The translations under genes and the position numbers were made by a program. The notes below the pieces were generated by a model. The model was not told the DNA's origin. It was given only the letters and a program-made list of their open reading frames with translations, and made no database searches. Positions 1 through 64,000 of a stretch of 64,000 nucleotides of DNA are shown here, piece by piece (within the stretch, counting starts at the first letter, position 1; each line of letters opens with the position of its first letter). Origin of the DNA: Longispora albida DSM 44784 (GTDB taxonomy: Bacteria > Actinomycetota > Actinomycetes > Mycobacteriales > Micromonosporaceae); the NCBI RefSeq assembly GCF_000379825.1, contig NZ_KB903837.1:70762-134761 (forward strand), in the 5' to 3' direction.

Positions 1-383
1 CCCGCGACGGCGAGCACCTCGGGCCGGCGTCGCCAGTGGGCGGGCAGGGCGGCGTAGTACTTCTGCGGGCCGCCCAGCGCCTCGTGTGCCCTACGCAGCA
101 ACGCCGCGCCCACCTCGGCCTCGGCGGCCAGGTCGAAGCGTTCCAGCCACGGCGAGCCGGACGAACCAGGCGGCAGGAGCCACGCGGCCCTGGCGACGAC
201 CTTGCCATCGCGTATGGCGACCCAGGTCCGCTCGGGCACGTACCCGCCGCCGGCGATCCCGTCCGCGTATCCCACCTGCCGCAGCTCGGGCAGCGGATCG
301 GGCATGGAGTCGAACAGATCCTCCTCACCAGCGGCCAGCTGGCGGAAAACAACATCGGCGTGGGGCATGACGAGTTCGGTCAT
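1..383 (-). CDS. GNAT-family N-acetyltransferase (partial, C-terminus off the window)
   Basis: About 127 codons are visible, starting MTELVMPHAD and running off the left edge. The visible part looks like the N-terminal half of a GNAT acetyltransferase: a short strand-helix start, then YVPERTWVAI and DGKVVARAAW, the pair of central strands where such enzymes hold the amine substrate. The acetyl-CoA loop (motif A) would lie beyond the edge, so the family call rests on general pattern only. The start is fixed by a good ribosome binding site, CCGGAGG, 7 nt upstream. A 16-codon reading frame with its own strong ribosome binding site lies 30 nt upstream on the same strand and could be a leader peptide. 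Substrate unknown. Confidence 0.6.
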   Translation of the reverse strand, partial: MTELVMPHADVVFRQLAAGEEDLFDSMPDPLPELRQVGYADGIAGGGYVPERTWVAIRDGKVVARAAWLLPPGSSGSPWLERFDLAAEAEVGAALLRRAHEALGGPQKYYAALPAHWRRRPEVLAVA

Positions 384-413
384 GGTGGAACCTCCGGAAA
401 GCGAACGCCCCGG

Positions 414-464
414 TCAGATCCGCGTAGACGCCGGAACGCGGGAGGGGCGCAGAACATCGGACAT
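414..464 (-). CDS. possible 16-codon leader peptide ORF upstream of the GNAT gene
   Basis: Seen: ATG followed by 15 codons and TGA, encoding MSDVLRPSRVPASTRI, with a near-perfect ribosome binding site GAGGAGGT placed 7 nt before the ATG. It ends 30 nt before the start of the acetyltransferase gene, which has its own site. The region contains a 7-bp inverted repeat (CAGAACA / TGTTCTG) spanning the ribosome-binding spacer and the start codon. Inference: an upstream ORF that may control translation or attenuation of the downstream gene. No homologue recognised; short frames like this also arise by chance. Confidence 0.35.
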   Translation of the reverse strand: MSDVLRPSRVPASTRI

Positions 465-471
465 TGTTCTG
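450..471. promoter_or_regulatory. inverted repeat CAGAACA-N8-TGTTCTG
   Basis: Perfect 7-bp arms separated by 8 nt, overlapping the translation start of the putative leader ORF. It could be an operator or an RNA hairpin that hides the leader's start codon. Regulator unknown. Confidence 0.35.
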
Positions 472-576
472 ACCTCCTCTCTCACTCAACGGCGTGCCCG
501 GAAACCTACTAGATCCACTTTCCCCCCGCAACGCCGCCCCGCCTGGAGGTCCACTTCGGAACTCGCGCTCCGCGGC

Positions 577-582
577 TATCCT
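577..582 (+). promoter_or_regulatory. -10 box TATCCT of a leaderless promoter
   Basis: TATCCT lies 7 nt before the ATG of the ATP-grasp gene and no Shine-Dalgarno sequence is present, so transcription probably begins at or next to the start codon. Confidence 0.45.
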
Positions 583-589
583 GGCCGCC

Positions 590-1468
590 ATGCCAGGCAC
601 CTTCCTGTACTGCGCCGACCCGCTCAACCCGCGCCGCACCGACCCCCACTTCGCGGCGGAGGCTGCCGCCGTCCGTGACCTCGGCGGCACGGTTCACCTG
701 GTCGACCACGACGCGCTGCTGTCCGGCGATCCCGGAGCCGCCATCCGCCGGGTCCCAGCCGGCACCGGCCCGTTCTGGTACCGGGGCTGGATGGTCCCCT
801 CGGCTCGCTACGCAGGCCTCGACGCCGCTCTGGGTGGCCGCCTCGTCGTCACGCCCGCCGGCTACCAGGCCGCTCACGAGCTGCCCGGCTGGTACGAGAC
901 CTTCGCGGATGTCACGCCGGCCAGCGTGTGGCTGCCGGCGCCAGTGACCGCAGGGGAGGCTGGAGCGCTCGCCCTGCGGCTCCCGCCCGGCCCTGGCCTG
1001 GTCAAGGACTACGTGAAGTCCCGCAAGCACGAGTGGGCGGCGGCCTGCTTCATTCCCGACCTCCGAGACGGCGGGGCCGTGCGGGGGACAGCTGCCCGGT
1101 TCCTGGAGTTGCAGGCCGGTGACCTGGCCGGTGGGCTGGTGCTCCGGGTCTTCGAGGATCTGCGCGGGGAGCGCGGCCGGGCGGCTGAGGCCCGCGTGTG
1201 GTGGGTCGACGGGGAGCCGGTTCTGGTCGGCCCGCACCCGGACACGCCAGCCGGTCATCCTGTGCCGGAGCTCGCCGCGATCGGTGACTGTGTCCAGGTT
1301 TTCGGCCGCCGGTTCGTGACCACGGATGTCGCCCAGCACTCTGACGGCCGGTGGCGCGTGATCGAGGTCGGGGACGGTCAGGTCAGTGATCTTCCAGCGG
1401 GTACTGACTGCTCGCCGGTGCTGAAAGCGCTGGTCGGGGCCCCTCCAGGAGGCTGGGAGCGCACATAG
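590..1468 (+). CDS. ATP-grasp domain protein
   Basis: A 292-aa protein that resembles actinobacterial ATP-grasp proteins of the DUF4343 / R2K type. These are predicted carboxylate-amine ligases that form an amide or peptide-like bond with ATP. The ATP-binding core is suggested by GPGLVKDYVKSRKHEW near residue 140 (the lysine strand), LVLRVFEDL near 185, and the C-terminal Mg-binding segment ending RWRVIEVGDGQVSDLP near 265, where the paired acidic residues of ATP-grasp enzymes normally occur. Start chosen at the second possible ATG because TATCCT lies 7 nt upstream; the frame stays open for 32 more codons, but those are arginine- and proline-rich and look non-coding. Stands alone. Substrate cannot be inferred. 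Confidence 0.7.
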   Translation: MPGTFLYCADPLNPRRTDPHFAAEAAAVRDLGGTVHLVDHDALLSGDPGAAIRRVPAGTGPFWYRGWMVPSARYAGLDAALGGRLVVTPAGYQAAHELPGWYETFADVTPASVWLPAPVTAGEAGALALRLPPGPGLVKDYVKSRKHEWAAACFIPDLRDGGAVRGTAARFLELQAGDLAGGLVLRVFEDLRGERGRAAEARVWWVDGEPVLVGPHPDTPAGHPVPELAAIGDCVQVFGRRFVTTDVAQHSDGRWRVIEVGDGQVSDLPAGTDCSPVLKALVGAPPGGWERT

Positions 1469-1546
1469 AAAGTTCCCAGGTTCGGCTCAGGCCTGGCACA
1501 GGCACCCGGGTCACGATGAGTGCAGGACGCTCACCCAGGGAGAGAT

Positions 1547-2005
1547 ATGAAGAAGAAGATCCTGGTAACGGTAGGTATTGGCGCAGTTGCCGCCGCGGCG
1601 CTCGCGGTCCCGGCCGTGGCCTGGTCAGCGGACGGCGACCGGCCGGCGGCCAAGCCGGGCATCGCGGCCGAGCACCGCCGGCCGGGTAAGGGTGGCGGCG
1701 CGGACGCCGAGGCGCTGGCTCAGGCCCTCGGGATCGACAAGGACAAGGTCCAGGCGGCGATGAAGAACATCCGCAAGGGCGATCGCGAGGAGCACCTGAA
1801 GAACCTCGCCAAGGAACTCGGCGTCACCGAGGACCAGCTCAAGGCGGCGCTGGAGAAGCTCAGGGGCCAGCACGACGCCAAGCGCGAGGAGAAGCTGAAC
1901 GAGCGGCTCAAGGCGGCGGTGTCCAGCGGCAAGCTGACCCAGGCCGAGGCAGACGCCGTGCTCAAGGCGCACAAGGCCGGCGTGCTGGGCCCGCAGCACA
2001 AGTAG
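1547..2005 (+). CDS. small secreted helical protein
   Basis: A 152-aa protein with an N-terminal signal sequence (MKKKILVTVGIGAVAAAALAVPAVAW, cleavage probably after AVAWSA) and a highly charged, all-helical mature part. Two related helical units are visible, ALGIDKDKVQAAMK and LGVTEDQLKAALEKLR, followed by LTQAEADAVLKAHK, which resembles the repeated helical units common in exported actinobacterial proteins of unknown function. Preceded by AGGGAGAG, 4-5 nt from the ATG. Followed by a strong terminator, so it is a single-gene transcript. No enzymatic motif seen. Confidence 0.7.
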   Translation: MKKKILVTVGIGAVAAAALAVPAVAWSADGDRPAAKPGIAAEHRRPGKGGGADAEALAQALGIDKDKVQAAMKNIRKGDREEHLKNLAKELGVTEDQLKAALEKLRGQHDAKREEKLNERLKAAVSSGKLTQAEADAVLKAHKAGVLGPQHK

Positions 2006-2013
2006 GAACCGGC

Positions 2014-2056
2014 GGCACAGGCACCCGCGCAGCTCCCTCGCGCGGGTGCCTGTGCC
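2014..2056 (+). terminator. 17-bp stem terminator
   Basis: Arms GGCACAGGCACCCGCGC and its perfect complement with a 9-nt loop, 9 nt after the stop of the secreted protein gene. No U-run follows, as is usual in high-GC actinomycetes. Confidence 0.75.
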
Positions 2057-2071
2057 TGCCTCCGCTCGCTC

Positions 2072-2077
2072 TAAGAT
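2072..2077 (+). promoter_or_regulatory. -10 box TAAGAT of a leaderless promoter
   Basis: TAAGAT sits 6 nt before the ATG of the FAD oxidoreductase gene, with no ribosome binding site in between. Confidence 0.5.
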
Positions 2078-2083
2078 GGACCG

Positions 2084-3409
2084 ATGCGGACGGCAGTCGT
2101 TATCGGAGCTGGCATCGCCGGCCTCGCAGCAGCCAGGGTGCTCACAGACCGGTTCGACCAGGTCGTCGTGCTCGACCGGGACACGCTGCCGGCCGAGGCC
2201 GTGCCCCGGCGCGGCGTCCCGCAGGGCGCGCACGGGCATGTGCTGCTCCTGGCCGGTCAGCGCGCTCTCGACGGTCTTTTCCCCGGCCTGCTTTCTTTCC
2301 TGGTACGCGAGGGAGCGACAGACTTCGACCCCGGGCAGGACCTGTCGATCTACCGGTACGGCATCATCTGGCCCCGTGCGGCCACCGGCATGCGGCTGCT
2401 GTCCTTCAGCCGCCCGCTGCTGGAGCTGACCCTCCGCGAGCGGCTCCTGGAGGGCTCCCAGGTGGAGATCCGTTCCGAGGTCGCGGTGTCCGGCCTGGTG
2501 GCTGGCGAGTCCGGCCAGGTGACCGGCGTCCGGCTCGACGACGGCAGTGTCCTGCCAGCCGAGCTGGTCGTCGACTGCTCGGGCCGGGGCAGCCGGTCGG
2601 ACCGGTGGCTGGCCGCGTTCGGGTACCGGGGCCCGGCCGTCTCCGAGGTGAAGATCGGCGTCGGGTACGCCACGCAGCTCTACCGCCGCTCGCCCGGCGA
2701 CCTGCACGAGGGCGAGGCGGTGTTCGTCATGCCGACCGCGCCGGGCGGCAAGCGCGCCGGGCTCGTCCTGCCGATCGAGGGCGACCGCTGGCTGATCTCG
2801 CTGGGCGGCTGGCACGGCGCGTACCCGAAGGACGAGGCTGGCTTCGCCGAGCACGCCAGCAGCCTGCCGCACCCGGCACCGGCCCGCCTCCTCGGCTCCT
2901 GCGAACCCTTGTCCGACCTGACCTGCTACTCCTTCCCGTCGAGCCGCCGCCGCCACTTCGAGGACGTGACCCGGGTCCCGGGCGGGTACGTGGCCCTCGG
3001 CGACGCGATCTGCAGCTTCAACCCGATCTACGGCCAGGGCATGACCTGCGCGGCTCTGGAGGCGGTGGCGCTCGGCGAGCTGCTCGACGAGTACCGTTCC
3101 CCGTCACCGGCCCTGTCCGCCGCCTTCTACCGCCGCGCAGCCGAGATCATCGCGACCCCGTGGCAGTTCGCGTCCGGCGGCGACTTCGCGTACCCGGAGA
3201 CCCTTGGCGACCGCCCGCGCGGCATCGGCCTGCTCAACAAGTACTCCCGTCAGATCCAGCTCGCCGCACAGGTCGACCTCGATGTCCGCAAGGCGTTCAC
3301 CGGCGTGCAGCAGATGGTGCTTCCGCCGTCCGTCCTCAAGCGACCGTCGATGATCTGGAACGTGCTCCGCGCGGCCCGCAAGGCCCCGGGCCGCCGGGCG
3401 CTGAGCTGA
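2084..3409 (+). CDS. FAD-dependent oxidoreductase / monooxygenase
   Basis: A 441-aa flavoprotein of the PHBH / geranylgeranyl-reductase superfamily. The N-terminus has the dinucleotide-binding Rossmann motif (VVIGAGIAGLAAARVL, residues 5-20) ending in the acidic ribose-binding strand VVVLDRD. A middle strand reads ELVVDCSGRGSRS near 165, and the second FAD motif GDAICSFNPIYGQGMTCAA is near 307. The closing helix is tail-like and basic. Such enzymes reduce or hydroxylate aromatic or isoprenoid substrates using FAD and usually NAD(P)H. It is monocistronic, and no biosynthetic neighbours point to the substrate. The start at MRTAVVIG places the motif correctly and lies 6 nt behind TAAGAT. Confidence 0.8.
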   Translation: MRTAVVIGAGIAGLAAARVLTDRFDQVVVLDRDTLPAEAVPRRGVPQGAHGHVLLLAGQRALDGLFPGLLSFLVREGATDFDPGQDLSIYRYGIIWPRAATGMRLLSFSRPLLELTLRERLLEGSQVEIRSEVAVSGLVAGESGQVTGVRLDDGSVLPAELVVDCSGRGSRSDRWLAAFGYRGPAVSEVKIGVGYATQLYRRSPGDLHEGEAVFVMPTAPGGKRAGLVLPIEGDRWLISLGGWHGAYPKDEAGFAEHASSLPHPAPARLLGSCEPLSDLTCYSFPSSRRRHFEDVTRVPGGYVALGDAICSFNPIYGQGMTCAALEAVALGELLDEYRSPSPALSAAFYRRAAEIIATPWQFASGGDFAYPETLGDRPRGIGLLNKYSRQIQLAAQVDLDVRKAFTGVQQMVLPPSVLKRPSMIWNVLRAARKAPGRRALS

Positions 3410-3415
3410 TTTCCG

Positions 3416-3445
3416 TTGCGGGGTAAGGGATGTGTCGCCTAGGGT
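3416..3445 (+). promoter_or_regulatory. leaderless promoter TTGCGG-18-TAGGGT
   Basis: The -35-like TTGCGG and -10 TAGGGT are 18 nt apart, and the -10 lies 7 nt before the GTG of the next gene. The -35 falls just after the stop of the preceding gene. Confidence 0.5.
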
Positions 3446-3452
3446 TCCGGGC

Positions 3453-4184
3453 GTGGCAAAGCTGAATCAGATCATCGCCGTTGAAAAGGGCATCAAGAGC
3501 AAGTCCTTTCATGACCTCACCGAGGCCCACCACGCGGTGCAGAAGCCGGCTCTGCTGTCCGGCATCTCCCGGACGTACCAGCCGAAGGATGAGGAAGGCG
3601 AGCAGCTTCCGCCGGAGTCGACCAAGGTGCAGACCCGCGCGGAGGACGTGCTCCGCCAGGTCGGGGCCGGGCTGGCCAAGCTCTTCGACGTGACGGCTTC
3701 CAAGGACGCGACCAACGCCGTGGCCAGGGCCGACGTCCGTGTCGACGACCGCGTCCTGCTGTCGGACGTGCCGGTCACCTACCTGCTCTTCCTGGAGAAG
3801 CAGCTCACCGACCTGCACACGTTCGTGAAGAAGCTGCCGGTGCTCGACGCCGCCGAGTCGTGGTCGTTCAACGACTCCGCCGACTGCTGGTCGACCGAGC
3901 CGGTGAAGACGATCCGGACCAAGAAGGTGCCGCGTAACCACGTCAAGGCCGAGGCGACCGAGAAGCACCCGGCCCAGGTCGAGGTGTACTACGAGGACAT
4001 CGCCGTCGGGTACTGGACCACGGTCAAGTTCTCCGGTGCGCTGCCGGCCAAGCGGGTCTCCGAGCTGCTCGACCGGGTCGAGAAGCTCCAGCACGCCGTC
4101 AAGTTCGCCCGTGAGGAGGCGAACAACACGGAGGTCACCGACCGCCAGGTCGGCGAGAAGGTTTTCGGGTACCTGTTCAGGTAG
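3453..4184 (+). CDS. hypothetical protein, about 243 aa (family unknown)
   Basis: A soluble charged protein with no signal sequence or membrane segment, starting VAKLNQIIAVEKG. Visible features are a predicted helical region with SKSFHDLTEAHH near 20, VPVTYLLFLEKQLTDLHTFVKKLP near 110-133, DSADCWSTEPVKTIRTKK near 145, and a helical end KRVSELLDRVEKLQHAVKFAREEANN. I recall similar uncharacterised actinobacterial proteins but cannot name a domain. GTG at 3453 is preferred to an in-frame GTG 21 nt upstream because the promoter's TAGGGT lies 7 nt before it and would overlap the longer reading frame. Followed by hairpins. Function unknown. Confidence 0.75.
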   Translation: MAKLNQIIAVEKGIKSKSFHDLTEAHHAVQKPALLSGISRTYQPKDEEGEQLPPESTKVQTRAEDVLRQVGAGLAKLFDVTASKDATNAVARADVRVDDRVLLSDVPVTYLLFLEKQLTDLHTFVKKLPVLDAAESWSFNDSADCWSTEPVKTIRTKKVPRNHVKAEATEKHPAQVEVYYEDIAVGYWTTVKFSGALPAKRVSELLDRVEKLQHAVKFAREEANNTEVTDRQVGEKVFGYLFR

Positions 4185-4196
4185 TCCGATATGGAC

Positions 4197-4237
4197 GCCC
4201 CGCGGGAGCGCGGGGCAGGGCCGCCGGACTGGCGGCC
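4197..4237 (+). terminator. two consecutive GC-rich hairpins
   Basis: GCCCCGC/GCGGGGC (4197-4216) followed directly by GGCCGCC/GGCGGCC (4219-4237), starting 12 nt after the preceding stop codon. Probably a terminator for the unknown 243-aa protein gene. Confidence 0.5.
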
Positions 4238-4239
4238 AG

Positions 4240-4545
4240 CAAGCTGAAACTGAGACGTTCAGCCTGACCAGACACGGTGTCAGCTGGTGGTTCGACTCCA
4301 CCCTCGGGCATTCCACGCCTGAGTAGCCCAAGCCGGTAGAGGCGGCCGTGATGAAACTCAGACTATCGCTCCAGATTCAGCATTCGCCGCCGAACTCCAG
4401 ATCGAGCACGCGAGGACTCACTGACGCCGAGATGTAGGTTCGACTCCTACCGCGCCCGCCACAGGGGCGCATGGTCTCAACGGTAAGACGCGGCGTATGA
4501 GCAGACTGATCCGCGCGTTTAAACGTGCTGGGGTGCGCAATTGGG
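4240..4545 (+). other. tRNA-like degenerate region
   Basis: This gene-free stretch contains pieces that look like tRNA arms but no complete cloverleaf that I can fold. At 4276-4292 is GGTGG-TTCGACT-CCACC, a perfect T arm, followed by CTCGGGCATTCCA. At 4434-4450 is GTAGG-TTCGACT-CCTAC, a second perfect T arm, followed by CGCGCCCGCCA, which resembles a 3' acceptor strand with discriminator and CCA. At 4324-4342 TAGCCCAAGCCGGTAGAGGC resembles a D arm, and at 4464-4491 GGGGCGCATGGTCTCAACGGTAAGAC looks like a 5' acceptor plus D arm lying downstream of the 3' half. Anticodon arms do not pair convincingly. An imperfect 14-nt direct repeat (CTCCAGATTCAGCA / CTCCAGATCGAGCA, 4369 and 4395) lies between. 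Could be a decayed tRNA cluster or noncanonical tRNAs. Confidence 0.4.
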
Positions 4546-4554
4546 TGGCATCAC

Positions 4555-4587
4555 GAAGGCCGGGGGCAGGCTACGCCCCCGGCCTTC
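4555..4587. terminator. 13-bp stem, probably bidirectional terminator
   Basis: GAAGGCCGGGGGC and its perfect complement around a 7-nt loop, between the tRNA-like region and the 3' end of the hydrolase gene on the other strand. Confidence 0.7.
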
Positions 4588-4602
4588 ACCTACAGGCACC
4601 AG

Positions 4603-5304
4603 TCACGCATCGGCCGCGTCCACGAGGAGCTTGGCCAGTTCGCGTGGCTGGGAGAACATCGGCCAGTGACCGGTGTCCATCGTGACCAGCTGCCAGTGTT
4701 CGCTGGCCAGCAGTTCTGCCACGTCGTCGCTCGGTGCCGCTCCGCTGAGCAGGCATTTGACGTATGTCACCGCGAACTCGCCCAGCGGCCGTGGCAACCT
4801 GGCCGCCTCGGTCAGGGTGGCACCCGGTTGCGGCGTCGAACCTTCCACGATCCGGGTGATCTGCTCGCCGGTGAGGCCCTGCCCGTCGAAGTCGGCCTCG
4901 GTCAACGGCGGCCAGAAGCCCCCGTTCCCGGCGAGGGAAGCCGTCAGCATCGCCTGCCCGCGTTCTGACCAGCTGGAGGCGAACGAAGCACCGTCAGCCG
5001 GGACGTTGGAGTCGACGAAGACCACCCGGGTGAGGCGATCGCCGATCAGCTCGGCGGCCTGCCCGGCGGGGATGCCGGCGTAGCTGTGCCCCACAAGGAC
5101 GACGTCGCGCAGGTCCAGCCGTTCGACGTGGTCAACGATGTCCTGGACGTGGGTCTGCTGCCCGGCGGGTACGCCACGCTTGTCGGCGAGCCCCGACAGC
5201 GTCAGCGCGTGCGCGCCGTGGCCCGCCGCCCGTAGCTCGGGAACCACCTCGCTCCACGCCCACGATCCCAGCCACGCGCCCGCCACCAGTACGAATTCAG
5301 CCAC
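4603..5304 (-). CDS. alpha/beta-fold hydrolase
   Basis: A 233-aa single-domain alpha/beta hydrolase, close in size to the plant-type esterase / hydroxynitrile lyase group. Seen: an N-terminal oxyanion strand FVLVAGAWLGSWAW, the nucleophile elbow VVLVGHSYAGIPAG near residue 72-78 (Ser as nucleophile), an acid-region strand, and a C-terminal histidine in VTMDTGHWPMFSQPRELAKLL, which completes a Ser-His-acid triad. It likely hydrolyses a small ester or lactone in the cytoplasm. Translation starts at GTG (VAEFVLV); TAGATT lies 6 nt upstream and no ribosome binding site is visible, so leaderless expression is likely. Confidence 0.8.
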   Translation of the reverse strand: MAEFVLVAGAWLGSWAWSEVVPELRAAGHGAHALTLSGLADKRGVPAGQQTHVQDIVDHVERLDLRDVVLVGHSYAGIPAGQAAELIGDRLTRVVFVDSNVPADGASFASSWSERGQAMLTASLAGNGGFWPPLTEADFDGQGLTGEQITRIVEGSTPQPGATLTEAARLPRPLGEFAVTYVKCLLSGAAPSDDVAELLASEHWQLVTMDTGHWPMFSQPRELAKLLVDAADA

Positions 5305-5393
5305 CGCGGGAATCTAGCGCAAGATCCCGAGGCCGGCGACCCCAGCGTCTCGCTGGAAGGTTCCGTCCAGCCAGCAGAACAAAAGCCACGAAC

Positions 5394-5858
5394 TCAGGTC
5401 AAAAGCTTTTCCTCCTGTACCGGGGAATCGGTGTCTTCCTCTGCCGCCTGTTCCGGCTGTGGTGGCTCCGCCGGAGCGGGTGGCTCGCTTGTGGTGAGCG
5501 CCCGGGCTGTCAGGCCGGCCAGTACGGCGGCGAAGAGGCCCGCGCCCAGTGCCCACCACCAGAAGCCCTGGTAGACGGAGGCGAGGACCAGGCCGAGGCC
5601 GAGGCCGGCCAGGAAGCCCAGTGTCAGGGTCGTCCGGGGCCCGAGGTGGAGCCGGGGGAAGCGGAGGACGATCAGGACCTCCAGCCACGTACCGCCGACG
5701 GCGAGCGGGACGATGCCGATCGCGTCCACAACGGACATCTCATGACCGGGGCTGATCCTGAGCACGGCCGTGCCCTCGACGCTCGCCGGCATGGCCAGCA
5801 CCGCCGTGCCGAAAGCGAGCAGCAGCAGGGCAATCGTGAACTGCGCGCGAATCGCCAT
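5394..5858 (-). CDS. small four-helix integral membrane protein
   Basis: A 154-aa protein with four hydrophobic segments (about residues 7-24, 44-66, 77-98 and 99-121) and a cytoplasm-like acidic, proline-rich tail (EPPAPAEPPQPEQAAEEDTDSP). No conserved motif recognised. The start at MAIRAQFTIALLLL begins the first membrane segment, and CATACT lies 7 nt upstream as a weak leaderless -10. It lies 56 nt downstream of the aldo/keto reductase gene on the same strand and could be co-transcribed with it. Function unknown. Confidence 0.65.
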   Translation of the reverse strand: MAIRAQFTIALLLLAFGTAVLAMPASVEGTAVLRISPGHEMSVVDAIGIVPLAVGGTWLEVLIVLRFPRLHLGPRTTLTLGFLAGLGLGLVLASVYQGFWWWALGAGLFAAVLAGLTARALTTSEPPAPAEPPQPEQAAEEDTDSPVQEEKLLT

Positions 5859-5914
5859 GCCCGCGAGTATGACCTTGCGCGGCCCGGGACAACAGCCCGG
5901 GCCGCGAACCTGGC

Positions 5915-6751
5915 TCAGAGGTTGTCGAGCGTCTCGACCGCCGCGGCCGAGAGCTTGAGATCTCCGCCGGCCATGTTCTCCTCGAGGTGCTTCACTTTGG
6001 ACGTACCGGGGATCGGCAGCATCACCGGCGTGCGCTGGAGCAGCCACGCGAGGGCGACCTGGGCCGGGGTGGCCTCGTGTTCCCTGGCGATGGCGTCGAG
6101 CGGGCCGCCCGGCCGGGCGAGCTCGCCGGTGGCGATCGGGTGCCAGGGGAAGAAGCCGATGTTGTGGGCGGCGCAGTGGTCGACAACGTCCTCCCAGTCC
6201 CGCTGGAGCAGGTTGTAGATGTTCTGCACGGTCGCGATCGGGACGATGGAGCGGGCCAGCTCGATCTCGGCCACCGTGACCTCGGAGAGCCCGATGTGCC
6301 CGATCTTGCCCTCGGCGCGCAGCTCGGCCAGCGCCTCGAACTGGGCCTCCGCCGGGTAGCGGACGTCGATCCGGTGCAGCTGGTACAGGTCGATGCGCTC
6401 CAGCTTGAGGCGGCGGAGGCTGCCCTCGACCAGGCCGCGCAGCTCGCCGGGCGGGGCGTGCCGGGCCCACTGGCCGGGGCCGGGCCGGGTCAGCCCGCCC
6501 TTGGTGGCGATCACCAGGCCCTCCGGGTAGGGGTGCAGGGCCTCGGCGATCAGCTCCTCGGAGATGTGCGGCCCGTACGAGTCGGCGGTGTCGATCAGGT
6601 TGACGCCCAGCTCGACCGCGCGACGGAGCACCCGGATGGCCTCCGGCCGGTCGGCGGGCTCGCCGTACCAGCCCGGGCCGGTGATCTGCATGGCGCCGTA
6701 TCCGAGCCGGCTGACCGGCGTCACTCCATCTAGGACAAAGGTTGAACTCAT
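5915..6751 (-). CDS. aldo/keto reductase
   Basis: A 278-aa NADPH-dependent oxidoreductase with the (beta/alpha)8 aldo/keto reductase fold. Seen: LGYGAMQITG at the N-terminus, the DTADSYG motif near 50-56 (Asp and Tyr of the catalytic tetrad), IATKGG near 83 (Lys), and LYQLHRID near 122 (His). The cofactor end reads PVMLPIPGTSKVKHLEENM near 247, with the conserved P-GTSK phosphate-binding segment. It reduces aldehydes or ketones to alcohols; substrate unknown. TATCCT lies 6 nt before the ATG, indicating a leaderless transcript. Confidence 0.88.
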   Translation of the reverse strand: MSSTFVLDGVTPVSRLGYGAMQITGPGWYGEPADRPEAIRVLRRAVELGVNLIDTADSYGPHISEELIAEALHPYPEGLVIATKGGLTRPGPGQWARHAPPGELRGLVEGSLRRLKLERIDLYQLHRIDVRYPAEAQFEALAELRAEGKIGHIGLSEVTVAEIELARSIVPIATVQNIYNLLQRDWEDVVDHCAAHNIGFFPWHPIATGELARPGGPLDAIAREHEATPAQVALAWLLQRTPVMLPIPGTSKVKHLEENMAGGDLKLSAAAVETLDNL

Positions 6752-6863
6752 CCCCGGAGGATAGCCGCGGTGGCGGAATCCGGAATCGGCCGCGCAGCTG
6801 AATGGGGTGGGGGCGAGAAGCGGCGAGCCCCCGGCGCCGGGCCGGGGGCGGTCGCTGGTGGTG

Positions 6864-7052
6864 CTATCTCGTCTCCCCGGCGAGGAAGGCCGCGATGGCC
6901 AGGCCGAGGAGGATGGCGCTGCCCGTCGTCCCGCCGGTCACGATGACCGCGGAGACGGCGTCGTGGTCGCGCACCCACGAGGCGAGGCCGGTGAGCCCGC
7001 CGAGTAGTGCGGAGCCCTGGAAAATGTGCAGCAGTGCGGTTGTTCTCTTCAC
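6864..7052 (-). CDS. small two-helix membrane protein
   Basis: A 62-aa protein beginning VKRTTALLHIFQGSAL, with two hydrophobic helices (about 4-24 and 32-58) joined by the short charged loop SWVRDHDAV. The GTG start is chosen because GGAGAGG lies 6 nt upstream; an ATG five codons further upstream overlaps that site. No family recognised. Stand-alone gene. Confidence 0.55.
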   Translation of the reverse strand: MKRTTALLHIFQGSALLGGLTGLASWVRDHDAVSAVIVTGGTTGSAILLGLAIAAFLAGETR

Positions 7053-7189
7053 GTCGTTCCTCTCCATCGGCCGTGATGCGGACAGACCTCTCCCCCAGAA
7101 GTGAGGGCCATCCGTTGTGATCACGAACGATGGAGTTGTGGACGTGCTACCGAGCACTGTCTCATGTGCTCACGGGCCCTGGCTGTCGG

Positions 7190-7633
7190 CTAGCCGACTG
7201 TGAGCTTGTAGCCCTCGTGGCTCTTGGTGAAGCCGAGCCGGTCGTAGAAGCGGTGGGCGTCCGTGCGCCTCTTGTCGGTGGTGAGCTGGACGAGGGTGCA
7301 GCCGTGCGCGGTGGCCTCCGCGATCAGCCACTCGAAGAGCTGCTGGCCGAGGCCCTGGCCGCGCAGGTCGGAGCGGATCCGGACGGATTCGATCAGCGCG
7401 CGTTCGGAGGCGTTGCGGCTCAGGCCGGGGATGTAGGTGAGCTGGGCGCAGCCGATCAGTTCGCCCTCGCGCTCCACCACGATCATCCGGTTGCGCGGGT
7501 CGGCGGTGATGTCGGCGAGGGCCTTCTTGTGCTGCGGGCCGCACGGTATCTCGCGGGAGGCGCCGAGGATGTCGTCGGCCATGAGGGCGAGGATGGCTGG
7601 CAGATCGGCGGGTACCGCGTCACGGAAGATCAT
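7190..7633 (-). CDS. GNAT-family N-acetyltransferase
   Basis: A complete 147-aa single-domain acetyltransferase that transfers acetyl from acetyl-CoA to an amine. Motif A, the pyrophosphate-binding loop, is seen as RIRSDLRGQGLGQQLFEWLI (about 86-105, R-x-x-G-x-G/A pattern). The C-terminal signature HRFYDRLGFTKSHEGYKL is typical of the family. Substrate unknown. TAGGCT lies 7 nt before the ATG, suggesting a leaderless mRNA. Confidence 0.85.
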   Translation of the reverse strand: MIFRDAVPADLPAILALMADDILGASREIPCGPQHKKALADITADPRNRMIVVEREGELIGCAQLTYIPGLSRNASERALIESVRIRSDLRGQGLGQQLFEWLIAEATAHGCTLVQLTTDKRRTDAHRFYDRLGFTKSHEGYKLTVG

Positions 7634-7663
7634 GATCTTGAGCCTATCGGGAGCTGGGCGGCC

Positions 7664-9175
7664 TCACCGGGCCGGGCAGGACCTGCCGCTGGCCGGGGCG
7701 GTGAGATCGATGAGGTACTGGTGGACGGTGTCGTTGACGCAGGCGGTCTCCGGGTACGCGGTGTGGCCCTCGCCCTCCCAGGTGAGCACCCGGCCGGTGC
7801 CGAGGAGCGCGGCCAGGCTGGCCGTCTGCTCGTACGGCGTCGCCGGGTCGCCCTTCGTCCCGATCACCAGGATCGGCGGGGCTCCGGCGGCCGGCCCGGC
7901 CTCGTAGGGATCGCGCCCGGGGCCCCAGAGGGCGCAGGGCAGCAGGCTGACGGCGAGGTTCGCGCCGAACAGCGGGTACTTGGCCCGCCAGGAACCCTGG
8001 AGCCGCCGGATGTCCTCCACTGTGGACGACTGGCCCTCGTCGGTGCAGTTGATGGCCAGGTTCGCGTCGATGAGGTTGGTGTAGCGGCCGCTGGGGTCGC
8101 GGCTGTAGAACGTGTCGGCGATCCGGAAAAGGCGGGCCGGGTCGCCGGCTCGCAGGTCGGCCAGGGCACGGGCGAGGATGGGCCAGTCCGCCCGCTGGTA
8201 CAGGGAAGCGAGGACGGCGAGCAGGATCCAGCCGGCGGTGGCCTGCCTGCCCTGATGGGCGGACGGCTTCCGGCGGGCGGAGTCCATGAGCGCGATCGTG
8301 GCGGCCTTGGCGTCCGGCCCGATCGGGCAGGACACGGCAGTCTCGGTACACCAGGCCGCGAAGTTGGTGAACGCCCGCTCGAAGCCTGCCGCCTGCCCCT
8401 CGCTGGCGGTGACGAAGTCCTGCCCGGGATCCACGGCCCCGTCGAGCACGGCAGCCCTGACCCGCGACGGGTACTGGTGCGCGTAGACGGCCCCGAGCAG
8501 CGTGCCGTAGGAGTACCCGAGGTAGGTGAGCTTCTCGTCGCCGAGGGCCGCCCGGATCGCCTCCACGTCGTACACGGTCTGCCGGGTCGAGTACCTGCGC
8601 CCGGCCACTGGTGCGCACAACCGGGCGACCTGCCGGGCCATCAGGACGGCCTCGTCGAACTGCGCCTGGGTCACCGGGTCCGGCTCGGCGGCCGCCGACT
8701 CGTCCTTGAACCGGTCCGGGAGGCACGTGACCGGCGAGGACCGGCCGACGCCACGCGGGTCGAAGCCGACGATGTCGAACCGGCGGAGAAGTTCCTCGGG
8801 GGCCGCGGAGGCGAAGTACGCCGCGTAGTCCACTCCCGACGCGCCGGGCCCGCCCGGGTTGATCACGAGCGAGCCGATCCGGTCCCGCTGCCCGGCGACC
8901 CTGGCCCGGATCAGCGCGATGTGCAGCATCTGCCCGCTGCCCGGCTGGGACCAGTCGGCCGGGACGGTCAGCGTCGAGCACTCGACGGTCGCGTTGCGTA
9001 CCTGGCGGATGTCGCGGCACGGGCCCCAGACGAGCGGCGCGCCCGGCTCACGCGGGCCGGACCACCGGGCGTCAGGTGCGCTCGTGCAGCCAGCCACGAG
9101 CGCGGCGACGAGGAGCAGGCAGGCCATGCGGCGGCCCGGCGACAGGCGGCCCGGCCGTGCGGAACGGGGTCTCAC
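7664..9175 (-). CDS. secreted lipoprotein alpha/beta hydrolase, tripeptidyl-aminopeptidase (TAP) type
   Basis: A 503-aa exported hydrolase of the Streptomyces tripeptidyl aminopeptidase / SlpD-SlpE family (peptidase S33), which removes short peptides from protein N-termini outside the cell. The N-terminus is basic and then hydrophobic, ending in a lipobox LVAGC, so it is probably a lipoprotein. Seen: NPGGPGASGV oxyanion-hole segment near 100, DIVGFDPRGVGRS near 130, nucleophile elbow LGYSYGTLLG near 220, and C-terminal TAP-like part with GTKGDPATPYEQ (Asp) and WEGEGHTAYPE (His). Cysteines in the C-terminal part suggest disulfides. The GTG start lies 7 nt after TACCTT. Confidence 0.85.
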   Translation of the reverse strand: MRPRSARPGRLSPGRRMACLLLVAALVAGCTSAPDARWSGPREPGAPLVWGPCRDIRQVRNATVECSTLTVPADWSQPGSGQMLHIALIRARVAGQRDRIGSLVINPGGPGASGVDYAAYFASAAPEELLRRFDIVGFDPRGVGRSSPVTCLPDRFKDESAAAEPDPVTQAQFDEAVLMARQVARLCAPVAGRRYSTRQTVYDVEAIRAALGDEKLTYLGYSYGTLLGAVYAHQYPSRVRAAVLDGAVDPGQDFVTASEGQAAGFERAFTNFAAWCTETAVSCPIGPDAKAATIALMDSARRKPSAHQGRQATAGWILLAVLASLYQRADWPILARALADLRAGDPARLFRIADTFYSRDPSGRYTNLIDANLAINCTDEGQSSTVEDIRRLQGSWRAKYPLFGANLAVSLLPCALWGPGRDPYEAGPAAGAPPILVIGTKGDPATPYEQTASLAALLGTGRVLTWEGEGHTAYPETACVNDTVHQYLIDLTAPASGRSCPAR

Positions 9176-9252
9176 CTGGGAGAAGGTATCAGCGGGACCT
9201 GCCGTTTCCTGGCCTTGGCCACGGCGGGTCTCACGCCACGCGTTGTCGTGCC

Positions 9253-9306
9253 GTCCTGGAGGAAGGTGGAGCGCCCGGGACCGTGGGCGCGTCCTCCACT
9301 TCGGAC
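9253..9306 (-). terminator. long imperfect hairpin
   Basis: GTGGA-GCGCCC pairs with GGGCGC-(GTCC)-TCCAC, and outer GTCC/GGAC extends the stem. It lies 37 nt downstream of the stop of the 67-aa gene on the minus strand, in an otherwise gene-free 167-nt stretch. Confidence 0.5.
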
Positions 9307-9342
9307 GATGGTTCAAGATCTTGGTGGAGATCTTGCTGGTGG

Positions 9343-9546
9343 TCAGCGCAGCGGGTCGCGGCCGGTCACGTCGAAGAGCAGCTGGCGCAGGCCGGTCAGG
9401 TCGGCTGGCGGGGGCGGGTACACCCCCGTGAGGACGGCGGAGATGCAGTCGGACTCGGTGTCGTCCAGCGGGATCTGCCAGCGCCGGCAGTCCGTGCGGA
9501 CGTCGAGGAAGTGGCCGTGGTTGTCGTGGTGCACGAACGCGTACAT
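9343..9546 (-). CDS. 67-aa hypothetical protein under a palindromic operator
   Basis: A small soluble protein starting MYAFVHHDNHGHFLDVRTDCRRW, rich in His and Asp at its N-terminus, with a PPPPADL linker and an amphipathic end. The start is secured by GGGAGG, 6 nt upstream of the ATG. Upstream, TCCCAAATTGGGA overlaps this ribosome binding site, and a second, related half-site lies about 60 bp further on. No family recognised. The strong operator-like sequences suggest a tightly regulated gene. Confidence 0.6.
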   Translation of the reverse strand: MYAFVHHDNHGHFLDVRTDCRRWQIPLDDTESDCISAVLTGVYPPPPADLTGLRQLLFDVTGRDPLR

Positions 9547-9554
9547 GATGTACC

Positions 9555-9630
9555 TCCCAAATTGGGAAACGACATGATGGCGCGAAGGTGACGGCAATCG
9601 TGGGCACAACTTTACGCGTACGTTTCCCAA
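9555..9630. promoter_or_regulatory. operator-like inverted repeats (TTGGGAAACG / CGTTTCCCAA)
   Basis: A perfect 13-bp palindrome TCCCAA-A-TTGGGA (9555-9567) overlaps the ribosome binding site of the 67-aa gene. The longer half TTGGGAAACG (9562-9571) recurs perfectly inverted as CGTTTCCCAA at 9621-9630, next to TTAGG. This looks like a pair of binding sites for a dimeric repressor. Confidence 0.5.
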
Positions 9631-9707
9631 ACTTAGGTTACTTGTACCTTTTGTTACGCACGGGCGGCGCGCGGTGTCGACCTTGGACGGTCGTGGCGGT
9701 CCATCCA

Positions 9708-9713
9708 TAGACT
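9708..9713 (+). promoter_or_regulatory. -10 box TAGACT of a leaderless promoter
   Basis: TAGACT lies 6 nt before the ATG of the GGDEF gene; TTGGAC is found 19 nt further upstream as a possible -35. Confidence 0.5.
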
Positions 9714-9719
9714 GGTGTG

Positions 9720-11180
9720 ATGCCGGGTCTCCATCACGCAGTCCTCGAAGCCGGTGATGCCGCCGTCCTGGTCGTCGACCCCGGTGACCTGGGGGTGCGG
9801 TGGGCCTCGCCTGCGGCCGGCCGGTTGCTCGGCTTACCCGGCGGTGTCTCCGGCCGGTTTCCGGAGCTGGTCGTGGCCGCCGACGCCGCACGGGTCGCCA
9901 CGCTGCTGATGGCGGTGGCCGGGCGGGGCGAGGTCTCGCGGTGCACGTGCGCGGTGCCGGTCGGCGGCTCCGCCGACCGCCGCGTGGATCTCGTGATCCG
10001 TGACCTGAGCGCCGATCCGGAGATCGGCGGGCTGGTGGTCACCGCCTCCGACGTGACGGCGTGGGCCGAGCTGGCCGACCGGCTCGGCGACCGCCTGAAC
10101 ACCGATCCGCTCACCGGCCTGGCCAACCGGATGGGGTTCCTGCCCCGGCTGGAGCAGGCGATCCACAGTGCACACGAGTCGGGGCCGGGGCCGGTGCTGA
10201 TGTTCCTGGACCTCGACCAGTTCAAGTACGTGAACAACCATCACGGGCACGTGGCCGGTGACGAGGTGCTGAGGCAGATCGCCGCCCGGATCGCGGGGGC
10301 TGTCGACGGCCGGGGCACAGCAGCGCGGTTCGGTGGCGACGAGTTCCTGGTGCTGCTTGACCGGTCGGACGCTGAGGAGGCCAGGGCTGCGGCTGACGAG
10401 ATCCTCAGCGCGGTGAGCGTGCCACTCCGCCTGCCGGGTGAGCCGGGTGAGGAGTTCAGTCCGGCCATGTCGGCCGGTGTCGCGCTCGTGCGCCCCCGCC
10501 GCCTGCCGCAGGAGCTGCTGCGCGAGGCGGATCTCGCGATGTACCGGGCGAAGGCCCTCGGCCGTTCCAGGACGGTCGTCTACGACCCGGGCCTCGAAGA
10601 CTGGGAGGAAGCGCGCCACCAGCAGGCCGACCGGCTGGCCGCCCAGGTCGAGCAGCTCCAGTCGGAGAACCGCCGGCTCGCCAGGGCCGCCCTCACCGAC
10701 CAGCGCACCGGCCTGCCGAACAGCGCGGCCTTCGACGCGGACCACGCGCGGGCGCACGACGCCGGAGAGCCGTACAGCCTGCTGCTCATCGATCTCGACC
10801 TCTTCCACTCCTACAACGCGCACTACCTCTACCTCGCGGGCCACGAGACGCTCCGGAAGGTCGGCCAGGCGATCCGGCAGGCCGTCCCGGCGGCCAGGAC
10901 GTACCGCTACGGCGGGGAGGAGTTCGCCGTCCTCCTGCCCGGCACGCGGCTGCCCGGCGCGATGGCGGCCGGCGAGCAGGTCCGGCTGGCCGTCGAGGCG
11001 CTGGGCATCGAGCACTGCGGCAACCCGAGCGGCGTGGTGACTGTGTGCGTCGGCGTGGTGGAGGCCAGCCAGCCGTCCACTGTGACCGATGCCGTCGAGC
11101 AGGCCAGCATCGCCGTACTGGAGGCGAAGGACACCGGCCGCAACCGCACGGTCGGCGCGAAGGTCCCAGTGAGGTCCTAG
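9720..11180 (+). CDS. tandem-GGDEF diguanylate cyclase with N-terminal PAS-like sensor
   Basis: A 486-aa cytoplasmic signalling enzyme predicted to make cyclic di-GMP from two GTP. Residues 1 to about 115 look like a PAS-type sensor (AAVLVVDPGDLGVRWASPAAGRLLGL). The first GGDEF domain starts DPLTGLANRMGF, has LMFLDLDQFKYVNN for metal and base binding, and the intact motif RFGGDEFLVLL at about 204. A second, separate GGDEF domain starts DQRTGLPNSAAF, has LLIDLDLFHSYNA, and the intact motif YGGEEFAVLL at about 398. No RxxD inhibitory site is seen before either motif. Most such enzymes have one GGDEF domain. Codon 39 is TTA, a rare codon in this genome. ATG at 9720 is chosen over the adjacent GTG because of TAGACT 6 nt upstream. 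Confidence 0.87.
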   Translation: MPGLHHAVLEAGDAAVLVVDPGDLGVRWASPAAGRLLGLPGGVSGRFPELVVAADAARVATLLMAVAGRGEVSRCTCAVPVGGSADRRVDLVIRDLSADPEIGGLVVTASDVTAWAELADRLGDRLNTDPLTGLANRMGFLPRLEQAIHSAHESGPGPVLMFLDLDQFKYVNNHHGHVAGDEVLRQIAARIAGAVDGRGTAARFGGDEFLVLLDRSDAEEARAAADEILSAVSVPLRLPGEPGEEFSPAMSAGVALVRPRRLPQELLREADLAMYRAKALGRSRTVVYDPGLEDWEEARHQQADRLAAQVEQLQSENRRLARAALTDQRTGLPNSAAFDADHARAHDAGEPYSLLLIDLDLFHSYNAHYLYLAGHETLRKVGQAIRQAVPAARTYRYGGEEFAVLLPGTRLPGAMAAGEQVRLAVEALGIEHCGNPSGVVTVCVGVVEASQPSTVTDAVEQASIAVLEAKDTGRNRTVGAKVPVRS

Positions 11181-11792
11181 ATGTGGTTCCTGGCCCGGGT
11201 CGGGGTGCTGTGTGGCGTGCTGGCGGCTGCGGCGGCCGAGGCTGGCCTGTTCGTGTACGTCTCCAAGCTCCTGGCGATCGTCGCAGGCCTCTGCGCCGCC
11301 GGGGTACTGACGAAGCTGCTGGATGCTGTGACCAGCAGCGGTGGCCAGGTGATCGTGGCATGGCTGCTGATGATCCTGATACTCGTCCTGGCGCCCGAGG
11401 CGTTACGCGCGCAGGTTCTGCTGGACCGTGGCGTCCAGGTCGAGGCGACGGTGGTCAGCGACTGGTATCTCCACCTCGCTGGCGGTGACGAGGCAGCCGG
11501 GCGCCGCAAGACCATCCGGGTCCGGCAGTGTGTGGTCCGCCTGCCGGACGGGCGCATGCACCCGAAGCGCGTCAGCGACTGCGATACCCCGGTCGGGGAC
11601 CGGATCACCCTGATCGTCGACCCAGAACTGGAACGCATCCCGAGCCAGGGTACGAAAGCGCAGCTGTCCCGTGGCCCTCTGGCGTTCCTGATCACCATCG
11701 GCGTGTTCGCGGCGGTCCTGCTTCTGGGTAAACCTGCCGCCACCCGCCCCGTGGTCTGGCGCTCGGACGAGCCGGTCGACCCCTCCTGGTGA
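11181..11792 (+). CDS. membrane protein coupled to the diguanylate cyclase
   Basis: A 203-aa protein whose ATG directly follows the stop codon of the GGDEF gene, so the two are surely co-translated. It has two or three N-terminal membrane helices (about 1-26, 29-45 and 53-72), a soluble central domain (residues 80-155, with VRQCVVRLPDGRMHPKRVSDC and a paired cysteine) and a C-terminal helix (164-182). The central domain resembles the beta-barrel DUF3592-type domain found in actinobacterial membrane proteins, but I am not sure. Codon 75 is TTA. The tight coupling suggests it serves as membrane partner or target of the cyclase. Confidence 0.7.
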   Translation: MWFLARVGVLCGVLAAAAAEAGLFVYVSKLLAIVAGLCAAGVLTKLLDAVTSSGGQVIVAWLLMILILVLAPEALRAQVLLDRGVQVEATVVSDWYLHLAGGDEAAGRRKTIRVRQCVVRLPDGRMHPKRVSDCDTPVGDRITLIVDPELERIPSQGTKAQLSRGPLAFLITIGVFAAVLLLGKPAATRPVVWRSDEPVDPSW

Positions 11793-11798
11793 CCCTTT

Positions 11799-12728
11799 TC
11801 AGCCTGCCTGCTGGACGGCCAGGCGGAGGGAACGGTGCAGGAGCCGGGCGTCGCCGAGCAGGGCGCGCAGCCGGCGTTCGAGCCCGCCGATCGGCAGGAG
11901 GTTCTGCGGGGCGCGCGGATCCTTGTACGGGCTGGACGCCAGCTTGGGCAGCGTGACCGCCGACAGGCCGGCCAGCTCGACGACGTCGGCGACGGGGAGG
12001 CCAGGCTGGCACTCGACGCGGACGACGCCGGCCCACGGGGAACCGTCGCCGCCGGGCAGCTGGAGGTACCAGGTGTAGCGCTCCCACACGCCGGACAGCT
12101 TGAAGATCGGGGTCCGCTGGCCGGGCGTGAGCCGCCCGACGATGGCCACCTGGGCCGGTGGCAGGTACTGCGTCCGGTGCGTCTTGATGTACCCGAGGGC
12201 CCGGTGCAGCGCCGCCCGCCCGCCGAGCGGGCCGTCCACGATGATCAGGTCGTGGTCGGAGCCGGCGTCGGCAGCCGCCTTGATCTCCAGTTTGCGCAGC
12301 CGGTCCTGGATGGCGGCGACCAGGTACTCCTGGTCGCCGTTGCTGGCCGGGTACGAGGTGTAGACGGCGCCACGGATCGGCGGGATGTCGAGCTGGGCCG
12401 CCGAGAACACGCCGCGTTCGAGGAGCGGCGTGCCGAGCGTGGCACTACCGGCTGCCAGGTCGCACGTGACGACGCCCGCCGCGTACGAGGCGGCGATGCC
12501 CAGGTGGGGCGGCCCGCCGTCACCGGCGTCCCGCCAGACCCGGCCGTCGATCCGCCGGACGCCGTCGACGAGCCGGATGAGCCGGGCCTCGGCGACGGAC
12601 GGCGGGCTGACCGGCTCCCACTCCACCTCCTCGACCTCGGTGTCGACCCGGACTTCCGAGGCCGAGCGCTCGTCGCCGGACAGCGACGAGCCGTACGAGG
12701 GGTCCCAGGTGTCGACGTACAGGCTCAT
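11799..12728 (-). CDS. nurA: NurA-like 5'-3' nuclease
   Basis: A 309-aa protein resembling NurA-domain nucleases, which with the HerA translocase resect DNA ends to give 3' single strands. Seen: RLIRLVDGVRRIDGRVW near 48-64 with the first catalytic Asp-Gly, DHDLIIVDGPLGG near 160 with the second, GYIKTHRTQYLPP near 180, and the C-terminal block DPRAPQNLLPIGGLERRLRALLGD, which I associate with bacterial NurA proteins. It is the third gene of an sbcD-sbcC-nurA operon and its ATG overlaps the sbcC stop by 4 nt, a context that strongly supports the call. A HerA-like ATPase is encoded 6 kb upstream on the same strand. Nuclease activity is inferred. Confidence 0.78.
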   Translation of the reverse strand: MSLYVDTWDPSYGSSLSGDERSASEVRVDTEVEEVEWEPVSPPSVAEARLIRLVDGVRRIDGRVWRDAGDGGPPHLGIAASYAAGVVTCDLAAGSATLGTPLLERGVFSAAQLDIPPIRGAVYTSYPASNGDQEYLVAAIQDRLRKLEIKAAADAGSDHDLIIVDGPLGGRAALHRALGYIKTHRTQYLPPAQVAIVGRLTPGQRTPIFKLSGVWERYTWYLQLPGGDGSPWAGVVRVECQPGLPVADVVELAGLSAVTLPKLASSPYKDPRAPQNLLPIGGLERRLRALLGDARLLHRSLRLAVQQAG

Positions 12729-15145
12729 CCGACCCTCTTCACGGTCGCGCTGACAGCTGACTTGCTGACCTCGAACCGGACGGGGATCCGCTCGGCCAGC
12801 GAGGGTACGTGCGTGACGACGCCGACGAGCCGGTCCCCGCGCGCCGCGAGGTTCTCCAGGGTCGCGGCGACAGTGTCCAGTGTGGCCGCGTCGAGGGTAC
12901 CGAAGCCCTCGTCGAGGATGATCGAGCCCAGGGCGGCCGAGGTCTCCGACATGCCGGACAGCCGCTCGGACAGCGCGAGGGCCAGGGCGAGGGACGCCTG
13001 GAAGGTCTCGCCGCCGGACAGGGTGCGCACGGTCCGGCGCAGGCCGGCGTCGAACTGGTCGACGACGAAGAACTCGCCCTTGTCGTGGCCCAGCTCGTAC
13101 TGCCCGCCGGACAGCTCCAGCAGCAGCGCCGAAGCCCCGTCGACCAGCTGGTCCAGCGCCTCCTCCAGCAGCCAGCGCTTGAAGTTGGTCGCCGTGAGGT
13201 GCTGGGCGAGGGCCCGGGCCGTGCGGGCCTCGGCCTCGTGCCCGGCCCGCTGCTCGCGGAGCTGCCTGGCCCGCTCGGCCGCCTCGGTGAGCCGGTCGAC
13301 GGCGGCCGAGGCGCGTTCGACGGCGACGGCCGCGTCCCGGACGTACTGCCCGCTCGTCGGCACCGCCGCCGCCCGGAACAGGTCCTCCACTGTGGAGCGT
13401 GCCGCCGTCAGGGTCTCGGCCGCCGAGCCGGACGCGGCCAGGGCTGCCTCCCGGATCGCGGTCAGTCCCGTGGTCCGGTCGGCGGCCCAGGCGGTCAGCG
13501 ACTGCCAGGAGCCGGGCAGGTTCTCGCGATCGGGTGCCGGGGGTTCGTACCGCGCGACCGAGTCCCGGGCCCGGTCGTAGTCGCCCCAGGCCCGCTGCAC
13601 GGCCGCGCGCGCGCCGTCAGCCTCGTTCTGGGCAGCCTGCCGGTAGGACCGCAGCTTCCGCAGCTCGACGCCGGACGCCTCCAGCCGCTTGGCCAGATCC
13701 TGCGCGGCGGCCAGAGCCTCGGCCGCGCTGGCCCGGTCCAGCTTGCCCGCGAACCAGGCCTCGGCCTTCGCCATCCGCTCCCGCGCCCCGGCCAGATTCG
13801 CCCGGTGCGTGGTCAGCTCCCGGTCCGACTCCCGCAGCACCCGCTCGGCCTCGCCGTGCGCGGCCCGGGCCGCTGAGAGCCTGCGGTCAGCCTCGGTCAG
13901 CCTCTCACTGTTTTGTACCTGCGGCAGAGAGTGCACTGGCTGCGCGCATACCGGGCAGTCCTCGCCCGTGACCAGGTGCCCGCGCAGCGCTGCGGCCAGC
14001 TCGGCGTCCCGCGCCTTGTCCCGGGCCGCCTCGGCCTGCCGGACCGCGAGGGCTGCCTCTTCCACTGTGGACACCCGGGCGCCATGTGCCTGCTCGGCGA
14101 CCGCGAGAGCGGCAGCGTGCCGGTCGATCTCACCCGGGATCTCGTCGGCCCGGTCGTAGGCGTCGAGGAGCTTCGCGAGGACGGCGGGGTCGCCGGCCGT
14201 GTCCCGGGCGCGGAGCAGCTCCTCCTCGGCCGCCTCACCGCCGCTGACCTCGCGGTCGGCGCGCCGCAGGGCCTCGATGGCCTCCGTCGCGCGTACATCC
14301 AGATGGGTCAGGTTGGGCGGGGTCTGGATGCCGCCGACGGCCCGGAGCTCTTCCTCTGCCCTGCGCAGGTCCTGAGCTGCTGTGGTGGCCGCCTGCTCGG
14401 CGGTCGAGAGAGCCGGCAGCGCGGTGTCGACCTCAGCCGCGAGCATGCTGAGCTGGGCGAGCCTCGCCGTGGCCTGGGCGATCTGGTCGTCGCCCGGCAC
14501 GTCGCCGGACAGCACTGAGTCGATCGCGTGCAGCTTGGCGTCGGCCTCCTGCGCCCGGCTGTTGGCGCGCTCGCGGATCTCGTCGTAGACCCCGAGGCCG
14601 AGCAGGTTGACCAGGATCTGCTGCCGGGTGGCCGGCGTGGCGTGCAGGAACTCGGCGAACGCGCCCTGCGGCAGCAGCACGCACGTGATGAACTGCTCGA
14701 AGGGCAGCCCGACAGCCTGCTCGACAGCCCGGTCCATCTCGGCGGGCGTGCCGGCCAGCACCTCGCCCAGCTGCTCGTCCGTCAGCCCGGTGTCGAGAGT
14801 GGACAGATCGAAGCCGGGATGCAGCCGCTCCAGCCCAGCGTGCTTGGTCTGCACCTGCTTGCCGACCCGCCGCACGACCCGCGAGGCCACGTACCGCTGC
14901 CCGGCCGCCTCGAAGACGAGCCGCACCCTGGCCTCGGCGCTCGACGGGGCCAGCGCGCCCGACACGCTCTTGCGCGGCCAGCGCGGCACCGTGCCGTACA
15001 GCGCGAAGCAGATCGCGTCGAGAAGCGTGGACTTGCCGGAGCCGGTCGGGCCGACCAGCGCGAACAGGTCGGCCCCGGTCAGGTCGAGGGTCGCGTGCTC
15101 GCGGAACACGGTGAAGCCCGCCACGTCGAGCCGCAGCGGCCTCAT
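12725..15145 (-). CDS. sbcC: exonuclease subunit SbcC (Rad50-like ATPase)
   Basis: An 806-aa SMC-type ATPase that with SbcD opens and degrades hairpins and blocked DNA ends. Walker A is GPTGSGKST at residues 32-40, followed by DAICFALYG. A long helical, coiled-coil centre carries the zinc hook GEDCPVCAQPVH near 395-400, through which two molecules join. The C-terminal half has the ABC signature LSGGETFQASLALALALSERL near 710 and Walker B SIILDEGFGTLDAATLDTV near 740. Length is below the roughly 1,050 aa of E. coli SbcC, owing to shorter coiled coils. The start codon overlaps the sbcD stop by 1 nt and its own stop overlaps nurA by 4 nt, so the three are translationally coupled. Confidence 0.93.
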   Translation of the reverse strand: MRPLRLDVAGFTVFREHATLDLTGADLFALVGPTGSGKSTLLDAICFALYGTVPRWPRKSVSGALAPSSAEARVRLVFEAAGQRYVASRVVRRVGKQVQTKHAGLERLHPGFDLSTLDTGLTDEQLGEVLAGTPAEMDRAVEQAVGLPFEQFITCVLLPQGAFAEFLHATPATRQQILVNLLGLGVYDEIRERANSRAQEADAKLHAIDSVLSGDVPGDDQIAQATARLAQLSMLAAEVDTALPALSTAEQAATTAAQDLRRAEEELRAVGGIQTPPNLTHLDVRATEAIEALRRADREVSGGEAAEEELLRARDTAGDPAVLAKLLDAYDRADEIPGEIDRHAAALAVAEQAHGARVSTVEEAALAVRQAEAARDKARDAELAAALRGHLVTGEDCPVCAQPVHSLPQVQNSERLTEADRRLSAARAAHGEAERVLRESDRELTTHRANLAGARERMAKAEAWFAGKLDRASAAEALAAAQDLAKRLEASGVELRKLRSYRQAAQNEADGARAAVQRAWGDYDRARDSVARYEPPAPDRENLPGSWQSLTAWAADRTTGLTAIREAALAASGSAAETLTAARSTVEDLFRAAAVPTSGQYVRDAAVAVERASAAVDRLTEAAERARQLREQRAGHEAEARTARALAQHLTATNFKRWLLEEALDQLVDGASALLLELSGGQYELGHDKGEFFVVDQFDAGLRRTVRTLSGGETFQASLALALALSERLSGMSETSAALGSIILDEGFGTLDAATLDTVAATLENLAARGDRLVGVVTHVPSLAERIPVRFEVSKSAVSATVKRVG

Positions 15146-16275
15146 CAGTGCATCTCCGTGTAGATCTTGTCGAACAGGTCCGCGACGGCCGGGTCGTCGT
15201 GGTTCTGCTCCGTCAGGTACGAGCGGAACAGCTCACGCGCGCTCCGCCCGGCCCGGACGGACCGCTGGGTGCGGGCCGCGTCGGCGAGCACCTCGGGGTC
15301 GATCCGGATGTCGAGCGCGTTCGGCAGCATGGCCTGCACCTCCTCGCGCAGGCCGGCCCGGGGCTTCTCGGTGATGAATACCCGCACCCAGGCGTCGGCC
15401 GTGTCGAGCTCGCGGAGCTGTTCGAGCGTGCCGCGCACGGTCCGCAGCTCCCTGGCCTGCGTCATCGGTACCGCGCGGACCCTGGCCGGGGTGTCGGGCG
15501 TGACCTCCACGATCACGGCACCCGGCGTGTTGTCCGCCTCGCCGAAGTCGATCGCCAGCGGGCTGCCCGAATAGTGCACTTTCGACGGTCCGGGTACCTC
15601 CTGGCGGCGGTGCAGGTGACCGAGAGCGACGTAATGAGTACTCGCGGGGAAGAGGGTGGTCGGGACCGCGTACTGCGCGATCGTGTGCGCCTCCCGCTCC
15701 CCGCCGCCGAGCCGCCCGCCCACGACGGTCAGGTGCGCGGTGATCAGGTTCACCGAGTCGGCGGTCTGGTCCTTGGTCAGCTCCGTGATCAGCCGGCCCA
15801 CGTGGTCGGCGTAGAGCTGGTCGGCCTCCGCGCTGGTCAGGTCGAACATCTCCGTCGCCCGTACCGCGAACCGCTGCGACAGCCACGGCAGCGCCAGGCA
15901 CCGCCACGGCTCGCCGCCCTCCGTGATACCCGTGACGACGAGGTCACGGCTGACCGCGCCCCGGATGTCGATCCCGGCCGCCGTGGCCCAGCCGCGCAGA
16001 GCCTCCAGCTCAGCGCCGTTGTCGTGGTTGCCGGCGATGGCGACGACCGCGCCGGCCCGCCTGCGCAGCGCGCTCAGCGTCCGGATGACGATCCGCTGCG
16101 ACTCGGCACTCGGTGCTGCGGTGTCGTAGAGGTCGCCGGCGACGATCACCAGGTCGGGCCGCTCGGCGTCGGCCAGGTCGACCAGCTCCTTGAGTACCCG
16201 GATGTGCTCCTCGGCCCGGGGGTTGCCCTTGAGGACCTTCCCGACATGCCAGTCGGAGGTGTGGAGGATCTTCAT
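15145..16275 (-). CDS. sbcD: exonuclease subunit SbcD (Mre11-like nuclease)
   Basis: A 376-aa manganese-dependent nuclease subunit. The calcineurin-type phosphoesterase motifs are all present in order: HTSDWHVGK (5-13), VIVAGDLYDTAAPS (44-57), AIAGNHDNG (79-87), LITAHLTVVGG (near 183) and YVALGHLHRRQ (near 217). A C-terminal capping domain follows. First gene of the sbcD-sbcC-nurA operon. The ATG lies after a possible weak -10 (GATACGGC) about 30 nt upstream, and a LexA-box-like sequence lies further up. I found no good ribosome binding site, but the N-terminus fits the family exactly. Confidence 0.93.
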   Translation of the reverse strand: MKILHTSDWHVGKVLKGNPRAEEHIRVLKELVDLADAERPDLVIVAGDLYDTAAPSAESQRIVIRTLSALRRRAGAVVAIAGNHDNGAELEALRGWATAAGIDIRGAVSRDLVVTGITEGGEPWRCLALPWLSQRFAVRATEMFDLTSAEADQLYADHVGRLITELTKDQTADSVNLITAHLTVVGGRLGGGEREAHTIAQYAVPTTLFPASTHYVALGHLHRRQEVPGPSKVHYSGSPLAIDFGEADNTPGAVIVEVTPDTPARVRAVPMTQARELRTVRGTLEQLRELDTADAWVRVFITEKPRAGLREEVQAMLPNALDIRIDPEVLADAARTQRSVRAGRSARELFRSYLTEQNHDDPAVADLFDKIYTEMH

Positions 16276-16348
16276 GCGGATACCGGCCTCATGCCTGCCA
16301 TCGTGCCGTATCGGTGTCGATCACCATCGGCAGGCACGCCGATGTTTT

Positions 16349-16364
16349 TTGAACACATGATCGG
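16349..16364. promoter_or_regulatory. possible degenerate SOS (LexA) box
   Basis: TTGAACACATGATCGG resembles the actinobacterial LexA site TCGAAC-N4-GTTCGA but with mismatches in both halves. It lies between the sbcD operon and the divergent MazG-like gene, where damage control would make sense. Confidence 0.25.
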
Positions 16365-16409
16365 ACCCCGGCCGTGCGGCCGCGCGTACCCGTGGCGGAA
16401 GATCGGTAC

Positions 16410-16745
16410 ATGACCGACACCGAGCGCCTTCACGCGCGGCTGCGCGCCTTCACCGCCGACCGGGGATGGGAGGAGTACCACACCCCGAAGAACCTGGTGA
16501 TGGCGCTCGCGGGGGAGACGGGCGAGCTTGTGGCCGAATTCCAGTGGCTCAGCCCGGAGAAGTCGGCGGCCGTGATGACCGACCCGGAGGCCGCGGCCCG
16601 GGTCAGCTCCGAAATGGCCGACGTCTTCATCTACCTCTCGCAACTCGCCATGCGGCTCGGCATCGACCTGCACGAGGCAGCCCACACCAAACTCGACGAG
16701 GTCGAACTCCGCTACCCGGTGGGAGTCCGCCCCCGCAACGTGTGA
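16410..16745 (+). CDS. MazG-like nucleotide pyrophosphohydrolase
   Basis: A 111-aa all-helical enzyme of the dCTP pyrophosphatase (RS21-C6) / MazG-like group, which hydrolyses (deoxy)nucleoside triphosphates to monophosphate and pyrophosphate, cleaning the nucleotide pool. The metal-binding signature is complete: GETGELVAEFQWL near 36-48 (E-x-x-E) and EMADVFIYLSQLA near 67 (E-x-x-D). The start is MTDTERLHARLR, with GGAAG 8 nt upstream. Divergent from the sbcD operon, so the neighbourhood is DNA-maintenance related. Confidence 0.85.
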   Translation: MTDTERLHARLRAFTADRGWEEYHTPKNLVMALAGETGELVAEFQWLSPEKSAAVMTDPEAAARVSSEMADVFIYLSQLAMRLGIDLHEAAHTKLDEVELRYPVGVRPRNV

Positions 16746-16751
16746 GGAGAG

Positions 16752-16962
16752 ATCACGGAGAGTGAGTATGCGAGTCTCGTTGAATATCTGGCCGGGAATG
16801 GAGCTGTCGTGCTCAGCAGTGTTTGCAGCTCCCCCTGATCCGGATGGGTGACGTGTTCCGGCTTCGTCCTGCTGGCGAGCTTCGCAGTGGCCAATCATCC
16901 GTCGCCTGGAGCAGAAGAGGAACTCGCCGAGCGGATCGCTCGCCACGTCGGCGCGGTGCGAT
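16752..16962 (+). pseudogene. possible decayed gene remnant
   Basis: In one frame the DNA reads ESEYASLVEYLAGNGAVVLSS and then stops; in another frame it ends with EEELAERIARHVGAVR before a stop. These look like the two ends of a small protein (an opening 'LVEYL...VVLSS' and a charged closing helix) with the middle lost and the frame broken. Local GC is lower than in neighbouring genes. No intact reading frame covers it. Confidence 0.25.
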
Positions 16963-16965
16963 GAA

Positions 16966-17011
16966 ACGATGCGGTGCCGCCTGACCGGGGTGTCAGGCGG
17001 CACCGCATCGT
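16966..17011 (-). terminator. 19-bp perfect stem terminator
   Basis: ACGATGCGGTGCCGCCTGA pairs perfectly across an 8-nt loop. It begins 2 nt after the stop codon of the DD-carboxypeptidase gene on the minus strand, so it terminates that transcript. Confidence 0.8.
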
Positions 17012-17013
17012 CA

Positions 17014-17760
17014 TCAGATCCCGCAGCTGGGTGCCGACCAGGACCGGCTCGACCGGATATCGACGTGGACGTGGTCGTTGTGGTCCGGGTATCCGGGGCC
17101 GAAGATGCCGTTGAAGCCCGCGTACCGGGCCTGCTGCGCGATCCGGCACAGCGTGACGCTGCCCGACACCAGGTCGAGAGCCGTGCCGTACGTGTGCTGC
17201 CCGCTGCCGGAGCCGCCCACCGAGGCGTCGCAGGCCTTGCTGCGGAAGCCGGACGTGACCGTCAGCGGGTACCCGCCGAGCTGCTTGCGCAGTGCCTCAG
17301 CCCGCCACATAGCCCGCATCAGGTTCGACTGGACGGTGGCGGCGCTGACACTGCCGCCAGAGTAGCCGCCCTGCCCGCAGCCACCGTCCACTTCGGACCA
17401 GGCGAAGTGTGCCGGGGTGCAGTCGTCGTCCTGGAGTTCGTAGAGCTTCGCGAAGGTGGCTGGGCCCGCGACGCCGTCGGCCGCCAGCCCGTACGCCGCC
17501 TGGAAGCGCCGGACGGCGTTGGTGGTCGCCGGGCCGTACGAGCCGTCGATCGACAGGACCTCGCCGTAGCTCATCCAGCCGGCCACGCGGATCTGGAGGG
17601 TGGTGACGTCGCCGCCGGACGTGCCCTGCGTGAGGGTCCTGTTCCAGGTGTAGCAGGCGTCGGCGTGCGCGGTGCCGGCAGTGAACACGCCCACTGTCAC
17701 CGTCGCGGCCACCATCACCGCGAGCGAGACGAACGTCCTCAGTGCTGTGTGGAGGGACAT
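17014..17760 (-). CDS. secreted zinc D-Ala-D-Ala carboxypeptidase (peptidase M15) with peptidoglycan-binding domain
   Basis: A 248-aa exported cell-wall enzyme built like the Streptomyces albus G carboxypeptidase. It has a signal peptide (about 1-33, cleavage near AHADA), a PG_binding_1 domain (about 40-107, DGSYGPATTNAVRRFQAAYGLAADGVAGPATFAKL), and an M15 catalytic domain. The zinc motif SGQHTYGTALDL (His and Asp) near 193 and the second motif HNDHVHVD near 229 are both intact. It trims the terminal D-alanine of peptidoglycan stem peptides outside the cell. Six cysteines suggest disulfides. Ribosome binding site GAGGAG is 4 nt before the ATG. Confidence 0.9.
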   Translation of the reverse strand: MSLHTALRTFVSLAVMVAATVTVGVFTAGTAHADACYTWNRTLTQGTSGGDVTTLQIRVAGWMSYGEVLSIDGSYGPATTNAVRRFQAAYGLAADGVAGPATFAKLYELQDDDCTPAHFAWSEVDGGCGQGGYSGGSVSAATVQSNLMRAMWRAEALRKQLGGYPLTVTSGFRSKACDASVGGSGSGQHTYGTALDLVSGSVTLCRIAQQARYAGFNGIFGPGYPDHNDHVHVDIRSSRSWSAPSCGI

Positions 17761-17914
17761 GGTGCTCCTCGGCTGTCTTCGTCAGTCCCCCGAACCGGCA
17801 CCGATGGTTCCGTAGCCGATCCACCCGAGTCAATGGACGGGCTCCCTCCTCCGGGGGAACAGTGCCCCTGCTCAGGGTGATCAGTTCGTGCCGCCGTCCC
17901 GGCAGGCTGACAGC

Positions 17915-18784
17915 ATGATCGCGAAGAGAGACCTGCTGGCGGGCTGCTGGCTCGCCGGATACGCCGCCGTGCTGGTGGCACGGCCGGACGGCGACCTGCT
18001 GCTGGCGCGGGGCTGGTGGGCCGCTGGCCTGTGCCTGGCAGCTGCCACGTCGGCGTTTCTTCTCCGGTACCGGGCGGCGCGGCCGGTCGCGTGGACCCTC
18101 GTCGCCGCGCTCGTCTTCTCCTGCCCGCTGTTCCTGCTCGACGTCGTGTACGGGCTGATCCCCGGCCTCGGCCCCGAGATCGACCCGCTCGCCGCCGCCA
18201 GCCGGGCCGCGTGCCTGATCGGGGCTGGCCTGCTGGCCAGGGCCGCCATCCAGCACGCCCGCGTCCACTGTGCCGCGTGCAGCCGCCGCGCCGTCGTCAG
18301 GGAACGCCGGCCGAGGTGGGCGTGGTGGGGCGCGTACGGGGCCATCGCGGCCTGCTTCGTCCGGATCGCGGCACAGGTCGTGGTCGGGTGGGGCGAGATC
18401 CCGCTGGAGCAGGGTGTGGCGCTCGTGGTGTTCGAGGTGGGGTTCGTGCTCGCCGGTACCCTGCTGCCGCTGGCGCTCGTGCACGACTTCGGGCGGGTCT
18501 GGCCCCGGTGGGTACCGTTCCTGGCTGGGCGGAAGGTCCAGCGCTGGCTCGTCCTCGGCCCGGCCTACGCCCTCGCCGGCGGGATCACCGTCTACTTCAC
18601 CGTCGTACTGGGCTACCTGACCGTCGAGACCGTCTCGGGCAGCTTCGTGGCCGACCCGTTCCCGCTGGCGTTCTTCTGGGTGGCCGTGCCCGGGTACCTG
18701 GCGTGGGGCGTCGGCCTGGGGATCGCCGCCATCGGGTACAACCTCGACACCCGCCAGCCATGCAAGGCCTGCGGCAGGCCGTAG
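17915..18784 (+). CDS. polytopic membrane protein with terminal CxxC pairs
   Basis: A 289-aa protein with about seven membrane helices starting at MIAKRDLLAGCWLAGYAAVLVARP. Between helices it carries CAACSRR (near 118) and it ends CKACGRP, two CxxC pairs that could bind a metal or form disulfides. Similar proteins occur in actinomycete genomes without a known role. The start is uncertain: a GTG 27 nt upstream is in frame, and only a weak AGG precedes the ATG. Convergent with the HerA-like gene, with a terminator in between. Function unknown. Confidence 0.65.
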   Translation: MIAKRDLLAGCWLAGYAAVLVARPDGDLLLARGWWAAGLCLAAATSAFLLRYRAARPVAWTLVAALVFSCPLFLLDVVYGLIPGLGPEIDPLAAASRAACLIGAGLLARAAIQHARVHCAACSRRAVVRERRPRWAWWGAYGAIAACFVRIAAQVVVGWGEIPLEQGVALVVFEVGFVLAGTLLPLALVHDFGRVWPRWVPFLAGRKVQRWLVLGPAYALAGGITVYFTVVLGYLTVETVSGSFVADPFPLAFFWVAVPGYLAWGVGLGIAAIGYNLDTRQPCKACGRP

Positions 18785-18794
18785 CGACCAGCAA

Positions 18795-18823
18795 ACGGCC
18801 CGGCTCTCCTGGAGCCGGGCCGT
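18795..18823. terminator. 12-bp stem between convergent genes
   Basis: ACGGCCCGGCTC and its perfect complement around TCCTG, 11 nt after the membrane-protein stop and 14 nt after the herA stop on the other strand; it can serve both. Confidence 0.75.
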
Positions 18824-18836
18824 CGCTGTGCGATGC

Positions 18837-20552
18837 CTAGAACGGGATGTCGTCGGTGCTGTCGCCGGCCAGGGCGAACGGATCGGCCTTCTGCGTGGCT
18901 GACCGGTGCGTGGTCTCCGGCGGGGAACCGGCCTCGCTCGGCCGGGTCGCCCACGACGGGAACGGGAACTCGACGACCAGCGGCACCGGGATCTCCGGCT
19001 GGGCCACGAACATCGTGCCCGGCTTGGCCAGCAGCACCCGCTGCCGCTGCGAGGCCGGCAGGAAGCCGTACTCCGGCCGCGAGGCCTCCGCCGGGTCGAG
19101 CCGCCCGACCACCCGGATCGCCGAGTTGGCCACGATCCGCCGCTCGACCTCGCTCGCGGTCTGCTGCGCGCCGATCAGGATCACGCCGAGGGACCGGCCA
19201 CGCTCGGCGATGTCGAGCAGGATCTCCTTGATCGGGCTGGTGCCCTCGCGCGGCGCGTACTTGTTCAGCTCGTCCAGCACGACGAACTGGAGCGGCTTGG
19301 CCGTGCCTGCCTTCTCCTTGCGCTCGAACTCGGTCCGCAGCGTGACACCCACGACGAACCGCTGCGCCCGGTCGGGGAGATTGTGCAGGTCGACGACGCT
19401 GACCTGCGCGTCGGTCGTGTCGATCCCGTGCGCGCGGCGCGGCGGCAGGTCACCGCGGATCAGCCGGGACAGGTCCTTCTTGCTGCCGATCAGGCGGCGG
19501 CTGAACGCGTTGACCGTGCCCAGCCCGACAGCCGACCCGGCCCACGTCCCGCGGGCGTCCTCATCGGACAGCTGCGAGCAGATGTAGTCGACCAGGTCCT
19601 CGTAGGACCCGAGCCGCTGGCCGTCGATCACGATGCCACCGTCAGCCGGCACCGCTGACCGCGCGAGGTGGGCTGTCACCTGATGCACCACCATCGTGTA
19701 CTGCTGGCGCTCGTCATCAGCGTCCGCGAACACGAACGGCAGCAGCCGGGACGTGCAGAAGTCCTCGAGAGTCCAGTAGAAGGCATCCACCCCGGTCGTC
19801 CGGCAGGCCACGTCCGGCGTGCCGGCCGCCGACCCGGCGCGCGGCGGCGCGAACACGGCCACCGACTTGAACGGGCCGGGCCTGAGCCCGAGCGCCGCGT
19901 ACCTCGCCTCGTCGTCGAGCTTCGCGTTCGGGTGGTCGAGGAGCAGCAGGTCCTCGCCCTTGACGTTGAAGATGAGCGCCTTCGTGTTGACCGCCTCGGC
20001 GCCGAGCACGCCCGAGTGGAACACCGAGTACAGCAGCCAGGTCGCGAAGCTCGTCTTCGTCGCCACGCCCGAGATGCCGGAAATGGAGACGTGTGCGCCG
20101 CGTGTGCCGTCCAGGAAGTCGGCGTTCAGGTACACCGGGGCGCCGTCGCGGCCCAGGCCCATCGGGATCCGGCGTTCCATCCGGTCGAAGTACAGGGCCG
20201 AGGCGCGCTCGTCGCCGGTCGCGCGGAACACGGTGCTGCCGGGGCGGGGCGGCACGTACACCTCCGGCTCGACCCGCGTCGTCGTGATCTCGGCAGCCTC
20301 CTGCACCTCGGCCGGCAGCTGCCCGGCGGAGATCGCGAACACGTCCGACTCGAACTGCGCGCCCTCGTGCCGGGCCCTGACCTGCGTGACCACCCCGGAG
20401 ATCGCGACCGGATCCCTGCCTGGCACCTCACGCCGGGTGACCACGACATCGTCGAGCTGGAGGTACGCCCCCGGCTGCACTGCCACCCAGAAGGTCAGTG
20501 GTGTCGCGTCGGCGGTGCCGAGGACGAGGCCGACCGGTTCGCTCTCCGTCAT
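18837..20552 (-). CDS. herA: HerA-like DNA translocase ATPase
   Basis: A 571-aa protein of the DUF87 / HerA group, hexameric ATPases that pump DNA and work with NurA and Mre11-Rad50 in end resection. The N-terminal 90 residues fit the HAS-barrel (GLVLGTADATPLTFWVAVQPGAYLQLDDVVVT). The P-loop region reads SISGISGVATKTSFATWLL near 155-173, lacking the glycine before Lys that a standard Walker A has. Walker B LQFVVLDELNKYAP lies near 420, and the sensor/arginine-finger part SLGVILIGAQQTASEVERRIVANSAIRVVGRLD follows. Start chosen at MTESEPVGLV, 6 nt after CACGAT. Proximity to sbcD, sbcC and nurA supports the role. Other DUF87 functions such as conjugation-type pumps are less likely. Confidence 0.75.
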   Translation of the reverse strand: MTESEPVGLVLGTADATPLTFWVAVQPGAYLQLDDVVVTRREVPGRDPVAISGVVTQVRARHEGAQFESDVFAISAGQLPAEVQEAAEITTTRVEPEVYVPPRPGSTVFRATGDERASALYFDRMERRIPMGLGRDGAPVYLNADFLDGTRGAHVSISGISGVATKTSFATWLLYSVFHSGVLGAEAVNTKALIFNVKGEDLLLLDHPNAKLDDEARYAALGLRPGPFKSVAVFAPPRAGSAAGTPDVACRTTGVDAFYWTLEDFCTSRLLPFVFADADDERQQYTMVVHQVTAHLARSAVPADGGIVIDGQRLGSYEDLVDYICSQLSDEDARGTWAGSAVGLGTVNAFSRRLIGSKKDLSRLIRGDLPPRRAHGIDTTDAQVSVVDLHNLPDRAQRFVVGVTLRTEFERKEKAGTAKPLQFVVLDELNKYAPREGTSPIKEILLDIAERGRSLGVILIGAQQTASEVERRIVANSAIRVVGRLDPAEASRPEYGFLPASQRQRVLLAKPGTMFVAQPEIPVPLVVEFPFPSWATRPSEAGSPPETTHRSATQKADPFALAGDSTDDIPF

Positions 20553-20665
20553 CGCCCCATCGTGCCAAACCGGTACCACGTTCATCGGAACGCCCCGCTG
20601 CCCGGGGAACTCCGAGCCGAAACACTGCTGCACACGAGCCCCCGGAGCCGATAGCGTCAGCGGCC

Positions 20666-21832
20666 ATGACGCGCACAGTCACGCTGATCCTGGCCGCGCT
20701 CGACGGGGAACCCTGGGGCGCGCTGCCGCCCTTCGAGACCGTCATGCCGTGGTGGCAGGAGGTCACAGAACCCGTCGCGGCCGCCAGGGAGCTCCACGGG
20801 CTCGACGTCACCATCCTCCGGCTGCTCAGCCACGGCCCGGCCCAGCCCGGCGGCGAGGTCAGCTACCTGGCCGCCTGCTCCTCGCCCCGGCCGGACGGGC
20901 TGACCCCGGTGGAGATCGACGTGTCCGACCATCCGCTGCGCGCGCCCTACGCCAGGCCCGGCGGCCCGGCCCGCTCGCTGACCTGGGCTCGTGACCTGAT
21001 CGGCGGCTTCGAGGCCACCCAGATGCGCACCTGGAACCTGTCGAGCATCTGGCGCCTGGACAGCGTGGCCGGAGCCGGGCGCGTCTGGCTGAAAGAGGTA
21101 CCGACCTTCTTCCACCACGAGGCAGCCGTGCTCGGCTGGCTCGCCAGGCACCAGCCCGGCTACGGGCCGGAGCTGATCGGGGCCGACGCCGGCCGGATGC
21201 TGCTGGCTGACGTGGCGGGCGAGGACAGGTACGGCGCGACCGCCGCCGACCGGGCCGCCTTCCTGACCCGGCACGCCACGATGCAGGCCCGCGCCGCGAG
21301 CCAGGCCGGCGAGCTGCTGGAACTCGGAGTACCCGACCGGCGGAGCGCCCCGCTGACCGCCCGCATCCGGGCGGCCACCACCCAGTACGGCCCCCAGGCC
21401 GGCCTGCCGGACGGGGACCTCAGCCTCCTGGACGGCCTCGACGAGCGCCTGGCCGCCGTCGTGGACTGCGGCATCCCCGAGACGCTCGTGCACGGTGACT
21501 TCCACCCGGGCAACCTGCGCGGCGGTAGCGGCGACGACATCGTCCTCGACTGGGGCGACAGCTTCGTCGGCCACCCCGGCTTCGACGCGCTCCGGATGAC
21601 AGAGGACGTACCGGACCCCGAGCCCATCCTCGCCGCGTGGTCGGCAGCCTGGCGCGCTGCGGTCCCCGGCTGCGAGCCCGAACGGGCCCTGGACCTCCTC
21701 CGCCCCGTGGCCCCGCTCCACCAGGCCCAGATCTACGCCGGCTTCCTGGACCGCATCGAACCGTCCGAGCGCGGCTACCACGAGGCCGACCCAGCGTCCT
21801 ACCTGGACAAAGCAGCGAAGATGCTGGGATAG
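20666..21832 (+). CDS. aminoglycoside-phosphotransferase-fold kinase with extra N-terminal domain
   Basis: A 388-aa protein. The C-terminal two thirds are an APH-type kinase fold: a lysine strand VWLKEVPTFFHHEAAVLGWL near 140, the catalytic loop TLVHGDFHPGNLRG near 275, and the metal-binding VLDWGDSFVGHPGFDALR near 292. This fold phosphorylates small molecules such as aminoglycosides, choline or homoserine. The first 100 residues (VTLILAALDGEPWG, WWQEVTEPVAAARELHG) resemble a degraded Nudix-type domain, lacking the glutamate box. TAGCGT lies 8 nt before the ATG. No resistance context, so a metabolic substrate is just as possible. Confidence 0.75.
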   Translation: MTRTVTLILAALDGEPWGALPPFETVMPWWQEVTEPVAAARELHGLDVTILRLLSHGPAQPGGEVSYLAACSSPRPDGLTPVEIDVSDHPLRAPYARPGGPARSLTWARDLIGGFEATQMRTWNLSSIWRLDSVAGAGRVWLKEVPTFFHHEAAVLGWLARHQPGYGPELIGADAGRMLLADVAGEDRYGATAADRAAFLTRHATMQARAASQAGELLELGVPDRRSAPLTARIRAATTQYGPQAGLPDGDLSLLDGLDERLAAVVDCGIPETLVHGDFHPGNLRGGSGDDIVLDWGDSFVGHPGFDALRMTEDVPDPEPILAAWSAAWRAAVPGCEPERALDLLRPVAPLHQAQIYAGFLDRIEPSERGYHEADPASYLDKAAKMLG

Positions 21833-21857
21833 CAGCCACCACAGGCCCCCAGCCCAG

Positions 21858-22029
21858 CCACCACAGGGCTGACCGTGAAGCGCCGGCAGGCGTCGTGCGG
21901 CCAACGGCGCCCGGGCACGGGTTGGGTGGAGCCGTCCGGTTCGCTTTGGCGTGGAGGCGCCCCGCGCCGGAACGCCAAAGCGAACCTGCCTAAGGACGGC
22001 TCCACCCAACCCCAGCCAGCTCTGCCCGG
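21858..22029 (+). repeat. 170-bp palindromic interspersed repeat, copy 1
   Basis: A second copy in opposite orientation lies at 49731-49900. Each has an about 60-nt leader (beginning CCACCAC and GGGCTGACCGTGAAG), then a long hairpin. In this copy the outer stem of 19 bp is 21919-21937 with 21994-22012 (GGGTTGGGTGGAGCCGTCC and complement). The inner stem of 14 bp is 21938-21951 with 21973-21986 (GGTTCGCTTTGGCG and complement). The two copies are nearly identical in the leader and outer stem, diverge in the loop, and both end at CTCTGCCCGG. It starts about 25 nt after the stop of the kinase gene. Could be a MITE-like element, a REP-like terminator or a structured RNA. Confidence 0.8.
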
Positions 22030-22135
22030 AGGGGCAGGAGGTGGTACCCCAAGGGCCGTCCCGTCGCCCCCTGTCCGGCCCGTGATCCGAGTGCAGCATG
22101 AGCGTGCCGTACTGGGAGAAGCGGGAGGGTGGCCC

Positions 22136-25100
22136 ATGCGCCGGACACGAATGGTGATCGCCGCCGCGATGCTGGCGTCCCTCGTGGCCGCTCCGCTGCT
22201 CCCGCCGTCGGCCAGGCCTGCCAGGGCGGCGGACGTGGTGGGTACTCCGTACCGGCTCGGCTACACCAGTTACGCCTCGACGCAGTTGCGGGCCGAGGAC
22301 GGCAACGGTGTCGTGGGCTACAGCTTCGGCACGCCCGATGCGGAGGGTTCGTGGCGACGGGCGGGGCTCGTGTGGGTGTCCGGGCGCGTGCCGGACGGCG
22401 GGGTGGAGCGGGACGGCGAGCTGTGGTTCAACACCGTCGAGGGCCCGGCCAGGCGGCTGACGAACAACGACTCGATCGAGCGGCACCCGGAACTGTCCCC
22501 GGACGGCAGGTGGGTCGCCTACTCTTCCGACGCCACGGGCAACTTCGAGATCTGGCTGGTCAACGTGGCCAACCCGGAGCAGCGCCGGCAGGTCACGCAG
22601 GATCCCGGGGACGACAGCTGGCCGTCGTGGTCTCCAGACGGTACGAAACTGGTGTTCGCCAGCACCCGGCAGGACCTTGGCGGTGATCTCTTCACCGTCG
22701 CGCCCTTCGCGGCCACTCCGCTGGTGCCGGCCCGGCTGACCAGTGACATCGCGCCGGAGGGGCAGCCGTCGTGGTCGCCGGACGGCGCGCGGATCGCCTT
22801 CACCCGGGGTGCCGACGTCGTGACCATGCCGGCCGCAGGCGGGGCCGTCACCAAGGTCGTGACGGGTGAGCAGCCGTCGTGGGCTCCGACCAAGGGTGAG
22901 ATCGCCTATGTGAGCCGGGCCAAGGACCCGGCCGGCGACATCTGGTCGACCACAGTGGACGGTGTGACGCGGCGGGTGATCTCCGAGCGGGCCGGTGCCG
23001 CCGAGCACAGCCCGGCCTGGCAGATCCGCTGGTGGTATGGCATGGAGTTCGAGGAGGTCACCTACACAGAGGAGACCTCCGGCGACAACCGTGACATCTG
23101 GAGCGCCGATCCGCGTGCCAGGGACCAGCGGAACCACACGCAGCGGCCCAGCCTCGACGAGCAGGACCCGGACTGGTCGGCGGACGGGCAGCGGCTGGCC
23201 TACACGGAGGACACGCCGGGTGAGGCGTACCGGATCATGGTCGCCGACGCCAACGGCCGCAATCCCGTGCCGCTGACCGGCGTCCCGGCCGACTACGAGC
23301 GCAACGAGCGCGACCCGTCCTGGTCGCCGGACGGCACGATGATCGCGTACACGATCGGCGGCAACAGCGGCCTGCCATCGGTGGTGCAGATCATCCGGGT
23401 GGCCGACAAGAAGGTGCTGGGCGAGGTCCCGTACCCGCCGGAGTACCTCCGCTACGACGGCGACTTCTCGCCGGCCTGGTCGCCGGACGGTACCCGGATC
23501 GCGTTCATCCGCCGGACGTACTCCAGCTCGGACACCTATCTCGACCCGCCAGCAGCCAGCCGGTACGTCTCCCAGGGCGGAACCGGCGAGGTCATCACCC
23601 GGATCAGCCTGCCGGACGGCGGCGGTGGTGACGTGACGAAGCGCGCGGCGCCGACGCCGGCCCCCGGGAGCACGATCACCGGCAGGGTCTCGTACTGCGA
23701 CAACGGCCTCACCGTCACGTTCCACCCGCCGGAGATCGGCAACGTCTACCCGGGTGAGACCGTCACCATGACGCCCAGGCTGCGGCTGGCGGAGCCGGCC
23801 GTGGTGGGCTCGATCCTGCACTGCCGCCTGACGTATCTGGTCAATGGTGTCGAGGACCGGGAGTACTCGCAGCTCATCACCATCTCCGTCGCCGACCGGA
23901 ACGTCGGCGAGGACCAGGTCCTCATCTACGCCGGCGACTATCTCACCGACGACCCGCGCGGCATGGCCGTCCACTACGAGGTCAACCAGCCCGCGACCTG
24001 CGACAAGCCCGCTGGTTCCGTGTTCCCGATCGGCAGCACCGTCGTCAGCTGTACCAACCGCAACGGCACGAGCGCCACGGCCGTGATCCGCGTCCGTTAC
24101 CGCAGCACGTACTCCAGCCAGCACCTCTGGGTCGCGACGCTGACGAGGGTGAGTTCTGACCTGATCACGGTCAACGAGCAGCGCGACATCGGCATCCTGG
24201 TCGACGGCGACGGCTGCCCCGGGGCCGCCGAGAACGACATCAACCCGGCCTGGTCGCCGGACGCCCAGCGCATCGTCTACGCGCTCGACTACGGCGACGA
24301 GCTGCTCTGCGTGACCAAGCCGGACGGCACGGACGCGCGGCAGCCGTTCGGCGGCGAGTTCTCCAACGCCTCCGAGCCGGCCTGGTCACCCGACGGGCAG
24401 GACATCGCCTTCACCCGCTATCCGAGCTGCGGCCTGCGAGCGGACGGGGCCGCCGTCGCTGCCGCCCCGCGCGATGGCTGTGCGTCCAGCGCCACGATCT
24501 ATCTCGTACCCGCCAGCGGCGGCACCCCTGCCCGGTGGAGCACCTGGCAGGGCGGCGCGAGCCAGCCCGCGTACCGGCGGATGGCCGACCTGCACACCAC
24601 GATCACGCCCGACCCGCCGAGCATCCCGTTCTTCGGCACGAGCACGGTGACCCTGACCATCACCAACCGTGGCCTGATCCCGGCACCGGCGACAGTCGCG
24701 ACGATCACCCTGCCGTCGACCGGCCTCAAAGAGATCATGGTCGTACCGACCCAGGGCGCCTGCACCGGCCTGACCTGCGCCGTGGGCACCATCCCGCCCG
24801 GCGCGGCCGTCACGGTCCGGATCACCGTCTCCGGCATCCTCGAAGGCGTGCATCCGGTCGCCGGCTCCGCGCGAAGCTCCTTCGAGGACGGTGACCCGTC
24901 CGACAACTCGGCCCAGACCCGCGTGACGGTCGGCCCGCCGACCCGGGATCTCGCGGTGAGCGTGACCCCGGCAGTCCCGAAGCCTGGCTACGTCGGCGGC
25001 GATCCGATCGTCGTGACCATCACCGTCCGGAACGGCTCGCAGATCCCGTTCGAGGGCGTGAGACTGACGCTGGCCCTCCCGCCGGGTCTGACGCCGCCCG

Positions 25101-25606
25101 TGCTCCCGCCCGGCTGCACGGCGACCCTGTGCGACCTCGGCACGATGGCACCGGACGAGGCCCGGACCTTCACCGTGACACTGCCAGCATCGTCCGCTGT
25201 GGACACCGTGCTGACCGCGTCGGTGACGTCGGTGACTCCAGACCCGGTGCCCGCCAACAATTCGGCCAGCACGCCCGTCGTGGTCCTCCAGCCCGTCCTG
25301 AAGCTCTCGGCCGGCGTGGCTCAGCCGGGTGAGGTCGTACGGGGGATCGGCAGCCAGTTCCCGCCAGGGGCGAAGGTCCGGCTGGCCTGGTCCGCCGGCC
25401 AGTCCACCCCGGTCGAGGTGACGGCCGACGCGACGGGAGCCTTCGACGCGCAGGTCCTCGTCCACTACCGGGATCTGCTGGGCGCGCGGGTGCTGCGCTG
25501 CACGCTCGTCTCCGGTACCAGGTTCGGCCCGGTGGACTCCACACTGCTGCTCGTCGTCGCTGGCAACGGCCGGGAGAGCGACCGCGACTGGGTGGTCCGC
25601 CGCTGA
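22136..25606 (+). CDS. large secreted TolB-type beta-propeller protein with DUF11/CARDB-like repeats
   Basis: A 1156-aa exported protein. Signal peptide MRRTRMVIAAAMLASLVAAPLLPP, cleavage near ARAAD. At least eight PD40 (WD40-like) blades carry the signature P-x-WSPDG (RHPELSPDGRWVAYSS near 125, SWPSWSPDGTKLVF, GQPSWSPDGARIAF, DPDWSADGQRLAYT, RDPSWSPDGTMIAY, FSPAWSPDGTRIAF, INPAWSPDAQRIVY, SEPAWSPDGQDIAF). An HYR-like domain interrupts the propeller (VHYEVNQPATCDKPAGSVFPIGS). The last 370 residues hold two beta-sandwich repeats of DUF11 type (LHTTITPDPPSIPF and DLAVSVTPAVPKP) and a final beta domain. Ribosome binding site GGAGGG is 7 nt upstream. Probably binds or organises extracellular partners; no catalytic site seen. 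Confidence 0.85.
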   Translation: MRRTRMVIAAAMLASLVAAPLLPPSARPARAADVVGTPYRLGYTSYASTQLRAEDGNGVVGYSFGTPDAEGSWRRAGLVWVSGRVPDGGVERDGELWFNTVEGPARRLTNNDSIERHPELSPDGRWVAYSSDATGNFEIWLVNVANPEQRRQVTQDPGDDSWPSWSPDGTKLVFASTRQDLGGDLFTVAPFAATPLVPARLTSDIAPEGQPSWSPDGARIAFTRGADVVTMPAAGGAVTKVVTGEQPSWAPTKGEIAYVSRAKDPAGDIWSTTVDGVTRRVISERAGAAEHSPAWQIRWWYGMEFEEVTYTEETSGDNRDIWSADPRARDQRNHTQRPSLDEQDPDWSADGQRLAYTEDTPGEAYRIMVADANGRNPVPLTGVPADYERNERDPSWSPDGTMIAYTIGGNSGLPSVVQIIRVADKKVLGEVPYPPEYLRYDGDFSPAWSPDGTRIAFIRRTYSSSDTYLDPPAASRYVSQGGTGEVITRISLPDGGGGDVTKRAAPTPAPGSTITGRVSYCDNGLTVTFHPPEIGNVYPGETVTMTPRLRLAEPAVVGSILHCRLTYLVNGVEDREYSQLITISVADRNVGEDQVLIYAGDYLTDDPRGMAVHYEVNQPATCDKPAGSVFPIGSTVVSCTNRNGTSATAVIRVRYRSTYSSQHLWVATLTRVSSDLITVNEQRDIGILVDGDGCPGAAENDINPAWSPDAQRIVYALDYGDELLCVTKPDGTDARQPFGGEFSNASEPAWSPDGQDIAFTRYPSCGLRADGAAVAAAPRDGCASSATIYLVPASGGTPARWSTWQGGASQPAYRRMADLHTTITPDPPSIPFFGTSTVTLTITNRGLIPAPATVATITLPSTGLKEIMVVPTQGACTGLTCAVGTIPPGAAVTVRITVSGILEGVHPVAGSARSSFEDGDPSDNSAQTRVTVGPPTRDLAVSVTPAVPKPGYVGGDPIVVTITVRNGSQIPFEGVRLTLALPPGLTPPVLPPGCTATLCDLGTMAPDEARTFTVTLPASSAVDTVLTASVTSVTPDPVPANNSASTPVVVLQPVLKLSAGVAQPGEVVRGIGSQFPPGAKVRLAWSAGQSTPVEVTADATGAFDAQVLVHYRDLLGARVLRCTLVSGTRFGPVDSTLLLVVAGNGRESDRDWVVRR

Positions 25607-25620
25607 CCCGGTGCTCAGGC

Positions 25621-26169
25621 TCAGCGGAACGTGTCCTCGAGAGTCAGCAGGTACCGGGTCGAGCCGAGACCGGCGTAGCGGAGCTCGACCCAGTACGCCG
25701 TCTCGTGGGGCTTGCGGCTCCCGGGCGGGGTCAGGCCGAGGACGTGGAAGACGACAGCCGTGCCGTCGATCGTCTTCTGGCCGGTGAGCTCGCCGGGGGC
25801 TGGCCTGGTGACCTGCCAGCCGTGCGCTGTCGCCAGGCTCCGGTAGTGGTACTCGATCTCCGCGACCGAGGGGCTGGCGCCCTTCGGGAGGTCGAAGCCG
25901 AGGCTGGCGCCGCCGTAGTACCGGTTGTCGGCGTTGCCTTCGCACGGCTGGAAGGACCGTTCGTGCGGCTGCTGCCGGATCGGCGAGATCCCCTGTGGGG
26001 GCTGGACGAGGATCGGATCACGCCCGAGCGACGCGGCGAACGCGGCCTCGGCGTCACTGCACGCGTGCCCGGAGACGATCCACTGCGGAACCCGCGCGTA
26101 CACGGCACCGGCAGCCCCGGCGACGAGAGCCACGAGCACCACCACAGGTATCCAGATCCGTCGCTGCAT
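25621..26169 (-). CDS. membrane-anchored exported protein, 182 aa
   Basis: Begins MQRRIWIPVVVLVALVAGAAGAVYA, a single uncleaved membrane anchor or signal peptide. The outside domain has two cysteines (HACSDAEAAF and FQPCEGNADN), a VAEIEYHYRSLATAHGWQVTRP segment like that of a small alpha/beta domain, and a beta-rich end TAYWVELRYAGLGSTRYLLTLED. Similar proteins are common in actinomycetes without assigned function. TACCCT lies 6 nt before the ATG. Convergent with the large propeller gene, 14 nt apart. Confidence 0.7.
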   Translation of the reverse strand: MQRRIWIPVVVLVALVAGAAGAVYARVPQWIVSGHACSDAEAAFAASLGRDPILVQPPQGISPIRQQPHERSFQPCEGNADNRYYGGASLGFDLPKGASPSVAEIEYHYRSLATAHGWQVTRPAPGELTGQKTIDGTAVVFHVLGLTPPGSRKPHETAYWVELRYAGLGSTRYLLTLEDTFR

Positions 26170-26175
26170 GCCATC

Positions 26176-26181
26176 AGGGTA
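26176..26181 (-). promoter_or_regulatory. -10 box TACCCT of a leaderless promoter
   Basis: TACCCT reads on the minus strand 6 nt before the ATG of the 182-aa membrane-anchored protein; no ribosome binding site is present. Confidence 0.45.
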
Positions 26182-26186
26182 GCTAG

Positions 26187-26330
26187 GTCCTTGCTCGGCG
26201 GGCTGCTGGCGAGCTGGCTGGGCCTGGCGGCACCGTTCCTGATCGCCGGAGCGTTCCGCCTCGTGGTGAACGCGAGCCTGGCAGGCGTGATGCGCCGGGA
26301 GTGGGCCCGGGCGGAACAACTCCCATCACT
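26187..26330 (+). pseudogene. remnant of a Rv1733c-type membrane protein C-terminus
   Basis: The plus strand reads LLGGLLASWLGLAAPFLIAGAF then RLVVNASLAGVMRREWARAEQL, with no start codon or upstream coding. This matches the typical end of actinobacterial Rv1733c-like two-helix membrane proteins (a last membrane helix followed by a WE-WARVEP-type tail). The rest of the gene is absent, so it is a relic. The following 240 nt up to the protease gene hold its promoter region and no other gene. Confidence 0.4.
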
Positions 26331-26518
26331 CTCCGTGCAAGATCCGTCGCCCGCAGGCCGGGCCGGTGCGAGTGATTGCACCGCCCAACCGGGTCGTACC
26401 AGCCGGTATCCATAGGATTCGCTGAAGCGGTCCTTAAGGGAGGCTCAACACTCTCCGTACACGCCCGGAACAAGGGTGGGGCAAGGGTTTTCCCCGTTTC
26501 GGCAATGTTCGATCTCTT

Positions 26519-26534
26519 GTTAGCTCCAGCTAAC
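26519..26534. promoter_or_regulatory. palindrome GTTAGCT-CC-AGCTAAC
   Basis: Perfect 7-bp arms in an AT-richer stretch 37-52 nt before the protease start codon, the expected position for an operator overlapping the promoter. Confidence 0.45.
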
Positions 26535-26570
26535 CGTACCCAATGCGGTATGAGCTGAAGGAGCACGCAC

Positions 26571-29500
26571 ATGAGACGCAAAGCCGTGGTATCCGCGGCC
26601 ACTGCCGGGTTAGCCCTGGCAGTGGTCGCGGGCGGCGCAGCGGCGTTCACCCTGAACACGGGTACGCCGGCTGCGGCCATCGCGGTGCCGGACCCGGTGA
26701 CCGTCGCCGTGTCGGCCGCTGACCGGGCGGCATCCAGCGGGCTTGACTCGCTGCGCAAGGGCATCCACGAGCAGTTCGACCGGCGGGGGGTCGCCCGGAG
26801 CGGCAGCGCCAGCCGTGACCTGTACTACGTGTCGTACGAGCGGTCCTACCGCGGCCTGCGCGTGGTCGGCGGCGACGCGGTCGTGACCACGGACGGCGAG
26901 GGCAAGGTGCTGGGCACCGCCTCGGCGAGCGAGGCCGCGATCAACGTGGGCGTCACCCCGAAGGTGGCCGGCGGGCAGGCGTCCGCCACGGCGAAGGGCA
27001 AGCTGGTCAAGGTCCAGCAGGCGGGCACCCCTCAGCTCGTCGTGCTGGCCACGAACCAGCCGCAGCCGGTCCTCGCCTGGGAAGTGGAGGTCTGGGGCGA
27101 GGGCAAGGCCGACCACGACCACGGTGACGGCAAGGAGGAGACGCACCTGGCCTCCAGCCACAAGTACGTCTACGTCGACGCCCAGTCCGGCAAGGTCGCG
27201 CACGAGCAGGAGCTGGTGGCCGGCGGCACCGGTACCGGCGCGTGGAACGGCTCGAACCTGACCATCGGCACCACGAACTCCGGCGGCTCGTACCGGATGA
27301 CCGACCCCAACCGCCCCAAGCTGGAGTGCGCGGACTACAGCACCAGCGCCGTCATGACCGACTCCGACGACGTGTGGGGCTCGTCCTCGAAGACCGACAA
27401 GGTCTCCGGCTGCGTCGACGTGATGTACGCCGGCGCCGGCGAGTGGGACATGCTCAAGAACTGGTACGGCCGCAACGGCCTCGACGGCAACGGCTCGTGG
27501 GCCGACGCCGAGGTCGGGCTGAACGACATCAACGCGTACTGGGGCCACTCCAGCAACTCCGACGGTGTCGTCTTCGGCTACAACAACCAGAACCAGTGGA
27601 TCACCGGCATCGACGTCGTGGCCCACGAGTACGGCCACGGCCTCGACGCCAAGACGCCGGGCGGCATCTCCGGGCACCCCTCGCAGGAGTTCGTCGCCGA
27701 CGTGTGGGGCGCGCTGACCGAGCACTACCTGAACAACCCGAACGACACCCCGGACTACGAGGTCGGCGAGAAGATCAACCTCCAGGGCAACGGCCCGATC
27801 CGGTACATGTACGAGCCGGCGAAGATCTCCGGCCACCCGAACTGTTACTCCAGCAGCCTGCCGTCCTCCGTGCACGCCGCGGCCGGCGTCGGTAACCACT
27901 GGTTCTACCTGCTGGCCGAGGGCAGCGCGCCGGGCAACGGCAAGCCGAACAGCCCGACCTGTAACAGCAGCTCCGTCACCGGTATCGGCATCCAGAACGC
28001 CGGCAAGATCTTCTACAACGCGATGCTGTCGAAGACCTCCGGCATGACGTACCAGAAGTGGCGGCTCTACACCCTCGCCGCCGCCAAGAACCTCGACTCG
28101 ACCTGCGCCTGGCACGCCAAGGTGAAGGCGGCCTGGGACGCGGTGAGCCTCGGCGCCCAGTCCGGCGAGGCGACCTGCACGGCGAACCAGAACGACTTCT
28201 CGATGTCGCTGAGCCCGTCCTCGGGTACGGTGCAGCCGGGGAGCTCCGTTCAGTCCACTGTGAACACCTCGACCGTCTCCGGTTCGGCGCAGACGGTGAA
28301 CCTGTCGGCCAGCGGCGCGCCTTCTGGCGTCTCCGTGAGCTTCAGCCCGACGTCGGTGCAGTCCGGTAACAGTTCAACCATGACCGTCTCGACGACATCG
28401 GGCGCGGCAGCCGGGACCTACACCATCACGGTCACCGGTACCGGTTCCGTGACCCGGACGGTCCAGTACAGCCTGACGGTCGGCAACGGCAACCCGAACC
28501 CGGGCGCGCCGGACATCGACGTGGCGAAGGTGCAGGCGCACCTGACCCAGTTCAGCACGATCGCCAGCAACAACGGCGGTAACCGGCGGGCTGGCTCGGC
28601 CGGCTACACAGCTTCCGTCTCCTACATCAAGCAGAAGCTCGAAGCCGCAGGCTTCACGGTCACCGAGCAGTACTGCAACAGCGGCTGCACCTACCCGTCG
28701 AACAACCTGATCGCCGACTGGCCCGGTGGCCCGTCCGACCAGGTCATCATGTTCGGCGCGCACCTGGACAGCGTGTCGGCCGGGCCGGGCATCAACGACA
28801 ACGCGTCCGGTTCCGCCGCGCTGCTGGAGGTCGCGCTGAACCTGGCTGCCGCCAACCCGACCATGACGAAGCACGTCCGGTTCGGCTGGTGGACGGACGA
28901 GGAGCAGGGCCTCAACGGTTCCGAGTTCTACGTGAACAACCTGACGTCGGCGCAGCGGACCGCGATCAAGGCGTACTACAACTTCGACATGATCGGCTCG
29001 ACCAACGGCGGGTACTTCATCAACAACATCAGCACGACGCAGTCGGCGCCGATGAAGGAGTACTGGGACTCGCTGAACCTCCAGCCGGAGGAGAACGTCG
29101 AGGGCGCTGGCCGCTCCGACGACGCCTCGTTCAAGAACGCCGGGATCCCGTCCTCCGGGTACGCGGCGGGTGCGAGCGCCCGGAAGACCAGCGCTCAGGC
29201 CAGCAAGTGGGGCGGCACGGCCAACGCCGCGTACGACCCCTGCTACCACCAGTCCTGTGACACCACGAACAACATCAGCGCCACCCACCTGAACCGCAGC
29301 GCGGACGGCATCGCGTACACGCTGTGGAAGACGGCGGTCGGCACCAACCCGAACCCGGCCAACGACTACTCCATCTCGATGGACCCGTCGTCCGGCAGTG
29401 TCAACGCCGGTTCCTCGGTGACGTCGACGGTGAAGACGGTCATCACGTCCGGCAGCGCCCAGACGGTCGCTCTGTCGGCCTCCGGCCAGCCGTCCGGCGT

Positions 29501-30320
29501 GACGGTCAGCTTCAGCCCGTCGTCGATCCAGTCGGGTGCCAACTCCACGATGACCGTCCAGGTTGGATCGTCGGTGGCCTCCGGCACGTACACGATCACC
29601 ATCGCTGGTGACGGCACGGCCGACCACAGCACCACCTACAGCCTGACGGTGACGGGCACGACGCCCACCAACGACTTCTCGGTCGCGCTCAGCCCCACCT
29701 CGGGCAGCGCGAACCCGGGCGCGTCGGTGACGTCGGCCGTCAGCACCACGACGACCTCCGGCAACCCGCAGACCGTGAACCTGTCGGCCAGCGGCGCCCC
29801 GTCCGGCGTCTCGGTGAGCTTCAACCCGGCCCAGGTCCAGTCGGGCAGCAGCTCGACGATGACCGTCCAGGTCGGAGCGGGCGTGGCGCAGGGCACCTAC
29901 AGCATCACGGTGACCGGTACCGGGTCGGTGACCCGCTCGGCCGCATACAGCCTGACCGTCAACGGCACCGGCGGCGGCCGGACGTTCACCAACCCGACGG
30001 ACTACCAGATCCTCGACAACCGGATCTTCAGCCCCGTCACGTCCAACGCCACAGGCCAGGCCACCTCGCCGGTCAAGTTGTCCGTCACCATCCAGCACAC
30101 CTGTGCCGAGGACCTCGGGATCAGCCTGATCGCGCCGAACGGCGTGGCCTACGCGGTCAAGTACGCCGGCACCGGTAACTACCCCTGCAACCCGTTCGGC
30201 GGCACGAGGACGTACAGCGTGCCGGTGAGCTCGGCCGCGGCCGGGACCTGGCAGCTCCGGGTCACCGACTACGGCCCCGGCGACTACGGCGTGCTCGACA
30301 CCTGGTCGATCACGCTCTAG
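26571..30320 (+). CDS. secreted M4 metalloprotease fused to an M28 aminopeptidase, with beta repeats and a P domain
   Basis: A 1249-aa exported protein with two unrelated zinc peptidases. A signal peptide (1 to about 34) is followed by an FTP/PepSY propeptide ([22 protein letters not shown]). The thermolysin-type M4 domain has HEYGH at 352-356 and the third ligand Glu in [10 protein letters not shown] (373). After a beta-sandwich repeat (about 541-640), an M28 domain similar to Streptomyces aminopeptidase covers about 646-920: [10 protein letters not shown] near 730, [24 protein letters not shown] and FDMIGS near 806 carry its zinc ligands and base. Two more repeats (about 930-1130) and a proprotein-convertase P domain (about 1136-1249, [13 protein letters not shown]) close it. 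Ribosome binding site AAGGAG, 7 nt upstream. Codon 14 is TTA. An endo- plus exopeptidase in one chain is unusual. Confidence 0.92.
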
Positions 30321-30339
30321 CGCCAGCGCGTCAGCGACA

Positions 30340-30371
30340 GCCCCGGGGGCGGCCACCATCGCCCCCGGGGC
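30340..30371 (+). terminator. 12-bp stem terminator
   Basis: GCCCCGGGGGCG and complement around an 8-nt loop, 19 nt after the protease stop codon and 22 nt before the next start. Confidence 0.7.
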
Positions 30372-30393
30372 ACCTGCGGCACCAGGAGGAGCC

Positions 30394-30726
30394 ATGCTGA
30401 GCACTGCCACCGCCCTCGGCACCCTCGACACCCTCACGGACGGCGAGCGCGACCGGATCTCCGGCCTCCGGCTGGACGGCGACGGGGCCTACGTCTACTG
30501 GATGACCCCCGGCGAGATGTACCGGATCAGCCACGACGGCCGGGGCTGGGTGGTGAGTGGCGGCGGGTGGTTCACTCCCGGCCGCCCCTACCGCCTCACC
30601 AGGGCAGGCCTGGCGATCCGCTCACTGCCGATCGTGTTCCACGGCGAGGAGAAGCTCAACCCCTTCATCGTGTACCAGGTGAGCACCGGCTACCCGTCCG
30701 GCTGGGAACTCTGGGCCCTCACGTAG
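30394..30726 (+). CDS. hypothetical protein, 110 aa
   Basis: A small soluble protein starting MLSTATALGTLDTL with a clear AGGAGG ribosome binding site 4 nt upstream. It is glycine- and tryptophan-containing and beta-rich in the middle (DGAYVYWMTPGEMYRISHDGRGWVVSGGGWF). No domain recognised. Its last 8 bp overlap the 3' end of the convergent acetyltransferase gene. The gene follows the terminator of the protease and has its own translation signal. Confidence 0.6.
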   Translation: MLSTATALGTLDTLTDGERDRISGLRLDGDGAYVYWMTPGEMYRISHDGRGWVVSGGGWFTPGRPYRLTRAGLAIRSLPIVFHGEEKLNPFIVYQVSTGYPSGWELWALT

Positions 30727-31591
30727 CCCTCACGTAGGTGACCGTCCTCGCCACCGGCTCGAAACCGAGTCCGAAGTAGACCTTCCGCGCGACCGGGTAC
30801 GCCTCGTCGCCGCGCGGGTACACGACGGCACGGGTCGCGCCGGCCGCCCGCATCGCGTGCAGGCTCGCCAGGCTGACCGCCGAGGCGAGGCCGCGCCGGG
30901 TGTGGCCGGGTACTGTGCCGACCGGCTCCAGCTCGCCGGCCTTGTTCACCTCGTCCAGCCAGCCCAGCGCGAAGGCCGCGAACGAGCCGTCCGGTGCGAC
31001 GGCCACCTGGTCGAGGTCCGCCCGGTACGGCCAGGTGTCCATGACGGACTGGCAGGCTTCCGTGGTCATCGAGGACTCGCCGGCGCCGAGGTCGGCAGGC
31101 GGCACCATGAGCGCACCGATCCGGGCAGGCCGCCACGCCGCCCGGTGCGCGGCGGCGCGCTGTCCGGCCTCGTCCGGCCGCACGGCACGGATCTCGTACC
31201 CCTCCGGCACTGTCAGCTCCGGCAGCCCGTCCAGCTCCACCGCACAGTGGAGGAAGAACGGGCCGCCGTCCCGGCGCACGTACCCGGCCTCCTCCAGCGC
31301 CGCCGTCAGGTGCTCCTCCGTCTCCAGCACCGTGATCTCTGGCTCGCCGAGCCAGCCGATCACCTCCCCGGCGAGTCCGGCCGGGGCGTAGAGGGAGTCG
31401 CCGGCGATGGCCCACGCGGCGACCTCGCCGTCCGCCGCCGTCCACAGCGCGGCGCGGCCCAGGTACCGGAGCCCCCACGCCAGGTCGCCGATGTGCCGCC
31501 GCTGCCCCGGAGTCCACGTCCGCTGCGCTGCGGCCTGCATGGCCCGGATGTCGGCGGGTCCGGCTTCGCGTCGCGCGTACTCAGCGCCCAC
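30719..31591 (-). CDS. GNAT-family N-acetyltransferase
   Basis: A 290-aa protein with a C-terminal acetyltransferase domain. The acetyl-CoA-binding stretch is VGTVPGHTRRGLASAVSLASLHAMRAAGA near 233-260 (R-R-G-L-A) and the closing signature ARKVYFGLGFEPVARTVTYVR is typical. The N-terminal half has a diverged second GNAT-like fold (WAIAGDSLYAPAGLAGEVIGWL). Translation appears to start at a GTG that overlaps the end of the upstream GNAT gene by 11 nt, so the pair is coupled. The start has no ribosome binding site and remains uncertain. Substrate unknown. Confidence 0.75.
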   Translation of the reverse strand: MGAEYARREAGPADIRAMQAAAQRTWTPGQRRHIGDLAWGLRYLGRAALWTAADGEVAAWAIAGDSLYAPAGLAGEVIGWLGEPEITVLETEEHLTAALEEAGYVRRDGGPFFLHCAVELDGLPELTVPEGYEIRAVRPDEAGQRAAAHRAAWRPARIGALMVPPADLGAGESSMTTEACQSVMDTWPYRADLDQVAVAPDGSFAAFALGWLDEVNKAGELEPVGTVPGHTRRGLASAVSLASLHAMRAAGATRAVVYPRGDEAYPVARKVYFGLGFEPVARTVTYVRAT

Positions 31592-32426
31592 TGAACATCC
31601 ACAGCCGGGTGTCCATGACCGGCCGGTACCCGATCGCCTGGTAGATCTTGTTGCTGGTCGGGTTCGCCTGGTCGGTGAAGAGCGATGGCACGTGCCCGCT
31701 GGCGAGTACCTGCTCGCTGACGGCGGCCACCATCCCGCTCGCGTACCCGTGGCCACGGTTCGCGGCCGGGGTGAACACCCCGCTGATCCGGACGACGCCG
31801 GCGGCCGGTGCGCTGGTCCACAGCATGGAGACCGGCTCGCCGCCGTCCTCCCAGATCTCGATTGCCCCGGTTTCGAGCTTGCGCCGGACCGTCGACAGCA
31901 GGCCCGCAGGGTCCTCGTGCGGGGCGGCCTCGGCGAAGAACCCGCCGACCCAGCCCAGGATCAGCTCCTCTTCGGACAGTTCGCCCTTACGCAGGGTGCC
32001 GGACACGTTCTTCGGCGTGATCACCTCGTCGAGCCGGAAGCCGCGATAGTTCTGCGGGTTGCCGGCCACGGCCCCGGTGAGCTCGTTCCACCGGAGCGCG
32101 AAGGCATCGGACAACTCGACCGGCCCGCCCACGGCGGTCAGCGCCGGGTCATAAGCCGCGTACCACTCGGCCAGCGGGCCGGCGGCAGCCTCGGACCAGC
32201 CAGAGATCAGCAGGTGCAGCGGCGGCGTACGGACCGCGACGGCCGCCAGCTCGCCGGCCCCGTCGCGGACGGACAGCCACACCGCGCCGTTCTCGACCGG
32301 TACCTGCCCCTCCGCACGGCTCTGGACGATCACGGAGGCCACGTTGTTGCGGACGGGGTCCTGGCCGAGCCAGGGGAGTACCTGCCCGGCGAAGCGCCCG
32401 ACATCGGGCTCATGGGTCACATGCAT
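31581..32426 (-). CDS. GNAT-family N-acetyltransferase
   Basis: A 281-aa protein, the first gene of a two-GNAT operon. The C-terminal domain has VVRISGVFTPAANRGHGYASGMVAAVSEQ near 210-235, the acetyl-CoA loop (R-G-H-G-Y-A), and closing SLFTDQANPTSNKIYQAIGYRPV. The N-terminal half is a degenerate GNAT-like region. Start chosen at MHVTHEPDVG; AAAGAT lies 6 nt upstream as a leaderless-type -10. Divergent from the reductase gene, with 59 nt between start codons. Substrate unknown. Confidence 0.8.
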   Translation of the reverse strand: MHVTHEPDVGRFAGQVLPWLGQDPVRNNVASVIVQSRAEGQVPVENGAVWLSVRDGAGELAAVAVRTPPLHLLISGWSEAAAGPLAEWYAAYDPALTAVGGPVELSDAFALRWNELTGAVAGNPQNYRGFRLDEVITPKNVSGTLRKGELSEEELILGWVGGFFAEAAPHEDPAGLLSTVRRKLETGAIEIWEDGGEPVSMLWTSAPAAGVVRISGVFTPAANRGHGYASGMVAAVSEQVLASGHVPSLFTDQANPTSNKIYQAIGYRPVMDTRLWMFSGR

Positions 32427-32485
32427 GTGATCATCTTTACCCAGCTCGGGTCGTTCCGGCCGGCCAGCCTGGCACAATGCTCGGA

Positions 32486-33205
32486 ATGCACATGCTTGTC
32501 CCCGGTGAGGAGATCACCGACACCCGGCTCGCGGAGCTCTACCCCCGGCGGACCGGCATCCGGGTCAACTTCGTCAGCAGCCTCGACGGGGCCGTCGACG
32601 TCGAGGGGTCCTCGCTCGGCCTGTCCGGCCCGGCCGACAAGCGCGTGTTCAGGGTGCTGCGGATGGTGTGCGACCTGCTGCTCGTCGGCGCCGGTACGCT
32701 GCGGCGCGAGCAGTACCGTGCGCTGCGGCTCGACCCGGCCCGCCGGACGTGGCGGCAGGACCACGGCCTGGTCGAGTACCCGCGCCTCGTCGTCGTGTCG
32801 AACAGCCTCGACCTCGACCCGGACCTGCCGGCCTTCGCCGAGGCCCCCGTCCGGCCCCTCGTCCTCACCCACGAGGCGGCACCGGCCGCCCGGCGCGCCG
32901 CGCTGTCCCGTACCGCTGACGTGGTGCCGTGCGGAGAGTCCAGTGTGGAGTGGCCGGCGGCGATGGAACACCTGGGCGGCCATGCCGTGCTCTGTGAGGG
33001 CGGGCCGCAGCTGATGGGCGCGCTGACCACGGCAGGGCTGGCCGACGAGCTGTGCCTGACCCTGTCGCCGCAGCTCGCGGGCCCCGGCTCGGGCCGGATC
33101 ACCGCCGGAGCCCCCGGTGCCCCCTACGGCCTGCGCCTCGCCCACGCGCTGGCCGACGGCGACGTGCTCCTGCTCCGGTACACGAAAGATGGTCCTACGC
33201 CGTGA
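32486..33205 (+). CDS. pyrimidine reductase family protein (RibD C-terminal domain)
   Basis: A 239-aa stand-alone reductase related to the C-terminal domain of RibD and to dihydrofolate reductase. It would reduce a riboflavin-pathway pyrimidine or a similar substrate with NADPH. Seen: RVNFVSSLDGAVDVEGSSLGLSGPADKRVFRVLR near 25-58, the substrate strand and NADPH loop, LLLVGAGTLRREQYRAL near 65-80, and AVLCEGGPQLMGALTTAGLADELCLTLSPQLAG near 167-198. No riboflavin operon is nearby, so the exact role is open. ATG at 32486 is preferred over others within 9 nt because CACAAT lies 7 nt upstream. Confidence 0.85.
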   Translation: MHMLVPGEEITDTRLAELYPRRTGIRVNFVSSLDGAVDVEGSSLGLSGPADKRVFRVLRMVCDLLLVGAGTLRREQYRALRLDPARRTWRQDHGLVEYPRLVVVSNSLDLDPDLPAFAEAPVRPLVLTHEAAPAARRAALSRTADVVPCGESSVEWPAAMEHLGGHAVLCEGGPQLMGALTTAGLADELCLTLSPQLAGPGSGRITAGAPGAPYGLRLAHALADGDVLLLRYTKDGPTP

Positions 33206-34196
33206 TGACCACGAGCTGGTCCCTGGCGTTGATGGTCTCGACCTGGTTGTAGTGGAAGCGCTGGCCCTCCCTGATCACCGCGACGATCAGCGCGGGGCAG
33301 TCGGCAGGTGAGCGGCCGACCTCGTCAGCGCGCGGGTCGCGCTCCACGATGTCCAGGCCGATGCCGGGGATGAGCAGGTCCTCGACGGTGTCGGCGATCT
33401 CCGGGCTGAGCATCGCGGTGCCCAGCAGCCGCCCGGCGGCCTCCGAGGACGTGATGACGGACGTCGCGCCGCTCTGCCGGATCAGCGGAGCGTTCTCCGC
33501 CTCACGGACGGTCACCACGATCACGGCCTTCGGGTTGAGCTGCCGCGCGGTCAGGGTGACGAGGACGGCCGTGTCGTCGCGGTCGGTGGCGACGATGACG
33601 CTGGAGGCGTCCTCGATCCCGGCCTGCCGGAGCACCGACGACCGGGAGGCGTCCCCGGTGACGCCAGCGTAGCCCTGCGCGGCGGCCTCCTTGGCCAGCT
33701 CGTGCCTGCTGTCGACCACGACGACGCTCCCCGGGTCGGCGCCGTCCCTGACCAGGGTGTCGATCGCACTGCGGCCCTTGGTGCCGTAGCCGATCACGAT
33801 CGTGTGCCCGCGCAACGTGCCCCTCCACCGGTCGAGCCGCCACTGCTGGCGGGTCCGCTCGGTGAGCACCTCGAACGTGGTACCCACCAGGACGACAAGG
33901 AATATCACCCGCAGCGGGGTGACGATCAGGATGTTGACCAGCCTGGCGGTGTCGCTGACCGGCACCACGTCCCCGTACCCGGTCGTCGACAGGCTCACCG
34001 TCGCGTAGTAGAGGGCGTCGAGCAGCGACACCTCCCCGTCGGCGCTGTCCTTGTACCCGGAACGGTCGAGCGCGACAGTGACGAACATCAGGAGCAGCAG
34101 GAACAGGGCGAGCAGCACCCGCCTGCCCATCCTGCGCAGCGGGCTGATCTCGGGGACCGGCAGCCGCACGTTGGTCGGCTCGGTGCGGGCTGTCAC
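33195..34196 (-). CDS. two-helix potassium channel with TrkA-N (RCK) domains
   Basis: A 333-aa ligand-gated potassium channel like MthK. Membrane helix 1 (about 26-42), pore helix and selectivity filter SLSTTGYGDVVP near 70, membrane helix 2 (about 86-107, VNILIVTPLRVIFLVVLVGTTF). Then the Rossmann-type RCK/TrkA-N domain with TIVIGYGTKGRSAIDTL near 130 for nucleotide binding and a C-terminal TrkA-C-like lobe. It releases or takes up K+ under control of a bound nucleotide or Ca2+. GTG start, 6 nt after TAAGGT, leaderless. Its 3' end overlaps that of the reductase gene by 11 bp. Confidence 0.9.
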   Translation of the reverse strand: MTARTEPTNVRLPVPEISPLRRMGRRVLLALFLLLLMFVTVALDRSGYKDSADGEVSLLDALYYATVSLSTTGYGDVVPVSDTARLVNILIVTPLRVIFLVVLVGTTFEVLTERTRQQWRLDRWRGTLRGHTIVIGYGTKGRSAIDTLVRDGADPGSVVVVDSRHELAKEAAAQGYAGVTGDASRSSVLRQAGIEDASSVIVATDRDDTAVLVTLTARQLNPKAVIVVTVREAENAPLIRQSGATSVITSSEAAGRLLGTAMLSPEIADTVEDLLIPGIGLDIVERDPRADEVGRSPADCPALIVAVIREGQRFHYNQVETINARDQLVVITA

Positions 34197-34202
34197 GTTC
34201 GT

Positions 34203-34212
34203 ACCTTACGCT
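34203..34212. promoter_or_regulatory. overlapping divergent -10 boxes (bidirectional leaderless promoter)
   Basis: Within ACCTTACGCT, TAAGGT reads on the minus strand 6 nt before the channel's GTG and TACGCT reads on the plus strand 7 nt before the lipoprotein's GTG. They share two base pairs. Only 23 nt separate the two start codons. Confidence 0.5.
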
Positions 34213-34219
34213 GGGCTGG

Positions 34220-34543
34220 GTGAAGACACGTGTAGCCATGGCCGCAGCAATCGCCGCCACCATCCTCGCCCTGACCGCGTGCAGCTCCTCCACCGACGGT
34301 GCCAAGACGAGCTGTGATCTGAACAAGTGCAAAATCACCTTCGACCGGGGGGTCGACGCCACCGCCAGCGTGCTGGGCATCGAGGTCAAGTTCGTCGGGG
34401 TCAAGGACGAGAAGGCCACCGTCAGCGTCGCGGGCCAGGAGGTCTCGATGCCGGTCTCCCAGCAGACCGAGGTCGCCGGCTTCAAGGTCACCGTGCAGAA
34501 CGTGACCGACAAGGAGGCCGTTATCGAAGTGGCACGCCCCTGA
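34220..34543 (+). CDS. small lipoprotein, 107 aa
   Basis: Starts VKTRVAMAAAIAATILALTACSSS with a lipobox LTAC, so it is lipid-anchored outside the membrane at Cys21. The mature part is beta-rich (KITFDRGVDATASVLGIEVKFVGVKDEKATVSVAGQEVSM) and has a cysteine pair CDLNKC. No family recognised. GTG start, 7 nt after TACGCT, divergent from and promoter-sharing with the potassium channel gene, which hints at joint control. Confidence 0.75.
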   Translation: MKTRVAMAAAIAATILALTACSSSTDGAKTSCDLNKCKITFDRGVDATASVLGIEVKFVGVKDEKATVSVAGQEVSMPVSQQTEVAGFKVTVQNVTDKEAVIEVARP

Positions 34544-34597
34544 GATCTCCCCGGCGCCGCATCGAGTCCATCTTGGACGGCTAAACGTTATGCACTA

Positions 34598-34626
34598 TTG
34601 ACAGTAAGGCTGGGAGTGAAAGGTCT
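34598..34626 (+). promoter_or_regulatory. possible sigma-70-type promoter for the solute-binding protein gene
   Basis: TTGACA is a perfect -35, but the hexamer 17 nt downstream (AGGTCT) is a poor -10. A TAGATT lies closer to the gene, near 34651. The gene has a true leader with ribosome binding site GGGAGG, unlike its leaderless neighbours. Confidence 0.35.
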
Positions 34627-34698
34627 TTCTGTCCACCTTGGTGATTCCCTAGATTCAGTGACAGAAGTCAACGTCACCGAGAACCAGGGAGGGCCGCG

Positions 34699-36444
34699 AT
34701 GCGGCACAGCTCCAAGATCCTCGCCGTGGGTTTGCTGGCCGTGAGTCTCGCGGCCAGCGCCTGCGGCACCACGACGAACGACGGCAAGGGCAACAACAAG
34801 CCCAACCCGAACGCCGAGCCGATCATCATCGACACCAAGGGCGAGGCCGTCACACCGGCCCCGGACGTCAAGGGCGCCACCAAGGGCGGCACGATCCTCT
34901 GGCTGGAGGACGGCGAGTTCTCGCACTTCGACCCCAACCAGATGTACTCCTCCGACGAGCTGGCCGTCGGTACCCACCTGATGTACCGGATGCTGACCAC
35001 CTTCGTCGAGGACCCGGGCGGCGGCCCGCTGAAGCTGGTCGGCGACCTGGCCACCAACACCGGTGTCCAGTCCGAGGGTGGCAAGAAGTGGACCTACACC
35101 CTCCGCGACGGCATCAAGTACGAGGACGGCACGCCGATCACCTCGAAGGACATCAAGTACGGCATCGCCCGGCAGTTCGGGGCGCAGGGCGCGCAGGGCA
35201 TGCAGTACATCCCGGACGCCCTCGACCCGAAGCGTGAGTACAAGGGCCCGGCTGACGGCAACCTGAACGTGCCGGGCATCGCGACCCCGGACGACAAGAC
35301 GATCATCTTCACCTTCCCCGAGGCGCACCCGGAGTTCCCGTTCATCGCGGCGTACCCGTCGACGGCGCCGACTCCGCAGGGCAAGGACACCAAGGAGAAG
35401 TACGAGGACACCTGGGTGGCCTCCGGCCCGTACAAGCGCAAGGAAGCGAAGAAGGATCAGTACATGATCCTGGAGCGCAACCCGCACTGGGACCCGAAGA
35501 CCGACCCGGCCCGGCACCAGTACGTCGACCAGTTCAAGTTCGACTGGACGCCGAACCGGCAGAACCAGACCAACCGGATCAAGGCCAGCCAGGGCGAGGA
35601 CGCCTTCGCGGTGATGTCCTCCCAGGTCAACCAGGCCGACATCACGACGGTGGCCAACGACCCCGAGATGTCCAAGCGCGTGATCGACGGCCCGACGCCG
35701 TTCGTCACCTACATGTACATCAACACCCAGCGGGTACCCGACGTGAACGTGCGCCGGGCCATGAACTTCGCGATGAACCGTGACGCCTACGTGAAGGCGC
35801 TGGGCGGCGTGAAGGTCGCCAAGCCCGCCACGACCCTGCTCGCCCCGATCGTCCCCGGCTACCAGAACTACAACGCCTACGACGGCGGGGTCAGCGGCGA
35901 CCTGGCGAAGGCCAAGCAGGCGCTGAACGGCAAGAAGGTCGAGAAGCTGTCGCTGTGCTTCGGCAACACGCCGACCGGTACCATCGCCGCGAACACGATC
36001 AAGGAAAGCCTGTCCCGTGAGGGCCTCTTCGACATCGTGCTCAACCCGATCGACACGAAGACCTACTCCGACACCGTCGGCAAGAAGGACACCAAGTGTG
36101 ACCTGATCTCCAACGGCTGGGCGCAGGACTTCCCGGACGGCGCGGCCACCCTGCGGGTGCTGTTCGACGGCAAGCAGATCCGGGCGGAGGGCAACCAGAC
36201 CCTCTCGTACCTGGACGTGCCGGAGATCAACGACGAGCTGGCCAAGCTGTCGCTCGAGGCGGACCGCAAGGCCGCGGCCCCGAAGTACGCCGCGCTCGAC
36301 CAGAAGCTCATGAAGGACTACGCCCCGGTCGTGCCGCTCACGTACACCCAGTGCTACAAGCTGGTCGGCTCCAAGGTCGGCGGCGCGTACCTGAGCCCGC
36401 TGTACAACCAGGTCAACCTCACGCAGGTCTACGTCAAGGCGTAA
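34699..36444 (+). CDS. ABC transporter solute-binding lipoprotein, family 5 (peptide type)
   Basis: A 581-aa extracellular binding protein of the peptide/nickel/opine group. Signal peptide ends in the lipobox LAASAC (Cys at 22), followed by a low-complexity Thr/Asn/Lys linker. The family signature is seen as GGTILWLEDGEFSHFDPNQMY near 63-83, LVGDLATNTGVQSEGGKKWTYTLRDGIKYEDGTPITSKDIKYGI near 112-155, and VNVRRAMNFAMNRDAYVKALGG near 350. It captures oligopeptides or similar ligands for an ABC importer. No permease or ATPase genes adjoin, so it is an orphan. Ribosome binding site GGGAGG, 6 nt upstream. Confidence 0.9.
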   Translation: MRHSSKILAVGLLAVSLAASACGTTTNDGKGNNKPNPNAEPIIIDTKGEAVTPAPDVKGATKGGTILWLEDGEFSHFDPNQMYSSDELAVGTHLMYRMLTTFVEDPGGGPLKLVGDLATNTGVQSEGGKKWTYTLRDGIKYEDGTPITSKDIKYGIARQFGAQGAQGMQYIPDALDPKREYKGPADGNLNVPGIATPDDKTIIFTFPEAHPEFPFIAAYPSTAPTPQGKDTKEKYEDTWVASGPYKRKEAKKDQYMILERNPHWDPKTDPARHQYVDQFKFDWTPNRQNQTNRIKASQGEDAFAVMSSQVNQADITTVANDPEMSKRVIDGPTPFVTYMYINTQRVPDVNVRRAMNFAMNRDAYVKALGGVKVAKPATTLLAPIVPGYQNYNAYDGGVSGDLAKAKQALNGKKVEKLSLCFGNTPTGTIAANTIKESLSREGLFDIVLNPIDTKTYSDTVGKKDTKCDLISNGWAQDFPDGAATLRVLFDGKQIRAEGNQTLSYLDVPEINDELAKLSLEADRKAAAPKYAALDQKLMKDYAPVVPLTYTQCYKLVGSKVGGAYLSPLYNQVNLTQVYVKA

Positions 36445-36479
36445 CGCGTAAGGCGTCAGACGGTAATCTCCTCTCAGGA

Positions 36480-36517
36480 CGGACCCCCTCCAGCGGCCAG
36501 GAGCCGGAGGGGGTCCG
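36480..36517 (+). terminator. 12-bp stem terminator
   Basis: CGGACCCCCTCC and complement around a 14-nt loop, followed by TTCG, 35 nt after the solute-binding protein stop and 18 nt before the ArsR stop on the opposite strand. Can serve both. Confidence 0.75.
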
Positions 36518-36535
36518 TTCGTGTCCGGAGTGGAG

Positions 36536-37228
36536 TTACCGCCGGTCGGCGGAGTTGACCATCGCCTCGCCGAGCGGTGTCAGGGTGTGCAGCACCGACT
36601 GGCCGGCCCGGCGGGTGCTGATCGCTCCCGCCGCGCGGAGGATGCCGGCGTGCTGGCTCGCCGAGGCCGCCGACATGCCGGTCTGCCGGGCCAGCTCGGT
36701 GGTGCTGGCCCCGCCGGCCGCGAGGATGCCGAGGATGACGGCCCTGGTCCGGCCGATCAGGCCGCTGAGCCCCGCAGCCTCGCTGGCCGGTTCGGCGCTG
36801 GCCGGGTAGACGAGCGTGCCGTCGCCGGACAGCTCAGGCTGCCGCCAGCAGAACACGGAGGGCTGGAGCAGCAGGCCGCCGCCGGTCAGCTGGATCTCCC
36901 GGTAGACGCCGCCGGGCGAGGGCACGCACAGCTCCGGCGAGGTCCACCGGACCATCGGATGCAGGGTGCGCAGCAGCTGCGCCACGCCGCCGTCCAGCAG
37001 GGCACGGGTGCGGGTGCCACGGTCTGCCGCCACTCTCGCCTGGATCTGGGGCCAGAAATCCTTCTTCTCGTACCTGCCGGAGCGCAGCCGCCTCCGCCAC
37101 GCGTCCAGCGGTGTCGGGCCGGGCTCGGCCAGCAGCCGCCGGGCGTAGTGCGCCTCGATCGCCGGGTCCGGCTCTGGCGCGACACTGACCGCCGCCAGGT
37201 CGGCGACGGTGAACAGGATGCGGAGCAT
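36536..37228 (-). CDS. ArsR-family transcription regulator with N-terminal DUF5937-type domain
   Basis: A 230-aa regulator. The first 150 residues form an actinomycete-specific domain (MLRILFTVADLAAVSVAPEPDPAIEA) and the C-terminal 70 residues are a winged helix: LIGRTRAVILGILAAGGASTTELARQTGMSAASASQHAGILRAAGAISTRRAGQSVLHTLTPLG. The recognition helix is SAASASQHAGILR. No cysteine metal site is visible, so it is probably not a metal sensor. ATG at 37228 (MLRILF) is chosen since GGGAGG lies 7 nt upstream. It sits alone, convergent with the solute-binding protein gene. Confidence 0.85.
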   Translation of the reverse strand: MLRILFTVADLAAVSVAPEPDPAIEAHYARRLLAEPGPTPLDAWRRRLRSGRYEKKDFWPQIQARVAADRGTRTRALLDGGVAQLLRTLHPMVRWTSPELCVPSPGGVYREIQLTGGGLLLQPSVFCWRQPELSGDGTLVYPASAEPASEAAGLSGLIGRTRAVILGILAAGGASTTELARQTGMSAASASQHAGILRAAGAISTRRAGQSVLHTLTPLGEAMVNSADRR

Positions 37229-37401
37229 GGGCTGCACCTCCCAACGCGTGCCGGTGTCCTCGTACTGGGGCCGAGCCTATGAGCCGAGGGTCACGTGAAC
37301 GGCTGGCCTCGATCACGTTCCCGTCACCCCGGTCACGATCAGATTGCTGTTTCCCCTCGGAGCCGGCCCGGAAACCAGTCGCGGGCCGCAGCCCGCTCGC
37401 C

Positions 37402-37407
37402 TAGCGT
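37402..37407 (+). promoter_or_regulatory. -10 box TAGCGT of a leaderless promoter
   Basis: TAGCGT is 7 nt before the ATG of the double-GNAT gene, with no ribosome binding site. Confidence 0.45.
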
Positions 37408-37414
37408 GCCCGGC

Positions 37415-38245
37415 ATGACCGCTCAGTGGCGCACGCTCACCCCTGCCGACCTCCCGGCCCTGGCCTCGCTGACGAGCCGCTGCCTGGCGGCCGACGGCGG
37501 GCTGCCGATGTCTGCGGACCCCGGCTTCCTCCGCAGCCGGTACTTCGCGGACGGCGGCCGGGCCATCGGAGCCTTCGACGGCCCGGAACTCGTGGCCTCG
37601 GCCGGTGCCCGCCCGGCGGGGTTCACCGGGCAGGTCGACCCGGCCCGTCGCGGTACCGGGCTCGGCAGCCACATCATGGCCTGGGGCCTGCCCGGCGTCG
37701 CCGAGACGGAGGCGTGGACCCCTGAGGCCGGCCAGCTCTTCGAGCGGCATGGCCTGACCCGTACCTTCGGCGAGCTCGTGATGACCTGCGCCCTCACCGC
37801 CCAGCAACCGGTATCCGTCCCGGCCGGCGTCACCTTCGAGGAATGGCAGCCGGGCCGGGAACACGACTTCTTCCACGCCTACACGAACTCGTTCGCCGAC
37901 CGGCCAGGCTTCCCCGGCTGGACCGCCGAGTACTGGATCGACTGGATCAGCGATCCCGACGACTTCGCCCCGGCCTGGTCGCTGCTGGCCCGGTCGCCCG
38001 GGGGCGAGCCGGCCGGGTTCGTCGCCTGCTCGCCGGACCCCGCGATCAGCCAGGCCGGCGTCGTACCGGGCTGGCGCCGCCACGGCCTCGGCCGGGCACT
38101 CCTCCTCGAAGCCCACAACCGGATGCTGGCGGCGGGGGAGACCTCCGTGCTGCTCATGGTCGCCACCAACAACCCGGGCGCCGAAGCCCTGTACCGCTCC
38201 CTCGGCTACGACGTGATCGGCCAGCGCGCCCGCTACTCCGTCTGA
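37415..38245 (+). CDS. double-domain GNAT acetyltransferase
   Basis: A 276-aa protein with two GNAT folds, the layout of mycothiol synthase, although it is not clearly that enzyme. The first fold has GFTGQVDPARRGTGLGSHIMAWGL near 70-92 (R-G-T-G-L-G) and the second has AGVVPGWRRHGLGRALLLEAHNRM near 213-235 (R-R-H-G-L-G). The closing signature is NNPGAEALYRSLGYDVIGQRARYSV. Both acetyl-CoA loops look intact. It overlaps the convergent SARP regulator gene by 13 bp at the 3' ends. Substrate unknown. Confidence 0.85.
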   Translation: MTAQWRTLTPADLPALASLTSRCLAADGGLPMSADPGFLRSRYFADGGRAIGAFDGPELVASAGARPAGFTGQVDPARRGTGLGSHIMAWGLPGVAETEAWTPEAGQLFERHGLTRTFGELVMTCALTAQQPVSVPAGVTFEEWQPGREHDFFHAYTNSFADRPGFPGWTAEYWIDWISDPDDFAPAWSLLARSPGGEPAGFVACSPDPAISQAGVVPGWRRHGLGRALLLEAHNRMLAAGETSVLLMVATNNPGAEALYRSLGYDVIGQRARYSV

Positions 38246-41200
38246 ACGGCGCCCGGCAGCGCCCAGCGGGCGGTCGAGAACGGCACGCCGATCTCCGCGC
38301 AGATCGCCCGCGCCTCCTCCACACAGGACTGGTCGCCGGTCGCCTCGCCCAGCACGACGAGGCTCTGGGCGAGGCCGATCCGGTGCCCGGTGACCCGCTG
38401 GTGCTCGACAGCGAGCCTGGCCTGCTCGGCGGCCCGCTCCCGGTCCCCCGTCCCGAGCAGGATCCCGGCCAGCGCGGCCCGGGCCACGCACTGGAACACC
38501 GGGTTGTGGATGGTGACCTGGACAGCTTCCTCGGCCTGGGCCACGGCCTGCTCCGGCTGGCCCAGGGCGAAGAGGGCCTTCGCCAGAGCCGTGCGCGCCT
38601 CCGAATCGGTGACCAGGCTCCGCGACCGGGCCTCCTGGGCGAGAATGCCCTCCAGGACGCGGCGAGCTTCCTCCGGTCTGCCGTCCCGGACATGACAGGC
38701 GGCCATCGAGACCATGGCGACGGTCGCCGCCGTGCTGTTCTCGAACTGCTCGGCCGCAGCGAGCCCCCGGGCGAGCCAGGCCATGCCCTCGCCGGAACGG
38801 CCGGCCTCCATGTGGATCTGGGCCAGCATCGCGGCGTGGGAGGGCAGGAGCTGGGGGCGCAGCTCGGAGATGACCCGGATGCTGTGTTCGGCCAAGGGGA
38901 TGGCCTCGGCATACCGGCCGAGGAACGTGTACGTGAAAGCCAGGACGCTCTCGGTGACGGCCACCCCGTCGCGATCCTCCGCGTTCATCGCGAACAGGGG
39001 AATCGCCTGACTCTGGCTTTCGGCGGCTTCGGCCAGCCTGCCCTGGAGGTAGAGGCTGATCCCGTGCGCCTTGAGGTAGATGGCTTTGGCTGTCGTGAGC
39101 TGGGTCCTGCTGATCCATTCCAGCGCGGCCAGGAAGTGCGGCTCGGCCTCGGCGAACCGGTACTGGAGCTGGTACTTCACGGAGACGCTGTAGTGCATCG
39201 CCGCACGTACCTGCGGATCGTCCGTGTGCTGTGCCGCGGCGAGGCCGGCCTCTGACAGGGTCAGGCCAGCAGCGAGGAGCCGCCGGTAAAGGAAATAGAA
39301 CCGGACGCTCTCGACCAGCAGCCAGATGTACTGGGGATCCGTGCCGGGCGGCGGCGAGACAGCGGCGGCGAGAAACGAGTCTGCCTCGGCGTCGCACCAC
39401 GCCAGCGCCTCAACGTGATCGGCGTGCTCGACCTGGCCCTCCCTCCGGAAACTGTCCGGAACGGACAGTGCGAACCGGTCGGGGGACAGGAGCCACGCCG
39501 CGGCGTCGGCCGAGCGGACGTACCACTCGTAGTACCGCCCGATCGCCGCCTCCCGCTCGGGATCCGTCTCGGCCAGCGCGCTCGCGTAGAGCCGGATCAG
39601 GTCGTGGAAGGCGTACCGGCCGGAGTCGCGCCGTTCCAGCAGGTGTGCCGTGACGAGCAGCCCGAGCAGCCGCGAGGTCTCGGCGTCGGCCCGTGCGCCG
39701 GCCTGCCCGGTGAGCGCGGCGGCGGCCCTGGCGCTGAAGTCCGGCCCCGGCAGCAGGCCGAGCAGCCGGAAGAGCCGGGCGGCTTCGGGCTTGAGCACCG
39801 CGTAGGAGTGCTCGAAGGTCACCCGCACCGACAGGTCCTCGTCGAGGTCGAGCGCCGCCAGCCGGTCGCCGTCTCGGAGCCGCCGGACGTGTCCGGCGAC
39901 GGTCATGCCCGGCTGCTCGGCGAGCTGCGCCGCCGTGATCCGCAGGGCCAGGGGCAGCCCGCCGCACAGCCCGGCCAGCTCGGTGACCGCCTCGGGCTCG
40001 GCTGCGGCGCGCACCTGGCCGATGATCTGGCTGAGGAGCGCCGCGGCCTCGGCGGGTGGCAGCGCGCCGACGGCCAGGCGGCGGGCGCCGTCCCGCGCCA
40101 CGAGCCCGGCGAGCTTGTCGCGGCTGGTGATCAGGGCGAGGCTGCCGGCGCCGGGTGGCAGCAGCGGGCGGATCTGCCCGGCGTGCTGGGCGTTGTCGAG
40201 GAGTACCAGGACGCGTTTGCCCGCCAGCAGCGTCCGGTACAGCGCGGCAGCCTCCTCCGCGTCGTGCGGTACCTGGGACGGCTGCACGCCCAGCGCCCGC
40301 AGGAACCGGCCCAGCACGGCGGCAGGCTCGGACGGCGAGCCGGCGGAGTATCCGTTGAGGTTCACGTACAGCTGGCCGTCGGGGAAGTGGTGGCGGGCCT
40401 GCTGTCCCCAGTGGACGGCCAGCGCGGTCTTCCCGACTCCGCCTCCGCCGGCCAGGGTCGTGATGACCACGGCGTTCGTCTCCGGTACGAGCGCGTCGAG
40501 GCTGGCGAGCAGCCCTGCCCGGCCGGTGAAGTCGGGAATGCTGGCCGGCAGCTGGGCTGGCACCGGCATGGCCGGCTCCGGCTGCTGCACGTCGCCCCGG
40601 AGGATCGCCTGGTGGAGGGCCTGGATCTGCGTACCGGGCTCCAGGCCCAGCTCGCCCAGCGACAGCTCGCGGAACGCGCGGTACGCGTCGAGTGCCGCCA
40701 CCCGCTGCCCGGAACCGTGCAGCGCCCTCATGTGCAGCTCGGCGAGCCGCTCGTCGAAGGGGCGCTCGGCGCGCTGGGCGGCCAGCTCTGGCAGGATCGC
40801 GGTGTGCTGGCCAGCCGCCACCTCGGCGGCGAAGCACAGGTCCCATGTGGAGTGGTACGCCTCGACGATCGGCGCGACGAGCCGGTCCCGCACGTCGTCG
40901 GTCAGCGCGCCGTCGAGCGGCGGCCCGCCCCACTCGGCGAGGGCCCGGCGGAATCCGGCGGCCCGTTCCCCGTCACCGGCCAGCCCGCGCGCCTGCGCCC
41001 CGATGCTCTGGAACCGGTGCAGGTCGACCAGCTGCGGATCACCCTCCACGATGTACCCGCCGTGCCGGGTGCCGATCTCGAACCCGGCCTTCCGCAGCCG
41101 GGACACGTGGACCTGCAGGGCGGCCCGTGGCCGGGCAGGCGCAGCCCCGCCCCAGAGCAGGCCGACCAGCCGTTCGGTCTGCACGACGGTGTTGAGGTGG

Positions 41201-41301
41201 ACGACCAGGATGCCCAGCAGGCATCGTTCGAGCCGCTGCCCGATCGGGACGGGCCGGCCTCCGGAGAACGCTTCGACGGTACCCAGCACCCGGAACTCCA
41301 T
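38233..41301 (-). CDS. AfsR/SARP-type regulator with NB-ARC ATPase and TPR domains
   Basis: A 1022-aa regulator of the AfsR family, which activates secondary metabolism or development genes. An OmpR-like winged helix (1-95, MEFRVLGTVEAFSGGRPVPIGQRLERCLLGILVV and AALQVHVSRLRKAGFE) is followed by a bacterial transcriptional activator domain (about 98-240, YRAFRELSLGELGLEPGTQIQALHQAIL). The NB-ARC ATPase has the P-loop GGGGVGKTALAVHWG near 285 and RVLVLLDNAQHAGQIRPLLPP near 365. Then a helical region and about eight TPRs. ATG at 41301 fixes the winged helix and lies 7 nt after TAGCCT. Divergent from the ClpN-HTH gene; 83 nt with two operators separate them. Confidence 0.9.
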   Translation of the reverse strand: MEFRVLGTVEAFSGGRPVPIGQRLERCLLGILVVHLNTVVQTERLVGLLWGGAAPARPRAALQVHVSRLRKAGFEIGTRHGGYIVEGDPQLVDLHRFQSIGAQARGLAGDGERAAGFRRALAEWGGPPLDGALTDDVRDRLVAPIVEAYHSTWDLCFAAEVAAGQHTAILPELAAQRAERPFDERLAELHMRALHGSGQRVAALDAYRAFRELSLGELGLEPGTQIQALHQAILRGDVQQPEPAMPVPAQLPASIPDFTGRAGLLASLDALVPETNAVVITTLAGGGGVGKTALAVHWGQQARHHFPDGQLYVNLNGYSAGSPSEPAAVLGRFLRALGVQPSQVPHDAEEAAALYRTLLAGKRVLVLLDNAQHAGQIRPLLPPGAGSLALITSRDKLAGLVARDGARRLAVGALPPAEAAALLSQIIGQVRAAAEPEAVTELAGLCGGLPLALRITAAQLAEQPGMTVAGHVRRLRDGDRLAALDLDEDLSVRVTFEHSYAVLKPEAARLFRLLGLLPGPDFSARAAAALTGQAGARADAETSRLLGLLVTAHLLERRDSGRYAFHDLIRLYASALAETDPEREAAIGRYYEWYVRSADAAAWLLSPDRFALSVPDSFRREGQVEHADHVEALAWCDAEADSFLAAAVSPPPGTDPQYIWLLVESVRFYFLYRRLLAAGLTLSEAGLAAAQHTDDPQVRAAMHYSVSVKYQLQYRFAEAEPHFLAALEWISRTQLTTAKAIYLKAHGISLYLQGRLAEAAESQSQAIPLFAMNAEDRDGVAVTESVLAFTYTFLGRYAEAIPLAEHSIRVISELRPQLLPSHAAMLAQIHMEAGRSGEGMAWLARGLAAAEQFENSTAATVAMVSMAACHVRDGRPEEARRVLEGILAQEARSRSLVTDSEARTALAKALFALGQPEQAVAQAEEAVQVTIHNPVFQCVARAALAGILLGTGDRERAAEQARLAVEHQRVTGHRIGLAQSLVVLGEATGDQSCVEEARAICAEIGVPFSTARWALPGAVQTE

Positions 41302-41308
41302 GCACTGC

Positions 41309-41314
41309 AGGCTA
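41309..41314 (-). promoter_or_regulatory. -10 box TAGCCT of the SARP gene
   Basis: TAGCCT reads on the minus strand 7 nt before the ATG of the SARP gene, with no ribosome binding site. Confidence 0.45.
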
Positions 41315-41335
41315 TACACTGCCGCGAAAACTGGC

Positions 41336-41381
41336 GTCAACTTAAGGTTGACGATCGCATGGTCGTCAACCTAGGGTTGAC
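41336..41381 (+). promoter_or_regulatory. two palindromic operators over a leaderless promoter
   Basis: Operator 1 (41336-41352, GTCAAC-TTAAG-GTTGAC) and operator 2 (41365-41381, GTCAAC-CTAGG-GTTGAC) have identical 6-bp arms, with centres 29 bp apart. The -35 TTGACG (41348-41353) lies in operator 1 and the -10 TAGGGT (41372-41377) in operator 2. The promoter spacing is 18 nt, and the -10 is 7 nt before the ATG. A dimeric repressor bound here would fully block the promoter. Confidence 0.7.
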
Positions 41382-41384
41382 GGT

Positions 41385-42095
41385 ATGACGCACCCGATCC
41401 GGCTCGACGACCTGATCGAAGCCATCAAGAAGACCTCGGCCGACAGCCTGGACCAGCTCTCCAGCGCCGTGATCGCCGCCGACCACCTCGGCGACGTCGC
41501 CGACCACCTGATCGGCCACTTCGTCGACCAGGCCCGCCGCTCCGGTGCCTCGTGGACGGACATCGGCCGGAGCATGGGCGTGACGAAACAGGCCGCGCAG
41601 AAGCGGTTCGTCCCGCCCAAGGCCCCGGGCGAGGACCTGGCCAGCCAGGGCTTCGCGCGCTTCACCGAGCGGGCGCGCAGCGTCGTGGTCGCCGCCATGC
41701 ACGAGGCCCGCCAGGCCGGCAACGCCGAGATCGGCACGACGCACCTGGTCCTCGGCCTGCTCGCCGAGCCCGAGTCCCTGGCGGGGATGGCGATCGTGGC
41801 CCAGGGCGTGACGGTCGGCGCCGTACGCGACGCGGCCACCGCCACCCTTCCGGCCACAGTGGACGATGTCCCCGACCTGATCCCCTACGACATGCAGGCC
41901 CGCAAGGCCCTGGAGCTCACCTTCCGCGAGGCGCTCCGCCTCGGCCACAACTACGTCGGCACCGAGCACATCCTCCTCGCCCTCCTCGAACTCGAAGACG
42001 GCGAAGGCCCGCTGAGCACCGCCGGCCTGACCAAGGCCTCCGTCGAGGACTCGGTCCTCCTGGCACTCGACAGCCTGAAGCTCCCCGGTACGTAA
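41385..42095 (+). CDS. Clp N-terminal-domain protein with helix-turn-helix
   Basis: A 236-aa protein. The N-terminal 75 residues contain a helix-turn-helix-like segment ARRSGASWTDIGRSMGVTKQAAQKRF near 49-74. The rest contains two Clp N-terminal repeats (ARFTERARSVVVAAMHEARQAGNAEIGTTHLVLGLLAEPES and AFREALRLGHNYVGTEHILLALLELEDGEG-like), the substrate/adaptor-binding module of ClpC, but no ATPase domain. Similar actinobacterial proteins are common. Likely a transcription regulator that senses protein-quality or Clp adaptor state and controls its own gene through the two operators upstream. That role is inferred. Confidence 0.85.
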   Translation: MTHPIRLDDLIEAIKKTSADSLDQLSSAVIAADHLGDVADHLIGHFVDQARRSGASWTDIGRSMGVTKQAAQKRFVPPKAPGEDLASQGFARFTERARSVVVAAMHEARQAGNAEIGTTHLVLGLLAEPESLAGMAIVAQGVTVGAVRDAATATLPATVDDVPDLIPYDMQARKALELTFREALRLGHNYVGTEHILLALLELEDGEGPLSTAGLTKASVEDSVLLALDSLKLPGT

Positions 42096-42167
42096 TCTCC
42101 GGATTTTCCTGGCAGTCGGGTAGCGTTGGCGCCGTCACTCTGCGCACTCTCGGCAAGGATGATGCCA

Positions 42168-42734
42168 ATGGCCACTGTGTACCCCCGCACCGGCGTGTAT
42201 CGCCTGGAGGACTACCTCTCCCTGCTGGATCCCCCCGGCTACCGGCTCGAACTGGCGAGGGGCGCGCTGACGGCGATCCCGGCACCTGGCCCCCGCCACC
42301 AGCACGCCTGCGGTCAGCTGCGCAGTGCCCTGCACGGTGCCGTCACCGGGCTTGGCTGGGAGGTGTACCCGCCGATCAACCTGGTGCTGGCTGCCGACAC
42401 TTCCCGGCAACCCGACGTGACCATCCTGACGTCCATACCTGTCGGCGACCCAATAGCCGTTCCGGCCGCCGGAGCGATCTGTGTCGCGGAGCTGGTCTCG
42501 CCCGGCTCGGAGTACGCGGACTTCCATGACAAGCCCGCCGAGTACGCAGCCGCCGGAATCCTCTGGTTCATCCGGCTCGAAGACACACCGGCTGGCTGGT
42601 CCGGTGAGGTACTCACGCTGGAGGACACCGGTGCGGCCCGTCCGGAGTACGTGCAGGTCGCCGTGGCCGGGCCTGCCGGGGAGCTGCACGTGCCGTTCCT
42701 CGACCTGACGATCAACCTCCGGGACCTCGGCTGA
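42168..42734 (+). CDS. Uma2-family (DUF820) putative endonuclease
   Basis: A 188-aa PD-(D/E)XK-like protein of the Uma2/DUF820 family, abundant in actinomycetes and cyanobacteria. Seen: MATVYPRTGVYRLEDYLSLLDPPGYRLELARGALTAI, HQHACGQLRSALH near 45, RQPDVTILTSIP near 78, and CVAELVSPGSEYADFHDKPAEYAAAGILWFIRLED near 103-138, which contains the family's E-x-x-S-P and K-x-x-x-Y residues. The family is predicted to cut DNA; biological role unknown. ATG at 42168 is chosen from AAGGAT 8-9 nt upstream. Confidence 0.85.
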   Translation: MATVYPRTGVYRLEDYLSLLDPPGYRLELARGALTAIPAPGPRHQHACGQLRSALHGAVTGLGWEVYPPINLVLAADTSRQPDVTILTSIPVGDPIAVPAAGAICVAELVSPGSEYADFHDKPAEYAAAGILWFIRLEDTPAGWSGEVLTLEDTGAARPEYVQVAVAGPAGELHVPFLDLTINLRDLG

Positions 42735-42844
42735 GCGGTCAGCAGGCCTGTCGGTTATGCGATTCCGCGCGGCATGTGATGCCCGTCCTGGCCGGGTTAC
42801 GGTGACAGGCGCGGGACACTTCGCCTCAACCGAAGGTGTGCAGG

Positions 42845-43648
42845 ATGTCGATTCCGGCCGACGCTCTGGTGGCTCTGCTTCAGCGTGACCTCACCGGGCC
42901 CGGGGCCAGCCCGGAGCGGGCCTCCCACGATCCGGGTGTCGTCCAGCTCTGCGAGCTGGTGACGTATTCGCTCGGGATGGCGGCCACCGGCCCGGCCGCC
43001 GTGAGCGCGGTACACAGTGTTCTGGCTCAGGCCGACGGTCCGGAGATCGTCCGCTCGGCACTCGCCGCTTCGCCTGGCCTGCCGTCCTATCTGGCCTCGG
43101 TGGCACCGCCGAGTGGCCCGATGCCCGTGAGCCCGGTCAGCGCGGCACCGTTCAGCCCCGCTCCGGTGACGGGTGGCCCGCTGCCACCTCCGGCCAGGCG
43201 GAAGCTCTCTCCGATGTGGATCGCGGGCTTCGTCGTGATCGCGGTGCTGCTCTGCGGTGGGGGGCTGGTGGCTGCTGCCGTCCTGCTCACCGCGAGCAGT
43301 TTCAAGGACACCGCGATCGGTACGTGGTCGTGCTCCTCGCGCCGGGCCACGGTGACGATCGAGGTGGCGGACGGCTCGTTCGTCGTCCGCGACACCAGCG
43401 GTAACCGGCACAACGGGACGTGGTCGCTGGAGGGCGGCACGATCTCGCTGACCGGCGTGCCGATCTCGCTGATCACCGGGGTGCCGGACAAGGGCAAGGG
43501 TGAGGTGACGGTCAACGTGACGCCGAGGAATTCGGGGAAGGCCGCGGACTTCAGCGTCAAGTACTCGGACAGGAGCGCGGTGATCACCTACATCCCGCAG
43601 GGGAGTTACGACCGCGAGGAAGTCGTCATCTGCAACAAGCAGGGCTGA
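42845..43648 (+). CDS. single-span membrane protein with exported beta domain
   Basis: A 267-aa protein. Residues 1-80 are helical and cytoplasmic (effector-associated-like, PADALVALLQRDLTGPG), followed by a Pro/Ser/Val-rich linker, one membrane helix (about 122-148, MWIAGFVVIAVLLCGGGLVAAAVLL) and an extracytoplasmic beta-rich domain (IGTWSCSSRRATVTIEVADGSFVVRDTSGNRHNGTWSLEGGTISL) ending VVICNKQG. A cysteine pair (WSCSS / VICNK) may close the domain. No catalytic motif. GAAGG is 8 nt before the ATG. Convergent with the Lrp gene. Confidence 0.7.
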   Translation: MSIPADALVALLQRDLTGPGASPERASHDPGVVQLCELVTYSLGMAATGPAAVSAVHSVLAQADGPEIVRSALAASPGLPSYLASVAPPSGPMPVSPVSAAPFSPAPVTGGPLPPPARRKLSPMWIAGFVVIAVLLCGGGLVAAAVLLTASSFKDTAIGTWSCSSRRATVTIEVADGSFVVRDTSGNRHNGTWSLEGGTISLTGVPISLITGVPDKGKGEVTVNVTPRNSGKAADFSVKYSDRSAVITYIPQGSYDREEVVICNKQG

Positions 43649-43652
43649 CTCC

Positions 43653-44153
43653 CTACAGGGGGTCGGCGGGGCCGGCGCCTGCCGCCTCGTCGAAGACGAG
43701 CCACGTCCTGGTCCCTTTCACTCCGGGCACTTCCTGGATCTTTTCGAGTACGAGGTGACGCAGCGCCGCGTTGTCCGGCGCGCGCACCAGCACCAGCACG
43801 TCGAAGTCGCCGCCGACGAGCGCGATGTGGTCCACGTACCGGATCGCGCGCAGCCGGGCGGACACCTCGCGCCACGTGTTCTGCTCGATCGTGACCATGA
43901 TGTACGCGGACGTGCCCAGCCCGGCCCGCTCCGGGTCGAGCCGCGCGCCGAAGCCGGTGATGACTCCGTCGGCCACGAGCCGCTCGACCCGGGTGTAGGC
44001 GTTGGCCCGGGAGATGTGCAGTTTCTCGGCGAGCGCGCGCATGGAGAGGCGGCCGTCGATGGACAGCTCCGAAATGATCTTCTGGTCGAGAGCGTCCAGA
44101 GGTCTGACGGTGTCCGTTTTGCCCGGTGGGATCTCGGACGATTGGCTGCTCAT
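43653..44153 (-). CDS. bkdR: Lrp/AsnC-family regulator of the bkd operon
   Basis: A 166-aa leucine-responsive type regulator. The N-terminal helix-turn-helix is LDALDQKIISELSIDGRLSMRALAEKLHISRANAYTRVERLVADGVI (about 20-66) and the C-terminal RAM (effector and oligomer) domain runs to residue 150 (IMVTIEQNTWREVSARLRAIRYVDHIALVGGDFDVLVLVRAPD). Divergent from bkdA, with 77 bp between start codons. Bacterial bkd operons are often activated by a neighbouring Lrp-type BkdR that senses branched-chain amino acids, so this role is inferred. TAGGCT lies 8 nt before the ATG, suggesting a leaderless mRNA. Confidence 0.85.
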   Translation of the reverse strand: MSSQSSEIPPGKTDTVRPLDALDQKIISELSIDGRLSMRALAEKLHISRANAYTRVERLVADGVITGFGARLDPERAGLGTSAYIMVTIEQNTWREVSARLRAIRYVDHIALVGGDFDVLVLVRAPDNAALRHLVLEKIQEVPGVKGTRTWLVFDEAAGAGPADPL

Positions 44154-44230
44154 ACCCGCCGAGCCTAGCCGCCTGTCGCGGAATCCGCGGATAACTTGCC
44201 CACTCGTCTGGCACGCGGGACGCTGCGGGT

Positions 44231-45391
44231 ATGACAACGACGTCGACGCGGGGCAAAACCCCCAGGGCGACGGCCAAGGCCACCCGGACCAGCAGCCCGG
44301 AGGCCAAGGCCGCCAGTGCGCTCCTGCCAGCTGAGCGCCCCATCCGGTTCCTCGACGAGCACGGTGCCCGTGTCGACGAGCACTCCGGCTACGCCGAGCC
44401 GCCGGTCGAGCTGCTCGCCGAGGCGTACCGGAAGATGGTCGTCGGCCGCCGGTTCGACCAGCAGTGCACGGCGCTGACGAAGCAGGGCCGGCTCGCTGTG
44501 TACCCGTCGAGCCACGGCCAGGAGGCCTGCCAGGTCGGCGGGGTCCTCGCGCTGCGCGCCGACGACTGGATGTTCCCGACCTACCGGGAGTCCGTCGCGA
44601 TCACCACCCGGGGCGTCGACCCGGTCGAGACGCTGACCCTGCTGCGCGGCGACTGGCACTGCGGCTACGACGCGGCAGCCTGGCGTACCGCGCCCCAGTG
44701 CACCCCGCTCGCCACGCAGACCATCCACGCGGCCGGCGTCGCGTACGGCGAGAAGCGCAAGGGCAACGACTCTGTGGCGCTGGCCTTCATCGGCGACGGC
44801 GCGACCAGCGAGGGCGACTTCCACGAGGCGATGAACTTCGCCGCGGTGTTCCGTGCCCCGGCCATCTTCCTGGTGCAGAACAACGGGTACGCGATCAGCG
44901 TCCCGCTGGACAAGCAGACCCAGGCCCCGGCGCTCGCCTACAAGGGCGTCGGCTACGGCGTGCGCTCCGAGCGCGTGGACGGCAACGACCCGGTCGCCGT
45001 GCTCGCCGTCATGCTCGCAGCCGTCGAGCACGGCCGGGCAGGCCACGGCCCGTTCCTGATCGAGGCGCACACCTACCGGATGGACGCCCACACCAACGCC
45101 GACGACGCGACCCGCTACCGGGAGCCGTCCGAGGTGGACGACTGGCGGTCGAAGGACCCGATCGCCCGGCTCGGCGCGTACCTGCGCGCGGCCGGCGCGC
45201 TCGACGACGCGCGTGACGCGGAGATCAAGGCCGAGGCCGAGGCGTACGCGGCTTCCCTGCGCGAGCGGATGAACGCCGACCCGGTGCTCAACCCGCTCGA
45301 CCTCTTCGAGCACGTCTACGCGACCCCGACCCCCCAGCTCGCCGCCCAGCGCGCGCAGCTCGCCGCCGAACTGGAGGCTGAGAACCAGTGA
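44231..45391 (+). CDS. bkdA: branched-chain 2-oxoacid dehydrogenase E1 alpha subunit
   Basis: A 386-aa thiamine-diphosphate enzyme subunit that decarboxylates 2-oxoisovalerate and related acids from Val, Leu and Ile. The TPP/Mg motif is FIGDGATSEGDFHEAMNFAAVFRAPAIFLVQNNGYAIS near 177-215 (GDG...NN). Other family parts are GLAVYPSSHGQEACQVGGVLAL-like (near 85) and HTYRMDAHTNADDATRYR near 280. First gene of bkdA-bkdB-bkdC; its last 4 nt overlap bkdB. Its start is 6 nt after GACGCT with no ribosome binding site. A pyruvate dehydrogenase E1 alpha is possible, but the whole E1 alpha/beta-E2 set with an Lrp neighbour fits branched-chain acids better. Confidence 0.9.
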   Translation: MTTTSTRGKTPRATAKATRTSSPEAKAASALLPAERPIRFLDEHGARVDEHSGYAEPPVELLAEAYRKMVVGRRFDQQCTALTKQGRLAVYPSSHGQEACQVGGVLALRADDWMFPTYRESVAITTRGVDPVETLTLLRGDWHCGYDAAAWRTAPQCTPLATQTIHAAGVAYGEKRKGNDSVALAFIGDGATSEGDFHEAMNFAAVFRAPAIFLVQNNGYAISVPLDKQTQAPALAYKGVGYGVRSERVDGNDPVAVLAVMLAAVEHGRAGHGPFLIEAHTYRMDAHTNADDATRYREPSEVDDWRSKDPIARLGAYLRAAGALDDARDAEIKAEAEAYAASLRERMNADPVLNPLDLFEHVYATPTPQLAAQRAQLAAELEAENQ

Positions 45392-46386
45392 GCACCACCA
45401 TGGCGCAGGCCATCAACACCGCGCTGCGCGACGCGCTCAAGGACGACGACCGGGTGGTCGTGTTCGGCGAGGACGTCGGCACGCTCGGCGGGGTCTTCCG
45501 GATCACCGACGGCCTGACCAGGGACTTCGGCGAGGACCGGTGTTTCGACACCCCGCTGGCCGAGTCCGGCATCATGGGCTTCGCGATCGGCATGGCGATG
45601 GCTGGCTTCCGGCCCGTCGTCGAGCTCCAGTTCGACGCGTTCGCCTACCCGGCCTTCGAGCAGATCCTGTCGCACGTCGCCAAGCTGCGGAACCGCACGC
45701 GCGGCGCGCTCTCGCTGCCGATCGTGATCCGGGTGCCCTTCGCCGGCGGCATCGGCGGCGTCGAGCACCACTGCGACTCCTCCGAGGCGTACTACGCGCA
45801 CACCCCCGGCCTGAAGGTCGTCACGCCGGCCACGGTCGCCGACGCGTACTCGCTGCTCCGTGAGGCGATCAACGACCCGGACCCGGTGGTCTTCCTCGAG
45901 CCGAAGAAGCTGTACTGGTCGAAGGACGAGGTGTCGCTGCCCGCGCAGACCGCCCCGTTCGGCAAGGCTGAGGTGCGCCGCGAGGGTACCGACGTGACCC
46001 TGCTGTCGTACGGGCCGAGCGTGCCCGTCGCGCTGGCCGCCGCCGAGGCCGCCGTGGAGGACGGCTGGAGCGTCGAGGTCGTCGACCTGCGGACGATCAA
46101 CCCGTACGACGACGCCACTGTGGACGCTTCCGTGCGCAAGACGGGCCGGTGCGTCGTGGTGACGGAGGCGTCAGGTTTCGCCGGCGTGGGTGCCGAGATG
46201 GCTGCCCGGGTGCAGGAGCGGTGCTTCCACTCGCTGGCGGCTCCGGTGCTGCGCGTCGCCGGGTACGACATTCCCTACCCGCCGCCGAAGCTGGAGCACC
46301 ACCACCTGCCCGGTGTCGACCGTGTCCTGGACACGATCGCGCGCCTCCAGTGGGACGACGTCCCGATGGGCTCCGGTGCGTCATGA
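45388..46386 (+). CDS. bkdB: branched-chain 2-oxoacid dehydrogenase E1 beta subunit
   Basis: A 332-aa partner of the alpha subunit, together forming the alpha2beta2 decarboxylase. Seen: VVVFGEDVGTLGGVFRITDGL near 25 with the conserved Glu that activates the thiamine, FDTPLAESGIMGFAIGMAMAGFRPVVELQFDAF near 52-84, SLPIVIRVPFAGGIGGVEHHCDSSEAYYAHTPGLKVV near 111-147, and a C-terminal transketolase-like domain ending in GYDIPYPPPKLEHHHLPG. GTG start in the 4-nt overlap with bkdA; the stop overlaps the bkdC ATG by 4 nt. Confidence 0.93.
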   Translation: MSTTMAQAINTALRDALKDDDRVVVFGEDVGTLGGVFRITDGLTRDFGEDRCFDTPLAESGIMGFAIGMAMAGFRPVVELQFDAFAYPAFEQILSHVAKLRNRTRGALSLPIVIRVPFAGGIGGVEHHCDSSEAYYAHTPGLKVVTPATVADAYSLLREAINDPDPVVFLEPKKLYWSKDEVSLPAQTAPFGKAEVRREGTDVTLLSYGPSVPVALAAAEAAVEDGWSVEVVDLRTINPYDDATVDASVRKTGRCVVVTEASGFAGVGAEMAARVQERCFHSLAAPVLRVAGYDIPYPPPKLEHHHLPGVDRVLDTIARLQWDDVPMGSGAS

Positions 46387-47690
46387 CGGAGAGCGTCTTC
46401 AACCTGCCCGACCTGGGCGAGGGCCTGACCGAGGCCGAGGTGCTGGAGTGGCGGGTCGCCGTGGGCGACACCGTCCACATCGACCAGATCGTGGTCGTCG
46501 TGGAGACCGCCAAGGCCGCCGTTGACGTCCCGATTCCCTTCGCGGGTACGGTCACCGCGCTGCACGGCGAGGCTGGCTCCGTGATCGACGTGGGCAAGCC
46601 GCTCATCTCGGTGTCGGGCTCGGGCGGCCAGGTCGGCCCGGACACGTATCGCGAGGAAGAGCGGGCCGGGATCAAGGAGCCGGAGAGCAAGGGTTCCGGC
46701 AACGTCCTGGTCGGCTACGGCACCGCTGAGATGACTGGCCGTCGCCGCCGTCGCCAGGCAGCGGCTGCCGCCACCGCCGTCGTCGAGGCTCCGGCTCCGG
46801 TACAGCAGAAGCTCGCCCCGCTGGTCATCTCGCCGATCGTCCGGCGGCTGGCCAGGGAGAACGGGCTGGACGTCGCGGTGCTGACCCCGACGGGCCCCGG
46901 CGGCATCCTGCTCCGCCGGGACGTGGAAGCAGCGATCAAGCCGGTCGTAGAGGCTCCTGCCGTTGTCACCGCGCCCCGGCCGGTGGCTGTGAAGGCTTCC
47001 GGGCTGCTGGACGAGCGGGTGCCGATCAAGGGCCAGCTCAAGGCGATGGCCGACCGGCTGTCGCGGAGCCGCCGGGAGATCCCCGACGCGACGACCTGGG
47101 TCGACGTGGACGCGACCGGGCTCATGCAGGCGAAGAACGAGCTGGCCGCCGGGTACCCGGCCCACAAGATCGGCGTCCTCGCACTGCTGGCCCGGATCAC
47201 CGTGGCCGGCCTGCTCAGGTACCCGGAGCTCAACGCGACGGTGGACACCGAGCGCAACGAGGTCGTCCGGCTGCCGTACATCAACCTGAGCTTCGCGGCG
47301 CAGACCGAGCGCGGGCTCGTCGTACCCGTGATCCGCGACGCGCACCTGATGTCCACCCCCGAGCTGGCCGACGAGCTGGCCCGGCTGGTGGCGCTGGCCC
47401 GCGAGGGCAGGCTGGGCGTGCAGGACATGACCGGCGGCACGTTCACGCTGAACAACTACGGCGGGTACGGCGTCGACGGCTCGACCCCGATCATCAACTA
47501 CCCCGAGGCCGGCATGCTCGGCGTCGGCCGGATCATCGACCGCCCGTGGGTGGTGGACGGGCAGCTCGCCGTCCGCAAGGTGGCCCAGATGGGCCTGACC
47601 TTCGACCACCGGGTGTGCGACGGCGGGGTGGCCGGCGGCTTCCTCCGCTTCGTCGCCGACCGGGTGGAACGCCCCGCCCTGCTCATCTGA
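46383..47690 (+). CDS. bkdC: branched-chain 2-oxoacid dehydrogenase E2 (lipoyl acyltransferase)
   Basis: A 435-aa dihydrolipoyl acyltransferase that transfers the acyl group to CoA. An N-terminal lipoyl domain (about 4-78) carries the lipoylated Lys in VVVVETAKAAVDVP. After a linker, the peripheral-subunit-binding domain (about 150-183, ISPIVRRLARENGLDVAVLTPTGPGGILLRRDVEAAI) binds E1/E3. The catalytic domain ends with LTFDHRVCDGGVAGGF near 402, with the His and Asp of HxxxDG. It has one lipoyl domain. The E3 (dihydrolipoamide dehydrogenase) gene is not adjacent and must be supplied elsewhere. A hairpin terminator follows. Confidence 0.93.
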   Translation: MTESVFNLPDLGEGLTEAEVLEWRVAVGDTVHIDQIVVVVETAKAAVDVPIPFAGTVTALHGEAGSVIDVGKPLISVSGSGGQVGPDTYREEERAGIKEPESKGSGNVLVGYGTAEMTGRRRRRQAAAAATAVVEAPAPVQQKLAPLVISPIVRRLARENGLDVAVLTPTGPGGILLRRDVEAAIKPVVEAPAVVTAPRPVAVKASGLLDERVPIKGQLKAMADRLSRSRREIPDATTWVDVDATGLMQAKNELAAGYPAHKIGVLALLARITVAGLLRYPELNATVDTERNEVVRLPYINLSFAAQTERGLVVPVIRDAHLMSTPELADELARLVALAREGRLGVQDMTGGTFTLNNYGGYGVDGSTPIINYPEAGMLGVGRIIDRPWVVDGQLAVRKVAQMGLTFDHRVCDGGVAGGFLRFVADRVERPALLI

Positions 47691-47711
47691 CCTGGCTCAT
47701 CAGGTACACAG

Positions 47712-47746
47712 GAAAGAGGGCGGCACCGAAACGGTGTCGCCCTTTC
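47712..47746. terminator. stem terminator with T-rich end
   Basis: GGGCGGCACCG pairs with CGGTGTCGCCC (one G-T pair), loop AAA, extended by GAAAG/TTTC. It follows the bkdC stop by 21 nt and precedes the stop of the convergent 70-aa gene by 4 nt. Confidence 0.7.
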
Positions 47747-47750
47747 TGGC

Positions 47751-47963
47751 CTACCGGTCGAGTTCGAGGACTTTGATCCGCTGCTCGCCGCTCGCGACGG
47801 CCGGGTCGGCCCGCCAGCGGTCGAAGAGGGCGAGGGCCTGGCCCCGGTCCCGGAAATCGGTGAACTCCAGGACCTGCTCGCCCTCGCCGCCGTGCAGCGG
47901 CAGCCGGGTTCTGACCACTTGCCATTTACCCGAGGGCCACCGGTCCTCGTTTACACGATCCAC
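47751..47963 (-). CDS. hypothetical protein, 70 aa
   Basis: A small charged protein beginning VDRVNEDRWPSGKWQVVRTRLPLHG, then VLEFTDFRDRGQALALFDRWRADPAVASGEQRIKVLELDR. It looks like a single small alpha/beta unit without membrane segment. GTG start, with AAGGAT 6 nt upstream acting either as a -10 or as a weak ribosome binding site. Convergent with bkdC across the terminator. No family recognised. Confidence 0.55.
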   Translation of the reverse strand: MDRVNEDRWPSGKWQVVRTRLPLHGGEGEQVLEFTDFRDRGQALALFDRWRADPAVASGEQRIKVLELDR

Positions 47964-48042
47964 CCCTGAATCCTTACACCCTCATTGACAACCAGCAAAT
48001 TAGCTGCTTGACCGAGACATGCGGCCGGTACGATCCGGCGAC

Positions 48043-48879
48043 GTGATCAATGAATACGCACTGCCCGGTGACGCTGTGTTCCCCGAGGGCATCACCGAGG
48101 ACCCCGACGGTGTCACGTTCTACGTGTCCAGCGCCCGGCAGGGCACGATCTTCCGCTGCCGCTCCGACCGGGCCGAGGCCGAGGTCTGGCAGCCGGCCGG
48201 GGCCGAGGGCCGCACCAGGGCGCTGGGCATGGCCGTCGACGGTCACGGCCGCCTGCTGGTGTGCGGGTGGGAGACGGGTTTCCTTTTCGCGTACGACACC
48301 GCGACCGGCGAACTGCTGGCCCGCCTGCATTTCGGCGGCAAGCTGAACGACGTGTGCGTGGCCGGCGGCTACGCCTACGTCACCGACTCAGGCCACCCCA
48401 CGGTGTGGCGGATCGCGGCCGGTGAGCGGATCGGCGAACCGGAGGCCTGGCTGGACCTGACGGCCTATGGCGAGGACGCGGACGCCAACCCGTTCCTGAA
48501 CGGGATCATCCCGGTGGCCGGCGGCGAGTACCTGCTGGTCGCGGCGCAGGGCACCGGCAACCTCTGGCGGATCAGCACCACGACGGCGCAGGCCGAGCCG
48601 GTCGACATGTCCTTCACGCTGTACGCGGACGGCATGGTCCGCGCCGGTGACGTCGTCTACGCCTGCGACAACGACGACGACAACTTCTACCTGACGGCCT
48701 TCACCCTCGACGCCGACTTCCGCAAGGCGGAGCTGGCCGGGCGCTGGGCGCGGCCCTTCGACGAGACGCCGACGACAGCCGGGCTGGTCGGTGGCCGGCT
48801 GCTGCTGGTCAACTCGCAGTTCGCCAACGCGAGCCCTGGTGCCCCGTTCACGGTCAGCGCGATCGAGCCACCACTGTAG
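48043..48879 (+). CDS. SMP-30/gluconolactonase-like beta-propeller protein
   Basis: A 278-aa cytoplasmic propeller similar to SMP-30/LRE lactonases or NHL-type proteins. Seen: ALPGDAVFPEGITEDPDGVTFYVSSARQGTIFR (first blade with the metal-binding Glu of the FPEG motif, near 13), RALGMAVDGHGRLLVCGWETG, FLNGIIPVAGGEYLLVAAQGTGNLWRI with the central Asn, and LYADGMVRAGDVVYACDN with the catalytic-type Asp near 193. It may hydrolyse a lactone; unproven. The GTG start is chosen because TACGAT lies 8 nt upstream; an in-frame ATG 24 nt earlier is an alternative. Convergent with the IclR gene. Confidence 0.72.
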   Translation: MINEYALPGDAVFPEGITEDPDGVTFYVSSARQGTIFRCRSDRAEAEVWQPAGAEGRTRALGMAVDGHGRLLVCGWETGFLFAYDTATGELLARLHFGGKLNDVCVAGGYAYVTDSGHPTVWRIAAGERIGEPEAWLDLTAYGEDADANPFLNGIIPVAGGEYLLVAAQGTGNLWRISTTTAQAEPVDMSFTLYADGMVRAGDVVYACDNDDDNFYLTAFTLDADFRKAELAGRWARPFDETPTTAGLVGGRLLLVNSQFANASPGAPFTVSAIEPPL

Positions 48880-48892
48880 ACAGTCCTTTCCG

Positions 48893-49630
48893 CTACCAGG
48901 CGAGGAGCCTCGTCAGCCGGACGGCGCTGTAGCGCAGCACCTGCTCGGCCTCCGCCCGCCGGTACGGGAAGTCCGTGACGGGCATCGTGGCCGACAGGGC
49001 GCCGCGCAGGCTGCCATCCGGGGCGTGGATCGCGACGGCCAGGCTGGCGAGCCCTGGTGCGAACTCGGCGACGTCGGCCGCGATGCCGGTACGCCGTACG
49101 GAGTCGAGGATCGGCCCCATCCGGGTCCCCGGCAGGTGATCGGCGATGTACTCGGCCCGGTCCTCCCCGGGCAGCGCGGCCAGCAGCGCCCGCCCGACCG
49201 CGCTGCGGAACCCGCTCGACCGCAGCCGGGCAGCCGTGTACTGCGAGCGGATCGGCGCGCCGTTGTCCACAATGTCGGCGATGTTGACCTCGCCGTCCTT
49301 CAGCCTGCCGAAACAGGCCGCGACCCCGGCCCGGTCGTGTACGTCCCGCAGGACGAGCCGCACGGCCGGATCGAGGTCGAGGCGGCGGCACCAGTGCTCG
49401 TAGAGCGAGGCGAGCTGCTCGCCCAGGCCGTAGCCGCCGTCGTCGTGCCTGGTCAGATACCCGTGGTAGTGCAGGGTGCCGAGCATCCGGTAGGCGCTGG
49501 GCAGCGGCAGCTCGGCCCGGCGGGCCACGGTCTTTGCGCTGGCGCCCTCACCGTAGTCAGCGATCGCCTCCAGCACCCCGAGCGCCCGTTCGACCGAGCC
49601 GATCAGCCCGGCAGGACGTAGCTCCGGCAT
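48893..49630 (-). CDS. IclR-family transcription regulator
   Basis: A 245-aa regulator with an N-terminal winged helix (SVERALGVLEAIADYGEGASAKTVARRAELPLPSAYRMLGTLHYHGYLTRHDDGGYGLG, about 12-71) and a C-terminal effector domain of IclR type (VHDRAGVAACFGRLKDGEVNIADIVDNGAPI; SAVGRALLAALPGEDRAEYIADHLPG; VAEFAPGLASLAVAIHAPDGSLRGALSATMPV). Ribosome binding site GAGGGG 5 nt before the ATG. The upstream region has the palindrome GCTGA-ATGA-TCAGC. Its target could be the adjacent SMP-30-like gene or its own promoter; not shown. Confidence 0.88.
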   Translation of the reverse strand: MPELRPAGLIGSVERALGVLEAIADYGEGASAKTVARRAELPLPSAYRMLGTLHYHGYLTRHDDGGYGLGEQLASLYEHWCRRLDLDPAVRLVLRDVHDRAGVAACFGRLKDGEVNIADIVDNGAPIRSQYTAARLRSSGFRSAVGRALLAALPGEDRAEYIADHLPGTRMGPILDSVRRTGIAADVAEFAPGLASLAVAIHAPDGSLRGALSATMPVTDFPYRRAEAEQVLRYSAVRLTRLLAW

Positions 49631-49648
49631 GGCTTCCCCTCACATCGT

Positions 49649-49662
49649 CTGCTGAATGATCA
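49649..49662. promoter_or_regulatory. palindrome GCTGA-ATGA-TCAGC upstream of the IclR gene
   Basis: Perfect 5-bp arms 18-32 nt upstream of the IclR start codon, a likely autoregulatory operator. CGGACA and TGTCCG half-sites lie further upstream. Confidence 0.4.
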
Positions 49663-49730
49663 GCCGAACGATATGTCCGGGGCGGTGCGGACAAGCGCAC
49701 ATCGTGTCCGCCAAGAGGAAATTTCTGGGG

Positions 49731-49900
49731 CCGGGCAGAGCCGTTTGGGGTTGGGTGGAGCCGTCCTCCAGCAGGTTCCCTTTGCGCCCCGGCCTGGGGG
49801 CCGGAACACAAAGCGAACCAGGACGGCTCCACCCAACCCGTGCCCGGGCGCCGTTATCCGCACGACGCCTGCCGGCGCTTCACGGTCAGCCCAGTGGTGG
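49731..49900 (-). repeat. 170-bp palindromic interspersed repeat, copy 2
   Basis: Inverted relative to copy 1 at 21858-22029. The outer 19-bp stem (49748-49766 with 49821-49839) is identical in sequence to that of copy 1. The inner stem (49774-49784 with 49809-49819) has one mismatch, and the loop differs. The 79-nt leader up to and including the outer stem differs from copy 1 at about three positions. The element starts directly at the stop codon of the LPXTG protein gene, so in both copies it follows the 3' end of a gene in the same relative direction. Confidence 0.8.
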
Positions 49901-51283
49901 TCAGGCGTCGAACTCGACCTGTTTGCGGGACAGCCTGTAGAGCAGGAAACCGCCACCCGCCAGGAACAAAGCCCCGATGACGTACCCGGCGAGCCACGGC
50001 CCCGTCACCGGCAGCCCCTTGGCCTGCGGCTCGCTGTCCCCGTCGCTCGCCAGCAGCACGGTGTCCGAACCGGACGGTTTCTCCTTCGTCCCGCCAGCCG
50101 AACCCCCGGCCGGGCGCTGCGACGGCGTCCCGCCAAAGGTCGGCTCGATGCTCGGCACGTGCGGCGTACTGGTCGCCTGCGGCGTCGGGGTCGGCTTGCC
50201 CTGCTGGCCCGGCGCGGTCACGGTGCCGGACAGCAGGCCGATGCCGAGGTCCGCGACGGTGGCGCCGGCCGCGGTGACCTGGACACGGATGGTGACAGCC
50301 TCGGCCCGCACCGCACCGGCCGGGCTGGTCTCCTTGCTCAGTGCCACGGTGCTGACCCTGATGCTCACGAGGCCAGGAGTTCCGGGTCCGAGCTTGGCCG
50401 GCACGGTCGCGTCCACCGACACGTCCGGCGTGCCGATCCGCTGCACCTGCCCGCCCGGCAGCACGACCTCCAGCAGCGGAGCCGTGTACTGGACGTCCCC
50501 GGTGGACACCACCGTCAGGCTCGGCTGGTGCAGTACCCGGACGGTGATCTGGCCGAGCAGGCTGACCTCTGCCAGCCCGGTCGATGCCTGCGCCGCCACG
50601 GCGGTCCTGCCGTGAACGTTCACAGTGGACGTACGCGCCTCGGCGCTCGCGACGCCTGCCTTGACCAGCGGGGCCGGGCGCAGGCTGCCGAGCAGTGTCT
50701 CCAGCAGCGGCAGGGCGGGCGTGCCACCGGGCAGGACGGTGGCCTCGGCGACCTGGGTACGTGCATGGCCGAGGGAGGCGGGCTCACCGCACCCGAAGCC
50801 GGGCTTCCACTTGGCGGCGGCCGAGGACTCGGCGAGGTTGACGGTCGCCAGGCCGGCCGCGTTGAGCGCCGGCAGCTTGGCCGTCGCGGGTGTGCCGTTC
50901 TCCGGCGGGGCGGCCTGTTTGGCTGGCGCCGCAGGGAGGGCGGACATGCCGAGCACCTTCGCGTCGGCGTAGTGCGCCTCCGCCGTGGTGATCACCGGCT
51001 TGGTGGTGTCCACGGCGCTGTGCGCGGTGGCGACCCGGGCGTCGAGCAGCGGCGGCAGGCTCACGCCGAGGGGCCTCAGGTCCAGCAGGCCCAGCCGGAT
51101 CAGGGTGGCGCCCGCGGAGGCCTGGTAGGGGGCCGGGTGGCAGACGGGCTCGGCCAGTGCCGGAGCGGGGGCGCTGACCAGCGCGCCGAACATCAGGACC
51201 ACGGGGACGATCCGGCCGGCGGGGCGGCCCGGGCGGACGCTCCGGGCCAGGGGGGTGGTGCGACGGATGAGAACCGTCGACAT
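49901..51283 (-). CDS. LPXTG-anchored secreted protein
   Basis: A 460-aa surface protein. Signal peptide with a twin-arginine-like start (MSTVLIRRTTPLARSVRPGRPAGRIV) and hydrophobic core ending ALAEP near 47. The mature part is Ala/Thr/Val-rich and beta-like, with several short repeated motifs of the actinobacterial 'choice-of-anchor' type. A Pro/Thr/Ser linker (PTPTPQATSTPHVPSIEPTF) precedes the sorting signal: LPVTG, hydrophobic helix GPWLAGYVIGALFLAGGGFLLY and basic tail RLSRKQVEFDA. Sortase would attach it to peptidoglycan. No sortase gene is in the window. Ribosome binding site GGGAGG, 8 nt upstream. Binding partner unknown. Confidence 0.85.
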   Translation of the reverse strand: MSTVLIRRTTPLARSVRPGRPAGRIVPVVLMFGALVSAPAPALAEPVCHPAPYQASAGATLIRLGLLDLRPLGVSLPPLLDARVATAHSAVDTTKPVITTAEAHYADAKVLGMSALPAAPAKQAAPPENGTPATAKLPALNAAGLATVNLAESSAAAKWKPGFGCGEPASLGHARTQVAEATVLPGGTPALPLLETLLGSLRPAPLVKAGVASAEARTSTVNVHGRTAVAAQASTGLAEVSLLGQITVRVLHQPSLTVVSTGDVQYTAPLLEVVLPGGQVQRIGTPDVSVDATVPAKLGPGTPGLVSIRVSTVALSKETSPAGAVRAEAVTIRVQVTAAGATVADLGIGLLSGTVTAPGQQGKPTPTPQATSTPHVPSIEPTFGGTPSQRPAGGSAGGTKEKPSGSDTVLLASDGDSEPQAKGLPVTGPWLAGYVIGALFLAGGGFLLYRLSRKQVEFDA

Positions 51284-51411
51284 GAGACAGACCTCCCAAT
51301 TGTGGGGTTGTGCCGTGTGCGTGGGACTCAACGGCACCCGCGAGGGGAGGTCACGCCGATCGGGGAAGTTGCTCGCCTGCCGAGAATTCGGCCAACCCGG
51401 GGAAATCGGGC

Positions 51412-52137
51412 TTAATACGTTTCTTCGTACACCACTATGCAGGGCATCTTGTTCGTCGACCAGTAAGCGTAAATCGTGCTTACGTGGTAGTAGCTCGTGA
51501 ACCGGACGGCGACATAGTCGTTGGCCAGCCGGTAGGCCTCCCAGGTGTAGCCGGCACCCGGTTGCAGCTCGAGCAGGTCGACATAGCCCTTCGTGTACGA
51601 GAACCGGGCCGTCCCGCCGCTGGTCGCGGCCTTGCGGACCTGTGCGCCCTCGGTGGTGGGCGGTGGCGGCGTGGTCGGGGCCGGGCTGCCACCGGTGCTC
51701 TTGGTGTTCGTGCCCGGGGTGGCGGTCGCGACCATGACGGTCGCGGACGGCGAGGGTGAGGGGGCTGGCGACTGCGGCGTGCTGAAGATGTCGCGTGGGC
51801 CCGGTGTGGCACCCGGCGTCCCTGTGGTCTCCACCCGGGTGTTCTGTGCCTGGATCGGCGGGGCACCCGGGGGCGGCCCGGGCGGCGTGGCGCTCGCCGA
51901 ACCGGAGGAAACCCGGGGCGATGGCCGCGTCGTTCCGGACGCCGGCGAGGTCGCCTGGGGGATCACGGGTGGCAGTGCTGCGACTACGGTGAGTGTCGGC
52001 CTCGGGGCAGGAATCGGAAGATTCGGAATTTCCGCCAGGCTCTGTGGCTCGGAGGCGCGCACACCGAGCCACGCCACCGTTACGGCGACCGTAGTCACGG
52101 TGCCCCAGGCGGCCAAGATGCCGAGAGCGCGACGCAC
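51412..52137 (-). CDS. membrane-anchored protein with Pro/Thr-rich stalk
   Basis: A 241-aa protein. A single N-terminal membrane helix (RRALGILAAWGTVTTVAVTVAWLGV, 2-26) is followed by a long proline/threonine/serine stalk (about 35-155) and a globular end of about 75 residues (TARFSYTKGYVDLLELQPGAGYTWEAYRLANDYVAVRFTSYYHVSTIYAYWSTNKMP) ending IVVYEETY. Aromatic-rich extracellular tip; no enzyme motif. GTG start with GGGAG 9 nt upstream. Divergent from the response regulator, 54 nt between starts, which suggests it may be controlled by that system. Confidence 0.72.
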   Translation of the reverse strand: MRRALGILAAWGTVTTVAVTVAWLGVRASEPQSLAEIPNLPIPAPRPTLTVVAALPPVIPQATSPASGTTRPSPRVSSGSASATPPGPPPGAPPIQAQNTRVETTGTPGATPGPRDIFSTPQSPAPSPSPSATVMVATATPGTNTKSTGGSPAPTTPPPPTTEGAQVRKAATSGGTARFSYTKGYVDLLELQPGAGYTWEAYRLANDYVAVRFTSYYHVSTIYAYWSTNKMPCIVVYEETY

Positions 52138-52156
52138 GTCGTTATTCTCCCGAACC

Positions 52157-52185
52157 TTGGCCCAAAGGCAACCCTTGAGTACGGT
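52157..52185 (+). promoter_or_regulatory. leaderless promoter TTGGCC-17-TACGGT
   Basis: Seen: -35 TTGGCC and -10 TACGGT 17 nt apart, with the -10 lying 6 nt before the response-regulator ATG and no ribosome binding site. Confidence 0.55.
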
Positions 52186-52191
52186 CACATT

Positions 52192-52875
52192 ATGGCGAGG
52201 GTGCTGCTGGTAGAGGACGACGCGGAGATCCGCGTGGCGCTGGTTCGTGCCCTGACGCAGCGTGATCATGTGGTCCGCGCCGTCGGCGAGGCGATGACCG
52301 GGATCCGCGAGGTCACCGGGTGGGACCCGGATGTGGTCGTGCTCGACCTCGGGCTGCCCGACCTCGACGGGTCGGTGACGCTGTCGATGATCCGGGCCGT
52401 GTCCCGGGTGCCGGTGCTCATCGCGACCGCGCGCGACACCGAGTACGAGATCATCCGGATGCTCAACGCCGGGGCGGACGACTACCTGATCAAGCCGTTC
52501 TCCGCCGACCACCTCGCCGCCAGGATCTCGGCCGTGCTGCGCCGGGCCACGCCGCGCGAGCACCCGGCGGAGCTGATCGAGGTCGGCGGGCTCCGCCTGG
52601 ACCTCGGCGCGCGGGACGCCACCTTCGACGGCGAGCCGCTCCGCCTGTCCAAGCGTGAGTTCGACCTGCTGGCCTACCTGGCGGCCCGCCCTGGCCGCGT
52701 GGTCGGCCGCCGTGAGCTCCTGACCGAGGTCTGGCACACCCCCTACGGCGGGGACGACCAGACCATCGACGTGCACGTGTCGTGGCTGCGCCGCAAGCTA
52801 GGCGAGTCAGCGGCCCAGCCCCGCTACCTGCACACGGTGCGCGGCGTAGGCGTCAAGCTGGTAGCCCCCGAGTAG
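52192..52875 (+). CDS. OmpR-family response regulator
   Basis: A 227-aa two-component regulator. The receiver domain has the acidic pair VEDD (8-10), the phosphorylated Asp52 in VVVLDLGLPDLDG, the switch Thr/Ala region IATARD and Lys in DYLIKPFSAD. The winged-helix output domain spans about 128-227 (RLSKREFDLLAYLAARPGRVVGRRELLTEVWHTPYGGDDQTIDVHVSWLRRKLGE). The nearest histidine kinase gene lies downstream on the opposite strand, so pairing is plausible. Target could include the divergent surface protein. Confidence 0.92.
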   Translation: MARVLLVEDDAEIRVALVRALTQRDHVVRAVGEAMTGIREVTGWDPDVVVLDLGLPDLDGSVTLSMIRAVSRVPVLIATARDTEYEIIRMLNAGADDYLIKPFSADHLAARISAVLRRATPREHPAELIEVGGLRLDLGARDATFDGEPLRLSKREFDLLAYLAARPGRVVGRRELLTEVWHTPYGGDDQTIDVHVSWLRRKLGESAAQPRYLHTVRGVGVKLVAPE

Positions 52876-52950
52876 CCGGGAGATGCCGGCACGGTGAAGA
52901 GGCCGGTGATCATTTCTCTTGATCTTTGTACTTGATCTGACCTGAAGTGG

Positions 52951-53046
52951 CCCGCTGAGGGCGGCGAGGCGAAGGCGCAGAGGTTCCGCCATACCGGTGT
53001 TGTATGGCGGGTTCTCTGCAACGCGCGCATCGTCGTCCTCAGCGGG
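52951..53046. other. large nested stem structure between response regulator and kinase genes
   Basis: Three stacked inverted repeats share one centre. The outer CCCGCTGAGG/CCTCAGCGGG is 52951-52960 with 53037-53046. The middle GCAGAG/CTCTGC is 52977-52982 with 53014-53019. The inner CCGCCATAC/GTATGGCGG is 52986-52994 with 53002-53010, loop CGGTGTT. The 75 nt before it are AT-richer and hold the direct repeat CTTGATCT-N5-CTTGATCT. It lies between convergent genes, so it may be a terminator, but its size suggests a structured RNA or small mobile element. Confidence 0.6.
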
Positions 53047-53056
53047 TCCAAACGGC

Positions 53057-54322
53057 CTAGCGCTGGAAGACGAGGGTTATCCTGGCGCCGCCCAAGGGGC
53101 TGGGCTCGACTGTCAGTTCGCCGCCGGTGGACTCGGCGACCCGGCGGGCGATGTCGAGGCCGAGGCCTGAGCCGCCGGCCCCGCTCGCGCCGCGCAGCAT
53201 CGCCTTGTCGGGTGTCTCGATCCCAGGGCCGGCGTCGTCGACCACGAGCTGGACCTGGCTGCCGCGCGGCAGGACGGAGACCTGGTACGCGGTGCCGGGC
53301 GGCGTGTGCTGGAAGACGTTGCCCAGCACGGTGTCGAGGGCCGAGGCAGCGTCAGCCCGCCCGACGGCCACCGGTACCTGCACGCCGAGGCCCTGGGCCG
53401 TCCAGGCACGGTGCTGGTCGGCGGCCAGGATGGCCCAGAACGCCGTCCGGTCGGCCGCCACGGCCGCGATGTCGCACCGGGCGGGTTCGATGTCGTGGAG
53501 GGGCTCACGGGCGTCCTGAATGATCGACGTGAGCTCCTGCTCGGTCTGCCGGGCGGCGTCGAGTACCCGGTTGCGTTCCGGGCCGGGCGGCAGGGCCTCG
53601 GCGTTGAGCCGGAGCGCCGTCAGCGGCGTACGCAGCCGGTGCGACAGGTCGGCGATGAGTTCCCGTTCGCTGGCGAGCAGGGCCTGGATCCGGTCGGCCA
53701 TGTCGTTGAAGGCCGCGCCGGCCGTCTTGATCTCCGGCGGCCCGCCCGGCTCGACCCGTACCGAGGTGTCGCCGCCACCGAGCCGGTCGGCGGCGGCGGC
53801 CAGTTCCTCGCTGGCCTTCACGGCGCTCCTGGTCATCCACGCCGCCACGAACCCGGCCGCGACGAGCAGCAGCAGGCCCAGCACGGCCGGGCCGCCCCAG
53901 GCGAGGCGCAGTTCACGGTTGAGTTCCTCTGAGGGGACGTAGGCCTCGATCACCACGCGGCCCGCCGGGCGCAGGTATGCGGCTCCGCCGGGTACGTCGA
54001 ATGTCTCCGCTGTGCCCTTGTTCCTGACCGCTTCGAAAGCCGCAATCGGTGCCCTGCGTTCCGCGCCGAGCATGACCCCGGTCGGCAGCGACACCCCGAT
54101 CCGTCCCCTGCGCTCCTCCGGGAGGGCGGCGAGCGCCTGGCGGAGGTCTTCGGGCTCCGTGCTGACCCGGGCTACGGCCGCCACCGCGTCGGCCTCCCGT
54201 TCAGCCTGGAACAGAGCATTGTTCCGGGTCGAGTGATATGCGACCGTAGCGAGCGGGACGGCCCACGCGAGGGTGACAAGAGTCCCCACCGCGAGAGCGA
54301 CCAGCACGAACCTACGCCTCAT
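53057..54322 (-). CDS. sensor histidine kinase
   Basis: A 421-aa membrane kinase. Membrane helix 1 (about 5-27), extracytoplasmic sensor domain (28-145), helix 2 (about 150-168, VLGLLLLVAAGFVAAWM), HAMP region (about 170-222, AADRLGGGDTSVRVEPGG). The dimerisation domain has the phospho-acceptor His in ERELIADLSHRLRTPLTALRLN near 224. ATP-binding motifs are N box (LGNVFQHTP), G1 (VDDAGPGI) and G2 (GGSGLGLDIARRVAES). The ATG lies 7 nt after TACCTT. Likely partner of the response regulator, yet the two genes are convergent instead of in an operon. Confidence 0.92.
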   Translation of the reverse strand: MRRRFVLVALAVGTLVTLAWAVPLATVAYHSTRNNALFQAEREADAVAAVARVSTEPEDLRQALAALPEERRGRIGVSLPTGVMLGAERRAPIAAFEAVRNKGTAETFDVPGGAAYLRPAGRVVIEAYVPSEELNRELRLAWGGPAVLGLLLLVAAGFVAAWMTRSAVKASEELAAAADRLGGGDTSVRVEPGGPPEIKTAGAAFNDMADRIQALLASERELIADLSHRLRTPLTALRLNAEALPPGPERNRVLDAARQTEQELTSIIQDAREPLHDIEPARCDIAAVAADRTAFWAILAADQHRAWTAQGLGVQVPVAVGRADAASALDTVLGNVFQHTPPGTAYQVSVLPRGSQVQLVVDDAGPGIETPDKAMLRGASGAGGSGLGLDIARRVAESTGGELTVEPSPLGGARITLVFQR

Positions 54323-54329
54323 TACAGGC

Positions 54330-54374
54330 AAGGTACGCTGCACTGCTGCCACTGCCAACTAGGCCAACAGTTGG
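54330..54374 (-). promoter_or_regulatory. -10 box TACCTT and upstream inverted repeat of the kinase gene
   Basis: TACCTT (54330-54335) is 7 nt before the kinase ATG. The inverted repeat CCAACT-N8-AGTTGG (54355-54374) sits near the -35 position and may be an operator, for example of the cognate response regulator. Confidence 0.4.
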
Positions 54375-54579
54375 GCCAATGACAGGTGGCAGCTGAGGGA
54401 CCTTTGAGCGACGCTTGAGGGTACGAACCGGCTGACGCGCCGTTATCGGCGCTGTCGCTGGACAAAATGGCTCGGGAGTCCGCTAATAGAGCACACCTCT
54501 CACGTCGTGTGCCGTGAGGCGTCATGTCGTCGTTGCTACATGTCGTTGTCGCTATTTTTTCGGTCCGCAGGAGGGGGCG

Positions 54580-55839
54580 GTGAGCGCAGTGCTGCTTGAG
54601 AGCATGCTGTCCGAGAAGGAAGCTATGGCCTATGTGGCCAGCGCGGGGTTCCGGGCCGGCCCGGTCGGCTCCGTGGGCGCGGAACTGGAATGGATCGTCC
54701 GTGACCCGCAGGACCCGCTGAGCCGCCCCCATCCGGCCCGGCTGCGTGAGGCCGTGGCCGGCCTGCCGGACCCCCTGCCCGGCGGGGGCCGGATCACCAT
54801 CGAGCCCGGCGGGCAGCTCGAGCTCAGCTCTGGCGTCAGCGGTTCCCTCGCCGAGTGCGTCTCGGCCGTCCAGTCGGACATGGCACTGCTCACCGCCGCC
54901 GTGGAGGCCGCTGGGCTGCGGCTGGAGGGCGGCGGGCTCGACATGCTCCGCCCGGCGTACCGGGTGCTCGACACGCCCCGCTACGTCGCGCTCGAACGCT
55001 TCAACGACCGGCAGGGCCCCGAGGGCCGCGTGGTCGCGTGCAACTCGGCCTCCGTGCAGGTCTGCCTCGACGCCGGCGACGACACCGACTCCTGGAGCGG
55101 CTACCGGCGGCGCTGGTGGCTGTCCGACGCGATGGGCCCGATGCTCCTGGCGGCCTTCGCCAACTCCCCGGGCACGGCTGGCGGGCACCGGTGGCGGTCC
55201 ACCCGGCAGGTACTGCGGTTCGCGATGGACAGCTCCCGCACGCGGGCGCCCCGGCTGACCGACGACCCGGGCAAGGAATGGGCCCGGTACGCGCTGGCCG
55301 CGAAGGTCGCCGTCGTCGCCAGCCCGGAGGCCGACGCGGAGACCGCGGACTGGACGGCGCCCGAGGGCCTGACCATGCGCGCCTGGCTGCGGGGCGCCGG
55401 GCCACGGCCGGTGACGTACACCGACCTGGAACTGCACCTGGGGACGCTCGTGCCGCCGGTCAGGCCGCGCGGGTACCTGGAGTTCCGCATGATCGACCAG
55501 CAGGACGGCGAGAACTGGATCGTGCCGGTCGCCCTCGTCACGGCGCTGCTGGACGACCCGGTCGCCGCCGAGCAGGCCGCCGCGCTCGTCGCGCCGCTCC
55601 GCTCGCTGCGCAGGCACCACGACTGGGTCACGGCTGCCCGGCGCGGGCTGCGCGAGCCGGCTCTGGCCGAGGCCGCGTACGGCTGCTTCCAGATCGCGCT
55701 GCGGGCACTGGACCGGATGGGTGCGCCCGGGCCGATCGTGGACGCGGTGGCGGCGTTCGCTGCCCGGTACCCGGCCCAGGGCCGCTGCCCGGCCGACGAC
55801 GTCGCCGCCCGCCGGGTCCGGACAGCAGTCGCCGCCTGA
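54580..55839 (+). CDS. egtA: glutamate-cysteine ligase EgtA (ergothioneine-type)
   Basis: A 419-aa ligase that makes gamma-glutamylcysteine from Glu and Cys with ATP, the sulfur donor for ergothioneine in actinomycetes. Seen: SVGAELEWIVRDPQDP near 32-47 (catalytic Glu at the start of the fold), GGRITIEPGGQLELSSGVS near 67-85, RMIDQQDGENWIVPVALVTALLDD near 303-326. GTG start with GGAGGGGG just upstream; the long upstream region (about 250 nt) contains no gene. The usual egtB, egtC and egtD genes are not next to it here; a TetR gene follows instead. Assignment to EgtA rather than a related ligase is by overall similarity. Confidence 0.8.
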   Translation: MSAVLLESMLSEKEAMAYVASAGFRAGPVGSVGAELEWIVRDPQDPLSRPHPARLREAVAGLPDPLPGGGRITIEPGGQLELSSGVSGSLAECVSAVQSDMALLTAAVEAAGLRLEGGGLDMLRPAYRVLDTPRYVALERFNDRQGPEGRVVACNSASVQVCLDAGDDTDSWSGYRRRWWLSDAMGPMLLAAFANSPGTAGGHRWRSTRQVLRFAMDSSRTRAPRLTDDPGKEWARYALAAKVAVVASPEADAETADWTAPEGLTMRAWLRGAGPRPVTYTDLELHLGTLVPPVRPRGYLEFRMIDQQDGENWIVPVALVTALLDDPVAAEQAAALVAPLRSLRRHHDWVTAARRGLREPALAEAAYGCFQIALRALDRMGAPGPIVDAVAAFAARYPAQGRCPADDVAARRVRTAVAA

Positions 55840-55875
55840 GCGGCGCGGAGCGGGCAGAGGCGTAATACTGGCTGG

Positions 55876-56469
55876 ATGACGACCCCCCGGCAGGAACGCA
55901 GCGAGCGGACACGGGAACGGCTGCTGGACGCGACCGTCGCGTGCCTGATCGAGATCGGCTACGCCCGCACGTCGATGCAGGAGGTGTGTACCCGCGCGGA
56001 ACTCTCGCGCGGGGCACAGCTCCACCACTTCCCGACGAAGGCCGGGCTGATGGCCGCAGCCATCGCGCACCTGACCCGCAAGCAGACCGAGCGGGTACTG
56101 GCCGCCGAGTCCACGCTGCCGGCCGGAGCCGACCGGATCGACGCGCTGCTGGACCTGATGTGGGAAGGGTTCTCCGGCCCGCTCGCCAAGGCCTCGATCG
56201 AGCTGTGGGTGGCGTGCGCCAACGATCCCGAGCTGCGCGAGGTGATGCTGCCGGTCGAGCGGGGGCTCGCACACGCCACTTTGGAGCTGTGCCGCAAGTA
56301 CGCGGGTGCCGACGCCGGCCAGAAGGCCGTCGAGACGATCGGCTGGCTGACCATCGACCTGCACCGTGGCCTCGCGGTGGACGAGATGCTCGGCGGCGAC
56401 CCGAAGCGCCGGAAGCACCTGCTGGACACGTGGAAGACGATGGCGAGGGCGGCTATAGCAGACGGATAG
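55876..56469 (+). CDS. TetR-family transcription repressor
   Basis: A 197-aa dimeric repressor. The N-terminal helix-turn-helix is RSERTRERLLDATVACLIEIGYARTSMQEVCTRAELSRGAQLHHFPTKAGLMAAAIAHL (about 8-66), with the typical Y/H-H-F-x-x-K signature. The C-terminal ligand domain is all-helical. AATACT lies 6 nt before the ATG. It stands 36 nt after egtA in the same direction and may control its own or the neighbouring genes. Ligand unknown. Confidence 0.88.
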   Translation: MTTPRQERSERTRERLLDATVACLIEIGYARTSMQEVCTRAELSRGAQLHHFPTKAGLMAAAIAHLTRKQTERVLAAESTLPAGADRIDALLDLMWEGFSGPLAKASIELWVACANDPELREVMLPVERGLAHATLELCRKYAGADAGQKAVETIGWLTIDLHRGLAVDEMLGGDPKRRKHLLDTWKTMARAAIADG

Positions 56470-56602
56470 GACCCGTAATTTTCTGCGGGTTCTGCCGAGC
56501 ACGGACTGAGAAGCCACAGGTCGTAGGGAGGGGACAAAAGCAGTGTCAGAGATGCCAAGAGTGCACACAGGACTGAGCGCGACAAACTGCCCGGGTTGTG
56601 CT

Positions 56603-56608
56603 TACGCT
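56603..56608 (+). promoter_or_regulatory. -10 box TACGCT of a leaderless promoter
   Basis: TACGCT lies 6 nt before the chosen ATG of the coiled-coil protein and supports that start over an upstream GTG. Confidence 0.45.
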
Positions 56609-56614
56609 CTGTCC

Positions 56615-56965
56615 ATGGCAAAAAGCCCCAATGCCCCTGGCTCCCCCATGCCCATCGAACAGATCGTGAGGGCGCACGACGCCGAGATCTACCTGCTGCA
56701 ACAGCAGCGGCGCGCAGACTTCAAGCTCATCCAGGCGATCCATATGGACACGCAGGACCTGAAGCGAGACACGCAGGACCTGAAGCACCGGGTCATGAAC
56801 CTGGAAGCTGGTCAGGCGCGGCTCGAAGCTGGTCAGGCCGAGCTGCAGGCTGGTCAGGCCGAGCTGCGGGCCGGCATGGCCCTGATCGCCGACAGCCTGA
56901 ACATCCTGATCGCCCGCGACAAGCTGCGTGGACCGGACAGCGAGGAAGGATGGGCCGAGGAGTAG
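56615..56965 (+). CDS. coiled-coil protein with heptad tandem repeats
   Basis: A 116-aa soluble protein. After a short proline-rich start (MAKSPNAPGSPMPIEQIVRAHDAEIYLLQQQRRAD) come two identical-type heptads DTQDLKR / DTQDLKH and four heptads of the type LEAGQA(R/E), ending in an acidic tail. The DNA shows 21-bp tandem duplications at both places, so the coil grew by in-frame duplication. It likely forms an oligomeric coiled coil; phage-tail and toxin-related proteins can look similar, but no partner is seen. GTG at 56543 with GGGAGGGG upstream is an alternative start that would add 24 residues. A strong terminator follows. Confidence 0.65.
   Translation: MAKSPNAPGSPMPIEQIVRAHDAEIYLLQQQRRADFKLIQAIHMDTQDLKRDTQDLKHRVMNLEAGQARLEAGQAELQAGQAELRAGMALIADSLNILIARDKLRGPDSEEGWAEE
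56748..56870 (+). repeat. 21-bp tandem duplications inside the coiled-coil gene
   Basis: GACACGCAGGACCTGAAGC is repeated with a 21-bp period at 56748-56789. GCTGGTCAGGC recurs about every 21 bp between 56808 and 56870. Each unit encodes one heptad. Confidence 0.7.
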
Positions 56966-56983
56966 ACGGCTCGATGGCAAACG

Positions 56984-57019
56984 GCGGCCCGTGTACCCGG
57001 ATCTGGGTGCACGGGCCGC
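56984..57019. terminator. 15-bp stem terminator followed by TTTT
   Basis: GCGGCCCGTGTACCC pairs with GGGTGCACGGGCCGC around a 6-nt loop, with a T-run behind it on the plus strand. It lies between the coiled-coil gene and the 3' end of the racemase gene. Confidence 0.8.
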
Positions 57020-57027
57020 TTTTGCTG

Positions 57028-58146
57028 TCAGAGGACGACGCCGGACGTGATCAGGGTGTCGACTTCGGAGATGCCCCAGGATTCGAGGGCTGTGCGGGAG
57101 TGTTCGCCGGGCTGGGGCGGGCGGGTCGTGAGGGTTGCCGGGGTGCGGGAGAAGCGGGGGGCCGGGGCTGGCTGGAGTACGCCGTCGCGGGTGACGAAGG
57201 TGCCGCGGGCGGCCAGGTGGGGGTGGCTGGGGGCTTCGAGGAGCGAGAGGACCGGGGCGACGCAGGCGTCGGAGCCGTCGAAGGTGGCGGCCCACTCGTC
57301 GCGGGTACGTTCCTTGAACCGGGTGGCGATGGCTGTGCGGAGGTCGTCCCAGGAGGAACGGTCGATGTCGGCTGGCAGGCCCAGGCGGTCGAGGAACGCG
57401 GCGTAGAACTGGGGTTCCAGGGCGCCGACGGACACGTGCCCGCCGTCGGAGCACTCGTACACGTCGTAGAACGGGGCGCCGGTGTCGAGCAGGTTGACGC
57501 CGCGTTCGTCGCGCCAGTGGCCGCCGTGCAGCATGCCGTAGAGCATCGTGGAGAGTACGGCGGCTCCGTCGACGATGGCCGCGTCGACGACCTGGCCGAG
57601 GCCGGAGGTGCGGGCCTCGAAGACGGCGGCCAGTACGCCGAGGGCGAGGAAGAGGCCCCCGCCGCCGAAGTCGCCGAGCAGGTTCACGGGGACCTGCGGC
57701 GGGCCGCCTGCCCGGCCGATCGGGTGCAGGGTTCCGGCGAGGCTCAGGTACGTGAGGTCGTGGCCCGCTGTCTGTGCGAGGGGCCCGTCCTGGCCCCAGC
57801 CGGTCATCCGGCCGTAGACGAGCCTCGGGTTGACGGCGGCGCACGCTTCCGGGCCGAAGCCGAGGCGTTCGGCGACGCCGGGCCGGAAGCCCTCGATGAG
57901 CGCGTCGGCCCGGCTGGCCAGGTCGAGGACGAGTGCTGCGGCGTCCGGGTGCTTGAGGTCGACGGCTACGGACGGCCTGCCCCGGTTGAGCAGGTCGTGT
58001 TCTGCCGCGCCGAGCCGGAGGGTGCCGCCTGGCCGGTCGATCCGGATGATGTCCGCGCCGAGGTCGGCCAGCAGCATCGCGGCGAACGGGGCGGGGCCGA
58101 TACCCGCGATTTCGACAATCTTCAATCCGGCCAAGGGTCCGGGCAT
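57028..58146 (-). CDS. mcr: alpha-methylacyl-CoA racemase (CoA-transferase family III)
   Basis: A 372-aa enzyme that interconverts (2R)- and (2S)-2-methylacyl-CoA so that branched chains can enter beta-oxidation. The family start is LAGLKIVEIAGIGPAPFAAMLLADLGADIIRID. The catalytic pair of racemases is visible: His in QTAGHDLTYLSLAG near 124 and Asp in NLLGDFGGGGLFLALG near 155, with Glu in VGALEPQFYAAF near 240. Ribosome binding site GGGAGG 5 nt before the ATG. It is divergent from the fadD-fadE-fadA-fadB operon, which fits shared use in branched fatty acid breakdown. Confidence 0.88.
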   Translation of the reverse strand: MPGPLAGLKIVEIAGIGPAPFAAMLLADLGADIIRIDRPGGTLRLGAAEHDLLNRGRPSVAVDLKHPDAAALVLDLASRADALIEGFRPGVAERLGFGPEACAAVNPRLVYGRMTGWGQDGPLAQTAGHDLTYLSLAGTLHPIGRAGGPPQVPVNLLGDFGGGGLFLALGVLAAVFEARTSGLGQVVDAAIVDGAAVLSTMLYGMLHGGHWRDERGVNLLDTGAPFYDVYECSDGGHVSVGALEPQFYAAFLDRLGLPADIDRSSWDDLRTAIATRFKERTRDEWAATFDGSDACVAPVLSLLEAPSHPHLAARGTFVTRDGVLQPAPAPRFSRTPATLTTRPPQPGEHSRTALESWGISEVDTLITSGVVL

Positions 58147-58186
58147 GTCTTCCTCCCACTCAGGCGGCTGTGCTACAAGTTACATG

Positions 58187-58198
58187 CAGTCCAGACTG
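58187..58198. promoter_or_regulatory. palindrome CAGTC-CA-GACTG in the mcr/fadD divergent region
   Basis: Perfect 5-bp arms in an AT-richer stretch between the divergent mcr and fadD genes (99 nt between start codons). A possible operator for a fatty-acid regulator such as a TetR-family protein. Confidence 0.4.
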
Positions 58199-58245
58199 TT
58201 TGTGAATGAGGAGCGCCGGTAACGAGTCCCGGGAACGGAGCGCGG

Positions 58246-59790
58246 ATGGATCAGGAGCAGGCGTACCGTGCGGCGCTGGCCGCACCGACCCTGAACGCTG
58301 CACTGCGGATCACGGCCGGGGCCAGGCGGGACGAGATCGCGGTACGGACGGCCGACGGCGCCGTTGCGTACACGTACGGGGAGCTGCTGGCCAGGGCTGA
58401 GCGGGTCGCGGCCGGCCTGGCGGGGCTCGGCGTGTCGGCAGGGGACACCGTCGCGGTGATGCTGGTGAACCGGCCGGAGTTCCACGTCGTCGACATCGCG
58501 GCGATGCTGCTGGGGGCCGTGCCGTTCTCCGTGTACAACTCCAGCTCCGCCGAGCAGGTGGCGCAGCTCTTCGCTGACGCGGGTAACCGGATCGTCGTCA
58601 CCGAGCCGCAGTTCCTGGAGAAGGTGAAGTCTGCGGAGACGATCGTCCTGGTGGACGAGCTGCCGGAAGCCGATGGTTTCGCTGAGGCCGATGTGCAGCC
58701 TGATGACCTGCTGACTCTTATCTACACGTCAGGGACTACAGGGCAGCCGAAGGGCGTCGAGATCAGCCACCGCACGATCCTGGCCCAGATCCGGGGCGCC
58801 GAGGCCGCGCTGGGCCTGACGCCGGGCGGGCGGACCATCTCGTACCTGCCGATGGCGCACCTCGCCGACCGCTGGATCTCCCACTACACCGCGATCTGCG
58901 TCAACGGTGGCACCGTGACCTGCTGCCCGGCCGTCGACCAGCTGGTCGGCATCGTGCCGGAGGTCCGGCCGACGGTGCTGTTCACCGTGCCGAGGCTGTG
59001 GCAGAAGCTCAAGGCGACGCTGGACGGCATGGGCGTCACCCCGGAACTCGGGCCGGTGGTCCGCGAGCGGCTCGGGCTGGACGAGTGCCGGTGGCTGATC
59101 CTCGGATCCGCCCCCACGCCGCGAGAGGTACTGGAGTTCTTCGCCGGGCTCGGGATCGAGATCCTTGAGGGCTGGGGCATGACGGAGACCTCGGGCGGCG
59201 CGTGCGTGAACCGGCCGGGCGCGGTACGGATCGGGACGGTGGGGGTGCCCTACGACGGTGTCGAGGTCCGGCTCGCTGAGGACGGTGAGCTGCTGTGCCG
59301 GGGGGAGATCTGCGTGAGCGGGTACCGGGGCGGAGGTGGCGGGCTGTACACGGACGACGGCTGGCTGCGGACGGGGGACCTGGCGGCGATCGACGCGGAC
59401 GGGTACGTGACGATCACGGGACGGAAGAAGGACCTCATCATCAGCTCGGCGGGGAAGAACATGTCCCCGGCGCTGATCGAGGGGCAGCTCAGGGCCGCGA
59501 GCCCGCTGATCGGGCACGCGGTGTGCGTGGGGGACGGGCGGCCGTACAACGTGGCTCTGATCGTTCTTGATCCGGATCTGGCCGAGGCGGCCGGGGACGT
59601 GGAGGCGGCCGTCGCGGAGGCGGTCGGCCTGGCGAACGAGCGCCTGTCGAAACCGGAGCAGATCCGGCGCTGGACGATTCTGCCCGGGACGTGGGAGCCG
59701 TCCAGCGCGGAACTGACGCCGACGCTGAAACTGCGGCGGGCGGCCATTCTCGGCAGGTACAGGAAAGAAATTGAGGGTTTGTATGTCTGA
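58246..59790 (+). CDS. fadD: long-chain acyl-CoA synthetase (AMP-binding)
   Basis: A 514-aa enzyme that activates fatty acids with ATP and CoA. Seen: P-loop TLIYTSGTTGQPKGVEISHRT near 163-183, SYLPMAHLADRW, VLFTVPRLWQKLKATL near 245, EGWGMTETSGG near 305-315, WLRTGDLAAIDADGYVTITGRKKDLIISSAGKNMSPALIE near 375-413 and the closing Lys in ELTPTLKLRRAAI near 490. First gene of the operon; its end overlaps the next start by 8 nt. Ribosome binding site CGGAG, 5 nt upstream. Chain-length preference unknown. Confidence 0.92.
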   Translation: MDQEQAYRAALAAPTLNAALRITAGARRDEIAVRTADGAVAYTYGELLARAERVAAGLAGLGVSAGDTVAVMLVNRPEFHVVDIAAMLLGAVPFSVYNSSSAEQVAQLFADAGNRIVVTEPQFLEKVKSAETIVLVDELPEADGFAEADVQPDDLLTLIYTSGTTGQPKGVEISHRTILAQIRGAEAALGLTPGGRTISYLPMAHLADRWISHYTAICVNGGTVTCCPAVDQLVGIVPEVRPTVLFTVPRLWQKLKATLDGMGVTPELGPVVRERLGLDECRWLILGSAPTPREVLEFFAGLGIEILEGWGMTETSGGACVNRPGAVRIGTVGVPYDGVEVRLAEDGELLCRGEICVSGYRGGGGGLYTDDGWLRTGDLAAIDADGYVTITGRKKDLIISSAGKNMSPALIEGQLRAASPLIGHAVCVGDGRPYNVALIVLDPDLAEAAGDVEAAVAEAVGLANERLSKPEQIRRWTILPGTWEPSSAELTPTLKLRRAAILGRYRKEIEGLYV

Positions 59791-60870
59791 CCTCGCCGCA
59801 TTGCGCGATCTGGCCCGGACTTTCCTCGCGAGAGAATCGGCGCCGCATCAGCAGAGATTCCGCGAACAGGGCCATGTCGACCGCGATTTCTGGCGGAAAG
59901 CCGGCGCGGCGGGGCTGCTGTGCCTGAGCATTCCCGAGGAGTACGGGGGAGGCGGCGGGACTTTCGCCCACGAGGCTGTCCTGCTGGAGGAACAGGCGCG
60001 TGGAATGGACAGCAGCTGGGGCCAGGCCGTCCACAGTGGAATAGTCGCGCACTATCTGCATTCCTATGGCACGGAAGAGCAGCGGCGGCGCTGGCTGCCC
60101 GGGATGGCCAGCGGTGACCTGGTCGGCGCCATCGCGATGACCGAGCCGGGCACCGGGTCGGATCTGCAGTCGGTGACGACGCGGGCCGAGCCCGACGGCG
60201 AAGAATATGTGCTGACCGGATCGAAAACGTTCATCACGAATGGTTATCTGTGCGACCTGGTGATCGTCGTCGCCCAGGCTCCGGGCGGGATCACGCTGTT
60301 CGTGGTGGAGGACGGGTTCACGAAAGGCCGGCCGCTCAAGAAGATCGGCATGAACGGCCAGGACACGTGTGAGCTGTTCTTCGACGGGGTCCGGGTGCCG
60401 GCCGCCAACCGGCTCGGCGAGGAGGGTGAGGGCTTCGCGCAGCTCATGACGCAGCTGCCGCAGGAACGGCTCATCATCGCCGTGGTGGCCGTCGCGACGA
60501 TCGAGGCCGTCGTCGCGCACACGCTGGAATACGTGAAGGAGCGGGAGGCCTTCGGGCGGCCCATTTTCGGATTCCAGAACACGAAGTTCACGATGGCCGA
60601 GTGCGCGACGGCCGCGCGGATCGCGCGCGTGTTCGTCGACGACTGCGTCGCGAAGCATCTCGACGGCGGGCTCGACGTGCCGACGGCGGCGATGGCGAAG
60701 TACTGGACCACCGAGCAGCAGTGCAAGATCGTCGACGAGTGCCTGCAACTCTTCGGGGGCTACGGTTACATGGCCGAGTACCCGATCTCGCAGGCGTACG
60801 TCGACTCCCGGGTACAGAAGATCTACGGCGGGACGAACGAGATCATGAAAGAGCTCATTGCGAGGTTCCT

Positions 60871-60874
<4 letters not shown>
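59783..60874 (+). CDS. fadE: acyl-CoA dehydrogenase
   Basis: A 363-aa FAD enzyme that introduces the first double bond of beta-oxidation. Domains in order: N-terminal helices with [30 protein letters not shown] near 45-75, middle beta domain [49 protein letters not shown] near 114-160, C-terminal helices ending [19 protein letters not shown]. The Glu that medium-chain enzymes use in YEGT is Gly here (YGGT), as in long-chain and isovaleryl types where the base comes from another helix. ATG overlaps the fadD stop by 8 nt; its own stop overlaps fadA by 4 nt. Confidence 0.92.
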
Positions 60875-62085
<1,211 letters not shown>

Positions 62086-62091
62086 TCACCG

Positions 62092-64000
62092 ATGACGACT
62101 GATTTCCTGTACGACCTGACCGACGGCATCGCGACCCTGACGCTGACGGCTGACTCCGGCGTGCCGACGCTCGACGCCGGGTTCCGCGCCGGGTTGAAGT
62201 CCAGTGTGGACCGGCTGTACGCCGACCGCGACGCCATCTCCGGCGTGATCGTGACCTCGGCGGCGAAGGTGTTCCTGGCCGGTGCCGACCTGACCGAGTT
62301 CGCAGCTTCCCCGCCGGCGGCCGAGCTGTTCGGCATGGTCAGCGGGATCAAGGCCGACATGCGGCGGCTGGAGACCTTCGACCGGCCCGTCGTCGCCGCG
62401 CTGAACGGCACGGCGCTCGGCGGCGGCCTCGAACTCGCGCTCGCCTGCCACCACCGGATCGGCGTGGACCGCGCCGGCGTCGAGTACGGGCTGCCCGAGG
62501 TCATGCTCGGCCTGCTGCCGGGTGGGGGCGGTGTCACGCGCGTCGTGCGGATGCTGGGCATCCAGGAGGCGCTCATGCAGGTACTCCTGCGCGGGCAGCG
62601 GCACTCGCCTGCCCGGGCCGTGGACGCCGGCATCGTGGACGAGCTGGCCGCCCCGGAGGACCTGCTGGACGCGGCGCGGGCGTGGATCGCGGCCAACCCC
62701 GGTGCCGCGCAGCCGTGGGACCGGCCCGGGTACAAGATCCCGGGTGGCACGCCGTCCAACCCGAAGCTGGCGATGACCCTGCCCGCCTTCCCGGCGACGC
62801 TCAGCAAGGAGCTCAAGGGCGCCCACTACCCGGCCCCGCGCGCGATCATGGCGGCGGCGGTCGAGGGCTCGCAGGTCGACTTCGAGACGGCGCAGCGCAT
62901 CGAGACCCGGTACTTCGTCAGCCTGGCCACCGGCCAGATCGCGAAGAACATGACCGGAGCCTTCTTCTTCGACCTGCAGGCCATCAGCAGCGGCGCGTCC
63001 CGGCCGGAGGCTCCCAGGTGGAAGGCCAGCAAGGTCGCCGTCCTCGGGGCCGGGATGATGGGTGCCGGCATCGCCTACGCCTGCGCGAAGGCCGGCCTGC
63101 CGGTGATCCTGAAGGACGTCTCGCTGGAGGCCGCCACGCGCGGGCTCGACGCCGTGAAGAAGATGGCCCGGCGCAAGCCGGAGATCGCCGAGCTGGTCAC
63201 GCCGACCGGCGAACTGGCGGATCTCGCGGGCTGTGACCTGGTGATCGAGGCCGTCTTCGAGGACACGGCCCTCAAGCAGAAGCTCTTCGCCGAGCTGGAG
63301 CCGATCGTCGCCCCGGACGCACTCCTCGCGTCCAACACGTCCTCGCTGCCGATCACCACGCTCGCGACGGCCGTCCAGCGGCAGCAGGACTTCGTCGGCC
63401 TGCACTTCTTCTCCCCGGTGGACAAGATGATGCCTGTCGAGATCATCCGCGCCGCGAAGACGAGCGACGCCGCTCTGGCCAGGGCATACGACGTCGTACT
63501 CCAGATCAGGAAGACGCCGATCGTCGTCAACGACCGGCGCGGGTTCTTCACGAGCCGGGTGTTCGGCGCGTTCGTTCTGGAGGGCATGGCGCTGCTCGGC
63601 GAGGGCGTGCCGGCCGCGACGATCGAGCAGGCGGCGCTCCAGGCCGGGTACCCGGTCGGGCCGCTGGCCGTCACGGACGAGGTCACGCTGACCCTGCCGT
63701 ACAAGCTGCGCCAGGAGACGCTGGCCGCTGCGGAGGCAGAGGGCTTCGACCATCCGCACCACCCGGGCGAGCAGGTGCTGACCCGGATGGTGGAGGAGTT
63801 CGGGCGCAAGGGGCGCGCGGCCGGCGGCGGGTTCTACGACTATCCGGAGGACGAGCAGAAGACCCTGTGGCCAGGGCTGTCGGCCTTCACCGGGCCGGGA
63901 TGCGCCTTCGGCGAGATCCAGGAGCGTTTCCTGTACGCCCAGGTGGCCGAGACCCTGCGATGCGTCGCCGAGGGTGTCGTCGAGCCGGGGCCCGACGTGA
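62092..64000 (+). CDS. fadB: multifunctional FadB/FadJ: enoyl-CoA hydratase / 3-hydroxyacyl-CoA dehydrogenase (partial, runs off the window)
   Basis: About 636 codons are visible. The N-terminal crotonase domain has FLAGADLTEFA near 62 and ALNGTALGGGLELALACHHRIG near 103-124, then YGLPEVMLGLLPGGGG near 134-149, which includes both catalytic Glu residues. The NAD-binding domain starts AVLGAGMMGAGIAYACAKAG near 316-335 and continues with GCDLVIEAVFED, SNTSSLPIT and GLHFFSPVDKMMPVEII; a C-terminal 3HCDH domain follows. Between the Rossmann loop and DLAGCDL the protein is shorter than usual (VKKMARRKPEIAELV replaces a longer helix pair). Fourth gene of the operon. It would hydrate and then oxidise the enoyl-CoA. 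Confidence 0.92.
   Translation, partial: MTTDFLYDLTDGIATLTLTADSGVPTLDAGFRAGLKSSVDRLYADRDAISGVIVTSAAKVFLAGADLTEFAASPPAAELFGMVSGIKADMRRLETFDRPVVAALNGTALGGGLELALACHHRIGVDRAGVEYGLPEVMLGLLPGGGGVTRVVRMLGIQEALMQVLLRGQRHSPARAVDAGIVDELAAPEDLLDAARAWIAANPGAAQPWDRPGYKIPGGTPSNPKLAMTLPAFPATLSKELKGAHYPAPRAIMAAAVEGSQVDFETAQRIETRYFVSLATGQIAKNMTGAFFFDLQAISSGASRPEAPRWKASKVAVLGAGMMGAGIAYACAKAGLPVILKDVSLEAATRGLDAVKKMARRKPEIAELVTPTGELADLAGCDLVIEAVFEDTALKQKLFAELEPIVAPDALLASNTSSLPITTLATAVQRQQDFVGLHFFSPVDKMMPVEIIRAAKTSDAALARAYDVVLQIRKTPIVVNDRRGFFTSRVFGAFVLEGMALLGEGVPAATIEQAALQAGYPVGPLAVTDEVTLTLPYKLRQETLAAAEAEGFDHPHHPGEQVLTRMVEEFGRKGRAAGGGFYDYPEDEQKTLWPGLSAFTGPGCAFGEIQERFLYAQVAETLRCVAEGVVEPGPDV

Follow-up and report, generated by a model that had tools for sequence, protein, structure and literature searches.

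Does Longispora albida, a soil actinomycete, possess an archaeal-type route for DNA-end resection? The question arises from a 64,000-nt stretch of contig NZ_KB903837.1 (hereafter the window), in which genes for NurA-, SbcC-, SbcD- and HerA-like proteins share the minus strand. Archaea link the same four functions (mre11, rad50, herA and nurA), and the initial annotation proposed that this organism may carry an extra archaeal-type pathway with a MazG-like enzyme as neighbourhood partner. The coordinates, strand and translational coupling that it gave for sbcD (15145-16275, 376 aa), sbcC (12725-15145, 806 aa) and nurA (11799-12728, 309 aa) are confirmed, with a 1-nt sbcD/sbcC overlap (TGATG) and a 4-nt sbcC/nurA overlap (ATGA). 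Upstream on the same strand, 2561 bp from sbcD, lies herA (18837-20552, 571 aa). The arrangement is archaeal in style, with herA, nurA and the mre11/rad50 homologues linked on one strand, except for the 2.56 kb at 16276-18836, which holds mazG (16410-16745, plus strand), an M15 peptidase gene (minus strand) and a membrane-protein gene (plus strand), all outside the four-gene set. Reading 40 other loci turned up none of these three genes (E<1e-6), and about 0.1 kb separates herA from sbcD in a genome of the same genus; the 2.6 kb spacing comes from a local insertion. As a partner of the cluster mazG can be set aside, being divergent from it and not detected at any of those 40 loci.

The NurA-like identity originally suggested for the 309-aa protein holds up well. 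It scores above the cut-off of Pfam PF09376 (26 bits against 21; E 8e-6) and is the single NurA found in its own genome, and its significant PDB sequence matches are the bacterial entries 7f6d and 1zup (7f6d_H, E 5e-21 by sequence and 6.4e-54 by profile). An AF2 model (pLDDT 88.7) predicts the RNase H-like fold of solved NurA proteins, with 7f6d_G of Deinococcus radiodurans as the best fold match (E 6.8e-18, TMq 0.72), followed by 1zup (1.4e-14) and, remotely, archaeal NurA 2ygk (5.3e-7). The catalytic residues D53, K201 and R309 of D. radiodurans NurA (drNurA) correspond to D55, K182 and R272 in the window, which together with W8, also kept from drNurA, are invariant in alignments of 31 and 45 rows. 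Among the 12 basic drNurA interface positions, five are kept (R117, K299, K306, R336, R339), five are changed (H89, R92, K303, H305, R337) and two are unaligned (R121, H124).

For the upstream ATPase, the initial annotation was right about HerA identity, position and strand but not about DUF87, since this Pfam family gives no match at E<=1. Rather, the protein significantly matches D. radiodurans HerA (drHerA; PDB 7f6d_B, E 1.6e-149) over two stretches, 4-300 and 310-541 of its 571 residues, and carries the Walker A/B and pore-arginine features that mark a Deinococcus-type dsDNA translocase. Specifically, K166/T167, D427/E428, R435, R492 and R453 correspond to drHerA K175/T176, D487/E488, R495, R552 and R513, and are invariant among 24 homologues, apart from the nearly invariant R435; drHerA K217 and D220 are likewise kept. 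The acidic NurA-binding patch of drHerA (D78/E80/D81) retains D70 (equivalent to D78), and F72 and A73 differ, in a region that aligns poorly outside Deinococcus according to the authors of the drNurA-HerA study (PMC9960219). Scores against the NCBIfam HerA models fall far below their cut-offs (NF040819, 16.3 bits against 970; NF040937, 9.5 against 800).

The remaining two proteins form a bacterial Mre11-Rad50 pair. SbcD exceeds the NCBIfam TIGR00619 cut-off (171.1 bits against 77.65), carries the motifs SDWH, GDLYD, GNHD and GHLH, and is the only SbcD match in its genome at E<=1e-15. SbcC stays below TIGR00618 (246.8 bits against 478.5; 806 aa for a 1043-position model); since it passes Pfam AAA_23 (2.8e-18) and SbcC_Walker_B (1.5e-11) and retains Walker A, LSGGE, LDEGFG and a CPVC zinc hook at residue 397, we read it as a short SbcC/Rad50-like protein. 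The pair thus shares family and motifs with E. coli-type SbcCD but differs in the length of SbcC and its score under the NCBIfam SbcC cut-off.

Judged from these matches, the cluster resembles the archaeal set in gene arrangement, whereas its proteins are of bacterial type. Because HerA is of the Deinococcus type and lacks a Pfam DUF87 match, "archaeal-type" is the wrong term for the proteins: the likeness to the archaeal operon lies in the same four linked functions, and the difference in a HerA that falls under the DUF87 and NCBIfam HerA cut-offs and a NurA that is closer in fold to that of D. radiodurans than to 2ygk. What survives of the original proposal is a set of four functions linked as in archaea and additional to AdnAB-like genes. 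The idea first implied, that an archaeal operon was recently acquired, has a negligible chance of being correct; the linkage of the same functions in archaea speaks for it, but the HerA and NurA matches are bacterial in type, and the HerA encoded in the window shares 90% identity with that of its genus-mate. In a tree that includes no archaeal row, it belongs to a clade of 38 rows, Micromonosporaceae plus Glycomyces (support 99), nested among Actinomycetota. We reject archaeal transfer on sequence type and on this placement. The tree, a quick one with two long branches and a deep order that we do not rely on, looks vertical; several metagenome-assembled genome titles, such as Gammaproteobacteria and Cyclobacteriaceae, may be mislabelled.

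Beyond this one organism, HerA and NurA travel together. Of 41 relatives, the same 27 carry both, with one copy each in 25/25 sampled Micromonosporaceae, and in a phylum sample of 296 genomes all 64 NurA-positive genomes were also HerA-positive (Fisher p 4e-43). When read by hand, 60 of those 64 had nurA and herA on one contig and one strand at most 18 kb apart, with nurA directly upstream of herA in 40 of the 60. Conversely, NurA was not matched in 28 of 92 HerA-positive genomes. Of these, 25 belong to one family with a distant HerA; at the one locus read there, a 387-aa ORF before herA has no match by Pfam or PDB sequence search, but profile comparison identifies it as a divergent NurA (probability 96, E 2e-9). 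Outside Micromonosporaceae, HerA was found in 0/8 same-order and 0/16 same-class genomes; for NurA, HerA and AdnB alike, scoring in the phylum sample covered a few top candidates per genome, so its absences are not certain. The pairing does not suggest a HerA from an unrelated branch without co-occurrence, as had been considered at the outset.

Linkage extends to all four genes. At 21/21 other Micromonosporaceae loci read, the order is herA-sbcD-sbcC-nurA on one strand, and in 19 of them no more than 200 bp separate herA from sbcD. In saying that this organism may carry the pathway, the initial annotation undersold the spread of a set present in all 25 sampled members of the family, of which it looks like a standard kit. 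Among 80 named loci chosen by HerA alone, 53 have this order, 21 run into a contig end and six are incomplete despite sufficient length, which leaves all four genes linked in 53/59 informative loci. The alternative order nurA-herA-sbcD-sbcC occurs at three Actinomycetota loci and at one of three plasmid-collection loci read, the other two being herA-sbcD-sbcC-nurA; of six HerA-bearing plasmid records, two lack a NurA match. Across 86 loci, the four proteins show strongly correlated pairwise distances (Mantel r 0.84-0.93; 0/999 permutations as high), as shared descent alone would also produce. Taken over these genomes, co-occurrence of HerA and NurA appears near-obligate and the linkage beyond chance. 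SbcD follows the same pattern: a cluster-type SbcD (E<=1.3e-103) is present in 27/27 relatives with HerA and NurA, the 14 without them have a distant SbcD (seven) or none (seven), and window SbcD is 31-39% identical to that of order-mates lacking HerA-NurA. Within the 41 relatives, match scores rather than an SbcD tree set the cluster SbcD apart as a separate type, present in single copy.

The genome also holds AdnAB-like genes, whose matched structures we take to be AdnAB; HerA-NurA-SbcCD would thus be an additional resection machine. RecC was not matched in this genome; the test covered it together with 19 of the genomes whose AdnB match was weak (E 5.7e-57 or worse), and 13 of these 20 gave a RecC match. 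With the window organism's AdnB as query, 280 of the 296 phylum genomes match at 1e-20; these matches include helicases such as UvrD, so the counts fail to separate AdnB from helicases. Many genomes with both NurA and HerA have long AdnB-like matches and others helicase-level matches only, and we dismissed a complementary distribution with AdnAB for want of a clean complement. A damage-inducible promoter was likewise dropped, as neither an SOS-box nor a RecA-independent damage-promoter consensus matched near the cluster genes.

Sequence comparison establishes the four protein identities, the intact catalytic residues, the conserved linkage and the single-copy cluster-type SbcD, and the four genes probably encode one DNA-end-processing machine that works beside AdnAB. 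SbcCD would recognise and open a blocked or protein-bound end; a HerA hexamer, powered by ATP hydrolysis, would then thread the duplex into a NurA dimer, which would split it and cut the 5' strand to leave a 3' single strand for RecA. By analogy with the 6:2 HerA-NurA complex of D. radiodurans and its ATP-driven 5' resection (PMC9960219), the window proteins would form the same complex with the same activity. We further infer a transfer of ends from SbcCD to HerA-NurA in bacteria, where we found no report of SbcCD interacting with HerA or NurA, and homologous-recombination repair as the purpose in vivo. Lower intermolecular recombination is described for D. radiodurans herA and nurA mutants, in work cited by PMC4663267, where little contribution to radioresistance is also noted. 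Loss of nurA-herA improves UV and mitomycin survival there about 10-fold rather than lowering it (PMC9960219); the mutant phenotypes speak against a straightforward role in promoting survival, which is unproven in the literature found. Also counting against the one-machine reading are the partly kept HerA and NurA interface residues, the lack of a damage-promoter match, the six incomplete loci, and the HerA-positive genomes and plasmid records in which NurA was not matched.

Two other readings overlap with the one-machine reading, and the likelihoods of the three are not shares of a whole. It is somewhat unlikely that SbcCD cleans hairpins alone and HerA-NurA resects alone, with linkage serving co-expression only. 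In its favour, nurA-herA is unclustered with Mre11-Rad50 homologues in D. radiodurans (PMC8708640) and Thermus (PMC5448004), and at three loci the 3-6 kb following herA yielded no SbcD; against this, the 53/59 linkage spans lineages whose NurA is mostly 30-50% identical to that of the window, in two gene orders, and the cluster SbcD is of its own type by scores and the sole SbcD there. A role in genome defence, in which the set would attack the ends of invading phage or plasmid DNA and degrade it, with recombination repair as a side effect, seems to us improbable. On a plasmid of Streptomyces sp. BB1-1-1 the set (herA-sbcD-sbcC-nurA) adjoins a type II Wadjet system (JetA2/JetB2/JetC2) and an ImmA/IrrE-family peptidase gene, nurA adjoins herA on two cyanobacterial plasmids (the one read also has sbcD-sbcC), and window NurA weakly matches the fold of TdpAB (8wfd), a HerA-NurA-like defence pair; the improved survival of D. 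radiodurans without nurA-herA (PMC9960219) would also fit. However, one copy in every sampled Micromonosporaceae genome and a vertical-looking HerA tree do not fit the patchy distribution of defence genes, PADLOC finds no NurA match at E<=1 and only weak partial HerA matches (best mad8, 34 bits), and a Pfam scan of six neighbouring window proteins detects no defence domain. Phage origin was discarded, with three weak phage matches only.

The closest known relative of the proposed machine is D. radiodurans NurA-HerA (PDB 7f6d, 7wrw, 7wrx; PMC9960219), which shares the HerA family over nearly the whole length, the NurA fold, and the catalytic and translocation residues. Window NurA is shorter (309 aa against 369 in the 7f6d chain, numbering offset 20), and the window genes are linked to sbcCD and coexist with AdnAB-like genes, whereas D. 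radiodurans nurA-herA lies apart from sbcCD (PMC8708640) in a phylum said to lack RecBCD/AddAB. Bacterial four-gene linkage has a precedent in Oceanithermus profundus, where sbcD and sbcC follow nurA-hepA, a single organism in which the authors saw later sbcCD recruitment (PMC5448004); its order recurs at the three Actinomycetota loci noted above, and Micromonosporaceae have nurA at the opposite end. HerA/NurA homologues in Actinobacteria have been mentioned before, and the generality of the linkage in Actinomycetota appears unreported. It widens the published view of NurA-HerA as a trait of few bacteria, such as Deinococcus-Thermus (PMC9960219; similarly PMC11442139). Furthermore, PMC8708640 describes the archaeal connection between Mre11-Rad50 and HerA-NurA as unclear, and cultivable Micromonospora offer the same functions as a conserved cluster; because AdnAB-like genes might keep mutants alive, the SbcCD/HerA-NurA hand-off would be directly testable there. 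More tentatively, and with the balance somewhat against it, HerA-NurA with its own SbcCD type could be an ancient general bacterial resection machine, perhaps ordered nurA-herA-sbcD-sbcC in the Actinomycetota ancestor or even before it. A single large branch would have changed the order to herA-sbcD-sbcC-nurA; the machine would have persisted alongside AdnAB or RecBCD, and most other families in the class of the window organism would have lost it, in line with the HerA counts outside Micromonosporaceae. Deinococcus and Thermus, the groups in which it has been studied, would then be reduced forms, and their loss of the SbcCD link could explain the puzzling mutant phenotypes there.

Four minus-strand genes of the window, herA (18837-20552, 571 aa), sbcD (15145-16275), sbcC (12725-15145, 806 aa) and nurA (11799-12728, 309 aa), make up a predicted DNA-end-resection set. 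Their positions and common strand were recovered as claimed by the initial annotation, which had proposed an archaeal-style operon with a HerA-like gene nearby; the sbcD stop overlaps the sbcC start by 1 base, and the end of sbcC overlaps the nurA start by 4. The 309-aa protein is indeed NurA-like: it passes the Pfam NurA cut-off (26 bits against 21), in the PDB it matches D. radiodurans NurA best (7f6d_H, 5e-21), and a profile of 31 homologues reaches 6.4e-54 to 7f6d_H and 1.3e-19 to Thermotoga TM1739. An AlphaFold2 model (pLDDT 88.7) agrees, with fold matches, in order, to 7f6d_G (6.8e-18), 1zup (1.4e-14) and the archaeal 2ygk (5.3e-7). For the 571-aa protein, first described as a DUF87/HerA-like ATPase, the HerA assignment stands (1.6e-149 to D. 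radiodurans HerA in a PDB search) but DUF87 does not, with no Pfam match to it at E<=1; the protein also lies far under the cut-offs of the NCBIfam HerA models. SbcD passes its subfamily model cut-off, and SbcC, short at 806 aa and under the NCBIfam SbcC cut-off, carries Walker A, zinc hook, signature and Walker B motifs.

Key residues of the D. radiodurans proteins (drHerA, drNurA), as named in PMC9960219, were mapped via NurA and HerA PDB alignments, inside which every such residue had its stated letter. Window HerA keeps drHerA K175, T176, K217, D220, D487, E488, R495, R513, R552 and D78, while R154, R96, E80 and D81 are changed. Window NurA, aligned to 7f6d, keeps drNurA D53, K201 and R309, and all 31 NurA rows have a Trp at position 8, which drNurA shares. 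Because the 12 drNurA interface residues are only partly kept (5 kept, 5 changed, 2 unaligned), we infer HerA-NurA binding from co-occurrence rather than from residues.

HerA and NurA each occur in 27 of 41 genomes of the order, the window's own included, and these are identical genomes: 25/25 of the Micromonosporaceae searched, in a grouping that places Glycomyces inside that family, and 2 of the 16 others. A search of 296 genomes spread across Actinomycetota gave HerA matches in 92 at E<=1e-10; NurA matches, at E<=1e-3, came from 64, every one of them also HerA-positive (Fisher p 4e-43). The 28 HerA-only genomes comprise 25 of one family, f32, with a distant HerA, two whose HerA lies on a short contig (G109, G249) and a single distant case (G313). 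At the single f32 locus read (L152, genome G148), a divergent NurA stands directly before herA; this divergent nurA-herA-sbcD-sbcC cluster (L152:2351-9596) has a NurA and a HerA that Pfam does not match. A HerA homologue in another searched genome (G285:C1:1026861-1028573) has one in-frame TGA within the matched stretch.

By manual count, 60 of the 64 phylum genomes with both genes have them on the same contig and strand, at most 18 kb apart, with nurA directly upstream of herA in 40 and herA upstream of nurA, 3.5 to 18 kb between, in 20. Three of the 24 other family genomes (G003, G006 and G020) have the genes split over contigs; loci were read in the remaining 21, and all 21 show herA-sbcD-sbcC-nurA on a single strand. 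The same order recurs in another family of the order (L132) and in 14 of 17 loci elsewhere in the phylum, picked for having both genes on one contig; the other 3 are nurA-herA-sbcD-sbcC. A scan of a named genome collection with the HerA alignment matched at least 593 stretches in at least 586 relatives; the best 80 loci, a few of which come from genomes already counted, comprise 53 with herA-sbcD-sbcC-nurA, 21 cut by contig ends and 6 incomplete though long enough. Having been ranked against an Actinomycetota query, these 80 are an uneven sample of bacteria. No NurA was found within 2-4 kb after sbcC at L169, L192 and L195, and no SbcD within 3-6 kb after herA at L173, L190 and L218.

Spacing between the herA and sbcD matches is <200 bp in 19 of the 21 family loci (3.1 and 4.6 kb in the other two; ~0.1 kb in G001, a genus-mate), and the window's 2.56 kb gap is therefore a local insertion. 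It holds a MazG-like gene (16410-16745, plus strand, divergent from sbcD), an M15 peptidase gene (minus) and a plus-strand gene whose product, without a Pfam match, we read as a membrane protein. The MazG-like gene, earlier counted among the neighbours of the set, is present in the window but was not found at the sbcD-adjacent place in any of the 40 other loci read. Upstream of herA lies a divergent gene (20666-21832) with an APH-type phosphotransferase domain (5.5e-14), of which no counterpart was found at the 40 other loci; past the nurA end lies a PAS-GGDEF diguanylate cyclase gene (9717-11180).

In the 27 HerA- and NurA-positive genomes of the order, the cluster SbcD is the sole SbcD match (E<=1.3e-103), and of the remaining 14, 7 show a distant SbcD and 7 no SbcD match at 1e-15, distinctness here being judged from search scores, not a tree. 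Pairwise distances of the four proteins correlate across 86 loci (r 0.84-0.93), as expected for a jointly inherited set, although common ancestry by itself would produce this too. In one family genome (G002; L114, C1:1864547-1868416), nurA and sbcD each match in two pieces, perhaps through frameshifts or sequencing errors.

The suggestion of an extra resection pathway is borne out by gene content: adjacent genes of the same genome match the helicase-nuclease structures 6ppu_B (2.8e-192) and 7sjr_A (1.1e-165), which we take to be mycobacterial AdnB and AdnA, and RecC has no match in the genome. Given these AdnAB-like genes, HerA-SbcCD-NurA is an additional machine. Coexistence of nurA/herA with addAB is noted for Thermus (PMC13140390). 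In D. radiodurans, PMC9960219 describes duplex DNA threaded by HerA into the NurA dimer, unwound there and cut on the 5' strand; the archaeal connection of Mre11-Rad50 to HerA-NurA is described as unclear (PMC8708640). With sbcCD linked to herA-nurA, it is most likely that SbcCD would open the DNA end and then, by analogy with archaea, hand it on to HerA-NurA. Against a simple repair role, inactivation of nurA and herA in Thermus reportedly, by a study's title, gives UV resistance. Also against it, the D. radiodurans double mutant survives better (PMC9960219) and the effect on radioresistance is small (PMC4663267), whereas reduced intermolecular recombination in herA and nurA mutants speaks for a recombination role (PMC4663267).

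NurA-HerA is described as confined to few bacteria in PMC9960219 and likewise in PMC11442139. According to PMC8708640, D. radiodurans nurA-herA is unclustered with Mre11-Rad50 homologues, whereas in the window the pair is linked to sbcCD; in Oceanithermus profundus, sbcD and sbcC sit downstream of hepA (PMC5448004). Among the matches listed from the NurA/HerA literature, no title or abstract opening names an actinobacterial four-gene cluster, although an earlier mention is possible; the breadth of the cluster and its dedicated SbcCD appear to be unreported.

HerA was also found in 6 plasmid-collection records, 4 of them with a NurA match; the Nonomuraea record, at 11.85 Mb, is surely a chromosome. 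Two of the three such loci read are herA-sbcD-sbcC-nurA and one is nurA-herA-sbcD-sbcC. The latter (L247; AP018315.1, 40013-53722) comes from a cyanobacterium, on a plasmid that is typed as conjugative, with nurA and herA annotated as hypothetical and a NurA slightly below the Pfam cut-off (18.5 bits against 21). A linear Streptomyces plasmid of 451 kb carries a full herA-sbcD-sbcC-nurA set (L245; NZ_CP134205.1, 412745-430454) next to type II Wadjet JetA2/B2/C2 and ImmA/IrrE-family peptidase genes.
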